Below are positions 1 to 43,084 of a DNA stretch of 43,084 nt, one piece after another. The position numbers and the translations under genes were made by a program. The notes under the pieces are model-generated. The model was not told where the DNA came from. It saw only the letters and a list, made by a program, of their open reading frames with translations, and searched no databases. The DNA is from Terriglobia bacterium (GTDB lineage: Bacteria > Acidobacteriota > Terriglobia > Terriglobales > Acidobacteriaceae). The stretch is from assembly GCA_020073395.1 (NCBI GenBank), contig JAIQFF010000024.1:1-43084 (forward strand), read 5' to 3'. How positions within the stretch are numbered: position 1 is the first letter of the stretch; each line of letters opens with the position of its first letter.

Positions 1-2
1 GA

Positions 3-191
3 GCAATCTCGAGCGTGCAGGACATCATCTCGATTACCCGCACCATTCGGGCGGCCATGGTTTCGCTCAACGTAAGTTTCGCTTCCTGGGAGAAGAGCGT
101 GGAAGATCAGCAGCAACTCCTTGCTGGTAAATCATTTAAGGCGATTCCGATCCAGCCGGCGAACCTGGCGTTTGTGCAGGAGGCGAAGTAG
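3..191 (+). CDS. C-terminal end of an unidentified protein (5' truncated by window edge)
   Basis: An open frame runs from the window edge to a TAG at 189-191 and gives about 62 residues with no start visible. The stretch is amphipathic, with a Trp-Glu-Lys segment and a Gln-rich patch (residues VEDQQQLL), and ends in QEAK. I do not recognise a family. It is treated as real because it stays open on the coding strand of its neighbour and because a promoter-like box and a new gene start follow directly. No function is proposed. Confidence 0.5.
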   Translation, partial: AISSVQDIISITRTIRAAMVSLNVSFASWEKSVEDQQQLLAGKSFKAIPIQPANLAFVQEAK

Positions 192-222
192 CGACCGGGA
201 CGACGTGGTTTTTGCTTGAGGC

Positions 223-228
223 TATACT
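223..228 (+). promoter_or_regulatory. -10 box TATACT for the following gene
   Basis: TATACT matches the sigma-70 -10 consensus at five of six bases. It lies 8 nt before the ATG at 237, which would place the transcript start at or next to the start codon. No Shine-Dalgarno sequence is present. No convincing -35 box was found at the right distance, so confidence is moderate. Confidence 0.4.
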
Positions 229-236
229 TCTCTGCC

Positions 237-980
237 ATGAAACAAATGAGGCTAGCACTGCTCGTCGCGGCGATGGCATGGATAATTCCACCGACCTCCA
301 CTGGACAAGCTGTGCCGGACACAAAGGAATGGGGTGACAAGTTCAACACGCCCGGAGCCACATTGGTGTTGAAGAAAACGGGACAAGACCTCCTCAATGG
401 TCACACCGCAGTGGCGTATAGTGCTTTTGCTTCCGGACTACCCAAAGACCGACACTACGCCTTGTGGACTTGGATCGTTGGGAGCGATCCCCAACCCGTC
501 GCGGATGCTTATATTAACAATGACGGCAGAGTGGTCAATGTACTCGGAGACTCCCAACATCAGGTCGCTGAAGATCCAATCGACCTCAAGGTGTTTGCCG
601 GCAAAGGCGAACCTAAGAAAATTGCGCTGATCTCTGACGATGGTCAATTGCATGTCTTCGCCCAGGCAGTTCCATTCCCCATCGAAGCGAGTGATGGGCC
701 ATGCCGAATTTCAGGGGTGATGGAAGGGCCGGCCTACGAAGCGGTCGCAGTTTTTGTGACTGGACTCCAGCCCAAGGAAGACTTGCTGGTCGATACTCAG
801 TCCGAAAGCGAAAATGCACAAAACAAAGCGATCGCAACGGAGGGCGGTACGTACAATTCGCTCATTCTTCCATTCGTCAAAGGTAAACCGTCGGGGAAGG
901 CGTCCTTCCGTGTAACAGGAAAATCATGCAAGGTCGGTATTGCCTTTCCGTGGGGAGCGGGAAGCTATCAACTCCAGTAG
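237..980 (+). CDS. secreted protein of unknown function
   Basis: The protein has 247 residues from ATG 237. The frame also stays open to a TTG at 216, but only the 237 start puts a standard signal peptide at the N-terminus: a basic MKQMR start, a hydrophobic core LALLVAAMAWII and a likely cleavage after TGQA. The mature part is rich in beta-strand patterns and has only two cysteines, so it may be a periplasmic or exported beta-rich domain. I do not recognise a family. The -10-like TATACT 8 nt upstream and the lack of a ribosome binding site suggest a leaderless transcript. It has its own unit, and the sulfur operon downstream is separated by its own promoter. Confidence 0.7.
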   Translation: MKQMRLALLVAAMAWIIPPTSTGQAVPDTKEWGDKFNTPGATLVLKKTGQDLLNGHTAVAYSAFASGLPKDRHYALWTWIVGSDPQPVADAYINNDGRVVNVLGDSQHQVAEDPIDLKVFAGKGEPKKIALISDDGQLHVFAQAVPFPIEASDGPCRISGVMEGPAYEAVAVFVTGLQPKEDLLVDTQSESENAQNKAIATEGGTYNSLILPFVKGKPSGKASFRVTGKSCKVGIAFPWGAGSYQLQ

Positions 981-1059
981 CGTATTGCCCTGGCTGACTG
1001 CCAGCAACTTTTATGATGCGTCCCATCTAAAACTTTCATCCAATGCACCAAGAAGCAGA

Positions 1060-1088
1060 TTGACAGGCTTCGGTCTGCTATCTACCAT
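1060..1088 (+). promoter_or_regulatory. sigma-70 promoter of the cysteine leader/sulfite reductase operon
   Basis: A perfect -35 TTGACA (1060-1065) is followed by a 17-nt spacer and TACCAT (1083-1088), which matches the -10 consensus at four of six positions. The expected transcript start is about 1095-1099, which meets the ATG of the Cys-rich leader ORF at 1099. The same TACCAT hexamer follows a TTGACA at argR. Confidence 0.65.
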
Positions 1089-1098
1089 AAATGGGTTC

Positions 1099-1185
1099 AT
1101 GTCAGCTTCCTGCTTAGCGCGCTGCCAGTGTTGTACTTGTTGTTGTATGTGTGTGTCCACTGGCGCCCGGGGGTTGCTGACCTAA
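1099..1185 (+). CDS. cysteine-rich leader peptide of the sulfite reductase operon (28 aa)
   Basis: This ATG-initiated ORF has 28 codons and ends with TAA at 1183-1185. Eight codons encode Cys (starting at 1111, 1123, 1129, 1132, 1138, 1141, 1144 and 1150), and the core reads CQCCTCCCMC. It lies between a promoter and a strong terminator hairpin ahead of an assimilatory sulfite reductase gene, the step that supplies sulfide for cysteine. The peptide itself is probably not functional; ribosome speed over the Cys codons would be the signal. No Shine-Dalgarno sequence is visible, but the predicted transcript start is at or within a few nucleotides of the ATG, so translation may be leaderless. Poly-Cys leaderless short ORFs acting this way are known from mycobacteria; this example is inferred from sequence alone. 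Confidence 0.8.
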   Translation: MSASCLARCQCCTCCCMCVSTGARGLLT

Positions 1186-1250
1186 GAATAATTTAGAAAT
1201 CGGCACTTATAACCCACCGCCAGTGCAACTCACTGGCGGTGGGTTTTTTT
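1124..1250 (+). promoter_or_regulatory. cysteine-responsive transcription attenuator (three alternative pairings)
   Basis: Region 1 (GCCAGTG, 1124-1130, inside the Cys codons) pairs with region 2 (CACTGGC, 1158-1164). Region 2 (CACTGGCG, 1158-1165) also pairs with region 3 (CGCCAGTG, 1218-1225), and GGGTT (1171-1175) extends this with AACCC (1211-1215). Region 3 in turn pairs with region 4 to form the terminator (1213-1225 with 1231-1243). The pairings exclude one another. When Cys-tRNA is plentiful the ribosome reaches the stop at 1183 and covers region 2, so the terminator forms. When Cys-tRNA is short the ribosome stalls on the early Cys codons, region 2 captures region 3, and transcription reads through into the reductase gene. 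The pairings are seen directly; the regulation is inferred. Confidence 0.8.
1213..1250 (+). terminator. intrinsic terminator within the attenuator
   Basis: The 13-bp arms CCCACCGCCAGTG (1213-1225) and CACTGGCGGTGGG (1231-1243) are perfect complements with a CAACT loop. Seven T follow at 1244-1250. It ends only 15 nt before the ATG of the reductase gene, so it must be bypassed for the operon to be expressed. Confidence 0.92.
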
Positions 1251-1265
1251 GTGGCCAAAAATCCT

Positions 1266-2957
1266 ATGGCAAATGCAGCGACAGAAACGAAAGCTCAACG
1301 GGTCGAGCGGCTAAAGCGGGAGAAAAATCCCTGGGAAGGCCTCGATGACATCCGCAAGTTCGCCCGCGAAGGCTTCGATTCCATCACCCCCGAATGGCTG
1401 GGCACATATTTCCGCTGGTGGGGCGTCTACACCCAAGGCGACGGCGTAGGAGTGATCGGGGGCAAGAATGGAGAAGGGAAAGCGCTGCCGTTCTTCATGG
1501 TGCGCATCCGCATTCCCAACGGCCTGCTTCATTCTCACCAGCTTCGAACCATTGCCAACGTAACTGAAAACTACGCCCGCGGGACCGCTGATCTGACCGT
1601 GCGGCAGAACATCCAGTTGCACTGGGTGACGATTCAGGACCTTCCCGAGCTGCTGGAGGGATTGTGGCGCGCCGGTCTGACCACCATGGGCTCATGCGGC
1701 GACGATACCCGCAACATTACCGGATGCCCGCTCGCCGGCGTCGATGCTGACGAGATATACGATGCCTCGTCCCTGGCGCTCGAAGCCAATCGCTTCTTCG
1801 TAGGCAACGGCGACTTCTACAACCTGCCGCGCAAGTTCAAAGTCTGCATCACAGGATGCCGCGTCTGGTGTGCCTATCCCGAAATCAACGATGTGGGCCT
1901 GACCGCAATCCGGCGCGATTCCGAAGTTGGCTTCTCGCTGCGGGTGGGCGGCGGGCTTTCGACCGATCCTCACCTGGCGCTCCGGCTGAATGCTTTTGTG
2001 CACCGCCATCAGGCGATTCCGGTTTTGAAGGGTGTCGCTGAGATCTTCCGTGAGAGCGAAAAACTCCGCGAGAACCGGGAACGGGCGCGGCTCAAGTTCC
2101 TGTTCCTTAAGCACGGCTGGACCGCCGAGAGTTTTCAGGAAGAGCTGGAACGGCGCATCGGTTTTCATCTCGACCCGGCGGTAGAAGAAAAACCACCGGC
2201 AGACATCTATCGCGATCATGTTGGAGTCCATTCGCAAAAACAAGCTGGGTATTCCTATGTGGGAGCAGCGGTGCTGCGGGGGCGGATTTCATCCCAGCAA
2301 ATGCGCGCTGCAGCCAACGCTGCGGATCGCTACGCGACGGGTGAATTGCGCACCACCAACATGCAGAACCTGTTGATCGTGAACGTGCCCAACCATAACG
2401 CCGCGGCGCTGGCCGGCGAGCTGGAAGCCAACAAAATGCCGGTGGGCGGCTCGCCGTTCTGGCGGGGAGTGGTGGCGTGCAGCGGCTCGGAATTCTGCAA
2501 GATTGCGATTACCGAGACCAAGAGTTTTTCCCGCTGGCTGGTGGAAGAACTCGAAGAGCGGCTGCCTGGTTTCGAGCAGCACCTCAAATTGCACGTCACT
2601 GGATGTCCCAACAGTTGCGGCCAGCACCGGATCGCCGACATCGGCATCGAGGGCAAGAAGATCAAAGTGGATGGCCGCCAGCAGGACGCCTACTACTTCT
2701 GTGTGGGTGGCGCCGTCGGCTTGCACCAGTCGATCGCGCGCCCCATCGGCTATCGCTGCCTGGCCAGCGAGGTCCCGGACGCCATCGAGCGCCTGTTGCT
2801 GCGTTATCGGGAGGAGAGATTGCCCGACGAAAACCTGCGCCACTATTTTGCGCGCCACAGCGATGACGAGCTGCGCGAGTGCCTGGCCGGCAAGTTTCTG
2901 CCGGCGGTGGAGCGCGACGCTTCTCCAGGAAAAGTGCCACATGCGGTTGAGGGCTAG
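1266..2957 (+). CDS. assimilatory nitrite/sulfite reductase, siroheme and [4Fe-4S] hemoprotein
   Basis: The protein has 563 residues from ATG 1266; GTG 1251 is an alternative start in frame. It reduces sulfite to sulfide (or nitrite to ammonia) with six electrons, probably from ferredoxin, in the cytoplasm. The two ferredoxin-like half-domains of the family are seen as the early LTVRQNIQLHWV segment and a matching later one (ELRTTNMQNLLIVNV). The siroheme/[4Fe-4S] ligands are Cys405 and Cys411 (ACSGSEFC) and Cys447 and Cys451 (TGCPNSCGQ). Length fits the monomeric ferredoxin-type family. Sequence alone does not separate nitrite from sulfite reductase, but the neighbours (two siroheme enzymes and APS reductase) and the poly-Cys attenuator favour sulfite. 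No clear Shine-Dalgarno sequence precedes ATG 1266; the terminator arm and T-run lie just upstream. Confidence 0.9.
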   Translation: MANAATETKAQRVERLKREKNPWEGLDDIRKFAREGFDSITPEWLGTYFRWWGVYTQGDGVGVIGGKNGEGKALPFFMVRIRIPNGLLHSHQLRTIANVTENYARGTADLTVRQNIQLHWVTIQDLPELLEGLWRAGLTTMGSCGDDTRNITGCPLAGVDADEIYDASSLALEANRFFVGNGDFYNLPRKFKVCITGCRVWCAYPEINDVGLTAIRRDSEVGFSLRVGGGLSTDPHLALRLNAFVHRHQAIPVLKGVAEIFRESEKLRENRERARLKFLFLKHGWTAESFQEELERRIGFHLDPAVEEKPPADIYRDHVGVHSQKQAGYSYVGAAVLRGRISSQQMRAAANAADRYATGELRTTNMQNLLIVNVPNHNAAALAGELEANKMPVGGSPFWRGVVACSGSEFCKIAITETKSFSRWLVEELEERLPGFEQHLKLHVTGCPNSCGQHRIADIGIEGKKIKVDGRQQDAYYFCVGGAVGLHQSIARPIGYRCLASEVPDAIERLLLRYREERLPDENLRHYFARHSDDELRECLAGKFLPAVERDASPGKVPHAVEG

Positions 2958-2996
2958 AAGAAAGCGCGACGTTGAAAATCGCGCAAGAACCGGCAA

Positions 2997-3190
2997 TGTC
3001 ATCCTGAGCGCAGCCCGTCTATTCGCTTGCGAATGGACGGGTGGAGTCGAAGGATCCCTAGCAGCTCACGAACGATTGGAAGTTAGGGATAATTTCATGA
3101 AGTTCCGCGAGGAAAGCGCGAAGCAGGTAGGGGTCCTTCGACTGCGTGGCTGCTTCTCTACGCGAAGCGGCCACTCCGCTCAGGATGACA
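2997..3190 (+). repeat. inverted-repeat intergenic element inside the sulfur operon
   Basis: The ends TGTCATCCTGAGCG (2997-3010) and CGCTCAGGATGACA (3177-3190) are perfect 14-bp inverted copies. Inside, GTCGAAGGATCCCT near 3047 and its near-complement near 3130-3142 form a second nested pair. A further partial copy, TTCAGGATGACA, follows near 3194. No coding capacity is apparent. It separates the reductase gene from the next gene of what is otherwise an overlapping operon and would fold into a long hairpin in the mRNA. It resembles the short mobile or REP-like repeats common in soil bacterial genomes. Confidence 0.75.
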
Positions 3191-3218
3191 GAGTTCAGGA
3201 TGACAAGGTTCTGATGCC

Positions 3219-3842
3219 ATGACTTTATTTCCGATGTTCATGAAACTCGAAGGCCGCTCCTGCCTGGTAGTCGGCGCCGGCACTATCGGCGAGCCGAAGA
3301 TCGGCAGCCTGCTTGCGTCCGGCGCCTCGGTGCGCGTAGTGGCGTTCACTGCCACGGCGGCTGTTGCCGAATGGGCAAAGACGGGAGCGATCACATGGGA
3401 AACCAGAACTTTCAATACCGCCGACCTCGAGGGAGTTTTCCTGGTCATTGCCGCGACCAATTCTCGAGATGTGAACGCCGCGATTTTCCGCGAGGCTGGA
3501 CGGCGAAACATTCTGTGTAACGTGGTGGATGATCCCGAGCACTGCGATTTTTATTATCCCGCGGTGGTGCGGCGAGGAGAGCTGCAACTTGCCATCTCGA
3601 CCAACGGCCACAGCCCCGCGCTGGCGCAACGCATCCGGCGCGAACTCGAAATCCAGTTTGGCCCGGAATATGGAGAGTGGCTGGAGCAGCTGGGCACGAT
3701 CAGGCGGCAATTGTTTGCCAGCACGATCGATCCTGAGGAGCGGCGTCATCTGTTGCACGAACTGGCCAGCCGCGAGGCCTTCGAACGAGCGCAATCCGCT
3801 GGATTCAATATCGAAGCAACCAGTCTGGAGAAAATATCATGA
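3219..3842 (+). CDS. precorrin-2 dehydrogenase / sirohydrochlorin ferrochelatase (Met8/CysG N-domain type)
   Basis: This 207-residue protein turns precorrin-2 into sirohydrochlorin with NAD+ and may insert the iron to give siroheme. The nucleotide-binding loop VVGAGTIGEPKIGSLL (residues about 16-32) begins a Rossmann fold, and the family's C-terminal signature YPAVVRRGELQLAIST followed by a GHSPALAQRIRREL-type segment is clear. Length is that of the stand-alone Met8 class, so this is the CysG N-terminal half without the methyltransferase, which is the next gene. The stop overlaps the next start by 4 nt (ATGA). It supplies the cofactor for the reductase at the head of the operon. Confidence 0.9.
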   Translation: MTLFPMFMKLEGRSCLVVGAGTIGEPKIGSLLASGASVRVVAFTATAAVAEWAKTGAITWETRTFNTADLEGVFLVIAATNSRDVNAAIFREAGRRNILCNVVDDPEHCDFYYPAVVRRGELQLAISTNGHSPALAQRIRRELEIQFGPEYGEWLEQLGTIRRQLFASTIDPEERRHLLHELASREAFERAQSAGFNIEATSLEKIS

Positions 3843-4627
3843 CCGGTAAGGTGTACCTGGTGGGAGCGGGTCCGGGCGATCCCGAACTGCTGACCCTTAA
3901 AGCTCTCAAACTTCTGAGGTCAGCCGACGTCGTGCTGCATGACGACCTGATCAGCGCTGACATCCTCGCGTTCATTCCGTCCTCGACCCTGGTTCACAAC
4001 GTGGGCAAGCGCTTCGGACAAAAGCGCATCAGCCAGACAGAAATTCATGCGCTAATGGTCCAGAACGCGCTGCTGGGGCTGCAAGTTGTCCGTCTGAAGA
4101 GTGGCGACCCGCTGATCTTCGGCCGCGCCGGAGAAGAGATGGAAGCTTTGCGCCAGGCTGGCATCGAGTTTGAAATCGTTCCCGGCGTTACCTCTGCCTT
4201 TGGCGCTGCGGCCAACGCGCAGATTCCGCTCAGCCATCGTCACGTTTCATCTGCGGTGGTGCTGGTGACCGGCCACCACGCCGGCGCCGGTGAATTTGCC
4301 GACTGGCCGGCGAAGATACCAACCGACGCAACGGTTGTGGTTTACATGCCCGGCTACGACTATCGCAGCACAGCGCAACAGTTGCTGCGGGCCGGCGTGG
4401 CGGACACGACGCCGTGCGCCATCGTCTCGCAAGCCACCTTGCCGAACGAACAGGTTCACGTGACCACCGTGGAGGACCTGCACAGATCTCCACGACTGCC
4501 CTCGCCTACGTTGCTGGTGGTCGGCGAAGTGGTACGCCTGGCCAAGCCGTCCGCGTTGCAGTTCGGGTGGCAGCGTGATTTTGTCTCGAATAGTTCCGTT
4601 TCGTCGGTTCCTCAGGAGCGTGCGTAG
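3839..4627 (+). CDS. cobA: uroporphyrinogen-III C-methyltransferase (SUMT)
   Basis: The protein has 262 residues. It uses two S-adenosylmethionine molecules to methylate uroporphyrinogen III to precorrin-2, the first step of siroheme synthesis. Family signatures are plain: VGAGPGDPELLTLKA at the N-terminus, RLKSGDPLIFGRAGEE around residues 85-100 and VPGVTSAFGAAA around 113. It begins in a 4-nt overlap with the dehydrogenase gene and its TAG stop shares one base with the GTG start of the next gene, so the three are translationally coupled. The C-terminal 20 residues or so are Ser/Val-rich and outside the conserved core. cobA is the usual name for a stand-alone SUMT; a role in cobalamin synthesis cannot be excluded, but the context is siroheme. 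Confidence 0.9.
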   Translation: MTGKVYLVGAGPGDPELLTLKALKLLRSADVVLHDDLISADILAFIPSSTLVHNVGKRFGQKRISQTEIHALMVQNALLGLQVVRLKSGDPLIFGRAGEEMEALRQAGIEFEIVPGVTSAFGAAANAQIPLSHRHVSSAVVLVTGHHAGAGEFADWPAKIPTDATVVVYMPGYDYRSTAQQLLRAGVADTTPCAIVSQATLPNEQVHVTTVEDLHRSPRLPSPTLLVVGEVVRLAKPSALQFGWQRDFVSNSSVSSVPQERA

Positions 4628-5382
4628 TGAGAGACCACGTAGAGTTGATACCGGCAGAAGCGGAAAAATGGCGGCCGGAAGAAGTATTGAGCTGGGCCTT
4701 TGCCACTTACGGAAACGATGTGGCGATCGCGTCGGGTTTCGGTATTGAAGGCATGGTACTGCTCGACCTGGCCTCGCGGGTGCGCGCGGATTTTCGGGTC
4801 TTCACGCTGGATACGGAATTCCTGTTTCCCGAAACCTACGACCTGATGGATCGGGTCGAGAAGCGCTACGGTATCAAGATTGAAAGGGTTTACAGCACCC
4901 TGACCCCGGAGGAACAGGAGCGCGAGCACGGAGCGGCGCTGTGGAGCCGCGATCCTGACCTGTGTTGCGGTCTGCGCAAAGTTGAGCCGCTGCGAACGAA
5001 GCTGACCGAATTGCGCGCCTGGATCACCGCCATCCGCCGCGACCAGACTTCGTCGCGAGCCTCCGCCCGCAAGGTGGAGTGGGACTCAAAGTTTCAACTG
5101 CTGAAGGTCAATCCCATCGCCGACTGGACTTCGACGATGGTGTGGGGTCACGCCCTCAAGCACAATGTCCCCTACAACCCGCTGCATGACAAGAGCTATC
5201 CCAGCATTGGATGCACCCACTGCACCCGAGCCATCCGCCCAGGAGAAAGTGCGCGGGCCGGGCGTTGGGCCGGGTCTGAGAAGACCGAGTGCGGACTGCA
5301 CGTCACGACGCCGGCCGAGATCGTGCCCCTGGTAGGGACCAAGAGCTCCCAAGCAAAAAGCTCATTTGGTGTTGAAGAGTAG
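4627..5382 (+). CDS. cysH: phosphoadenylyl/adenylyl-sulfate reductase, [4Fe-4S] APS type
   Basis: The protein has 251 residues from GTG 4627, which overlaps the previous stop by one base. It reduces adenylyl sulfate to sulfite with electrons from thioredoxin. Cys113-Cys114 (DLCCGLRK) and Cys196-x-x-Cys199 (GCTHC) are the iron-sulfur ligands that mark the APS-reducing class and are absent from PAPS-only enzymes; Cys222 in ECGLH is the catalytic residue. The PP-loop-like start ASGFGIEGMVLLDL fits the adenylyl-sulfate-binding fold. The product sulfite feeds the reductase at the operon head. ATP sulfurylase is not in this window. The last 15 residues are Ser-rich and weakly conserved. Confidence 0.9.
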   Translation: MRDHVELIPAEAEKWRPEEVLSWAFATYGNDVAIASGFGIEGMVLLDLASRVRADFRVFTLDTEFLFPETYDLMDRVEKRYGIKIERVYSTLTPEEQEREHGAALWSRDPDLCCGLRKVEPLRTKLTELRAWITAIRRDQTSSRASARKVEWDSKFQLLKVNPIADWTSTMVWGHALKHNVPYNPLHDKSYPSIGCTHCTRAIRPGESARAGRWAGSEKTECGLHVTTPAEIVPLVGTKSSQAKSSFGVEE

Positions 5383-5541
5383 TCAAATTCATCAAACACG
5401 AAGACCACAAAGGCCTACGCAGGAAAGCCTGCTTAAGTCCAAGGTTTCCCTTCGCATACCTTCGTTTCCTGGTGGCTAGCGCCTTGGTTTGTCCCAGACG
5501 TGGCTCTCCGAAAAATCCATTAGCCCCATCGAAATTCTCGA

Positions 5542-5570
5542 TTGTACTTCCATGCTCAATTGACGATAAA
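5542..5570 (+). promoter_or_regulatory. promoter-like boxes before gltB
   Basis: TTGTAC (5542-5547), a 17-nt spacer and GATAAA (5565-5570) precede the ATG at 5581 by 10 nt. This again puts the expected transcript start within a few bases of the start codon, and no Shine-Dalgarno sequence is seen. The 198-nt gap after cysH also holds a degenerate ACGAAG/CCTTCG-type repeat remnant (about 5395-5460). Confidence 0.4.
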
Positions 5571-5580
5571 CACTGTAAAG

Positions 5581-8500
5581 ATGACTCCGAGTATCTTAAC
5601 CACAGACCACGACGCCTGCGGTGTCGGCCTGGTCGCCCGAATCGACGGTGCGGCTTCGCGCGAGATCGTGGACCGTGCCCTCGAAGCGCTGATCCGCCTG
5701 GCGCATCGCGGGGGTGTGGATGCCGATGGACGAAGCGGTGACGGCGCGGGTCTGCTGACTCGTATCCCAGACAAGTTGATCCGCAAGCATGCGCGTCAGG
5801 CCGGAATCAAACTGCCTGCGGTCTTCGGGCTGGGCATGGTTTTTATGCCGCCAGGCCAAGAAGACACGGCGCGTAAAGTTATCGAGACCCAGGCGAAGCG
5901 GAGCGGCCTGAAATGCCTGGGCTGGCGTTCGGTGCCGATCCATCCGGAAGTTGTCGGCCCTCGTGCTCACGATGCCCTGCCCGTCATCGAGCAATGCTTC
6001 TTCGCTCCCCGATCAGAAACGCATGACCTTGAAATGCTTCTCTTCCGTTTCCGCAAGGAAGCCGAGGCCAAGGCTCCTCCCGGAACCTATTTCTGTTCAC
6101 TGTCCTGCCGGACCGTGGTTTACAAAGGGCTGCTGACGCCTTTCCAGCTGCCGGCGTTTTACTCCGACTTACGCGACCCGGATTTTGAAAGTCGTTTTGC
6201 CATCTTTCATCAGCGCTACTCCACCAACACCCAACCCAGTTGGTCGCTGGCGCAACCCTTTCGGTTTGTGGCGCACAACGGCGAGATCAACACGATCAGC
6301 GGCAACCGGCGCTGGCTGCGCGCCAAGGCGCCGGCATTGCGTCAAGAACTGGGATTCTCGAACCAGGTTCGCCTGCTGGAAGAGCGAGTCAGCGACTCGG
6401 CCAGCTTCGACAATGGATTTGAACTTTTCCTGCGCCGCGACTGCAGCCCTGCAGAGGCGATGCTATCGATGGTGCCTCCGGCGTGGGAGCGTTCGCCCGA
6501 GGCGGCGCCGGAACTGCGAAATTTCCTGGAAGAGCAAGCCCGCGTGCAGGAGCCGTGGGACGGGCCGGCTGCCCTGATCTTCACCGACGGATGCACCATC
6601 GGCGCGAAGCTTGACCGCAACGGGCTGCGTCCGCTGCGCTATACCCTGACCGCGGACGGGTTGCTGGTGGTTGGCTCAGAGGTGGGAATTGCCGATCTGC
6701 ACGACAAAGAGATCGCTGAGAGACAGCGGCTGGGACCGGGAGAAATTCTGCTGTTGAATCCAGAGAGCGGAGAGTTCGTCCGTCCCATGAGCTCGCTTCA
6801 GTTGCGCCAGGGAATACGCGCCGTCTCATCCGCGCCTGCTGTGCTGGTGGCTCCGACCGATGAACCGTTTCTGGAAATCACACCCGAGCCCAAGCAGGCG
6901 ATGGCGGCACTGGGATGGAGCGAAGATCAGTTCCGCTTGCTGTTCCAGCCACTGGTGGAACAGGGGCAGGAAGCCGTCTGGAGCATGGGCGACGACGCGC
7001 CGCCGGCTTCGATGTCGAGCTTGCGCCGGCCGCTCTGGGACTATTGCAAGCAGCGCTTCGCGCAAGTCACGAACCCTCCCATTGACTCTCTGCGTGAGAG
7101 TCACGTGATGTCGCTGAAAGTATTTCTGGGCAGGGCCGCTCTCGATTCGCCGTTGCTTGATGGCGGGCAATTACAGCTGCTGCAAAAAGAATTGGGAACC
7201 ACTGATCGGATTCCCATCACGTTTCAGGCAGAGAATGGAGTAGAGGATGCCAAGGCCACGCTGGCGCGGCTGGAGGAAAATGTAAAGACGGCCTCGGCCA
7301 ATCCTCCCGGCCTCATTCTGTTGACCGACCGTGGTGTGGGTACACAGCAAGTAGCACTGCCGGCGCTACTGGCCCTGGCCGCAGCCTGGAAAGCCATGGT
7401 CGAAGCTGGTCTCCAGGACGTTCCGCTGGTGATCGAGAGCGGACAAGTCATCGACACCCATCACGTGGCACTACTGGTGGCGGCGGGCGCGAGTGCCGTG
7501 TTTCCCTATCTGGCGCTGGAACAGGCGGCGCACATGAAGCCGGGCGGTGCAGTCGCCTATCGCGGTGGGGTGGAGAAGGGTCTGCGCAAAGTGATCGCGC
7601 GGATGGGCATCTCGACCATCGCCAGTTACCGTAACAGCCATCTGTTCGAGATCATCGGTCTTGATCCCGATGTGTGCGGCCGATTTTTCGAAGATGCCAG
7701 CTGCTCACTCGCGGGCAAAGGTCTGACCGAGCTCCTGCAGGATTGTCTCGACCGGCACGATTCGGTGTTTTCCCTGACCTTTCCTACGATGACGGTGACC
7801 GCGAAATTGCAGGACCACGGGCTCTATCGCTTCCGCCACCAGGGAGAGCAGCATGCCAGTTCGCCTGAGCTGGTGCGGCGAATGCATCGCTATATCAAAT
7901 TTCCCACTGAGGAAAACCATCGTGCCTTCAGGGAACTCGGACAGCAGAGAGAGCCTGTCGCCGTCCGAGACCTGTTGGAGATAGTGCCGGAAAAGGCGTT
8001 GCCTATCGACGAGGTCGAAACCGAAGCTTCCATTCTTGGCCGCTTCAGCACGCAAGCTATGTCGTTAGGTGCGATTTCTCCGGAGACCCACAACACTCTC
8101 GCCGTTGCTATGAACCGTCTGGGCGGTCGCAGCAATACCGGCGAGGGCGGGGAAGATCCTGAGGTTTACCGCAACGGCAGCGAGGCCAACAACCGGGTCA
8201 AGCAGGTGGCATCGGCGCGCTTCGGTGTGACCGCCGAATATCTGGTGCACGCCGACGAACTCGAAATCAAGATTGCGCAAGGCGCCAAGCCCGGCGAAGG
8301 GGGGCAGCTCCCGGCCAGCAAGGTTTCCGTGTACATCGCGCGTCTGCGGCACGCGGTGCCGGGGATGATGCTGATTTCGCCGCCGCCACATCACGACATC
8401 TACAGCATCGAGGACCTGGCACAACTGATCTACGACCTGCGGGCGATCAATCCGGGAGCGCGGATCGGAGTGAAGCTGGTGGCCAGCGCCGGAGTTGGAA

Positions 8501-9942
8501 TTATCGCCACGGGCGTGGCCAAGGCGGGGGCTGACGTCATCACCATCAGCGGTCACGACGGTGGCACCGGAGCTTCTCCGATTACTTCCATCAAGAACAC
8601 CGGCCTGCCCTGGGAAGTCGGACTGCGCGACGCTCACGCCGCCCTGGTGAGAGCCGGGTTGCGCAGCCGCGTCCGCCTGCGCGTGGATGGCGGATTTAAG
8701 TTTGCCCGCGATGTCATTATTGGCGCACTTTTGGGTGCGGAGGAATTCGGTTTTGGCACCGCCTCTTTGCTGGCACTGGGATGCGTCATGGCTCGACAAT
8801 GCCATCTCAATACCTGTCCGGTAGGCATCGCGACCCAGGACGAAAAACTGCGCACCCGCTTTATCGGCAAACCCGAAATGGTCGAGACCTACTTCCGGGC
8901 GGTGGCTGCAGATGTCCGCGAAATGCTGGCGTCTCTTGGCGCTCACTCGATCGATGACATCGTGGGCCAGGCGGAACGCCTGCGACCCCGTACCCCGCAG
9001 GCGGAACGAACGCTGGGCGGGTTGCTGGATGACATCGTTTCTTCCAGCCATCCAGCTTGCCCGGTCGAAGACAAGAGCACTCTGTATCGCGAGTTGAATT
9101 GCACGATCGTTCGCGACACTGATACCCGGGTTGCACGCCGCCGTCGTTACCGGATCACCAACTCCGATCGCGCCATCGGCGCCCATTTGAGTGGAGAGAT
9201 GTTGCGCCAGGCGGAGGCTTCGGCCAATGCGTCTTTGAAATATGAGTTTGTCGGCAGCGCAGGACAGACCTTCGGCGGATTCCTGGTCAAAGGCCTGAAC
9301 TTCCGGCTGGTAGGCGAAGCCAACGACTATGTGGGTAAGAGTTTATCCGGTGGCACGATTGCCATCACTGGCGGAGAGAAAGCTTCGCTGCGGGGCGACG
9401 TGCTCGCGGGCAACACCCTGTTGTATGGCGCCACCGGTGGAGAACTCTACGTCGCGGGCCGGGTGGGCGAGCGTTTCGCGGTGCGCAATAGCGGCGCTCT
9501 CGCAGTGGTGGAAGGTGTGGGACAACACGGTTGCGAATACATGACTGCGGGCGTGGCCGTCATTCTGGGTCCGGCGGGCATGAACCTGGGTGCGGGCATG
9601 ACCGGGGGCCTGGCCTATGTTCTGCGCGATTCGATCGGGGGACACGGATACAACCAGCAGTCGGTCCGCCTGGCTCCCGTCGAGGTCAGGGAAGAACTTT
9701 GGCTGCGCCGGGCATTGCGTAAACACTTGCGTCTAACCGGCAGCCCGCGTGCCATGGTGCTATTGAATTCCGCTGCTCCTCTTCCGTTCTTGCGGGTGGA
9801 GCCTCTGGTCCTGCCCTGCACGGTGGCGGAAACGTGGGCAGCCATCCTGCCCCGGCTCAAGCGGCAGCCGGCGTCCGTGCCGCGACCGACTGCAGTGTAT
9901 GTACCTCAGTCCGCGGATGCAGGCGTCATCGCGGTGGTGTGA
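5581..9942 (+). CDS. gltB: glutamate synthase large subunit
   Basis: The protein has 1453 residues from ATG 5581; the frame is open to 5542 but only this start gives the short propeptide MTPSILTTDHDA before Cys13, the Ntn-type amidotransferase nucleophile (ACGVG) that is exposed by processing. The enzyme transfers the glutamine amide to 2-oxoglutarate. Domains in order are the class II glutaminase (about 13-420), the central domain, the FMN-binding synthase domain (about 800-1180) and the GXGXG beta-helix (about 1210-1400). Cys1068, Cys1074 and Cys1079 (in CVMARQCHLNTC) bind the [3Fe-4S] cluster. The length matches the NADPH or ferredoxin type. No small subunit (gltD) is adjacent, so the electron donor is undecided. 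Glutamate made here is the precursor of the arginine operon downstream. Confidence 0.95.
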   Translation: MTPSILTTDHDACGVGLVARIDGAASREIVDRALEALIRLAHRGGVDADGRSGDGAGLLTRIPDKLIRKHARQAGIKLPAVFGLGMVFMPPGQEDTARKVIETQAKRSGLKCLGWRSVPIHPEVVGPRAHDALPVIEQCFFAPRSETHDLEMLLFRFRKEAEAKAPPGTYFCSLSCRTVVYKGLLTPFQLPAFYSDLRDPDFESRFAIFHQRYSTNTQPSWSLAQPFRFVAHNGEINTISGNRRWLRAKAPALRQELGFSNQVRLLEERVSDSASFDNGFELFLRRDCSPAEAMLSMVPPAWERSPEAAPELRNFLEEQARVQEPWDGPAALIFTDGCTIGAKLDRNGLRPLRYTLTADGLLVVGSEVGIADLHDKEIAERQRLGPGEILLLNPESGEFVRPMSSLQLRQGIRAVSSAPAVLVAPTDEPFLEITPEPKQAMAALGWSEDQFRLLFQPLVEQGQEAVWSMGDDAPPASMSSLRRPLWDYCKQRFAQVTNPPIDSLRESHVMSLKVFLGRAALDSPLLDGGQLQLLQKELGTTDRIPITFQAENGVEDAKATLARLEENVKTASANPPGLILLTDRGVGTQQVALPALLALAAAWKAMVEAGLQDVPLVIESGQVIDTHHVALLVAAGASAVFPYLALEQAAHMKPGGAVAYRGGVEKGLRKVIARMGISTIASYRNSHLFEIIGLDPDVCGRFFEDASCSLAGKGLTELLQDCLDRHDSVFSLTFPTMTVTAKLQDHGLYRFRHQGEQHASSPELVRRMHRYIKFPTEENHRAFRELGQQREPVAVRDLLEIVPEKALPIDEVETEASILGRFSTQAMSLGAISPETHNTLAVAMNRLGGRSNTGEGGEDPEVYRNGSEANNRVKQVASARFGVTAEYLVHADELEIKIAQGAKPGEGGQLPASKVSVYIARLRHAVPGMMLISPPPHHDIYSIEDLAQLIYDLRAINPGARIGVKLVASAGVGIIATGVAKAGADVITISGHDGGTGASPITSIKNTGLPWEVGLRDAHAALVRAGLRSRVRLRVDGGFKFARDVIIGALLGAEEFGFGTASLLALGCVMARQCHLNTCPVGIATQDEKLRTRFIGKPEMVETYFRAVAADVREMLASLGAHSIDDIVGQAERLRPRTPQAERTLGGLLDDIVSSSHPACPVEDKSTLYRELNCTIVRDTDTRVARRRRYRITNSDRAIGAHLSGEMLRQAEASANASLKYEFVGSAGQTFGGFLVKGLNFRLVGEANDYVGKSLSGGTIAITGGEKASLRGDVLAGNTLLYGATGGELYVAGRVGERFAVRNSGALAVVEGVGQHGCEYMTAGVAVILGPAGMNLGAGMTGGLAYVLRDSIGGHGYNQQSVRLAPVEVREELWLRRALRKHLRLTGSPRAMVLLNSAAPLPFLRVEPLVLPCTVAETWAAILPRLKRQPASVPRPTAVYVPQSADAGVIAVV

Positions 9943-9987
9943 AGAAAGACCGCTGACAGCTTCTCCACACCCCATCTTTGGCAAGAG

Positions 9988-10017
9988 TTATCAATCGGTT
10001 AAATTGTCCGCTATAAT
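9988..10017 (+). promoter_or_regulatory. promoter of the LysR-family gene
   Basis: A perfect TATAAT lies at 10012-10017. TTATCA (9988-9993) at 18 nt is a possible weak -35. The ATG at 10030 is 12 nt after the -10 box, so the transcript would have only a few untranslated bases, and no ribosome binding site is visible. Confidence 0.55.
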
Positions 10018-10029
10018 TTCCCACTACCC

Positions 10030-10920
10030 ATGGACTTTGATCAGCTAGTGACTTTCCTGGAAGTGGCCAAGCTGGGAAGCTTTTCCCGTGCTGGGCAAAA
10101 GGTTTTCCGCTCCCAGTCCGCGGTCAGCGCCCAGATCCGTCAACTGGAGCAGGAGTACGGAGACCGTCTGCTCGACCGTTCCGGAAAGGATGTGACTCTC
10201 ACGCCGGCTGGCAGAGTGCTGTTCGCCTATGCCGAGCGCCTGCTGCAGATGCGGGACGAGTCTCTGCTGGCCGTGGCCGATCAGGGCACCAGTCCTCGCG
10301 GCACGCTGGTCATCGGCGCCAATGAGGCCACCTGCCTGTACGTGCTGCCCGATGTCTTCGCCAAATATTGCCATTTGTATCCCGGAGTGCAGATCAGCAT
10401 CTATCGCAATTTCAGCTACAAAATTGTCGAAAAGCTGGAAAATGGAAGCATCGACGTGGGCATCGTGACCCTGCCGGTGAAGTCGGCCAGCGTGAAGACC
10501 CACTCCATTTTCCGCGATCAGCTCATGCTGATGGTGAGCCCGCAAAACGCTTTGGCCAAGCTCGACGTAGTGCCGGTCAGCGAGGTCGCCAAACAGCCCT
10601 TGCTGCTGCCCAAGACCGGTTATAGCCGCCGAGTCATGGACAAGCTGTTCCGTCCTTATGCTTCCCACCTGCAGGTACGAATGGAATTGCCCAGCGTAGG
10701 CATGATCAAAAGCTTTGTGGCCGCCGGGCTGGGAGTTTCGCTGATCAGCTCCAGTTTTGCCAAGGACCAGGTGCTGGCCGGACGGGTCAAACTGATTCCC
10801 ATCCGCGACCAGGAATTATGGCGCGAGTTGGGTATTGCCTACCGGCGCGACCGCACCCACACCCGCGCCACCACCACCTTCATCAGTACGGTTCGACAGC
10901 TGGCCACCGCCTCCAAGTGA
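10030..10920 (+). CDS. LysR-family transcriptional regulator
   Basis: The 296-residue protein has an N-terminal winged helix-turn-helix (about 1-60, FSRAGQKVFRSQSAVSAQIR with the family's LEQEYG continuation) and a C-terminal effector domain (about 90-290, starting GTLVIGANEATCLYVLP). It is of typical length. The effector type is not readable from the sequence; the CysB/CbbR-like fold is shared by many. Position directly after gltB, 87 nt apart and on the same strand, and between sulfur/nitrogen assimilation and lysC, suggests control of nitrogen or sulfur assimilation, but this is only context. Transcription probably starts from its own promoter. Confidence 0.9.
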   Translation: MDFDQLVTFLEVAKLGSFSRAGQKVFRSQSAVSAQIRQLEQEYGDRLLDRSGKDVTLTPAGRVLFAYAERLLQMRDESLLAVADQGTSPRGTLVIGANEATCLYVLPDVFAKYCHLYPGVQISIYRNFSYKIVEKLENGSIDVGIVTLPVKSASVKTHSIFRDQLMLMVSPQNALAKLDVVPVSEVAKQPLLLPKTGYSRRVMDKLFRPYASHLQVRMELPSVGMIKSFVAAGLGVSLISSSFAKDQVLAGRVKLIPIRDQELWRELGIAYRRDRTHTRATTTFISTVRQLATASK

Positions 10921-11111
10921 GCGTTTTTACCGGTCAGGGCCCCTAAGATGAGGGCCGCCGGGCTGATCGAATTTGTCGATGTGGCGAATCACAATTTCAA
11001 ATTTCTTTTTAGCGTAGAGAATTGCTACTCTTTATGCAGAAGCCTCAGAAGCTTTGATCGCTGTAGTATGCGGTTATCAAACTAACTTGAACCCAGCTGA
11101 GGGGGTGCGGC

Positions 11112-11285
11112 ATGAGAGAACTGGAAAGCGGATTGAACAAAATCCTGGAAGAGCATCAGCATGAGAGCGGCCTCCATGTCATCGGAGGCAGGCGCAGGTT
11201 GCTTGACCGGCTGATGCAATTCTTTGAAGAATTCAAACCGGAGGAGACTCCGGACACGAGATTGGGCCGGGAGCAACATAACTAG
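11112..11285 (+). CDS. small hypothetical protein, 57 aa
   Basis: An ATG at 11112 is preceded by a strong Shine-Dalgarno-like GAGGGGG (11099-11105) at good spacing, and 57 codons run to TAG at 11283-11285. The peptide is highly charged and helical in character (MRELESGLNKILEEHQHE at the start, LLDRLMQFFEEFKPEE in the middle) with no signal peptide and no cysteine. I do not recognise it. It ends 24 nt before the lysC leader ORF and may share its transcript, as no clear promoter lies between. It could be a real small cytosolic protein. Confidence 0.5.
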   Translation: MRELESGLNKILEEHQHESGLHVIGGRRRLLDRLMQFFEEFKPEETPDTRLGREQHN

Positions 11286-11309
11286 ACCGCGCTACGCGGA
11301 CAGCAACCT

Positions 11310-11405
11310 ATGAAAGCAACTTCCCAGAAGGCTAAGCGAATTACATCGATGGGCACAGGCACGTCGAAGCGAATTAGCGTGCTTCTGGGGGAGGGCGTCA
11401 GGTGA
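11310..11405 (+). CDS. aspartate-family leader peptide of lysC (31 aa)
   Basis: The ATG at 11310 opens 31 codons that stop at TGA 11403-11405. Twelve codons encode amino acids of the aspartate family: four Lys, four Thr, two Ile and two Met counting the start. They are spread over MKATSQKAKRITSM and GTGTSKRI, and region 1 of the attenuator lies within them. A Leu/Gly-rich tail (VLLGEG) encodes region 2. The ORF ends 35 nt before a terminator hairpin ahead of aspartokinase. Codon content, position and RNA pairings fit an attenuation leader; the Shine-Dalgarno sequence is weak (GCGGA near 11296). Confidence 0.65.
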   Translation: MKATSQKAKRITSMGTGTSKRISVLLGEGVR

Positions 11406-11475
11406 GCTGAGAAACACAAAGCTTTAACGGCTTACAAAGACCCACCGCCAGAGGCAACTGGCCGGTGGGTTTTTT
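11323..11475 (+). promoter_or_regulatory. transcription attenuator of lysC (three alternative pairings)
   Basis: Region 1 (CCCAGAAG, 11323-11330, codons 5-7 of the leader) pairs perfectly with region 2 (CTTCTGGG, 11382-11389). The overlapping segment CTGGGGGAGGG (11385-11395) pairs with region 3 (CCCACCGCCAG, 11441-11451) at nine of eleven positions. Region 3 pairs with 11458-11469 to form the terminator. Stalling at Lys or Thr codons between region 1 and about codon 16 would hide region 1, free region 2 and block the terminator. The pairings are seen; the sensed amino acid (Lys, Thr or both) is inferred from codon content. Confidence 0.65.
11441..11475 (+). terminator. intrinsic terminator before lysC
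   Basis: Arms CCCACCGCCAG (11441-11451) and CTGG plus CGGTGGG (11458-11469, one bulged C at 11462) form an 11-bp stem with a six-base loop, followed by six T (11470-11475). The core CCCACCGCCAG is the same as in the terminator before the sulfite reductase gene. It lies 55 nt before the lysC start codon. Confidence 0.85.
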
Positions 11476-11530
11476 ATTTGCCGCCGTTATTTTTCAGAAA
11501 GATCAACTTGCGAAACACAGGGGAGATGAA

Positions 11531-12988
11531 ATGAACGATCCGTCGGAAGCGAGCAGGGAAGCGGCGAGCCCGAGTTTCGAATGCGTAGTCATGAAATTCG
11601 GCGGGACTTCGGTGGAGGATGCGGCTGCCGTTCGCCGGTTGTGCCGGCTGGTGGCGCGGCCCTCGCCGCAACGTCCGGTAGTGGTGGTCAGCGCTCTGGC
11701 CAAAGTCACCGACCAGTTGATGAACGCGGGCGGGGCGGCGGCCGCAGGACACCTGGATTCCGCCCGGGAGATTCTTCAGGTTCTCTACCGGCGCCATGAA
11801 ACCGTGGCCAGCGGACTGGTGAAGGGCGACGAACGCAGCCGCCTGTTTCGCCAGTTCGCGGACGACTTCAAGGCGCTGGACAAAATGGTGCTTCGAATTG
11901 CCTCAGAGAAGGCCTTGATTCCGCGCATGCAGGACAGTCTCTTGGGAGCCGGCGAATCCCTCTCGTCCATATTGGTGCAGTCCGCATTGCAGGCTGCCGG
12001 TGTGGACGCTACTTTGGTTGATGCCAGAGAGTGCATCGTCACCGATGCCGCACATACCCGGGCCACGCCCCTATGGGACGAGACCAATAAGCGGCTGCAG
12101 GCGATCGTGCTGCCCTCGCTGGAGGCGGGGCAGGTCCCGGTGATGGGCGGGTTCGTCGGCGCGACCCGAGACGGCATTCCTACCACGCTGGGTCGCGGCG
12201 GTTCCGACTTCAGCGCCTCGATCGTGGGCGCAGGCCTGCACGCGAGCCGGATCGAGATCTGGACTGACGTGGATGGAATCCTGACCACCGATCCGAATCT
12301 TTGTCCGGACGCCCGCCGCGTCGCTCGTATGAGCTTCGATGAAGCGGCCGATCTGGCCTACTTCGGCGCCAAAGTATTGCACCCGGCCACGCTGTTGCCC
12401 GCCGTGCGCAGTAACATTCCGGTGTGGGTCCTAAATTCGCGCAACCCGGAGTGTCCCGGTACCGAAATCGTGGCGTTCTGCGAACCAGCCGATGGGGTCA
12501 AGGCCATTACGGCGAAGCGAGGCGTGGCCATCGTGGACGTGGAGCCTGTGCGCTGGTTTGCGCCCGAACTCCTGCGCGAAGTCTTCGACGTGTTCGAACG
12601 TCATCAGCACAGCCTGGATTTGCTGTCGGCCTCGCGCGGCAGCCTGTCTCTGCTGGTGAGTTCGGTCTCGGGCTTGCCGGCGATCGCCGAAGAACTGAAG
12701 GGGATGGCCAACGTCCGTTGGGAAAACCACAAGGCGCTGGTCTGCCTGGTAGGAGAGCAGGTCCGGCGCCGTCCGGAAATTGCCAGCCAGGCATTCCGCG
12801 CTATCGGCGACATTGAGGTGCGCATGATCTGCCAGGGGGCCTCGGAGCGGAACATCGGCTTCCTGGTGGACGAGTCACGGGCCGAGGGGGCGGTGCAACG
12901 CCTGCACCGGGCTTTCTTTTCAAACTCGGAACCGGCCGTCGCGAATACCTCGCAGGCGATGTGCCAGGCCGAAGGTGCCTGGCTGTGA
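11531..12988 (+). CDS. lysC: aspartate kinase (monofunctional, with C-terminal ACT domains)
   Basis: The 485-residue enzyme phosphorylates aspartate, the first step toward lysine, threonine, methionine and isoleucine. ATG 11531 follows a good AGGGGAG ribosome site; the frame is open upstream into the terminator but that part is not conserved. KFGGTS (residues 22-27) starts the kinase domain, with the conserved GRGGSDFSAS motif and a WTDVDGILTTDP segment further on. The C-terminal 150 residues hold the ACT regulatory region, so allosteric inhibition is likely in addition to attenuation. There is no homoserine dehydrogenase domain. The final enzyme of lysine synthesis, lysA, lies 15 kb away. 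Confidence 0.93.
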   Translation: MNDPSEASREAASPSFECVVMKFGGTSVEDAAAVRRLCRLVARPSPQRPVVVVSALAKVTDQLMNAGGAAAAGHLDSAREILQVLYRRHETVASGLVKGDERSRLFRQFADDFKALDKMVLRIASEKALIPRMQDSLLGAGESLSSILVQSALQAAGVDATLVDARECIVTDAAHTRATPLWDETNKRLQAIVLPSLEAGQVPVMGGFVGATRDGIPTTLGRGGSDFSASIVGAGLHASRIEIWTDVDGILTTDPNLCPDARRVARMSFDEAADLAYFGAKVLHPATLLPAVRSNIPVWVLNSRNPECPGTEIVAFCEPADGVKAITAKRGVAIVDVEPVRWFAPELLREVFDVFERHQHSLDLLSASRGSLSLLVSSVSGLPAIAEELKGMANVRWENHKALVCLVGEQVRRRPEIASQAFRAIGDIEVRMICQGASERNIGFLVDESRAEGAVQRLHRAFFSNSEPAVANTSQAMCQAEGAWL

Positions 12989-12993
12989 TTTAG

Positions 12994-13126
12994 ATGTAGG
13001 CGCGAGCGTCCACGCTCGTGCAGGCCGGCAACCGCGCCGCCCATCTCCATGCAGATGCCGATCCCAGTCCTACTGGGCTGGGAGTCCCACCAAGCGCCCG
13101 CACGAGCGGAACGCTCGCCCCTACAT
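12994..13126 (+). repeat. inverted-repeat element (TGTAGG...GAGCG family) between lysC and argR
   Basis: The left arm (12994-13021) reads ATGTAGGCGCGAGCGTCC then ACGCTCGTGC; the right arm (13100-13126) is its near-complement with a few mismatches. Between them lies a perfect small hairpin, CCCAGT/ACTGGG (13063-13077). A related single arm occurs at 30812-30838. No ORF is inside. It may also stop transcription from lysC, although no T-run is present. Confidence 0.75.
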
Positions 13127-13153
13127 TTCGATTAGCTGTATCGAGATTTCTAC

Positions 13154-13181
13154 TTGACACCCGCCGCATACCAATTACCAT
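13154..13181 (+). promoter_or_regulatory. promoter of the arginine operon
   Basis: TTGACA (13154-13159), a 16-nt spacer and TACCAT (13176-13181) make a good sigma-70 promoter. The expected start near 13188 falls inside the first ARG box, so bound ArgR would block polymerase. Confidence 0.65.
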
Positions 13182-13182
13182 A

Positions 13183-13220
13183 GATGAATAATTATTCAGT
13201 ATGATGAATAGTCATTCATG
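13183..13220 (+). promoter_or_regulatory. two tandem ARG boxes (ArgR operator)
   Basis: Two 18-bp sites with cores TGAATAATTATTCA (13185-13198, a perfect palindrome) and TGAATAGTCATTCA (13205-13218) lie 2 bp apart. Both fit the ArgR consensus TGAAT-N4-ATTCA exactly. The second overlaps the argR ATG at 13218. Two boxes on one DNA face is the usual layout for an ArgR hexamer. This shows that the operon, argR included, is repressed when arginine is present. Confidence 0.93.
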
Positions 13221-13658
13221 AGCAAGCTGCTGCGACAAAAGGTCATCCTGGAAGTGCTGGAGCGCAGCTCAGTAAGCAGCCAGGAAGATCTTCAGCGTGC
13301 TTTGAGTAAGCGTGGTTTGAAGGTAGGGCAGGCGACGCTCTCGCGCGATATTCACGAGCTGGGCCTGGTAAAAACCGGAGCGGGGTATGTGTTGCCCGGC
13401 GAAGCGGTATCCGAACCGGCTTTGCCGCCAGTCTCGCGACTGGTGAGAGAGTTTGTGCTGGAAGTGAAAGCGGCGCAGAACTTGCTGGTGATCAAGACGA
13501 CGGTAGGCAGCGCGCAGCCCGTGGCCGCCGCGCTCGACGGACAGGATTGGGAGGAAGCCATCGGAACTATCGCAGGCGACGACACAATATTGATGGTGTG
13601 TTTGGACAACCGGGGCGCAAAGGTCCTGGCCGCCCGCATTCAGGAGATGCTCGCCTGA
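13218..13658 (+). CDS. argR: arginine repressor
   Basis: The 146-residue protein binds ARG boxes as an arginine-loaded hexamer. The N-terminal winged helix (about 1-70) has the SSQEDLQRALSKRGL and QATLSRDIHELGLVK signatures. The C-terminal domain carries GTIAGDDTILMV (residues about 117-128), whose Asp pair binds arginine. It is the first gene of the operon; its stop shares a base with the argC start. It has no Shine-Dalgarno sequence, and the start codon lies within the operator. Confidence 0.95.
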   Translation: MSKLLRQKVILEVLERSSVSSQEDLQRALSKRGLKVGQATLSRDIHELGLVKTGAGYVLPGEAVSEPALPPVSRLVREFVLEVKAAQNLLVIKTTVGSAQPVAAALDGQDWEEAIGTIAGDDTILMVCLDNRGAKVLAARIQEMLA

Positions 13659-14704
13659 TGGCGTCCAAGCTCAAAACCGCAATCCTGGGTGCGACCGGAT
13701 ACTCCGGCTTCGAACTGGCCCGCCTTCTGCTGCGCCATCCCGGCGTAGAAACTCCGGTGATGCTTCAGCGTTCCGGCGACACAGCCGTGGAGGTGAATCT
13801 CGCGGACATGTATCCCGCCATTTCCGGTAATGGCGGATACCCGCTGCAGCCGTGGTCGTGGCCTGAATTGAAACGGCAGAAGATCGAGCTGTTGTTTCTG
13901 GCCACGCCGCACGAAGTATCTCGCGCCCTGGTGCCGGAAGCGATTGCGCATGGCTTGCGGGTAGTGGATCTCAGCGGCGCGTGGCGATTGCGCGAGGCGC
14001 AAAACCGCGCCGTTTATGGCTTCCACGATGCCGATGGGGTCACCGCGGCCGCTCTCATGAAGAAGGCGGTGTACGGCCTTCCTGAGTTGTACGGCGATTG
14101 CCTTCCCGGCGCTGCGCTGGTGGCCAATCCTGGTTGCTATGCCACTTCGGTGATCCTTGCTCTGGCCCCGCTGCTGGCGGCGGACATCGTAGATCGCGAG
14201 AAGGGAATCATTTCGGATTCCAAATCCGGCGTCTCGGGCGCGGGTAAGGAAGCGACCGCACGCACCCACTTCGTTTCGGTGGCCGACAATCTGTCCGCCT
14301 ACTCGGTATTCGGGCACCGCCATGTGGGAGAGATTCTGGAGCAGTTGAAACTGGATTCGGGCGAGTTGATCTTTACTCCGCACCTACTGCCCATTCCGCG
14401 GGGAATTCTGTCCACGATCTATGTTCATCTGAAGCAGCAAATGCATGCGGCGGAGGTGGAATCGTGCTTCCACGATTTCTATAGTGGCAAGCCGTGGGTC
14501 CGTGTTTTCGCGACCCCGAAGCTGCCGCAAATCCAGTTTTCGTTGCACACCAACTACTGCGACCTCGGCTTTTGTCTGGCCAAAGACGGTCGCCGGCTGG
14601 TGCTGGTGTCGTGTATCGATAACTTATTAAAAGGGGCTGCTGGACAAGCAGTTCAGAACATGAACCTCATGTATGGGTTTAAGGAACAGGAAGGCCTGCA
14701 GTGA
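13658..14704 (+). CDS. argC: N-acetyl-gamma-glutamyl-phosphate reductase
   Basis: The 348-residue enzyme reduces N-acetylglutamyl phosphate to the semialdehyde with NADPH. ATG 13658 overlaps the argR stop; the frame is open further upstream inside argR but is not used. The nucleotide loop ILGATGYSGFELARLL is at residues 9-24, and catalytic Cys160 lies in ANPGCYATS. Length and motifs are those of the bacterial type 1 enzyme. The stop overlaps the argB start by 4 nt. Confidence 0.95.
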   Translation: MASKLKTAILGATGYSGFELARLLLRHPGVETPVMLQRSGDTAVEVNLADMYPAISGNGGYPLQPWSWPELKRQKIELLFLATPHEVSRALVPEAIAHGLRVVDLSGAWRLREAQNRAVYGFHDADGVTAAALMKKAVYGLPELYGDCLPGAALVANPGCYATSVILALAPLLAADIVDREKGIISDSKSGVSGAGKEATARTHFVSVADNLSAYSVFGHRHVGEILEQLKLDSGELIFTPHLLPIPRGILSTIYVHLKQQMHAAEVESCFHDFYSGKPWVRVFATPKLPQIQFSLHTNYCDLGFCLAKDGRRLVLVSCIDNLLKGAAGQAVQNMNLMYGFKEQEGLQ

Positions 14705-15486
14705 AGATTGTAATCAAGCTGGGCGGCGCCGCGCTCGAAGACAAGAACACTCTGCACAAGTGCGCTCGCGCCATCGTGGAGTTGGCGGAAGACGGCCACA
14801 AAGTCACGGTGGTCCATGGCGGTGGTGCGGCGCTTACTCGCACGCTCAAACTTCTGGGCAAGGAAAGCGATTTCGTAAATGGCCTGCGCATTACCGACGC
14901 GGAGACCCGCGACGTGGCGTTGATGGTCCTGGCCGGAATCGTGAACAAGAGTTTGGTCGCGGCCATCGTTGCCGCTGGACGTCCCGCGATCGGACTCTGC
15001 GGCGGAGACGGTTTGGCGTTCCGGGCCCGCAAAAAGCAGACGCAGGGCTACGATCTGGGATACGTAGGAGAGATCTGTTCGGTGGAGCCGCGCTGGCTTG
15101 AAGCCATCTGGGGCCTCGGTGGAATTCCTGTGCTGTCCTCGGTGGCTCTGGCTTCGGATGGCGAATATTACAACGTGAATGCGGACCAGATGGCATCCGC
15201 CTGCGCCGTCGCCTGTCACGCCGACACCCTTATCTTCCTCACCGACGTTGCCGGTGTGAAGGATGCCGAAGGCGCAGTCATGCCTTGGCTGAATACCAAG
15301 CAGATTCCGGGAATGGTCGAGAGCGCGGTGATTGCCGGCGGCATGCTGCCCAAGCTTGAGGCCTGCGGACAGGCTCTGCGCAAGGGCGTAGGCCGGGTAC
15401 GCATCCTGCCAGCGGCGCAGGCGGACGCTCTGCCGCAGTTTTATCTGACCAAGCTGGACGGTGGCACGGAGGTGATTGTCGCATGA
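14701..15486 (+). CDS. argB: acetylglutamate kinase
   Basis: The 261-residue kinase phosphorylates N-acetylglutamate. The start is GTG 14701, overlapping argC by 4 nt. IKLGGAALED at the N-terminus is the phosphate-binding Lys-Gly-Gly motif, VHGGGAAL lies near residues 39-46, and NVNADQMASACAV near 158-170 is the substrate/nucleotide motif. It lacks the long N-terminal helix of arginine-inhibited hexameric kinases, so it may not be the feedback point; that is an inference from length. Confidence 0.94.
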   Translation: MKIVIKLGGAALEDKNTLHKCARAIVELAEDGHKVTVVHGGGAALTRTLKLLGKESDFVNGLRITDAETRDVALMVLAGIVNKSLVAAIVAAGRPAIGLCGGDGLAFRARKKQTQGYDLGYVGEICSVEPRWLEAIWGLGGIPVLSSVALASDGEYYNVNADQMASACAVACHADTLIFLTDVAGVKDAEGAVMPWLNTKQIPGMVESAVIAGGMLPKLEACGQALRKGVGRVRILPAAQADALPQFYLTKLDGGTEVIVA

Positions 15487-16736
15487 GCCTCGCCACCGTT
15501 GTTCGTTCTGAATCCAAGCTGTTGCTTCCCACGTATGATCGCCAGCGTGTGCTCTTCGAGCGCGGGCGCGGCGTCTATCTGTGGGATTCGGAGGGCAAGC
15601 GTTACCTCGACTTTCTGAGCGGGATTGGCGTCAACGCGCTGGGACACGCACACCCTGTGATTCAGACGACGTTGAAGCGCCAGGCTGGCCGCCTGATTCA
15701 CGTGTCGAACCTGTTTTTCCACCCGTACCAGGCGGAGCTGGCGAAGCGGCTGACTAAGATCTCCGGCTTAGACAAGGCGTTTTTCTGCAACAGCGGCACC
15801 GAGGCCTGGGAAGGGGCGCTCAAACTGGCCCGCGCCTTTGCCCGCACGCAGAACAATAATGGCCACAAAGCCAAGTGGCGTTTACTGGCGCTGGAAAATT
15901 CTTTTCATGGTCGCACCTTCGGCTCGTTGGCCACGACGGGGCAGGAAAAGTATCGGCATCCCTTTGCGCCGCTGGTGCCCGGAGTCGGGTTTGTCGCGTT
16001 CAACGATGTTGACGACCTCAAGCGGCAATTTGACGGCAGCGTGTGCGCCATTTGCCTGGAGACGATCCAGGGCGAAGGCGGAATTCGCCCGCTCAGCCCG
16101 GAATTTCTTCAGACTGCGCGCCAGTTGTGCGATCGGACCGGCGCCCTGCTGATTCTAGACGAGATTCAATGCGGGCTGGGCCGCACCGGACGCTATTTCG
16201 CCTACCAGCATTACGGGGTTCAGCCCGACATCGTCACCGTTGCCAAGCCGCTTGCGGCCGGCCTTCCACTGGGAGCGCTGCTGACCACCGACCGCGTGGC
16301 CGGCGGCATGCATCCCGGAATGCACGGCACCACCTTCGGCGGCGGGCCGCTGGCTTGTGCGGTGGCCATCGAATTCTTACGCGTGCTCGATGGCATGTTA
16401 GGACACATACGCCAGACCGGAGACTACTTCCACGCCAAACTGGAAAGCCTCAAGACCAAGCACGATGGCGTCCGCGAAATTCGTGGCATGGGTCTGATGC
16501 TGGGGATGAATCTGGATTCCGCCGACCGGGCGAAGGCCGTGGTCACGCAGTTGCTCGATCGCGGCATACTCATTAATCGTACGCAGGATACGGTACTTCG
16601 TTTTCTGCCGCCCTACATTATTCAGAAAGCCCACGTGGACCTGGTAGTCCGTGCCCTCGACACGGCGCTTTCATCCACTCAATCCAAAAAGCATTTGACC
16701 GGCAGCGCAAAGCCCAGCAGAAGGAGCCAATCATAG
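15483..16736 (+). CDS. argD: acetylornithine aminotransferase (PLP-dependent)
   Basis: The 417-residue class III aminotransferase converts N-acetylglutamate semialdehyde to N-acetylornithine with glutamate. Signatures are FCNSGTEAWEGALKLAR (phosphate-binding region), LILDEIQCGLGRTG (conserved Asp) and Lys255 in VAKPLAAGLP, which holds the PLP. The start overlaps argB by 4 nt. The last 20 residues (Ser-rich, basic) exceed the usual family end. The same enzyme often also serves lysine synthesis as a succinyldiaminopimelate aminotransferase, which would link it to lysA here. Confidence 0.93.
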   Translation: MSLATVVRSESKLLLPTYDRQRVLFERGRGVYLWDSEGKRYLDFLSGIGVNALGHAHPVIQTTLKRQAGRLIHVSNLFFHPYQAELAKRLTKISGLDKAFFCNSGTEAWEGALKLARAFARTQNNNGHKAKWRLLALENSFHGRTFGSLATTGQEKYRHPFAPLVPGVGFVAFNDVDDLKRQFDGSVCAICLETIQGEGGIRPLSPEFLQTARQLCDRTGALLILDEIQCGLGRTGRYFAYQHYGVQPDIVTVAKPLAAGLPLGALLTTDRVAGGMHPGMHGTTFGGGPLACAVAIEFLRVLDGMLGHIRQTGDYFHAKLESLKTKHDGVREIRGMGLMLGMNLDSADRAKAVVTQLLDRGILINRTQDTVLRFLPPYIIQKAHVDLVVRALDTALSSTQSKKHLTGSAKPSRRSQS

Positions 16737-17749
16737 TGAGCAGCCAGCCGTTTCAAACTACTCAGGCCGCAACTCCCCCGGCAACCTCGACCTTTCCGGG
16801 GCGCGACCTTATTTCAATCCGTGATCTCAGCCCGATTGAGATTGAAACTATTTTTCATCTCGCAGGACTGCTCAAGGCGCGTCCGTCGAATTTCCGGACT
16901 GCGCTTGCCGGCAAGCAGATGGTAATGTTCTTCGAAAAGCAATCGCTGCGCACCCGGCTCACCTTCGAAGCCGGGATGGCCAGCATGGGCGGCAACGCTT
17001 TCTTCATGGACCAGACCGCGGGCCGCCTCGACGCGCGCGAAAAATTGAGCGACATCGCGCACAACGTGGAACGCTGGGTAGACGCCATTGTTCTGCGCAC
17101 CTACACCCACGGCACGGTGGAAGGAATGGCCGAGCACGCCTGCATTCCGGTGATCAACGCGCTCAGCGATCTCGAGCACCCCTGCCAGGCGCTGGCCGAT
17201 TACTTCACCTTGCTGGAGCGATTCGGCGATCTCAAGAAAATCTGTCTCGCCTATGTGGGAGATGGGAACAACGTGGCCCATTCTCTTCTGCTGACTGCGG
17301 CAACTCTCGGTTCCCGCATTCGCGTCGCGACGCCGGAGGGTTATGGCTGCGACGCCCAAATTGTCGCTGATGCCCGCGACCTGGCGCAGCAGACCGGCGC
17401 GGTCATCGAAATCCTCAACGATCCGAACCAGGCCGTGGACGGGGCGGACGCGGTCTATACTGATGCCTGGACCAGCATGGGTCACGAGCACGAAGAGCAG
17501 GTGCGGAACCAGATTTTCCCGCCCTACCAGGTAAACGAAAAGCTCGTGGCTGGCGCGGCGCCTCACGCCGTCTTCATGCACTGCTTGCCCGCACATCGCG
17601 GAATGGAAATCACGGACGCAATCATGGATTGCGATCGTTCCGTGGTGTTCGACCAGGCGGAAAGCCGCCTGCACGTGCAGAAGGCCATTCTGCTGTTACT
17701 GCTCGGCGGCAAGGTGGGCCGCTCGAATTCGAGGAGCGCAAATGGCTGA
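16736..17749 (+). CDS. argF: ornithine carbamoyltransferase
   Basis: The 337-residue enzyme makes citrulline from ornithine and carbamoyl phosphate. GTG 16736 shares a base with the argD stop. The first 20 residues are Pro/Thr-rich and not conserved. EKQSLRTRLTFE carries the carbamoyl phosphate motif (here SLRTR rather than the usual STRTR), DLEHPCQALAD holds His-Pro-Cys-Gln and FMHCLPAHRGMEI is the ornithine loop with its Cys. The carbamoyl phosphate synthase genes are not in the window. The 3' end overlaps argG by 8 nt. Confidence 0.95.
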   Translation: MSSQPFQTTQAATPPATSTFPGRDLISIRDLSPIEIETIFHLAGLLKARPSNFRTALAGKQMVMFFEKQSLRTRLTFEAGMASMGGNAFFMDQTAGRLDAREKLSDIAHNVERWVDAIVLRTYTHGTVEGMAEHACIPVINALSDLEHPCQALADYFTLLERFGDLKKICLAYVGDGNNVAHSLLLTAATLGSRIRVATPEGYGCDAQIVADARDLAQQTGAVIEILNDPNQAVDGADAVYTDAWTSMGHEHEEQVRNQIFPPYQVNEKLVAGAAPHAVFMHCLPAHRGMEITDAIMDCDRSVVFDQAESRLHVQKAILLLLLGGKVGRSNSRSANG

Positions 17750-18962
17750 GAAAGTAGTGCTTGCTTACTCCGGAGGTCTGGACACCTCCATCATCATTCC
17801 CTGGCTGAAGGAAAACTACGCCTACGACGTGATCGCCATGGTCGGAGATGTGGGCCAGGGAGACGACATCGAAGCCGTCGTCGAAAAGGCATACAAGACC
17901 GGTGCCAGCAAGGTTGTCGTCGAAGATATGCGCGAGGAATTTCTCACCGGGTACGTGTTCCCTGCGTTGCGAGCAGGCGCGGTGTACGAGCATAAGTATC
18001 TGCTGGGGACTTCATTGGCGCGTCCGGTAATTGCCAAGCATCAGGTGGAAGTGGCCCTCCGTGAGGGGGCAACCGCGGTGGCGCACGGCTGCACCGGAAA
18101 AGGCAATGACCAGGTGCGCTTCGAACTCGCGTACCAGGCGCTGGCGCCGGAACTCAAAGTGATCGCACCTTGGCGGGAATGGACCCTGAAGTCGCGCGAA
18201 GACTGCCTCGACTACGCCGAGAAGCGAGGAATCTCCGTTACCGCGAGCCGGGAGAAGATACACAGTCGCGATCGCAATCTGTGGCACATCAGCCACGAGG
18301 GTGGGGAACTGGAGGATGCCGGCAACGCGCCGCTTCCCAGCACCTGGCAGTTGACCCGTTCGCCGCAGGAAGCTCCCGACCGAGAAGAGCGGGTGGTCAT
18401 TGGTTTTGAGAAGGGAACTCCGGTTTCGGTGAACGGCATGAAGCTCGATCCGGTTTCGCTGGTCGAGTTGCTGAACGAGATCGGCGGGCGCAATGCCATC
18501 GGCCGCATCGACCTGGTGGAGAACCGCTTCGTCGGCATCAAGTCGCGCGGCTGTTACGAGACGCCGGGCGGAACTCTGCTGATTGCCGCGCACCGGGAAC
18601 TCGAAGCTTTGTGCCTGGAGCGCGATCTCATGCACTTCAAGCAGCACATTGGGTTGAAGTATGCAGAGCTGGCCTATTTCGGTCTCTGGTTCACTCCGTT
18701 GCGCGAAGCGCTCGATGCATTCGTTGACAACACGCAGCAGGACATCACGGGCACGACTACACTCGCGCTCTACAAGGGCAACGTGTCGGTGGTCAGCCGG
18801 CAGTCTGAAAATTCGCTCTACCGTACGGATCTCTCGTCCTTCACCATGGGCGAAAGCTACGACCAGAAAGACGCGGAAGGATTCATCCGCATCCTGGGTC
18901 TGCCGTCGCGCTCGCGCGCCCGGCTCCGCGCCGACGCCGTGAAGCCTGAGGTGACACGATGA
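17742..18962 (+). CDS. argG: argininosuccinate synthase
   Basis: The 406-residue enzyme joins citrulline and aspartate using ATP. The PP-loop YSGGLDTS lies at residues 9-16, and the VAHGCTGKGNDQVRFE motif is near 110-125. Length and motifs match the bacterial family throughout. It overlaps argF by 8 nt and argH by 4 nt. The C-terminal tail is Arg-rich. Confidence 0.96.
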   Translation: MAEKVVLAYSGGLDTSIIIPWLKENYAYDVIAMVGDVGQGDDIEAVVEKAYKTGASKVVVEDMREEFLTGYVFPALRAGAVYEHKYLLGTSLARPVIAKHQVEVALREGATAVAHGCTGKGNDQVRFELAYQALAPELKVIAPWREWTLKSREDCLDYAEKRGISVTASREKIHSRDRNLWHISHEGGELEDAGNAPLPSTWQLTRSPQEAPDREERVVIGFEKGTPVSVNGMKLDPVSLVELLNEIGGRNAIGRIDLVENRFVGIKSRGCYETPGGTLLIAAHRELEALCLERDLMHFKQHIGLKYAELAYFGLWFTPLREALDAFVDNTQQDITGTTTLALYKGNVSVVSRQSENSLYRTDLSSFTMGESYDQKDAEGFIRILGLPSRSRARLRADAVKPEVTR

Positions 18963-20359
18963 AGATGTGGTCAGGACGATTCCGCCAGCCGCTCGATGCC
19001 GACTTCGAGCGCTGGCAGCGGTCGTTCGACTTCGACCGGCGGTTGCTTCGGGAAGAGCTGGCTGCCAGCCGCGCCCACGCTTCAGCACTGAAGAATGCGG
19101 GAGTCTTGTCCTCGACCGAGCTGATTGCCATCCGTCAGGGCCTGACGCAGATTGGCGAAAAAGCGGCGTCGCCTGCCTTTCTCGACGACAACGACGCGGA
19201 AGACGTGCATCACTTCGTCGAAAAGCAACTGGTCGCGCTGATTGGCGATACGGGATACAAGTTACACAGCGGCCGCAGCCGTAATGAACAGATTGCAACC
19301 GATCTCCGCCTTTACGTCCGGGCCTCGATTGATCAGGTGCGGGCCGATCTGGGGAATTGGCTCAGCATTTCTATCGACCGGGCGGAACAAGCGGGAAGTG
19401 CAGCCATGCCTGCTTACACGCATCTGCAACGCGCGGAGCCGGTGCTGGTCGCGCACTGGCTGCTGGCCTACGTGGAAATGTTTCTGCGGGACGCGGAGAG
19501 GCTCGCCGACTGTCGCAAACGGTTGAATCTTTCTCCCCTGGGTTCGGGCGCAGTGGCGGGCGCCACACTGCCACTCGACCGCCGGGCCATGGCGGACGAC
19601 CTGGGCTTCGATGCTCCGACCGCCAACAGCATCGACGCTACCAGTGATCGCGATTTTGTTCTCGAGTTCGTTGGAGCTCTGTCGCTTCTCGCCGTCCACC
19701 TCAGCCGCTGGGCGGAAGAGATGATCTTATTTTCGTCGCAGGAATTTGGATTCATCCGTTTGCCGGAGGCTTACTCGACGGGGAGTAGCGCCATGCCGCA
19801 AAAGATGAATCCAGATCTGCTCGAGCTCACGCGGGGCAAGGCCGCCCGCATCATCGGCGACGCGACCGCCCTGCTGGTCACGGTGAAAGGCCTGGCCTTG
19901 GCCTACAACAAAGACTTGCAGGAAACTCAGCAGCCGCTCTTTGACGCCACCGGCACCGTGCTTTCGCTGCTGCCGCTCGCATCCGGTTGGATGAAGGCGG
20001 TGGAATTCAATCACGAACGCATGCAGCAAGCCGCCGAGTCCGGATTCATGAACGCCTGGGCCGGCGCCACATACCTGGTGCGGCGCGGAGTTCCTTTCCG
20101 CCTGGCCCATGAAATAGTTGGCAAAGCCGTGCAAACCTGCATCGAAAGAAATTGTGAGTTGGCAGATTTGCCGTTGGAGGAACTACGCCAGTTGAATCCC
20201 GCGTTTGATCAGGATTTTTATTCCTCTCTGACTCTGCAGGCAGTACTCAATATCCACGATGTCCCGGGTGGTACGGCCCCGGCACGAGTTCGGCAGGCCA
20301 TCGCCGACGCCAGGCGAAAGGTGGAAAGCATGCGGGAGGACGTCCATGCGCACGCGTGA
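18959..20359 (+). CDS. argH: argininosuccinate lyase
   Basis: The 466-residue lyase splits argininosuccinate into arginine and fumarate. The fumarase/aspartase signature GSSAMPQKMNP is at residues 275-285, and the start MWSGRFRQPLD and the SGRSRNEQIATDLRLY segment are typical. The start overlaps argG by 4 nt. Its last 14 nt overlap the next gene, whose start lies in another frame. Confidence 0.96.
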   Translation: MKMWSGRFRQPLDADFERWQRSFDFDRRLLREELAASRAHASALKNAGVLSSTELIAIRQGLTQIGEKAASPAFLDDNDAEDVHHFVEKQLVALIGDTGYKLHSGRSRNEQIATDLRLYVRASIDQVRADLGNWLSISIDRAEQAGSAAMPAYTHLQRAEPVLVAHWLLAYVEMFLRDAERLADCRKRLNLSPLGSGAVAGATLPLDRRAMADDLGFDAPTANSIDATSDRDFVLEFVGALSLLAVHLSRWAEEMILFSSQEFGFIRLPEAYSTGSSAMPQKMNPDLLELTRGKAARIIGDATALLVTVKGLALAYNKDLQETQQPLFDATGTVLSLLPLASGWMKAVEFNHERMQQAAESGFMNAWAGATYLVRRGVPFRLAHEIVGKAVQTCIERNCELADLPLEELRQLNPAFDQDFYSSLTLQAVLNIHDVPGGTAPARVRQAIADARRKVESMREDVHAHA

Positions 20360-20855
20360 AGCCCTGCTGCCCGACGCGGAGGAGATATACGAACTGATCG
20401 CGACCTACTCTCACGATGGCACGCTGCTGCCGCGTACCTTTGCCGAGGTCTGCGAGAACGTCCGCGACTTCGTGGTGCTCGAAGATCACGGCCACATCAT
20501 CGGCTGCGGTGCGCTCCACCTTTACGGTCCCCACCTGGCGGAGATACGCTCTATCACCGTTGATCCGGCGCGCCAGGGCTCGGGAGGCGGCGAGCGCCTG
20601 GTGAAAGCATTGCTGGCGCAGGCCCGCAAACACGATGTCAACTCCATCTGCCTGTTCACACGCATCCCGGAATTTTTCGCTCGCTTGGGATTTACCATGG
20701 CCCAGCGTGAGGACTTGCCCGACAAGATCCATAAAGACTGCTGCGTCTGCCCGCGCTTTCATCAATGCGATGAAGTCGCCATGGTGCGCGGCGAGTTGCC
20801 CAAATTCGCCATGCTTCCTCAGCCCGCCAACTGGCTGGTGAAGATCGAGGTATGA
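20346..20855 (+). CDS. argA: short GNAT-type N-acetylglutamate synthase
   Basis: The 169-residue protein is a single GNAT acetyltransferase domain. The ATG at 20346 is preferred over an earlier in-frame start at 20259, which lies deep inside argH. The acetyl-CoA loop DPARQGSGGGERLVKALL is near residues 76-93, and EIRSITVDP is a typical preceding strand. A Cys-rich segment, KDCCVCPRFHQCDEVA, lies near residues 132-147 and recurs in short ArgA-like proteins; it may bind a metal. The operon position strongly supports acetylglutamate formation, but family membership alone would only give 'acetyltransferase'. It overlaps argJ by 4 nt. Confidence 0.82.
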   Translation: MRTREALLPDAEEIYELIATYSHDGTLLPRTFAEVCENVRDFVVLEDHGHIIGCGALHLYGPHLAEIRSITVDPARQGSGGGERLVKALLAQARKHDVNSICLFTRIPEFFARLGFTMAQREDLPDKIHKDCCVCPRFHQCDEVAMVRGELPKFAMLPQPANWLVKIEV

Positions 20856-22069
20856 AAGTTCGCGGTCTTCCCCAACAAAACATATGCCTTCCCGCCGGCT
20901 TCAGCTTCTGTGCAGCGAGTGCAGGAATCAAAGCCAGCGGGCGACCTGATCTCGCGCTGGTCCAAGCCTGTCAAGGCACTACGGCCGCCGCCGTGTTCAC
21001 GAAAAACCGCGTCGTAGCTGCGCCTCTGAAGGTGGGGCGCGCGTCGCTGACTGCCAGCCGCGGAAGGGTGCGGGCCGTGATCGTGAACTCAGGCAACGCC
21101 AACTGCGCCACCGGTCAAGCCGGAATCCGGGCCTGTCAGGAGGTTTGCCGGGAATTGGCCGGGCTGCTGGGATTGCACCCCAGCGAGGTTTTCCCCTCTT
21201 CCACTGGCATCATCGGTGTTCCCTTGCCGGTAGCGAAAATAGTTTTGAAGTTGCCTGAACTGACGGCGGCGCGCGCAGCGACGATGCAGGGGGTCGCCAA
21301 CTTTGCCAGGGCCATCATGACCACCGACACGCGGCGCAAGTTGGCCTCTGCAACCTTTCATTCTGGAACGTCCGCGGTGAACGTGCTGGGTATAGCCAAG
21401 GGCGCGGGTATGATCCATCCCCAACTGGCCACCATGCTGGTGTACCTGTTCACCGACGCCACAGCCAGTCCGTCCGAGCTAAAGCACGCATTATTATATT
21501 GTTGCGATCAAACCTTCAACTGCATCTCGATTGATGGAGACACGTCCACCAACGATACCGTACTACTGCTGGCGAGCGGACGGAGCGGAGTCCGTTTGAA
21601 GCAGGCCTCGGTGCGGAAAGATTTCTCGGAAGCGCTCCTGAAGGTTTGTCAGTCTCTGGCGGAGCAGATTGTCTTCGACGGTGAAGGGGTGAAGCATGTC
21701 ATTCGCCTATCTGTCGAACAGGCAAAGAATCGACCGGAGGCCCGGCAAGTGGCGCAAACGGTCGCTCACTCGCTATTGGTGAAGACCGCCTGGGCGGGCG
21801 CGGACCCGAATTGGGGACGGATTCTGGCCGCCGTCGGAAGGTCGGGGATAGCGGTTGATCCGGCACGGGTCAGCATTCAGATCGGCGATCAAATGGTGTG
21901 CCGCAAGGGCGTCGGATGCGTCTTTGACGAGAAGAGGGCGCACAAGGCACTGGCCCAGCCGCGCTGTGAGGTTCGCATCTTTCTGGGTCGAGGCGACAGC
22001 TCCATCCGGTTTCTCACTACCGATCTGACGGCTGAATACGTCCGGATAAATGCCGATTATTCCACCTAG
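20852..22069 (+). CDS. argJ: glutamate N-acetyltransferase / ornithine acetyltransferase
   Basis: The 405-residue Ntn-type enzyme passes the acetyl group from N-acetylornithine to glutamate and so recycles it; some members also use acetyl-CoA. It is made as a precursor that cuts itself before Thr194 in QLATMLVYL; the two subunits would be about 193 and 212 residues. The NSGNANCATG and WGRILAAVGRSG motifs are also present. With argA it gives the cyclic pathway, so argE is not needed. It is the last gene of the operon, whose end is marked by a hairpin. Confidence 0.94.
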   Translation: MKVRGLPQQNICLPAGFSFCAASAGIKASGRPDLALVQACQGTTAAAVFTKNRVVAAPLKVGRASLTASRGRVRAVIVNSGNANCATGQAGIRACQEVCRELAGLLGLHPSEVFPSSTGIIGVPLPVAKIVLKLPELTAARAATMQGVANFARAIMTTDTRRKLASATFHSGTSAVNVLGIAKGAGMIHPQLATMLVYLFTDATASPSELKHALLYCCDQTFNCISIDGDTSTNDTVLLLASGRSGVRLKQASVRKDFSEALLKVCQSLAEQIVFDGEGVKHVIRLSVEQAKNRPEARQVAQTVAHSLLVKTAWAGADPNWGRILAAVGRSGIAVDPARVSIQIGDQMVCRKGVGCVFDEKRAHKALAQPRCEVRIFLGRGDSSIRFLTTDLTAEYVRINADYST

Positions 22070-22181
22070 GCGTTGGTTCGGCCGGTAAGATGTTGTCAGC
22101 AATTTTCCCGTCCGGACTACAGCATTTCCCCGATGGCGGAACCGGGCCTCACAGAAGTATTAATGGAGTACCCCAACGCGA

Positions 22182-22238
22182 AGGAGCGAACGGCAGACGC
22201 TGGTAACTCCCCATAACCGGCCGGCGTCTGCCCCTCCT
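22182..22238 (+). terminator. possible hairpin between convergent argJ and the receiver gene
   Basis: GGCAGACGC (22192-22200) pairs with GCGTCTGCC (22224-22232), and AGGAG/CTCCT add five outer pairs. There is no T-run, so termination is uncertain. The rest of 22070-22261 has no visible gene. Confidence 0.35.
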
Positions 22239-22261
22239 GTAACTCCTCGCAGGACCCTCAG

Positions 22262-22705
22262 TCAGCTCGAAACAGCTTTTAGGGTGGGAAAGAATGTTCC
22301 GCCCGCTAACACCGTCTCCACTGCCAGAACCAGATCACGCGCCGCATCTCCCTTGGCGACCGCCCCGCGGATTCCGTCGGTTTTGAAATGGCGAAAGAGA
22401 TCGTCGGACAGGTGCAACGAGAAGAGAATGACGGGGATTTGCGGTTGTTTCTTCGTAATTTGACTGGCCGCTTCGAGACCGTTCATCACCGGCATAGTGA
22501 TGTCCATGATGATGACGTCAGGATGAAACTGAAGCGTCTTTTCCACCGCTTCCTGCCCGTTGTTGGCCTCGGCGCAAATGCTCCAGCCCGGCCGGACCTC
22601 AAGCAGATTGCGAATTCCCAAGCGCATCACTTCGTGATCGTCTGCAATCAGCACCCTGACCCGGGGATGGGGAGAACTATAGACTGTCGATGATGCCATA
22701 TGCAT
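22262..22705 (-). CDS. single-domain response regulator (receiver only)
   Basis: The protein has 147 residues from the ATG at 22705 (one at 22699 is also possible; a longer frame to 22837 looks non-native). RVRVLIADDHEVMRLGIRNLL is the receiver start with its acidic pair, the phosphoacceptor Asp lies in VIIMDITMPVMNG, and a conserved Lys is in AVAKGDAARD. The sequence resembles the NarL/LuxR class receiver but no DNA-binding domain follows; the gene stops after the last receiver helix. It may act by protein contact. No kinase is nearby. It is convergent with the arg operon. Confidence 0.85.
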   Translation of the reverse strand: MHMASSTVYSSPHPRVRVLIADDHEVMRLGIRNLLEVRPGWSICAEANNGQEAVEKTLQFHPDVIIMDITMPVMNGLEAASQITKKQPQIPVILFSLHLSDDLFRHFKTDGIRGAVAKGDAARDLVLAVETVLAGGTFFPTLKAVSS

Positions 22706-23007
22706 ATTTCGAGTCTGCCAGCCTGGGATGTCCAACAGCGCGAGGCTTATCCTTTGGCGCGTCAATGCTGCGTCCAGGCCGGCCAGATAAAATTTAATGC
22801 GATGGCCGAGAGTAAACGCGTCGATTCTCCAAGGCAATGGCTCGGTCGTGCGGGACGTGGCACAAAAGTGTTAAGGAAAAACCTGAGTTTGTTCGGGCGT
22901 CGCCCCGAAGCTTTCAAGCCTTGCGCTGATCCTGTATCTTTATATTCCTCGCGTGGGTTCGACCTTCTACTTGAGCCCACCGGCGCCAGGCGGAAAACCA
23001 AAACAAA
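22706..23007. other. divergent intergenic region, no gene seen
   Basis: About 300 nt lie between the receiver gene and the amidohydrolase gene. TTGCGC (22921) and TATCTT/TATATT (22935-22946) could be promoter parts, but the spacing is poor. No repeat or clear RNA fold was found. Confidence 0.3.
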
Positions 23008-24726
23008 ATGAAAGCCACTTCTTGTTGTGCCCGGGGTCGAGTTGGGGCGTTCCTCACCCTGTTTGTGCTATTCATCCTGCCGCCGTGTCTCCGGGCGCAG
23101 TCGCGGCCCGCAGCCGATCTCCTCATTTACAACGCCAAAATCTGGACCGTGGACAAAAGCCAACCCACGGCCCAGGCAGTTGCGGTGCTGGGCGACCGCA
23201 TCGTGGCAGTTGGTTCGAACCAAGAGGTCGAAGTCTGGCACGGCACTCGCACCCAGGCCATCGATGCCGCTGGCAAATTATTGCTGCCGGGATTCAACGA
23301 CGCTCATGTGCATTTTGTGGACGGCGGTCTCGCTCTTGACCGGGTGCAACTCAACGACGCCACCAGCGCCCAGGAATTTGCGCGACGCATCGGGGAGCGT
23401 GCCAAGCAGACGCCCAAGGGCGAGTGGGTTACGGGTGGCGATTGGGATGAGACCAAATGGACTCCCGCGGCCATGCCCGCTAAAGAATTGATTGATCCTC
23501 TGACCCCGGATACGCCCGTATTTGTGGGTCGCTATGACGGCCACATGGCTCTGGCCAACTCGGTCACACTGCGACTGGCAGGCATCACAGCTAAGACTCC
23601 TGACCCCCCCGGCGGCGTCATTGTGCGCGACCCGCAGGGCAATCCCACCGGAGCATTGAAAGACGCCGCCATGGACTATGTGTACAAGATTGCGCCGCCG
23701 CTCTCCCACGATGAGCGTTTGCAGGCAGTGAAGCGCGCCCTGGCCCATGCGGCCTCGCTCGGTGTAACCAGCGTGCAGCACATGAATCCGGAATACGCCG
23801 ACATCGCGGTGTACTCCGAATTACTGGAACGGGGAGAACTGACCACGCGCATTTATGCCGCACCTCTGGTTACAGGGGTGGATGATCAGGTCAAAATCGG
23901 CATCCGGCATGCCTTTGGCGGTCCCTATCTTCGTATCGGTGCCCTCAAAGCCTACGCCGACGGCTCCCTGGGATCGGCCACCGCATACTTCTTCGAGCCC
24001 TTCAGCAATCAGCCTGACAACCATGGCCTGCTCTCCGACGAAATGCATCCGGTTTCGCTGATGCGGGATCGCATGATGAAAGCCGATGCCGCCGGGTTGC
24101 AGATTTGCACGCATGCCATTGGCGACCAGGGCATTTCTATCATTCTCGATCTATACAGCGAAATCGTGAAGGGCCATGGTGAGAGGGACCGACGCTTCCG
24201 CATTGAGCACGCGCAGCACATGGCGGCAAAAGATTTCGATCGCTTCGCGCAATTGCACGTAATTGCCTCGGTCCAGCCCTACCATGCCATCGATGATGGG
24301 AGATGGGCCGAAGGACGCATCGGCCACGACCGCGCCAGCCGCACCTATGCATTCCGCACTTTCCTGGACCACGGTGTGCGCCTCGCCTTCGGCACCGATT
24401 GGAACGTAGCCCCGCTCAACCCGATGCTGGGACTTTATGCCGCAGTCACTCGCGCGACTCTCGACGGGAAGAATCCTCAGGGCTGGTTTCCCGGGCAAAA
24501 ACTGACGGTCGCGGAGGCTGTCGAGGCCTACACCATGGGCTCCGCATACGCTGAATTTCAGGATAAAGACAAGGGATCAATTACACCGGGCAAGCTGGCG
24601 GACATGGTTTTGCTCAGCGACGACATCCTTACCATCGACCCGGCAAGATTTCGCGATGTCCGGGTTGTGAAAACATTTGTAGGCGGGAAGATGGTGTGGG
24701 ATGGCACGGAGAAATCCGGTCAGTGA
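23008..24726 (+). CDS. secreted metal-dependent amidohydrolase (amidohydrolase 3 / YtcJ-like)
   Basis: The 572-residue protein starts with a basic stretch and a hydrophobic core ([12 protein letters not shown]) and a likely signal cleavage after LRAQ. The amidohydrolase fold begins with [14 protein letters not shown]; the metal-binding HxH is in GFNDAHVHF, further His are in [11 protein letters not shown] and FRIEHAQHM, and the metal Asp lies in AFGTDWNV. The C-terminal beta part [12 protein letters not shown] is typical. Members hydrolyse amides of varied kinds, and the substrate cannot be told from sequence. It may act in the periplasm, as the signal peptide suggests. It has no operon partner; the next gene is 320 nt away. 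Confidence 0.85.
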
Positions 24727-24822
24727 TTCTGTTTGAGGGCATTAGACCTGCCTTTGCCCGATGGCCAGATTCCTTGGAAAGGTGAAGTGCTTTGCACATG
24801 TCGGGATGTACTAACGGCCATC

Positions 24823-24851
24823 TTGACAGGTTTCCAATTGCGGCGTACCTT
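24823..24851 (+). promoter_or_regulatory. promoter of the dihaem cytochrome gene
   Basis: TTGACA (24823-24828), a 17-nt spacer and TACCTT (24846-24851) form a plausible sigma-70 promoter. The start near 24858 would leave a 5' leader of about 190 nt. Confidence 0.5.
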
Positions 24852-24857
24852 CCATTA

Positions 24858-25048
24858 ACGTTTTTTAATGCTCGGCACGGTACGTGGAAAGCCGTGCCTG
24901 TAGCCACTTCCAGGCCGTGGCGACTGAAAGCAGCGACGCCAAACCTTTTGGCGTAGTCGAAACGGCAGAACCAAAAATCGCGCCTCTCCCAAGTAGTGAA
25001 CAACCTGGCTGAGCCACAGGTGTGTCGTCTCGTGCACGGAGGTGCAGT
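24858..25048 (+). promoter_or_regulatory. long structured 5' leader of the cytochrome gene (possible cis-acting RNA)
   Basis: Three consecutive stems are visible: GGCACGG/CCGTGCC (24874-24880 with 24892-24898), GCCAC/GTGGC (24903-24907 with 24917-24921) and a longer one made of CGACT/AGTCG (24921-24925 with 24955-24959) that encloses ACGCCAAA/TTTGGCGT (24936-24943 with 24947-24954). The last 70 nt before the Shine-Dalgarno sequence are less structured. I do not recognise a known riboswitch family; a GAAAGC...GCGACGC string is only loosely like the c-di-GMP-I core. The region has no ORF. Confidence 0.4.
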
Positions 25049-26389
25049 TTGAAACGAGTTAAATTGCTAGCAGTTGCTGGTCTCGCTTTGACCGTGATCT
25101 TGAACACGGGAACTATTGAGGCTCAGAAAGATCCTGGGCCGCGTGCGGGGGATGCAGCAGCCGGGGGAGTTTTGCCTGGGCTAAGTACAGAGCTGCAATC
25201 CTTTTTTAACGATGCCAGGAGCGACTTCATGGAAGTCGATTCTGTGAGCGGAACTATCTCCGGGGAAGAAGGATCGGGTTTGGGGCCGACCTTTAACGGG
25301 AACGGGTGTGCTCAATGTCACGCGTTCCCGGCCGTCGGCGGCAGCAGCCCGATCACGAATCCCCAGGTCGGATTGGCCGTCCTGGATGGAGCCAAGAATA
25401 CGGTTCCCTCCTTCATTACTACCGACGGCCCGGTGCGGGAAGCTCGATTTATCCGCAATCCTGACGGTTCGCTGGATGGCGGGGTCCATGGCCTATACAC
25501 GATCACGGGTCGAACGGATGCGGAGGGGTGCACGTTGGCCCAACCTAATTTCGCCCAGCAACTGGCCAATCGCAATGTGATCTTCCGTATCCCAACTCCA
25601 ACCTTTGGGCTTGGTCTGGTGGAAGCTACTCCGGACTCAACCCTGCAGGCCAACGTGGCCGCCAATCGGAAGATCAAGTCTCAGCTCGGTATTGGCGGCA
25701 TTCTCAACACCAGCGGCAACGACGGCACGGTTACGCGCTTCGGCTGGAAGGCGCAGAACAAGTCGCTGATGATCTTTGCCGGCGAAGCCTACAACGTCGA
25801 GCAGGGAGTATCGAATGAGGCCTTCGGCAACGAGCGCGCGGCGGTAGCAGGCTGCGTGTACAACGGATCGCCGGAAGATGCTACCAAGATGGATGACAAT
25901 GGCAGCCCTATGGGCACAGCAGCGGCATTGTCATCTGACTTGGTGAACTTCGCCGGCTTCATGCGGCTCTCCGCCCCGCCAACGCCGGCTGCCATGTCGT
26001 CCTCCGCAAAGAACGGAGCCAACCTGTTCAGCAGCGTGGGCTGCGCCTTGTGTCACACCACTACTCTGACGACCGGCATGTCGAAATTTGCCGGAATGTC
26101 GAACATTACCTATCATCCCCTCTCCGACTTCGCCCTCCACCACATGGGATCGCGCTTGTCGGACGGCATCAATCAGGGCGCGGCCGGTCCGGACCAGTTC
26201 CGCACCGCTCCGCTTTGGGGTATCGGCCAGCGCGTATTTTTCCTGCATGACGGCCGGACCTCGGACCTGCTGCAGGCTATCCAGGCCCATTCGTCGAATG
26301 GGTCAGAGGCCAACAACGTGGTTCGCAGATTCAATTCGCTCAGCCGCTCGCAGATGCAGGATGTGCTGAACTTCCTGCGTTCGTTGTAA
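25049..26389 (+). CDS. secreted dihaem c-type cytochrome, DHOR (di-haem oxidoreductase) family
   Basis: The 446-residue protein starts at TTG 25049, with a strong GGAGGTG (25038-25044) 6 nt before it; a GTG at 25022 lies upstream of that site and is unlikely. The signal peptide core LLAVAGLALTVILN is followed by a site near EAQ. Haem motif 1 is Cys87-x-x-Cys90-His91 (CAQCH) and motif 2 is Cys332-x-x-Cys335-His336 (CALCH). The C-terminal pattern FLHDGRTSDLLQAI and LNFLRSL is typical of this family, which is related to dihaem cytochrome c peroxidases. It is likely periplasmic and acts in electron transfer or peroxide reduction; the substrate is unknown. A structured leader precedes it and a secreted helical protein gene follows 39 nt on. 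Confidence 0.85.
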   Translation: MKRVKLLAVAGLALTVILNTGTIEAQKDPGPRAGDAAAGGVLPGLSTELQSFFNDARSDFMEVDSVSGTISGEEGSGLGPTFNGNGCAQCHAFPAVGGSSPITNPQVGLAVLDGAKNTVPSFITTDGPVREARFIRNPDGSLDGGVHGLYTITGRTDAEGCTLAQPNFAQQLANRNVIFRIPTPTFGLGLVEATPDSTLQANVAANRKIKSQLGIGGILNTSGNDGTVTRFGWKAQNKSLMIFAGEAYNVEQGVSNEAFGNERAAVAGCVYNGSPEDATKMDDNGSPMGTAAALSSDLVNFAGFMRLSAPPTPAAMSSSAKNGANLFSSVGCALCHTTTLTTGMSKFAGMSNITYHPLSDFALHHMGSRLSDGINQGAAGPDQFRTAPLWGIGQRVFFLHDGRTSDLLQAIQAHSSNGSEANNVVRRFNSLSRSQMQDVLNFLRSL

Positions 26390-26428
26390 AGTGACCGCTC
26401 GTTTATCCCCGGATCGCGGAGGGAGTTT

Positions 26429-27478
26429 GTGAAGCTCTCCGCGATCCGCTCCGTTTTTGGCCAGATGCTGATTCAGGCCAGCGTCGCATTGCTCATACTC
26501 CTGACACCCGCGTGGGCACAGGGAGAACCGTGTGTCCCGTCGCCCGCAATCCGCGTCCAGCTCGACAAGATCAAAGTGGTTGTCGCTGGTCCTTCAGACT
26601 TCGATCGCGGTCTGGCCCCGCTGCGTACTCTTCGCCAGCAGCATCCGAGTGATCTCTGGGTCAACGAACGCTATCAAGATGCGGTCCAACAATACGGAAT
26701 CGAAGGCCACCTGAGGAGACTGACCGAGGAATATCAGGTTCTCTCCATGCAGCACCCTGACGAGCTGACGTACAGCTATCTGTACGCGCGCAGCCTGATG
26801 GGGCGCAATACTGCTTCTGCAATCCAGCAAATGACGGAAATTATCGCCAATCATCCCGACTTTGCACCGGCACACCAGTCGCTGGCGGAGATCTATTCGT
26901 CTTCGGCCTTCCATGATGAGTCAAAGGAAAAGACCGAAAGAGAGCGCTTTCTGGCGTCCTGTCCGGAATCTTCTCTGCAGCAGCGCCGCACAGGGTTGCC
27001 CGATCCTAGTCCCCTGGTCGATGAGGCCGAGCACATGCTTGCCCAGAACGGCGACCCAGAGCGCGTTGCAGCCATGGCCGTGCAGGGGATTCGAGAAGAT
27101 GAATGGCGGCTGCAGCGTATCCGCCCATTCGACTGGTATAGCGTCGCGTACAAGCGTCAGGCCCAACGCGAACTCCAGGCCAAATATTGGAGAGTATGGA
27201 GCCTCCAGGTGCGTTGTGAGCGCCGTGCCGGGCGGCCGGAAAAAGCCGCCGAGTTGCTGGCGGTGATGGACCAGCGGACCGCGTCCCTGCGCTCTTCAGA
27301 CCCAGCCTATTGGGATGTCCTCAGCACGCTCGCCCGACTGTATGAAGAGGGAAGTCAGAAGGATATGGCAAATCGAAAGCTGGACTCAATGCAGGAGTTC
27401 CTGACCGCGCATCCCGATCCGACGCGAGCCGCTCAGCTGGCAGAATTGCGGGCGCTGAGCGAGAAAAGCGACCAGTGA
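26429..27478 (+). CDS. secreted helical-repeat (TPR-like) protein
   Basis: The 349-residue protein starts at GTG 26429 behind a GGAGGGAG site. A signal peptide (LIQASVALLILLTPAWAQ) is clear. The rest is made of amphipathic helices with TPR-like spacing (segments around HQSLAEIYSS and DVLSTLARLYEEG), ending in a Lys/Glu-rich tail. I do not recognise an enzyme; the fold suggests protein binding in the periplasm. It follows the cytochrome gene by 39 nt on the same strand, so the two may be co-transcribed. Confidence 0.7.
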   Translation: MKLSAIRSVFGQMLIQASVALLILLTPAWAQGEPCVPSPAIRVQLDKIKVVVAGPSDFDRGLAPLRTLRQQHPSDLWVNERYQDAVQQYGIEGHLRRLTEEYQVLSMQHPDELTYSYLYARSLMGRNTASAIQQMTEIIANHPDFAPAHQSLAEIYSSSAFHDESKEKTERERFLASCPESSLQQRRTGLPDPSPLVDEAEHMLAQNGDPERVAAMAVQGIREDEWRLQRIRPFDWYSVAYKRQAQRELQAKYWRVWSLQVRCERRAGRPEKAAELLAVMDQRTASLRSSDPAYWDVLSTLARLYEEGSQKDMANRKLDSMQEFLTAHPDPTRAAQLAELRALSEKSDQ

Positions 27479-27506
27479 CCTGGAGCTCCATGAATGGACC
27501 AAGACG

Positions 27507-27523
27507 GCGGAGCGTTGCTCCGC
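27507..27523. terminator. short hairpin between convergent genes
   Basis: GCGGAGC (27507-27513) and GCTCCGC (27517-27523) pair perfectly around a 3-nt loop, between the stops of the TPR-like gene and lysA. No T-run is present on either strand, so its role as a bidirectional terminator is only possible. Confidence 0.3.
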
Positions 27524-27568
27524 TGGACAGCCGAGGGTGGCCTCACTTAGGAAATAGACTGAGTGAAG

Positions 27569-28906
27569 TCAGCGCAACTGCGTCTCCGGCCGGAGCAAAT
27601 CATCCATGGTTTCCCGGCGCCGGATAAGCTTCACTGACTTGCCATCGACCAGCACTTCCGCCGGCCGGCGCCGCGTATTGTAGTTGGACGCCAGCGCCAT
27701 GCCGTAAGCTCCGGTATCCAGAATGGCCAGCAGATCGTCTTCGTTGACCACAGGCAGCTCGCGTCCGCGCGCGAAAAAATCACCGCTCTCGCAGATGGGA
27801 CCGACCACATCCACCGTTTCGTGGCGTGCTGAGTTCACATCCAAATACGCCGGAATGATCTCGTGATACGCGTCATAAAGGGAAGGCCGAAGCAGATCAT
27901 TCATCGCTGCATCTACCACCAGAAACTGTTTAGGGCCATTCGTCTTCCGGTACAACACTCGGGTCAGCAGAACGCCCGCCGGCCCAACGATGGAGCGGCC
28001 CGGTTCGAGCAAAAGGTGCACCTTCAATCCCCGTAAGGGACGCAGCAGCGCGGCCGCGTATTCGGCGGCCTGTTCGGCGAATCCGGCCGGAGATGCATCC
28101 TGGTAGTCGATGCCGAGACCGCCTCCGGCGTCCACGTATTCGATGCGATGGCCGTCGCCTTGCAGCACGCGCACCAGTTCGGCTACGCGTTCCATGGCCA
28201 GGGCAAAGGGCTGCACGTCGGTGATCTGGGAGCCAATGTGGACGCTCACGCCCGCAATGCGGAGATACTTTGTCCCCGAAGCTTGGGCATATAACTTTCT
28301 GGCCTTGCCGATGGGAATGCCGAACTTGTGCTGCTGCAGACCGGTCGAGATATAAGGGTGTGTGTTGGCGGGAACGTCTGGGTTTACGCGCAGCGCGATC
28401 CGTGCCTTCTCCCGGGTGCGGGCGGCACACTCGGCTAAGCGCCAGAGCTCGGCCTCGCTTTCCACGTTGAAGAGCATTACACCGGTTTCGAGCGCGGCCA
28501 GCATCTCCTGGGCGGTCTTGCCCACGCCGGAGAACACAACTTTCTTCGAGGCGCGCCGGTCCACGCGCAGGACGCGTTCCAGCTCTCCGCCCGAAACCAC
28601 ATCGAAGCCACATCCTATTCCCGCCAGCAGGCGAAGAACGCCCAGACTGGAATTTGCCTTTACGGAATAGCAGACAGTGTGGGGAACTTTGCGGAAAGCA
28701 TGATCGAAGCTGGCCATGCGTTCGCGGATGGTCGAGGCCGAGTAAACGTAAAGCGGAGTTCCAAAACGCTCCGCCAAGCGCTCCAAAGCGACCTCGTCAC
28801 ACTGCAGAGCAGATCCGACCGGACGGCGACGAAGAAATCCCTTCCGCACTTCGCGATAGGAAAAGGCCGGGGGACGGCCCGAGCTCCGGTTTGCGGTGCG
28901 GTTCAC
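27569..28906 (-). CDS. lysA: diaminopimelate decarboxylase
   Basis: The 445-residue PLP enzyme makes lysine from meso-diaminopimelate. The frame is open to 29017, but the GTG at 28906 overlaps the stop of the upstream gene by 4 nt (GTGA) and fits the family start best. Signatures in order are GTPLYVYSAS (N-terminal strand), YSVKANSSLGVLRLL with the PLP-binding Lys, VHIGSQI, YVDAGGGLGIDY and EPGRSIVGPAG for phosphate binding, and the ICESGDFFARGR segment with its active-site Cys. It completes the lysine branch opened by lysC. Coupling to a signalling phosphatase gene is unusual. Confidence 0.94.
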   Translation of the reverse strand: MNRTANRSSGRPPAFSYREVRKGFLRRRPVGSALQCDEVALERLAERFGTPLYVYSASTIRERMASFDHAFRKVPHTVCYSVKANSSLGVLRLLAGIGCGFDVVSGGELERVLRVDRRASKKVVFSGVGKTAQEMLAALETGVMLFNVESEAELWRLAECAARTREKARIALRVNPDVPANTHPYISTGLQQHKFGIPIGKARKLYAQASGTKYLRIAGVSVHIGSQITDVQPFALAMERVAELVRVLQGDGHRIEYVDAGGGLGIDYQDASPAGFAEQAAEYAAALLRPLRGLKVHLLLEPGRSIVGPAGVLLTRVLYRKTNGPKQFLVVDAAMNDLLRPSLYDAYHEIIPAYLDVNSARHETVDVVGPICESGDFFARGRELPVVNEDDLLAILDTGAYGMALASNYNTRRRPAEVLVDGKSVKLIRRRETMDDLLRPETQLR

Positions 28907-30687
28907 TTGCGCTTGGGCTCGTCTTTCACCTTGATGGCAACCACGGTCTCGTCGTCGAAAGCCTCTTCCCCGGCGGCATGTTCGGTCACTGCCTTGAACA
29001 AGGACTTGACCACGCAATCGGCGGAAATGTCGGCGCAGCCCGCGACAATGGCTTCGGTTCGGGTGCGTCCAAACATATCACCGGCCCGGTTGCGGGCATC
29101 CAGAATGCCGTCGCTGAAAAACACGAACATGTCGCCGGGCTTGGCTTTAAAGGTAAATTCGTCGTACTCGGCATCGTCAAACAGGCCGAGCGGCAGGCCG
29201 GTGGCTTCGATGACTTCAATCTTGCCGTCATGGACGTACAAGGGACGCGGCAGCCCGGAATTGGCGATCTTCACCGAACGGTTGCGATCGTCCCACACCG
29301 CATAAATCAGCGAGACGAACTGGCCCTCAATGCGCCGCTCCCCCAGAGAAAAATTGACTGCGCGCAGCATCTCCGCCGGCCCCGGCTCGATGGGAGCGTG
29401 CGACCGCAGGATGCCGCTGACCAGCGCCGCATAAATCGCCGCCGGGGCCCCTTTGCCGCTGACGTCTCCGATCACCATTCCCAGGTGGTCGAGTGAGTAA
29501 TTGACAAAGTCGTACAGGTCGCCGCCGATGGCGCGGGCCGGCGCAAACTTGGCGGAGACCTCCAGATTTGCCAGCTTGGGCAGGGATTGCGGCAGCAAAC
29601 GAAACTGTAATTCACGGGCCAGCGCCAGGTCGCGTTCCAAACGCTTCTCCTGGCGGGCGATTTCTTCATAGAGCCTGGCGTTTTCAATCGCAATCGCAAC
29701 CTGGGCCGCCAGCGTCGTGACCGTGCGTTTATGGTCGTCAGTAAAGAATCCGCGCTTGGTATGCTCCAGGTCCAGCACACCGATGACATTGTCTTTGTAA
29801 ATCAAGGGCACCGCCAGTTCCGAGCGAGTCTCCGGATTTAGCAGGATGTATCGCGGATCTTTGCTGACGTCGGGTACGAGAACGGCTTGCCGATGGCGCG
29901 CGGCATAGCCCACGAGGCCGTCGCCCAGCGGCACGTCGTGCTTAAGCTGAATGTTTTCCTGGAAGCGCAGGGAAAACCGGTGCTGTAGTTTTTCGCCGGC
30001 GGCGTCCACCAGCAGGATGCTGAACATCTGGTAATCGATCAGGCGGCTGAGCAGTTCAGCAATGCGCTTGAGCAATTCATCCACGTTGAGAATGGAGGTG
30101 AGTTCGCGCGCGATCTCGTTCAGCAAAACCAGGGTGCGGGCCTGGCGCGTGGTGCGGGTGTGCAGCCGGGCATTCTCGATTCCCACCGCCATACGCGAGC
30201 CGATCAGGGTCAACAGGCGTTTGTGTTCTTCGGTGAAGCGGCCGATCTCGTGCGTTTCCAGATTCAGCACTCCGATGACCCGATTCTTCACGATTAGCGG
30301 AATGGCCAGCTCCGAGCGCACGTTGGGGGCGGCGGAGATGTATTCCGGATGCTTGGACACGTCGTCCACCAGGATGGCCTCGCGCCGCTGCGCTGCCAGT
30401 CCGGTGACGCCCTCGCCAATCTTGATCTTGACCCGCTCGGCGACTTCGCGGGCATATCCCACCTGGAAGCGGATTCGCAGCTCCTGTGTCTTCTCATTCA
30501 CCAGCAGGATGGCGAAGATTTCGTAGTCGATGACTCGGCGCACCAGTTCCGCGACGCGGCGCAACGTGGTGTCCAGGTCCAGGGTGGTGTTGACGACGTC
30601 CGCCACCTCAAGCAGCAGCGGCTCGACTTTCAACTGATCGGATTGGGTCACAGCGGTATCCACGGATTCCGTTTCCACGAAGTTCAA
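28903..30687 (-). CDS. GAF-GAF-PP2C (SpoIIE/RsbU-type) serine phosphatase
   Basis: The 594-residue protein has two GAF sensor domains (about 27-175 and 190-345), a short helical linker with EKRLERDLALARELQFRLL and a PP2C-type SpoIIE domain (about 365-590). Metal and catalytic motifs are present: IGGDLYDF, GDVSGKGAPAA, FFSDGILDARN and DDETVVAIKV. Such proteins dephosphorylate anti-anti-sigma factors in partner-switch pathways or act on c-di-GMP-linked targets; no partner kinase is in the window. It is probably cytosolic, as no membrane segment is seen. The start is TTG 30687; a GTG at 30678 has TATCAT 8 nt upstream and is an alternative. The stop is coupled to lysA. Confidence 0.85.
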   Translation of the reverse strand: MNFVETESVDTAVTQSDQLKVEPLLLEVADVVNTTLDLDTTLRRVAELVRRVIDYEIFAILLVNEKTQELRIRFQVGYAREVAERVKIKIGEGVTGLAAQRREAILVDDVSKHPEYISAAPNVRSELAIPLIVKNRVIGVLNLETHEIGRFTEEHKRLLTLIGSRMAVGIENARLHTRTTRQARTLVLLNEIARELTSILNVDELLKRIAELLSRLIDYQMFSILLVDAAGEKLQHRFSLRFQENIQLKHDVPLGDGLVGYAARHRQAVLVPDVSKDPRYILLNPETRSELAVPLIYKDNVIGVLDLEHTKRGFFTDDHKRTVTTLAAQVAIAIENARLYEEIARQEKRLERDLALARELQFRLLPQSLPKLANLEVSAKFAPARAIGGDLYDFVNYSLDHLGMVIGDVSGKGAPAAIYAALVSGILRSHAPIEPGPAEMLRAVNFSLGERRIEGQFVSLIYAVWDDRNRSVKIANSGLPRPLYVHDGKIEVIEATGLPLGLFDDAEYDEFTFKAKPGDMFVFFSDGILDARNRAGDMFGRTRTEAIVAGCADISADCVVKSLFKAVTEHAAGEEAFDDETVVAIKVKDEPKRK

Positions 30688-30805
30688 TGATAACAGCCAA
30701 GCTGTTGTGAATCGGGTTCAGCCGAACCTGCTCGAACAACTTGTCAAATGCCCTGGTACGAAAGCGTAAGCTCGCGTGTTGTGGCTCGCGTGGTCTTTGC
30801 GACTG

Positions 30806-30838
30806 ATTTAGCACGAGCGGGGCGCTCGCGCCCACACT
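30806..30838. repeat. single arm of the GAGCG repeat family
   Basis: The segment AGCACGAGCGGGGCGCTCGC and following bases (30812-30838) is the reverse complement of the left arm at 12994-13021 with a few changes. Both copies are also preceded by TGATTTAG. It has no second arm here and lies between the phosphatase gene start and the hpt stop. Confidence 0.6.
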
Positions 30839-30854
30839 TTGTCCCCGCGAGCAA

Positions 30855-31409
30855 TCATCCTTCCCGCGGCACGATGCAAATGTCTGGAAGGTTGCGGTAC
30901 TTCTCGGCATAGTCCAGGCCGTAGCCGACCACGAACTCGTCTGGAATGCTGAAACCCACGTAGTCTGCCTGGATAGGTTGCTTTCTGCGCGACGGCTTGT
31001 CCAACAACGCGGCAATGCGAAGAGACTTCGGCTGACGCGCCATCAGCAGCTTCTTCAGGTAAGTCAAGGTGAGCCCGGTATCGAGAATGTCTTCGACCAG
31101 AATCACGTTCTTTCCGATCATGGACTGATCCATGTCCTTGGTCAGCCGGACTTCGCCGGTTGAGTCCCATCCTGATTTCAGCTCCTGGGCAGGGGTCGGC
31201 CGATTGCCATAGCTGGAAACGCCGATAAAATCGAAGGTGGAATCGATCCGCAACTCGCGGGACAAATCGCTGAGAAAGATGGCGGCGCCCTTCAACACGC
31301 CCAGGAGGATTACGGACTGACCGGCGTAGTCCCGATTGATGTCAGCGCCCATCTCAGCGACACGTTGGGCGATCTTTTCGCGCGGAATGAGGACTTTCAG
31401 CTCAGTCAT
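30855..31409 (-). CDS. hpt: hypoxanthine phosphoribosyltransferase
   Basis: The 184-residue enzyme salvages hypoxanthine (and guanine) with PRPP. The PRPP-binding loop VILVEDILDTGLTLTYL (about residues 100-116), the early LGVLKGAAIFLSDL flexible loop and the C-terminal VGYGLDYAEKYRNLP are classic. ATG 31409 is preceded by TAATAT at 8 nt, again suggesting a very short leader. The neighbours tilS or ftsH often found with hpt are absent. Confidence 0.93.
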   Translation of the reverse strand: MTELKVLIPREKIAQRVAEMGADINRDYAGQSVILLGVLKGAAIFLSDLSRELRIDSTFDFIGVSSYGNRPTPAQELKSGWDSTGEVRLTKDMDQSMIGKNVILVEDILDTGLTLTYLKKLLMARQPKSLRIAALLDKPSRRKQPIQADYVGFSIPDEFVVGYGLDYAEKYRNLPDICIVPREG

Positions 31410-31433
31410 GGCGATTCATATTAAACTAAAGCT

Positions 31434-31516
31434 CTTGGCAATTGGCACTTGGCGATTGGCCAACGCTCTTGCTGCGTTCGTTGGGGGCTTGGAAGGGCCA
31501 AGTGCTAATTGCCTAG
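31434..31516. repeat. 83-bp inverted repeat in the hpt/hydrolase divergent region
   Basis: The arms CTTGGCAATTGGCACTTGG (31434-31452) and CCAAGTGCTAATTGCCTAG (31498-31516) match as inverted copies at 17 of 19 positions. No ORF is inside. It is a further repeat family, distinct from the others. Confidence 0.65.
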
Positions 31517-31545
31517 CTAAGCGCTAGCTTACCGAAGGCCCGGAA

Positions 31546-32247
31546 ATGAACTTGAACGGAATCAACCTTACCTGGCTCGGCCACGAGACGTTTCGCATTG
31601 AAACTCCGGCGGGCAAGCGCCTCATCGTGGACCCATGGGTCATGGGCAATCCCGCCTGTCCGGCGAAGGAGAAGGACATCAGGAAAGTGGACGTCATGCT
31701 TTGCACCCACGGACACTTCGACCATATCGGCGATGCGGTTGAAATCGGCAAGAAGCACAATCCGCTGGTGGTGGCGATTCCCGAACTTGCCCACTGGCTG
31801 GAAAAGAAGGGCGTAAAGCAGGTTTCGAGCATGAACAAGGGCGGCACTCAGACCGTCGGTGACATCAAGGTCACCATGGTGCACGCCGACCACTCTTGTG
31901 GAATTACGGACGGCGACCAGATCGTTTACGGCGGCGAAGCCTGTGGCTACGTGATCGAGTTTTCGAATGGCGTGAAGATCTACCACGCAGGCGATACCAA
32001 CGTTTTCGGCGACATGGCCATCATTCACGACCTCTATGCGCCGCAGATTGCCATGATTCCTATCGGCGACCACTACACCATGTCGCCTCGCGAAGCCGCC
32101 TATGCCTGCAACCTGCTCAAGCCGAAGACGGTCATCCCCATGCACTTTGGAACTTTTCCGGTCCTTACGGGCCGACCTGGCGATTTGCAGAAACTGCTGC
32201 CGGGCGTGGAGATAATAGAGATGACGCCGGGTATAACGCTGTCATAA
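31546..32247 (+). CDS. metallo-beta-lactamase-fold metal-dependent hydrolase, UPF0173 type
   Basis: The 233-residue protein carries the HxHxDH metal motif in CTHGHFDHIGD (about residues 53-63), with further ligands in VHADHSCG and a late MHFGTFPVL. It starts LTWLGHETFRIETPAGKRLI as the family does. The UPF0173 group is common in bacteria and has no settled substrate. The length is as expected. It ends 12 nt before the methyltransferase gene, so the two form a likely operon. Confidence 0.88.
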   Translation: MNLNGINLTWLGHETFRIETPAGKRLIVDPWVMGNPACPAKEKDIRKVDVMLCTHGHFDHIGDAVEIGKKHNPLVVAIPELAHWLEKKGVKQVSSMNKGGTQTVGDIKVTMVHADHSCGITDGDQIVYGGEACGYVIEFSNGVKIYHAGDTNVFGDMAIIHDLYAPQIAMIPIGDHYTMSPREAAYACNLLKPKTVIPMHFGTFPVLTGRPGDLQKLLPGVEIIEMTPGITLS

Positions 32248-32259
32248 AGGAGAAAGTGC

Positions 32260-32928
32260 TTGCCAGCACAAACCGATATCAATGCTGCCTGGCGCATGGG
32301 CGGAATCACCGCCGGCGCCGTCGAAGACTACATCTACTCTCTGCTGCCTCCCCGCGACGAGGTATTGACCGAGATCGAAACCGAGGCTGCCAAGAGGAAA
32401 ATCCCCATCGTCGGCCCGGCCGTGGGCCGCATCTTGTATCAACTGGCCGCAATGATCAACGCCAAGACAGTGTTCGAGCTGGGCTCGGCCGTCGGTTACT
32501 CCACCATCTGGTGGGCCCGTGCTGTGGGCGAAGGCGGCCGCGTGGTCTACACTGACGGGGACCGCAAGAAAGCTGACGAGGCCCGAGGATATTTCGACCG
32601 CGCCGGAGTCACCAAACAAATCACTCTCAAGACAGGTGACGCCCTCGAGCTTCTATCCGAAGAGAAACAGCAGTTCGACATCATTTTCAACGACGTGGAC
32701 AAAGAAGACTATCCGCGCGTCTTTAAGCTAGTCCTGCCACGCCTGCGCAAAGGCGGCCTGTTCGTCACCGATAACGTTTTGTGGAGCGGAAAAGTGGCGC
32801 AGAGCAATCCGTCCGAGGCTTCGACGAAGGCGATCCTTGAGTTCAACCGCCTACTCTACGGCTCGAAGGATTTCTTTACCACGATCCTGCCCATTCGTGA
32901 CGGAGTTGCGGTGGCTATAAAAAAGTAG
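32260..32928 (+). CDS. class I SAM-dependent O-methyltransferase (family 3)
   Basis: The 222-residue protein starts at TTG 32260 behind AAGGAG (32247-32252). VFELGSAVGYSTIWWA (about residues 67-82) is the SAM-binding motif I, with DGDRKKADEAR after it, NDVDKEDYP (Asp ligands) and a late VTDNVLWSGKV that matches the catechol/caffeoyl-CoA O-methyltransferase pattern. The methyl acceptor is unknown. It follows the hydrolase gene closely and is convergent with bshB1, 53 nt away, where a degenerate CTCAGTT repeat lies. Confidence 0.85.
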   Translation: MPAQTDINAAWRMGGITAGAVEDYIYSLLPPRDEVLTEIETEAAKRKIPIVGPAVGRILYQLAAMINAKTVFELGSAVGYSTIWWARAVGEGGRVVYTDGDRKKADEARGYFDRAGVTKQITLKTGDALELLSEEKQQFDIIFNDVDKEDYPRVFKLVLPRLRKGGLFVTDNVLWSGKVAQSNPSEASTKAILEFNRLLYGSKDFFTTILPIRDGVAVAIKK

Positions 32929-32981
32929 GAGGGCGGAAACAAACCAGTTTTCAGTTAGAAGTTCTCGGTTCTCAGTTGTCC

Positions 32982-33725
32982 TCAGATCGACTTGACCGGA
33001 ATGAGCGTCAAGTCCTCTACCAGCCCCACTTCTTTCTGAAGAAAGGGTTCGGCGTAAGTCACGCCGCCCAGCAAGCCATAGAAGCGAGCCATGGCCTCAA
33101 CCCGCGAACGAATTTCATCATGCGCTGGAAAGATGCCTTTACCTGCTTCCTGATCGCTGAATTGCGTCTTGTAGGCGAGGATCGCCTGCAGGCGAGTTTC
33201 GAACTGTTCGGTAATATCGACGACAAACGTAGGCCGCACATCGTAGTAGAGGGTGGCGTAAATGATCTTGAAAGGCCGGTGAGGTTTCGTAGCACCGGCA
33301 TCCACACTGGGACCATCAACATCCAGCTTGGCCAGTCCCGCGAGAAAACAGGCCTCGTAGCCCAGCACCGCTGCGGTGTAGTGGTCCGGGTGCCGTCCCT
33401 TCCAGTAGGGAAGTATTACCACTCGCGGCCGCTGCTCGCGCAGCACACGCACGACTTTCAGCCGGTTTTCCCACGTGTTCTCCACCCGCCCATCGGGAAT
33501 GTCTAGAGCCTGGCGCCATGAGGTGCACAATATTTTTGCTGCTTGTGTGGCCTCGCGGGCGCGGTCTTCGGCGCTGCCCCGCGTGCCCATCTCGCCCTGA
33601 GTCAGATCGAGGATCCCGGTGCGATGTCCGCGCTGCGCCATCTTGAGCAGCGTGCCGCCACAGGTCTGCTCTACATCGTCACGGTGGGCAGCCAGGGCAA
33701 GGATATCGAGTGGAAGTGCGGACAT
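32982..33725 (-). CDS. bshB1: bacillithiol biosynthesis deacetylase (BshB1-type)
   Basis: The 247-residue LmbE-like enzyme removes the acetyl group of GlcNAc-malate, the second step of bacillithiol synthesis. ATG 33725 is chosen over an upstream in-frame start (33767). LALAAHRDDVEQTCGG (residues 9-24) is the AHxDDxE metal motif, with Arg in place of the usual Pro, and YWKGRHPDHYTA carries the second metal motif. The close FPAHDEIRSRVEA tail is typical. bshA and bshC are not in the window. Bacillithiol takes its thiol from cysteine, so the cysteine operon nearby is relevant. Confidence 0.85.
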   Translation of the reverse strand: MSALPLDILALAAHRDDVEQTCGGTLLKMAQRGHRTGILDLTQGEMGTRGSAEDRAREATQAAKILCTSWRQALDIPDGRVENTWENRLKVVRVLREQRPRVVILPYWKGRHPDHYTAAVLGYEACFLAGLAKLDVDGPSVDAGATKPHRPFKIIYATLYYDVRPTFVVDITEQFETRLQAILAYKTQFSDQEAGKGIFPAHDEIRSRVEAMARFYGLLGGVTYAEPFLQKEVGLVEDLTLIPVKSI

Positions 33726-33737
33726 GTCAGTCGGAGA

Positions 33738-33767
33738 AGAATACAGATAGGCTGGAAGAGATAGCAA
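33738..33767 (-). promoter_or_regulatory. promoter of bshB1
   Basis: On the minus strand TTGCTA (33767-33762), an 18-nt spacer and TATTCT (33743-33738) precede the ATG at 33725 by 12 nt. The 5' leader would be about five bases. No Shine-Dalgarno sequence is visible. Confidence 0.5.
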
Positions 33768-33797
33768 CCGGCTGAATCCCCGCCCGTCGAGTTGGCA

Positions 33798-34679
33798 CTA
33801 CTTTTTCCGCTCCACCAGAAATCGGGCGAGATCCTTAAGGGCTTCCGCCCGCGATCCGAAACCGTTCAGCGACGCCAAGGCTGAATCTACCAGAACGCCA
33901 GCCCGTCTCACCGATTCCTCGACCCCGAACAACGCCGGATAAGTGGCCTTCTCCGCCGCGGTGTCTTTTCCAGCCGTCTTGCCCAATTGCTCGGAGGTCT
34001 GGGTCACGTCAAGCACATCATCCACAATCTGAAAAGCCAAGCCGATGGATTGTCCGAACGACCGTAGGTCGCCGACGGCTTTGTCGTCCGCTCCCGCATA
34101 AAGTCCTCCGCTGACCACGCTGGCGCCAATCAGGGCGGCGGTTTTCGACCGGTGAATGTATTCCAGCATCGCCAGATCGGGCTTGGTGTGTTCTGCTTCA
34201 AGGTCCACAACCTGCCCTCCAATCATGCCTTCAACGGTGCCGGTCCCGCGCGCGACTTCTTCAATGATGCGCACCCGGGATTCGGCGGAGCAGTGCAGCC
34301 GAGACAGGACCTGGTAAGCCTGGGTCTGTAGTGCATCCCCCGCCAGGATGGCGATGGCCTCGCCAAATGCTTTGTGGCAGGTGGGGCGTCCCCGGCGCAG
34401 ATCATCATTGTCGAGCGCGGGCAGATCGTCGTGGATCAGGGAATAAGTGTGGAGCATCTCCAGGGCGGCGCCCAGTTCTTCAATGCCCGCGGGAAGGGAA
34501 CCGGCAACCATGCGTCCGGCTTCCATACAAAGAATAGGCCGCAATCTCTTGCCGCCGGCGAACACGCTATGGCGCATGGCCTGGTGGATCGAAGCGGGAC
34601 GCTGAGTGGCCGCCGGCAGCAGACGCTCCAGCGTGACGTCGGTCAACGCCTGGCCCTGCTCCAGAGTCTGTTTGAGCAT
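33798..34679 (-). CDS. ispA: polyprenyl (farnesyl/geranylgeranyl) diphosphate synthase
   Basis: The 293-residue enzyme elongates isoprenoid diphosphates. ATG 34679 is the native start; the frame extends to 34838 only because the inverted-repeat element upstream happens to be open. The first Asp-rich motif HDDLPALDNDDLRRGRP (about residues 83-99) and the second, IVDDVLDVT, are plain. The insertion in the first motif is that of the bacterial short-chain class (C15 or C20). Product length is not readable. It is paired with xseB as in many bacteria, but the two are split by a 142-bp element. Confidence 0.92.
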   Translation of the reverse strand: MLKQTLEQGQALTDVTLERLLPAATQRPASIHQAMRHSVFAGGKRLRPILCMEAGRMVAGSLPAGIEELGAALEMLHTYSLIHDDLPALDNDDLRRGRPTCHKAFGEAIAILAGDALQTQAYQVLSRLHCSAESRVRIIEEVARGTGTVEGMIGGQVVDLEAEHTKPDLAMLEYIHRSKTAALIGASVVSGGLYAGADDKAVGDLRSFGQSIGLAFQIVDDVLDVTQTSEQLGKTAGKDTAAEKATYPALFGVEESVRRAGVLVDSALASLNGFGSRAEALKDLARFLVERKK

Positions 34680-34700
34680 GCGGCTCAGTATAACAATCGG

Positions 34701-34842
34701 CAGTGTGGGGCGGACACTCATGTCTGCCGCTTTTGAAGTTGATTTTGAGTTAGGTCCTGATGTGGTTCGATTGCTGAATAGGAAGAGCCAATACGCAAAG
34801 TCAAAATCAAAAGCGGCGGACATGAGTGTCCGCCCCACACTG
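34701..34842. repeat. 142-bp inverted-repeat (MITE-like) element between xseB and ispA
   Basis: The left arm starts CAGTGTGGGGCGGACACTCA (34701) and runs to about 34748; the right arm (34801-34842) is its reverse complement, with one base change and a 6-nt gap. The middle is about 52 bp with no ORF. The element begins 5 nt from the xseB stop and ends 22 nt from the ispA start. No target duplication is obvious. It has probably inserted into a former two-gene operon. Confidence 0.85.
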
Positions 34843-34846
34843 GCAA

Positions 34847-35074
34847 CTAAGGTTTGCGCGCAGGCGGCTCGAAGGCTTCGGCCTGGAGCTTTCCGTTCTG
34901 CTTCAGCAGGATCTCGACTTTACCCTCGGCTTCTTCGAGTTCCTTGCGGCAAGTGGCGGAAAGCTGCATGCCCTCCTCGAACAGGGTCAGAGATTTTTCC
35001 AGAGGCACGTCGCCCTTTTCCAGTTCTTGCACGATCTTTTCCAGACGCTGGAGGCACTCTTCAAATTTTGCCAA
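34847..35074 (-). CDS. xseB: exodeoxyribonuclease VII small subunit
   Basis: The 75-residue protein matches the family over its whole length: KFEECLQRLEKIVQELEKGD then PLEKSLTLFEEGMQLSATC, forming two long helices that bind the large subunit. The C-terminal tail is Lys/Pro-rich. The large subunit gene (xseA) is not in the window. The stop lies directly at the edge of the repeat element. Confidence 0.93.
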   Translation of the reverse strand: MAKFEECLQRLEKIVQELEKGDVPLEKSLTLFEEGMQLSATCRKELEEAEGKVEILLKQNGKLQAEAFEPPARKP

Positions 35075-35113
35075 CGGACTTACTCCTCTAGCTATTCTAA
35101 TATCAGGACAGGG

Positions 35114-36991
35114 TCAAGAACCCAAGGCTTCGAGCACGTCCGCCGCTGAAGAATATCTTCCCGAGGGCGCGCTGATCTGGGCCCCTTGCACCATGTCCCG
35201 CACTGCCACCAACATCTCGCGTGCGATGGCGATTCCTTCTTCACGCGCGGCTTCGGGAGTCTTGGCAGCGGCCATGCGCTCCAGGATCGAGTCCGGCACC
35301 GAGACGCGCAACTCATTCTTCATGAATTCGGCATTGCGCACACTGACCAGCGGCCAGATTCCCGCAATGACGGGTATCTTGCAGTGCTCGATGCGGCGCA
35401 GGAAGGCTTCGAGCAGCTTGAGATCGAACACCGGTTGCGTCACCGCACATTCTGCTCCGGCCTCTACTTTGTATTCGAAGCGTTTGATCTCCTCGTCAAT
35501 ATTAGGGACGCCGGGGTTGGCCCCTACGCCGATGACGAATGACGTGCCTGTGCCCAGCGGGTTGCCGCCAATGTCCAACCCCCGGTTGAGGTTGTGCACA
35601 ATGTTGACCAGACCGATCGCGTCCACGTCAAAGACCGCCGTGGCGTCGGGATAGTTGCCCATCTTGGGCGGATCGCCAGTGATGCAGATCAGGTTGTGAA
35701 TGCCCAGCGCCGCCGCGCCCAGCAGGTCCGACTGCATGCTCAGCACGTTACGGTCGCGGCAGGTGTAGTGCAAAATCGCTTCGATCCCAACTTCCTGCTG
35801 CACCAGCAAGGACAAGGCCTGGTTGCTCATGCGCGCCGAGGCCCGCGGACTGTCTGGAATATTGATGGCGTCCACGCCCACCGATTTCAGAAAACGCGCG
35901 CCTTCGACTTCCTTGCGAACATCGGTCCCTTTGGGCGGGACAATTTCCACCATGGTCAGGAATTCGCCGGCGGCGATCTTGGCGCCTATCCCGGACCGTT
36001 TCTCCAACGGCACTGCGGGAGCAGCCTTGACCGCGGTCTCACCCTGAGTTTTTGCCGGGCTGGCTTTTGCCCGCGCCTCGCCTGCGCGCAAAGCCGATTT
36101 CATGACCCGGATGTGCTCCGGCGTTGTACCGCAGCATCCACCAACCAGGCGGACTCCCGCGGCGACAAACTTGCGTGCATAACTCGCCATGTATTCGGGT
36201 GAGCACAAGTAGATATTCCGGCCTTCGACTGATCGCGACATACCGGCATTAGGCTGGGCCGCCAGGGGCAGGGAAGTGAGCCCACGGACGCGTTCGATCA
36301 CATCCAGCATCGCCACCGGGCCTACGCTGCAGTTGCAGCCGATCACGTCGGCACCCCAGCTTTCAATCCGCGGCGTGAAGCTCTCCGGGGTCGAGCCGTC
36401 GAGGCAGTTTCCATCTTCATCAATGGTGACGTGGGCGACCACCGGAATCTTGGGATTTACGTCCCGGGCAGCCAGAATCGCCTGGTGAAGTTCCTCAACA
36501 TAGCCAAAGGTCTCCAGCATCAGCAGGTCAACGCCGCCCTCGACCAGGGCTGCGATCTGCTCGCGGAAGGCGGCGCGGGCCTCGTCGAAAGAGGTCTTGC
36601 CCAGTGGTTCAATGCGGACCCCAAGCGGGCCCACCGAGCCGGCAACCCACACATCGAAGCTCTTGGCCGCCTCGCGTGCCAGGCGAGCCCCTGCAAGGTT
36701 GATTTCGCGGACCCGGCTTTCCATGCTGTGGCGCCCCAGGCGAAACGAATTTCCTCCGAAAGTATTGGTTTCAATGACCTCCGCACCCGCCTGTAAATAT
36801 TCATGATGAAGCTGGCGGATAAGGTCGGGCTGCGAGACGTTCAACTCGTCATAGCAGCGATTGATAAAGATGCCCTTGGCGTAGAGCAGGGTCCCGGTCG
36901 CACCGTCGCACAGGACGGGGGACTGTTTTAAGCGAGCTAGCAGATCGGCAGCCATCTGTTTGAGAATACAAGATGAAGATTGGTTTTGCAT
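35114..36991 (-). CDS. fused homocysteine S-methyltransferase / methylenetetrahydrofolate reductase (YitJ-type)
   Basis: The 625-residue protein has two parts. Residues about 15-300 are the homocysteine methyltransferase barrel, with ILCDGATGT-like SPVLCDGATGTLLY at the start and zinc ligands in IGCNCSVGP (Cys221) and VGGCCGTTP (Cys286, Cys287). A Lys/Ala-rich linker (about 300-335) leads to the methylene-THF reductase domain (about 340-600, with EIVPPKGTDV and the late NPGVPNIDEEIKRF). It should make methyl-THF and transfer or donate methyl to homocysteine. ATG 36991 or M13 at 36955 could be the start; the latter has TATTCT 7 nt upstream. No SAM riboswitch was seen before it. Confidence 0.9.
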   Translation of the reverse strand: MQNQSSSCILKQMAADLLARLKQSPVLCDGATGTLLYAKGIFINRCYDELNVSQPDLIRQLHHEYLQAGAEVIETNTFGGNSFRLGRHSMESRVREINLAGARLAREAAKSFDVWVAGSVGPLGVRIEPLGKTSFDEARAAFREQIAALVEGGVDLLMLETFGYVEELHQAILAARDVNPKIPVVAHVTIDEDGNCLDGSTPESFTPRIESWGADVIGCNCSVGPVAMLDVIERVRGLTSLPLAAQPNAGMSRSVEGRNIYLCSPEYMASYARKFVAAGVRLVGGCCGTTPEHIRVMKSALRAGEARAKASPAKTQGETAVKAAPAVPLEKRSGIGAKIAAGEFLTMVEIVPPKGTDVRKEVEGARFLKSVGVDAINIPDSPRASARMSNQALSLLVQQEVGIEAILHYTCRDRNVLSMQSDLLGAAALGIHNLICITGDPPKMGNYPDATAVFDVDAIGLVNIVHNLNRGLDIGGNPLGTGTSFVIGVGANPGVPNIDEEIKRFEYKVEAGAECAVTQPVFDLKLLEAFLRRIEHCKIPVIAGIWPLVSVRNAEFMKNELRVSVPDSILERMAAAKTPEAAREEGIAIAREMLVAVRDMVQGAQISAPSGRYSSAADVLEALGS

Positions 36992-37057
36992 CCCAAGGGA
37001 GTTCTCCGCGGGCGGCGTTCATTGAGCGCTTCTCTCCACCCCAGTGAAGGGCTCTGC

Positions 37058-37063
37058 TATAAT
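37058..37063 (+). promoter_or_regulatory. -10 box TATAAT before the lipoprotein gene
   Basis: A perfect TATAAT lies 31 nt before the ATG at 37095. No good -35 sequence is at the right distance. It supports the 37095 start over an earlier GTG at 37044. Confidence 0.45.
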
Positions 37064-37094
37064 CCCGATTCTTGCATCTAACTCTCCATTCTTC

Positions 37095-38435
37095 ATGTTC
37101 TTGGGAGTTCCTGGTTTGAGGCAATCCGCTTTCGCCATTCTGGTTCTTGCCGCGGCCACCGCCGTGCTGGTCTCTTGCGGAAATAACTACAACACCGGTT
37201 TCGGGACAACCCCGGGGGCGAACCCAGCCACAATCAAGGTGCACGTTTTCGTTTCCAATCCCTTGTTTCCTAACGCCACGACAACCGCTCCAGTCCTCAA
37301 TGTCGTGGATGGGCAGCGCGATCTGCTATCGCCAAGTGTAATCTCCGTGGGAGCTACCAGCACCATACCGGGCCTGATGGTGCTGTTTCCCAACAAGAGA
37401 TTTTCGCTGGTTTTCAGTGCCTCGAACAACTCCCTCACTGTGGTCAACAATGTCAGCCAGAGTGTCGCCCAGAGCTCCGGTGGGAAATCAGCTTCGGTCA
37501 GCCTTCCCGGCTTCAGCGAAAGTATCGTGGTGGCGCCGGACAATGTGACCGGCTTTGCTGCCGTTCCCAGTGTGCTGGTGACGGGGCAGTCTCCCGGGGT
37601 GGTTGATGTGCTGGACCTGTCCAACGATGTCATTTCGGCCGCGGTGCCGGTCCCCGGTGCTCGCTACCTGGCGCAGAGTCACAATGGCAACCGCATTCTG
37701 GTGTTTGGCAGCCGACCCGATACGGTGACGGTCCTGGCGCCGAGTTCGGTGGGTACCAGCACGGATCCCCGCACGGATATTCAAAGTTCGCTTTTCGATC
37801 ATCCGGTTTGGGGAGTTTTCAGCAGCGACGATTCGACCGCCTACATCCTGAACTGCGGCCCGGAATGCGGAGGAACGACCGCCAGCATTACTCTGCTGGA
37901 CATGAACAGCAACCTGCCCGGCCCAACCATTCCGATCGACGCCGGCACCACCGGGTTGCTCTCCGGCAATATCCTCTATGTTGCAGGAACCAAGCCGGGG
38001 GCCAACACTTGCGCGGGTTCGTCCACTGCGACGCTGGCCACTACTTGCGGAGAAGTTTCCACGGTTGATCTGGGAGCGATGACGGTTACCGCCACCGCGA
38101 CGATTACGGACGGCTACCACAATCGCATCGAGATGGGCGCAAATAATCGACTTTTCATCGGCGCCCGCACATGCACCAATATCAAGGCTCCGTCCAGCGG
38201 CAGCAGCCCGGGAGAAGTTCGCGGCTGCTTGTCCATTGTTAACACCAGTAAGTCAACTGTCGTAGTTCCGCCTCTGCAGGGTGATGTCACAGGCATCCAA
38301 CCCATAAGCCGCAGGAACGTGGTGTACGTGGTCCAGAACGGCGAGCTAGGCATCTACGACACTACCACCGACAAGCTCCAAACCACCCAGGTGGACATCA
38401 TCGGCCAGGCTGTGGATGTGAAGCAGGTAGACTGA
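37095..38435 (+). CDS. lipoprotein with beta-propeller-like repeats
   Basis: The 446-residue protein has a lipoprotein signal: a hydrophobic core AFAILVLAAATAVL and the lipobox LVSC followed by GNN. The mature part is Ser/Thr/Val-rich with repeated strand patterns (for example VVAPDNVTGFAAV, ILVFGSRPDTVTVL, LSGNILYVAGT), as in YVTN/lactonase-like beta-propellers, though no full signature is present. It is anchored in a membrane, probably on the periplasmic face of the outer membrane, which is inferred. No enzyme activity is proposed. It is divergent from the fused methyltransferase gene. Confidence 0.75.
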   Translation: MFLGVPGLRQSAFAILVLAAATAVLVSCGNNYNTGFGTTPGANPATIKVHVFVSNPLFPNATTTAPVLNVVDGQRDLLSPSVISVGATSTIPGLMVLFPNKRFSLVFSASNNSLTVVNNVSQSVAQSSGGKSASVSLPGFSESIVVAPDNVTGFAAVPSVLVTGQSPGVVDVLDLSNDVISAAVPVPGARYLAQSHNGNRILVFGSRPDTVTVLAPSSVGTSTDPRTDIQSSLFDHPVWGVFSSDDSTAYILNCGPECGGTTASITLLDMNSNLPGPTIPIDAGTTGLLSGNILYVAGTKPGANTCAGSSTATLATTCGEVSTVDLGAMTVTATATITDGYHNRIEMGANNRLFIGARTCTNIKAPSSGSSPGEVRGCLSIVNTSKSTVVVPPLQGDVTGIQPISRRNVVYVVQNGELGIYDTTTDKLQTTQVDIIGQAVDVKQVD

Positions 38436-38603
38436 GGGCGGACCCCGGGCGTAAGACCTCGGACTTCGGACCTTTAGGCGTCAGGCTTCGGGCCCCTGGC
38501 GTCGAACCGTATCCCTGAGCTGTCAGATCTCAGCCTTCAGCCAGACTCCCATGAGCCGCGAAGCGGCGTCAGAATGCAGCCCAAGGCGTAAGCCCTGGGT
38601 CAG
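38436..38603. other. intergenic region with degenerate repeats
   Basis: This 168-nt gap between convergent genes holds GC-rich, partly self-complementary stretches such as GCCGCGAAGCGGC and AGCCC...GCCCTGGGT near 38590, typical of repeat remnants. No gene or clear terminator is seen. Confidence 0.4.
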
Positions 38604-41063
38604 CTATTCCATCCCCAACTCATGCTGCTTCGACGCCGCGACTGCCTTTTCAGAATAGGGCAGCTTAAACGTGTAGCCCTCGTACCACGCCTTCCACTGG
38701 TCCATGTAATAGGGACTGAGAAGATTCCCTGCCTCGCCGGTAACCAGATTCAACGTGGTCTGGTCCAGATCGGACAGGTCCACCGTCAGCCGTTCCGAGG
38801 GCCCATGGCTGCGCGATACCGCTTTCACGGTATAGCCACTGCCCGATTGCGGCAGGGTTCCGGGGCCGGTCCAGCGTTGCAGCAGGGGAATTCTGCCTAG
38901 GACCGGGTGCTGTATCGAGACCGGGCGAAACTCTCCCCACTTCCACGAGGCCAAGTCTTTTGTTGCGTCGGGATCGCTGACAGCAGCTTCAACTGACGCC
39001 GCCAGCAGGTCATCATAGTTGGCATAGTTTTCAGGAAGCCAACGCTGAGGCCGATGGTGGACTACGTTTTCCAGCCACACTGATTGCATTCCCCAGGAAT
39101 AAGTCTTCCAACTCAACGTAGCTGCAACCTGCTGGGGACCTGCGGGCGCAGGACCCAATTTTGGCTCCAGCAGCAGGCGCGCGAGCTCGGCTCGTGCCCG
39201 ATACGCGATCGTGGGAGCGGCCGAGTCCGCGGTCATCCGGCCATCCCAGCCCCGCATGACTTCAGCTGCCTGTTTGGCCCGCGGAGAGGAGTTCTTAGAG
39301 TGGTCCACGCTGTACACAAACCGTTCCGCAAAATAACGGTCGGCTTCGGAATAAATGTCCGCCTGCAGGGCCAGCATGTCAGCCGAGGAAAATTTTTTGC
39401 CCGACTCCAACACACGATAGATTCGGGCCGAGCGCCAGGGAGCCTCCCATCCGGTGCTGATTGAGTAAGGGTAACCGTCCGGGGTAATGCGGCTGTTGGC
39501 GGTCGCGATGATACCCGAAGGCGGATTGTAAGCACTGGGAAGTTTGTCGAATGGGATGTATCCCGTCCATTCATACGCGTTGTCGCTGCCATTTTCCGGA
39601 AGGCTGCCATCACCCGAGGCGCGGATGGGAATCTTTCCGGTGGCCTGGTATCCGATGTTGCCATCTACATCGGCGAACACGACGTTTTGTCCGGGCGTGT
39701 CAAAGGCCGAGAAAGCGCTGCGAAACTGGTTCCAGTTCTGCGCCGAATTCACTTCAAAAAAAGGATCGTGGGTGCCGTCGTAGAGCGTCCAGCGCAGCGC
39801 CAGCTTGCGAGTTTCACCAGGGAGCAGTTCGGTGATGATGGGTCCATGGCGGGTGACGGCAACATCGACCACCACGTCCGGTTTGCCCTTCACGTGAATC
39901 ACTTCGCTGCGGTGTTGAGGCGCCTTCCATCCCCCGGGCGTCCGGTATTGACCGTCGGGATTGAAGGTCTCGATGTAAACGTCCTCCACCGTCGGGCCGA
40001 TGTTGGTAAAGCCCCAGGCGATGCGCTGGTTGTGTCCTACGATCACGTAAGGCAGGCCGGGCAAGGTGACGCCCGCCGCGTCGAAGTTGCCGCAGCGAAG
40101 ATGGGCTTCGTACCACAGGTTGGGCATCTGGTGCCCCAGGTGCATGTCGTTCGAGAGCAGAGGCTTGCCCGAAACCGTGTGCGCGCCCGAGACCACCCAG
40201 TTATTCGAACCGATCACCATGCGCTCGTTCGAATCTAATCGGGATGTGCTCGCGAGATTCTGAAAATCCGCATCTGCTGACGTCCCTGCCACGGAACTGC
40301 CGATGGGGCGCCGCGGATGGTTTTCCTCGTCTGTGTCCTGGTCCAGTCCCGGGCGTGACACAGTCGGCGGACGGTCGTGCCAGGAAGAGTTGACGTACAA
40401 GTCGGCCGTCAGTTCCGGCCCGAGTTTGGCCAGGATCTTCTCGCGCTCAAGCGCGTCCCGATAGGGATAGTGGTTCAGATCCTTCACCATCTGGGACGCG
40501 ATCAAAGTGGAGTCTTCCGGGGCCCAGGGACGCGGAGAATAGCGCAGGATGCGAAATTCGATGGGCAGCCGGTCACGATGAGATTCGATGTAAGCGTTCA
40601 CTCCCCGCGCATAGGCCTCGAAGTGAGAGAGATTTTGTGCCGAGGAGACCTCTAGCGCTTTTCGCGCCGCCACGCGTAGACCCAGAATCCTTTGCTCGCG
40701 GTCATGCGTGAGAAACGCGTCGCCCAGAATCTCGGAAACTTCGCCGGCGGCGAAGCGCCGCATCATGTCTATTTGCCACAAACGGTCCTGCGCCGTGACA
40801 TACCCCTGCGCAAAAAAGAGGTCGTCAAAATTGGCGGCCTCGATCGTGGGCACACCGTGCCCGTCGCGTATGACCGTGACCCGAGCGGAGAGGCCGGGAA
40901 CCTTGACACTTCCGTCCAACTGGGGCAGGGCAGAGCGCGCCATGGAGTAAAGCCAGGCCAGAGCTCCCAGGGCAACTAGCAATACAGCGATCAGAAAAAA
41001 GGCAAGAACTCGCCCCATACCGAAGCGGGTGCGTGGGGAAATAGAAGTAGTCGTGGTGGCCAT
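38604..41063 (-). CDS. penicillin acylase (penicillin amidase) family N-terminal nucleophile hydrolase
   Basis: The 819-residue protein has an N-terminal membrane anchor or uncleaved signal (about residues 18-40). It then has the alpha-chain RDGHGVPTIEAANFDDLFFAQGYVTAQDRLWQ pattern in part (residues about 66-98), and the self-processing site before Ser286 in VIGSNNWVVSG, which becomes the N-terminal nucleophile of the beta-chain. Later motifs LLSNDMHLGHQMPNLWY and GFTNIGPTVEDVYIE are those of the family. Substrates of relatives include penicillins, acyl-homoserine lactones and other amides; which of these applies is unknown. It probably acts outside the cytoplasm. It has no operon partner. 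Confidence 0.9.
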   Translation of the reverse strand: MATTTTSISPRTRFGMGRVLAFFLIAVLLVALGALAWLYSMARSALPQLDGSVKVPGLSARVTVIRDGHGVPTIEAANFDDLFFAQGYVTAQDRLWQIDMMRRFAAGEVSEILGDAFLTHDREQRILGLRVAARKALEVSSAQNLSHFEAYARGVNAYIESHRDRLPIEFRILRYSPRPWAPEDSTLIASQMVKDLNHYPYRDALEREKILAKLGPELTADLYVNSSWHDRPPTVSRPGLDQDTDEENHPRRPIGSSVAGTSADADFQNLASTSRLDSNERMVIGSNNWVVSGAHTVSGKPLLSNDMHLGHQMPNLWYEAHLRCGNFDAAGVTLPGLPYVIVGHNQRIAWGFTNIGPTVEDVYIETFNPDGQYRTPGGWKAPQHRSEVIHVKGKPDVVVDVAVTRHGPIITELLPGETRKLALRWTLYDGTHDPFFEVNSAQNWNQFRSAFSAFDTPGQNVVFADVDGNIGYQATGKIPIRASGDGSLPENGSDNAYEWTGYIPFDKLPSAYNPPSGIIATANSRITPDGYPYSISTGWEAPWRSARIYRVLESGKKFSSADMLALQADIYSEADRYFAERFVYSVDHSKNSSPRAKQAAEVMRGWDGRMTADSAAPTIAYRARAELARLLLEPKLGPAPAGPQQVAATLSWKTYSWGMQSVWLENVVHHRPQRWLPENYANYDDLLAASVEAAVSDPDATKDLASWKWGEFRPVSIQHPVLGRIPLLQRWTGPGTLPQSGSGYTVKAVSRSHGPSERLTVDLSDLDQTTLNLVTGEAGNLLSPYYMDQWKAWYEGYTFKLPYSEKAVAASKQHELGME

Positions 41064-41094
41064 GCTGAACGTCCATTACTCCTGGGAACAAACC

Positions 41095-41213
41095 GTAGCG
41101 CCGGCGTCCCGACGGCTGTCGGGCGGGCATCCTTCGACTTCCCTCAGGACAAGTCTTGCCCGCCCCGCGGGGCAGGATGCCCGCGGAGCCAGCCGGCAAG
41201 ATGCCGGAGCTAC
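41095..41213. repeat. inverted-repeat element upstream of the penicillin acylase gene
   Basis: GTAGCGCCGGCGTC (41095-41108) and GATGCCGGAGCTAC (41200-41213) are inverted copies at 12 of 14 positions. The interior has further GC-rich pairs (CGGGCGGGCATCC and GGATGCCCGC). No gene is inside. Confidence 0.65.
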
Positions 41214-41294
41214 AAAGGGTGCAGGCTGCTGCCCGTGAGCTTCCGATTGTATGGTGCGCTCGCAGCTAAAACAAATGCGTGAAAATCAAGCAGA

Positions 41295-42077
41295 TCATTC
41301 GATCCCTGAAAGCGCCGCGCATGCATCGTGGTCCGAAATCTCAGCTCCATTCGGATCAGCACGTGTTACCCCATCTTCGGTCGAGCAGAAGCTGCGGATA
41401 CCGGTCTGATTGCGCGTGACCGGCGTCGCGGTCACAAAGTACTGGGTCCCGTCGTCAGAACGCTTCATCGCAAAAATGTAGCCGGTCCTCCCGGGCAAGA
41501 TGGTCGCACCCGCCAATCAGTTGTCAATGAGGCAGGCCGCGGCCGGGTTGGTGCTGTTGGGCGTAGCGCAGCCTAGAGAGTGTAGATCTGGAGCAAATCC
41601 GACAGTCGGAAACTGTGTCTGATAGCTCACTTGCGCGGCGCTGATTTGCCTGACCGAATTCACGGCGGCCGCTTCATTTGCCGCAATCCGCGCCCGTAGC
41701 AGGTTAGGAATCGCAATCGCCGCGATGATCAGGATGAGCGGGATCATGGCGATCCCGAAATATCCCAGGACAAGGCCTGCAATGGCCAGCCCCTTACCTC
41801 CTAACCTGCCCGCACTCTTCTTGATCTGCGAAAGTGAAATGTGCCCGAAGACAATGGCCACGATGGATAGGGGGAAGAAAAGAAAGGGAAGTCCAAAGAT
41901 CAGACTGGCGATGGCGAAGCCACTGGTCTCTTCCGCCCGGACCGGCGCAGGGGCACCGGTGGGAGTTAAAGACGGAAGGCCGGCAGCAGCTGTATTCGAG
42001 GTCGCCGATTGTCGGCCGCAGGTCGGGCAGAATGTAGCCCCTTCCGACACCGTTTGGCCGCATTGCGTGCAGATCAT
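41295..42077 (-). pseudogene. zinc-ribbon / type IV pilin-like membrane protein interrupted by an in-frame TGA
   Basis: From ATG 42077 the frame gives 186 residues and stops at TGA 41519-41517, yet the same frame continues for 73 more residues to 41295. The N-terminus has a zinc ribbon (Cys3, Cys6, Cys17, Cys20), followed by two hydrophobic segments (DUF4190-like, residues about 52-75 and 94-116), a pilin-like helix and IPNLLRARIAANEAAAVNSV, then a strand-rich tail. The tail beyond the stop (for example FVTATPVTRNQTGIRSF) reads like the natural end of the same pilin-like family. So it may be a nonsense mutation, a sequencing error, or readthrough. The product may be an inner-membrane protein with a pilin-like exposed domain. 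Confidence 0.7.
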
Positions 42078-42332
42078 GCGAGTCTCTCTTGCTGTGGCGG
42101 AAACGTAAGATGATCTTTTTCAACTAAAAATCGCTCCACCGTACTCTCGCAAGCCACTTTCGTCAATGCCGTCGCTGCCGAGCTCGGCTCCCGGAGAATA
42201 TGCTGGTTGCGTTGGCAAATTTTTTTTGATAATGTCCGCCGCACTCGGCTATTCCTCCCTAGGCCTCGCATGGGCGTCCCAGGCTGCGGGCTGAAAATGT
42301 CCGCTGCCACTCTCTCGCAGGAGACAGAATGC

Positions 42333-42701
42333 ATGCACTTCATCCTGGTGTCGGAAGCCGCAAGAGGGTGCGAGGCCGTGCTGCCCGCCAGCTTCCTGCT
42401 GTGGCAACGCGATCCTGATGCCAGCCCCTTTGTGGCTTGCGGCTGCCTGGGTTTCTTCGGGGTCATCATTGTTGGCATCATCGCGCTCAACATTGCATTG
42501 CTGATCTGGGTGGCGCGTGACGCCAAAAGCCGGGGCATGGACAATGCTGTCATCTGGATGATTCTGGTGATGCTGACTGGAATCATCGGTCTGATCATCT
42601 ACCTGTTCACACGCCCACAGGGCAATCTGGTGCCTTGTCCTCAATGTGGAAACAAGCGGTTGCAAGTGAGCGCAAAATGTCCGCATTGCGGAAAGCCCTG
42701 A
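42333..42701 (+). CDS. small membrane protein with two TM helices and a C-terminal zinc ribbon
   Basis: The 122-residue protein starts at ATG 42333, 9 nt after AGGAG (42319-42323); a longer frame to 42207 has no ribosome site at a good place. Two hydrophobic stretches (GVIIVGIIALNIALLIWVA and IWMILVMLTGIIGLIIYLF) flank a short basic loop with RDAKSRGMDN. The C-terminus ends in CPQCGNKRLQVSAKCPHCGKP, a zinc ribbon with CxxC pairs. I do not recognise a function. It overlaps the yidD start. Confidence 0.65.
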   Translation: MHFILVSEAARGCEAVLPASFLLWQRDPDASPFVACGCLGFFGVIIVGIIALNIALLIWVARDAKSRGMDNAVIWMILVMLTGIIGLIIYLFTRPQGNLVPCPQCGNKRLQVSAKCPHCGKP

Positions 42702-43006
42702 AGCACCCCGCAACTTATCTCGCGCTCCTGGGCCTGTTGGCGGGGAGCGTTTACGCCGACAGCTTTCGCCGCCCGAACCGCCAGCTGGCGGCCCGGGTTT
42801 ACGTTGTCCTGGTGCGCGGTTACCAGGGCGTGGGCAGTCCTCTCCTGGCTGGCTACGTCCAGTGTCGCTACCGTCCCACCTGCTCTCGTTACTCGATAGA
42901 GACCGTGCAACGCTACGGGCTGCGAAAGGGCTTGGTCATGACTGCGGCCCGCCTCTGGCGCTGCCGCAGGAGCGTTCCTCCTGGCACCAGCGACCCGGTT
43001 CCCTAG
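42677..43006 (+). CDS. yidD: membrane protein insertion efficiency factor YidD
   Basis: The 109-residue protein carries the YidD signature CRYRPTCSRYSIETVQRYG (about residues 61-79), with the Pro-Thr-Cys-Ser core, and ends with an RLWRC segment. The preceding segment has a hydrophobic stretch and a VYADSFRRPN turn. YidD aids YidC-mediated insertion at the inner membrane. ATG 42677 lies inside the preceding CDS, 25 nt before its end, so the two are likely coupled. The usual neighbours rpmH, rnpA and yidC are not in the window. Confidence 0.9.
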   Translation: MSALRKALKHPATYLALLGLLAGSVYADSFRRPNRQLAARVYVVLVRGYQGVGSPLLAGYVQCRYRPTCSRYSIETVQRYGLRKGLVMTAARLWRCRRSVPPGTSDPVP

Positions 43007-43084
43007 CCTGGTCTAGGCCTCCCGATCACGGGGATCATGTTGATAGTGAAGGCCCTGCGGGCAGGAATCCCGAGACGATGGCGG

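Follow-up and report, generated by a model that had tools for sequence, protein, structure and literature searches.

A probable cysteine-responsive transcription attenuator before the sulfite reductase operon of an acidobacterial genome, and a leader module that other amino-acid operons may share

What does a short reading frame crowded with cysteine codons do directly in front of a sulfite reductase gene? The question is raised by a window of 43,084 nucleotides (the whole stretch of DNA that was analysed) from a Terriglobia bacterium, a member of the Acidobacteriota, which are abundant and poorly studied soil bacteria. In the classical attenuators of E. coli, such as those of trp, thr and his, a leader reading frame with control codons is combined with the alternative pairings 1:2, 2:3 and 3:4 and an intrinsic terminator. 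To judge from sequence comparisons, positions 1060–1250 of the window very probably form an attenuator of this ribosome-mediated (trp-type) class, which would adjust the transcription of a sir–sirohaem–cysH operon to the supply of cysteine. The mechanism is textbook; the novelty concerns the phylum, the regulon, a likely leaderless start combined with attenuation, and the module that several operons may share.

The genes concerned all lie on the forward strand. The sir product (1266–2957) is assigned to the ferredoxin-type sulfite/nitrite reductase family (NirA/SirA-like), its best models scoring below the NCBIfam cut-offs. Its closest solved relative is 1zj8, deposited as NirA, which we take to be a sulfite reductase of M. 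tuberculosis. Further downstream are two genes of sirohaem synthesis, encoding a precorrin-2 dehydrogenase (CysG N-terminal domain; 3219–3842; TIGR01470 over its cut-off) and a uroporphyrinogen-III C-methyltransferase (3839–4627; TIGR01469 over its cut-off), followed by cysH of the phosphoadenylyl-sulfate reductase family (4627–5382; NF002537 and TIGR00434 over their cut-offs). Because of these sirohaem and cysH neighbours, sulfite is favoured as the substrate of the sir product, in agreement with the first-pass annotation, which had placed the leader directly before a sulfite reductase operon. The space between sir and the first sirohaem gene holds nested inverted repeats (2997–3190) that resemble a REP/MITE-type element; similar letters were seen by eye at another locus of the same genome (L151).

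The leader reading frame, MSASCLARCQCCTCCCMCVSTGARGLLT, occupies 1099–1185 of the forward strand. It has 28 codons, eight of them for cysteine (six TGT and two TGC, at 1111, 1123, 1129, 1132, 1138, 1141, 1144 and 1150), and these make up a control region at 1111–1152. Before it lies a predicted sigma-70-type promoter, TTGACA-17-TACCAT (1060–1088), with 10 of 12 consensus matches. Since this match ends 10 nt before the leader ATG, the transcript is expected to start at about 1095–1099, within a few bases of the ATG, and the leader mRNA is probably near-leaderless. The reading frame and its eight cysteine codons had been described correctly at first pass, and the transcript start then expected near 1095–1099 fits the predicted promoter. 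Relatives display the same arrangement. The first, second and last bases of the −10 box show almost no variation in 49 aligned relatives. A −10 candidate was found in 84 of 92 sir leader loci tested, 58 of which have a promoter score of at least 9/12 (shuffled sequences, 6/92); in 57 of these 58 the first in-frame ATG stands 5–14 nt past the predicted −10, as expected of leaderless or near-leaderless mRNA.

Three mutually exclusive pairings, already recognised in the first-pass annotation, can be drawn in the RNA that follows. Region 1 (1101–1130) contributes 1124–1130 (GCCAGTG), complementary to 1158–1164 (CACTGGC), and 1101–1106 (GTCAGC), which extends the 1:2 pairing by matching 1176–1181 (GCTGAC). 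Region 2 (1158–1181), overlapping the last codons of the leader, is the 5′ strand of a predicted antiterminator whose 3′ strand is region 3 (1200–1225, with 1200–1205 and 1211–1225 as paired segments). In this 2:3 pairing, 1158–1165 joins 1218–1225 and 1171–1175 (GGGTT) joins 1211–1215 (AACCC), as had been noted earlier; the predicted structure is longer than then claimed and includes a further helix of 1175–1180 with 1200–1205 and an apical stem of 1182–1186 with 1192–1196 (1182–1196) around the leader stop codon. The 3:4 pairing is an intrinsic terminator (1211–1250), identified by a terminator match and by folding. Its stem pairs 1211–1225 with region 4 (1231–1245) around a 5-nt loop, and its T7 run lies at 1244–1250; the run had been reported at first pass, and the stem, then given as a perfect 13 bp, is really 15 bp long. 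The segment 1211–1225 doubles as antiterminator 3′ strand and terminator 5′ arm, and 15 nt separate the terminator end from the start of sir.

Folding of 1099–1250, suggested earlier as a check, gave z = −3.48, with 0/200 shuffles as stable. The predicted antiterminator, including its apical stem, has 23 pairs and −25.3 kcal/mol; the terminator reaches −29.2 kcal/mol. The terminator persists in the minimum-energy fold even without region 1, and in RNA ending at 1225 the 2:3 pairing is favoured over 1:2 by minimum energy, with no ribosome needed. The switch therefore has to depend on the order of folding, as it does in other attenuators. A role of the hairpin as the terminator of the upstream gene was ruled out by the intervening promoter match at 1060–1088 and by a separate weak terminator-like site at 990–1004. 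At the Rfam gathering score, the search of the whole window gave no riboswitch, T-box or other family at the sir leader. The single match above that score in the window is an Acido-Lenti-1 RNA (RF01687) at 38554–38599 on the reverse strand, with 52.9 bits.

The proposed attenuator would work as follows. Transcription would begin at about 1095–1099, and a ribosome would load on the AUG at the 5′ end of the RNA. With ample Cys-tRNA, the ribosome would reach the stop codon and cover the inner part of region 2, so that the 3:4 terminator forms before sir. With scarce Cys-tRNA, it would stall on the cysteine codons, covering region 1 and leaving region 2 free; 2:3 could then pair ahead of the synthesis of region 4, and the polymerase would continue into sir. 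If the leader were untranslated, 1:2 should form and the terminator should win, which is the least certain step, as the ribosome-free preference of RNA ending at 1225 for 2:3 makes the outcome without translation uncertain. With an assumed footprint size, a ribosome at the cysteine codons from 1123 to 1141 would sit over 1124–1130 (one at 1144 partly), with everything from 1158 on left free. From 1111, its footprint would extend over 1101–1106 only; from 1150, it would intrude on region 2; and from the stop codon, it would span about 1166–1195. This modelled geometry fits attenuation.

Is the arrangement peculiar to this genome? Relatives of sir were taken from 65 of 150 related genomes that matched at 1e-100 and from the best 80 of 562 in a genome collection. 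Removal of 15 of the 145 loci (duplicates or fewer than 100 nt upstream) left 130 distinct ones, 112 from Acidobacteriota and 18 labelled as other phyla, the labels being taken from record titles and genome kinship. A leader was sought as a short ORF ending 25–420 nt upstream of sir and was scored by the number of Cys per 8 residues. At least four Cys in 8 residues were found in 83/112 Acidobacteriota loci, which are related by descent and thus count as non-independent events, compared with 0/112 on the antisense strand, 4/560 dinucleotide shuffles and 1/18 loci labelled as other phyla, this lone positive being an Opitutia record (L105). At the threshold of three Cys, the counts are 103/112, 8/112 antisense, 79/560 shuffles and 1/18, and given the high shuffle and antisense rates, an individual locus with exactly three Cys is weak evidence. 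Nine of the 112 Acidobacteriota loci have no short ORF with even three Cys in 8 residues.

The tract could in principle be read in another frame. The residue that comes nearest to Cys is Leu, with at least four in 8 residues in 60/112 loci (then Arg, 42), and the +2 frame of a TGT/TGC tract is a run of Leu. That leucine is the sensed residue seems most improbable, since the ATG at promoter spacing opens the Cys frame, the downstream genes are sulfur genes, and the Cys at alignment column 29 (45/46) follows a variable codon that would be expected to break a Leu run. We attribute the Leu-rich ORFs to the shifted frame of the TGT/TGC tract.

The leaders recur together with their terminators. A hairpin of −11 kcal/mol or stronger follows 92/103 leaders (shuffled spacers, 13/309), and one of −20 kcal/mol or stronger follows 69/103 (shuffled spacers, 0/309). 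The remaining 11 comprise seven hairpins weaker than −11 and four loci without a hairpin by the finder; several of them visibly have a fuller hairpin that the finder clipped, and all were scored as misses and left out of the z-score and partner-swap tests, which used the other 92 loci. The layout that had been proposed as worth seeking before sir elsewhere is thus present, both as leader and as terminator, at most of the Acidobacteriota loci examined. These terminators bear directly on a different account, in which the hairpin has a secondary part and the poly-Cys leader works without it, through stalled ribosomes that either shield the RNA from Rho or couple translation to sir. The leader appears near-leaderless and is Cys-rich like mycobacterial sORFs, and Rho has been suggested for actinobacterial Cys leaders in the accessible part of one study (PMC1262725). 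Nevertheless, such control is improbable here, as a strong intrinsic terminator stands after 92/103 leaders and its 5′ arm matches the leader end locus by locus, for which Rho control has no need.

That match was followed in alignments, together with selection on the codons. An alignment of 47 leaders, all of the commonest type, has four conserved Cys columns (45/46, 44/47, 46/47 and 41/47), which mix TGT and TGC; the columns interleaved with them vary. This is the pattern of kept Cys codons among drifting neighbours that had been named at first pass as a check. TGT makes up 211/326 (65%) of the leader Cys codons, compared with 60/525 (11%) when the first 500 codons of the corresponding sir genes are counted. 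The CTGG of region 2 is invariant in 49/49 aligned relatives, and by this alignment the last codons of the leader are conserved as RNA. It could also be supposed that the active agent is the Cys-rich peptide, perhaps as a small metal- or redox-binding protein, with the hairpin no more than a plain terminator. Clusters of Cys are in general able to bind metal. An acting peptide is nonetheless very unlikely: peptide length and Cys spacing are highly variable among the relatives, the codons conserved at the C-terminal end are the ones that form the pairing strand, and a plain terminator between promoter and sir would silence the operon.

Returning to attenuation, the two hairpins leave traces of different kinds. 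In the 49 aligned relatives, 89% of the cells for terminator pairs are kept and 27 show a double change, with 0/500 shuffles as high on either measure; further pair types are not in excess over shuffles (245/500). The antiterminator core CTGGC:GCCAG is nearly invariant in this close group, a flanking pair is UA in 24 sequences and AU in 8, and only 59% of the cells of the inner helix are kept. Covariation of the antiterminator in the close group has no excess over shuffles on three of five measures, the shuffle counts being 440/500 for double-change pairs, 500/500 for further pair types and 33/500 for the score. Single-locus shuffle z-scores fall below −2 in 27/92 loci for 2:3, which is weak, and in 54/92 for 1:2. 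For this reason, partners were swapped between loci. In 45 divergent loci, 2:3 with its own partner averages −17.9 kcal/mol vs −14.7 kcal/mol with swapped ones (0/2000 permutations), so the conservation of pairing in relatives that had been proposed as a check is found; in 47 close-group loci, the same test is not significant (207/2000). For 1:2, the own partner beats swapped ones over 92 loci in all three groupings (0/2000), with windows that can overlap. The first-pass annotation had called this the full layout of ribosome-mediated attenuation, and the conserved layout, the terminator and the pairing at divergent loci support that description.

Within the source genome, the sir leader stands apart from similar strings of codons. 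The pattern TGYTGYNNNTGYTGYTGY has one match in the window (0/100 shuffles) and 18 in the whole genome, sir leader included. Each of the 17 other matches lies within an open frame of 163–783 residues (16 antisense, one sense), and given these enclosing frames, they were rejected as leaders and attributed to coding sequence or repeats; the sir leader lies under no open frame of at least 90 residues.

How does the putative attenuator relate to known systems? Like the E. coli trp, thr and his type, the sir leader has control codons, predicted 1:2, 2:3 and 3:4 pairings and an intrinsic terminator; unlike them, it concerns cysteine and sulfite reduction in Acidobacteriota, and its ORF is at or near the predicted 5′ end of the mRNA. 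The features by which a classical attenuator is recognised in sequence are present: an ORF rich in the product amino acid, an intrinsic terminator, a predicted antiterminator that would exclude it and a predicted 1:2 pairing over the control codons. The title of a 2020 paper by Canestrari reportedly concerns attenuators formed by poly-Cys leaderless sORFs in mycobacteria. The sir leader resembles mycobacterial poly-Cys sORFs in its runs of Cys codons near the stop and the cys operons downstream, and it may resemble them in a leaderless start, to judge from the spacing between predicted promoter and ATG. The parallel with mycobacteria drawn at first pass holds for the poly-Cys leaders and stops at the hairpins: in the accessible part of Seliverstov 2005 (PMC1262725), the Cys leaders of Actinobacteria are described as having no obvious or conserved terminator hairpin, unlike the sir leader with its intrinsic terminator and matching antiterminator. 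A further relative is the uORFC-8-2 motif before cysS in Rhodobacterales, for which, in the accessible part of PMC8632094, a Cys-codon uORF and a subsequent structure with a terminator-like U run are described and ribosome-mediated attenuation is proposed. By that description the two are set apart: uORFC-8-2 has two tandem Cys codons before cysS, whereas the leaders here mostly have 3–8 before sulfur-assimilation genes, and that of the window precedes sir, not cysS.

A literature search, with subscription papers mostly outside its coverage, returned no report of an Acidobacteriota Cys attenuator, regulon or shared module, and the accessible parts of PMC4833913, PMC9094748 and PMC13236596 mention no such attenuator. 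In a genome survey, according to its accessible part, almost all predicted Acidobacteria attenuators lacked an associated function (PMC2965389); if the present reading is true, a mechanism can be assigned in this phylum. It would also join two features described apart in the accessible sources, namely a leaderless poly-Cys reading frame (predicted here) and an attenuator with an intrinsic terminator.

The layout is not confined to sir. A covariance model, R1, was built from 30 sir leaders and run on the 150 relatives; at 0.01, it matched in 52 of them, and the 93 matches listed comprise 24 at known sir genes, 17 antisense duplicates, a second match in the window and 51 others. These 51 were sorted by downstream gene with the leaders already known, so that the sorting was not blind; family scans cover 49, the other two (L201 and L202) lacking a 100-residue ORF within 500 nt. 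Sulfur-linked genes follow in 21/51 loci, and the leader has 3–8 Cys in 19 of these, the exceptions being L170, cut at a contig end, and L188, with no ORF by the rule. The genes are for sirohaem synthesis (4), a longer nitrite/sulfite reductase (5), TauE permease (3), rhodanese (3), CysD-like proteins with a PAPS-reductase domain (2), a cysteine-synthase-like protein (1), an NMT1-like binding protein (2) and a class-V aminotransferase (1), the last two kinds presumably serving sulfur metabolism. In the source genome, no poly-Cys leader was found directly upstream of the three TauE homologues, and a CysD search gave no match. If attenuation is true, a sulfur regulon, including a locus with rhodanese and a family 2A encapsulin, would be under the control of Cys-tRNA charging without a protein repressor. 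Leaders with 3–4 Cys precede rhodanese (L175, L225), and a family 2A encapsulin gene lies further downstream (L175, L226), hinting at a cysteine-controlled sulfur compartment.

Other matches carry other codons. Before 16 aspartokinase-like amino-acid kinase genes, the leaders have 0–2 Cys, and 15/16 have at least three Thr. In codon content they are Thr/Ile-rich like E. coli thrL; the difference is that the RNA module of Cys leaders led to them. Leaders rich in Met/Thr/Ile precede homoserine dehydrogenase (4 loci), and one locus precedes aspartate-semialdehyde dehydrogenase. Before ilvC and ilvD (L193, L206), the leaders are rich in Ile/Val/Leu, with MSHVGQNTVGVLLLIGVSVVLLITPVLAGRT in L206. 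The 7 other or unclear loci include three that are Cys-rich (L201, L203, L204). R1 includes about four Cys codons and is thus biased to Cys leaders, with no bias to sulfur genes; its Cys codons do not account for leaders rich in Thr or in Ile/Val/Leu. It also selects a similar hairpin, so likeness of hairpins is no proof of shared descent. The second match in the window belongs to the same series: a leader ORF, MKATSQKAKRITSMGTGTSKRISVLLGEGVR (11310–11405), is followed by a terminator hairpin at about 11440–11470 and an aspartokinase-like gene starting at 11531 (AA_kinase and ACT), and 11310–11475 is probably a threonine-responsive attenuator built on the same RNA module as the sir leader.

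One terminator/antiterminator module may thus have been copied before many amino-acid operons with only its leader codons swapped, becoming the phylum's own general amino-acid sensor, a proposal whose chances we regard as even. Its codons would be those of Cys where sulfur genes follow, of Thr at aspartokinase, of Met/Thr/Ile at homoserine dehydrogenase and of Ile/Val/Leu at ilvC and ilvD, and it would make the spread of an attenuator between operons testable. The exact sir terminator hairpin has 4 matches in 21 genomes (three at sir, one at lysC), and the reversed control has none. When sir and lysC leaders were compared for the frame in which region 2 is read, 7/16 lysC loci had a usable ORF and anchor, too few for more than a hint. 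In a phylum-wide draw, R1 matched at 1e-4 in 10/396 genomes, source genome included, a lower bound because the model is narrow and the filters strict. Two of the 10 belong to another family and carry a CCC leader upstream of a cysteine-synthase-like gene (PALP); by eye, CTGG has become CCGG on the leader side, with the complement on the terminator side. As a minor observation, Cys-containing leaders also precede OmpP1/FadL-like outer-membrane proteins (L203, L231), for which an outer-membrane route for sulfur compounds is possible.
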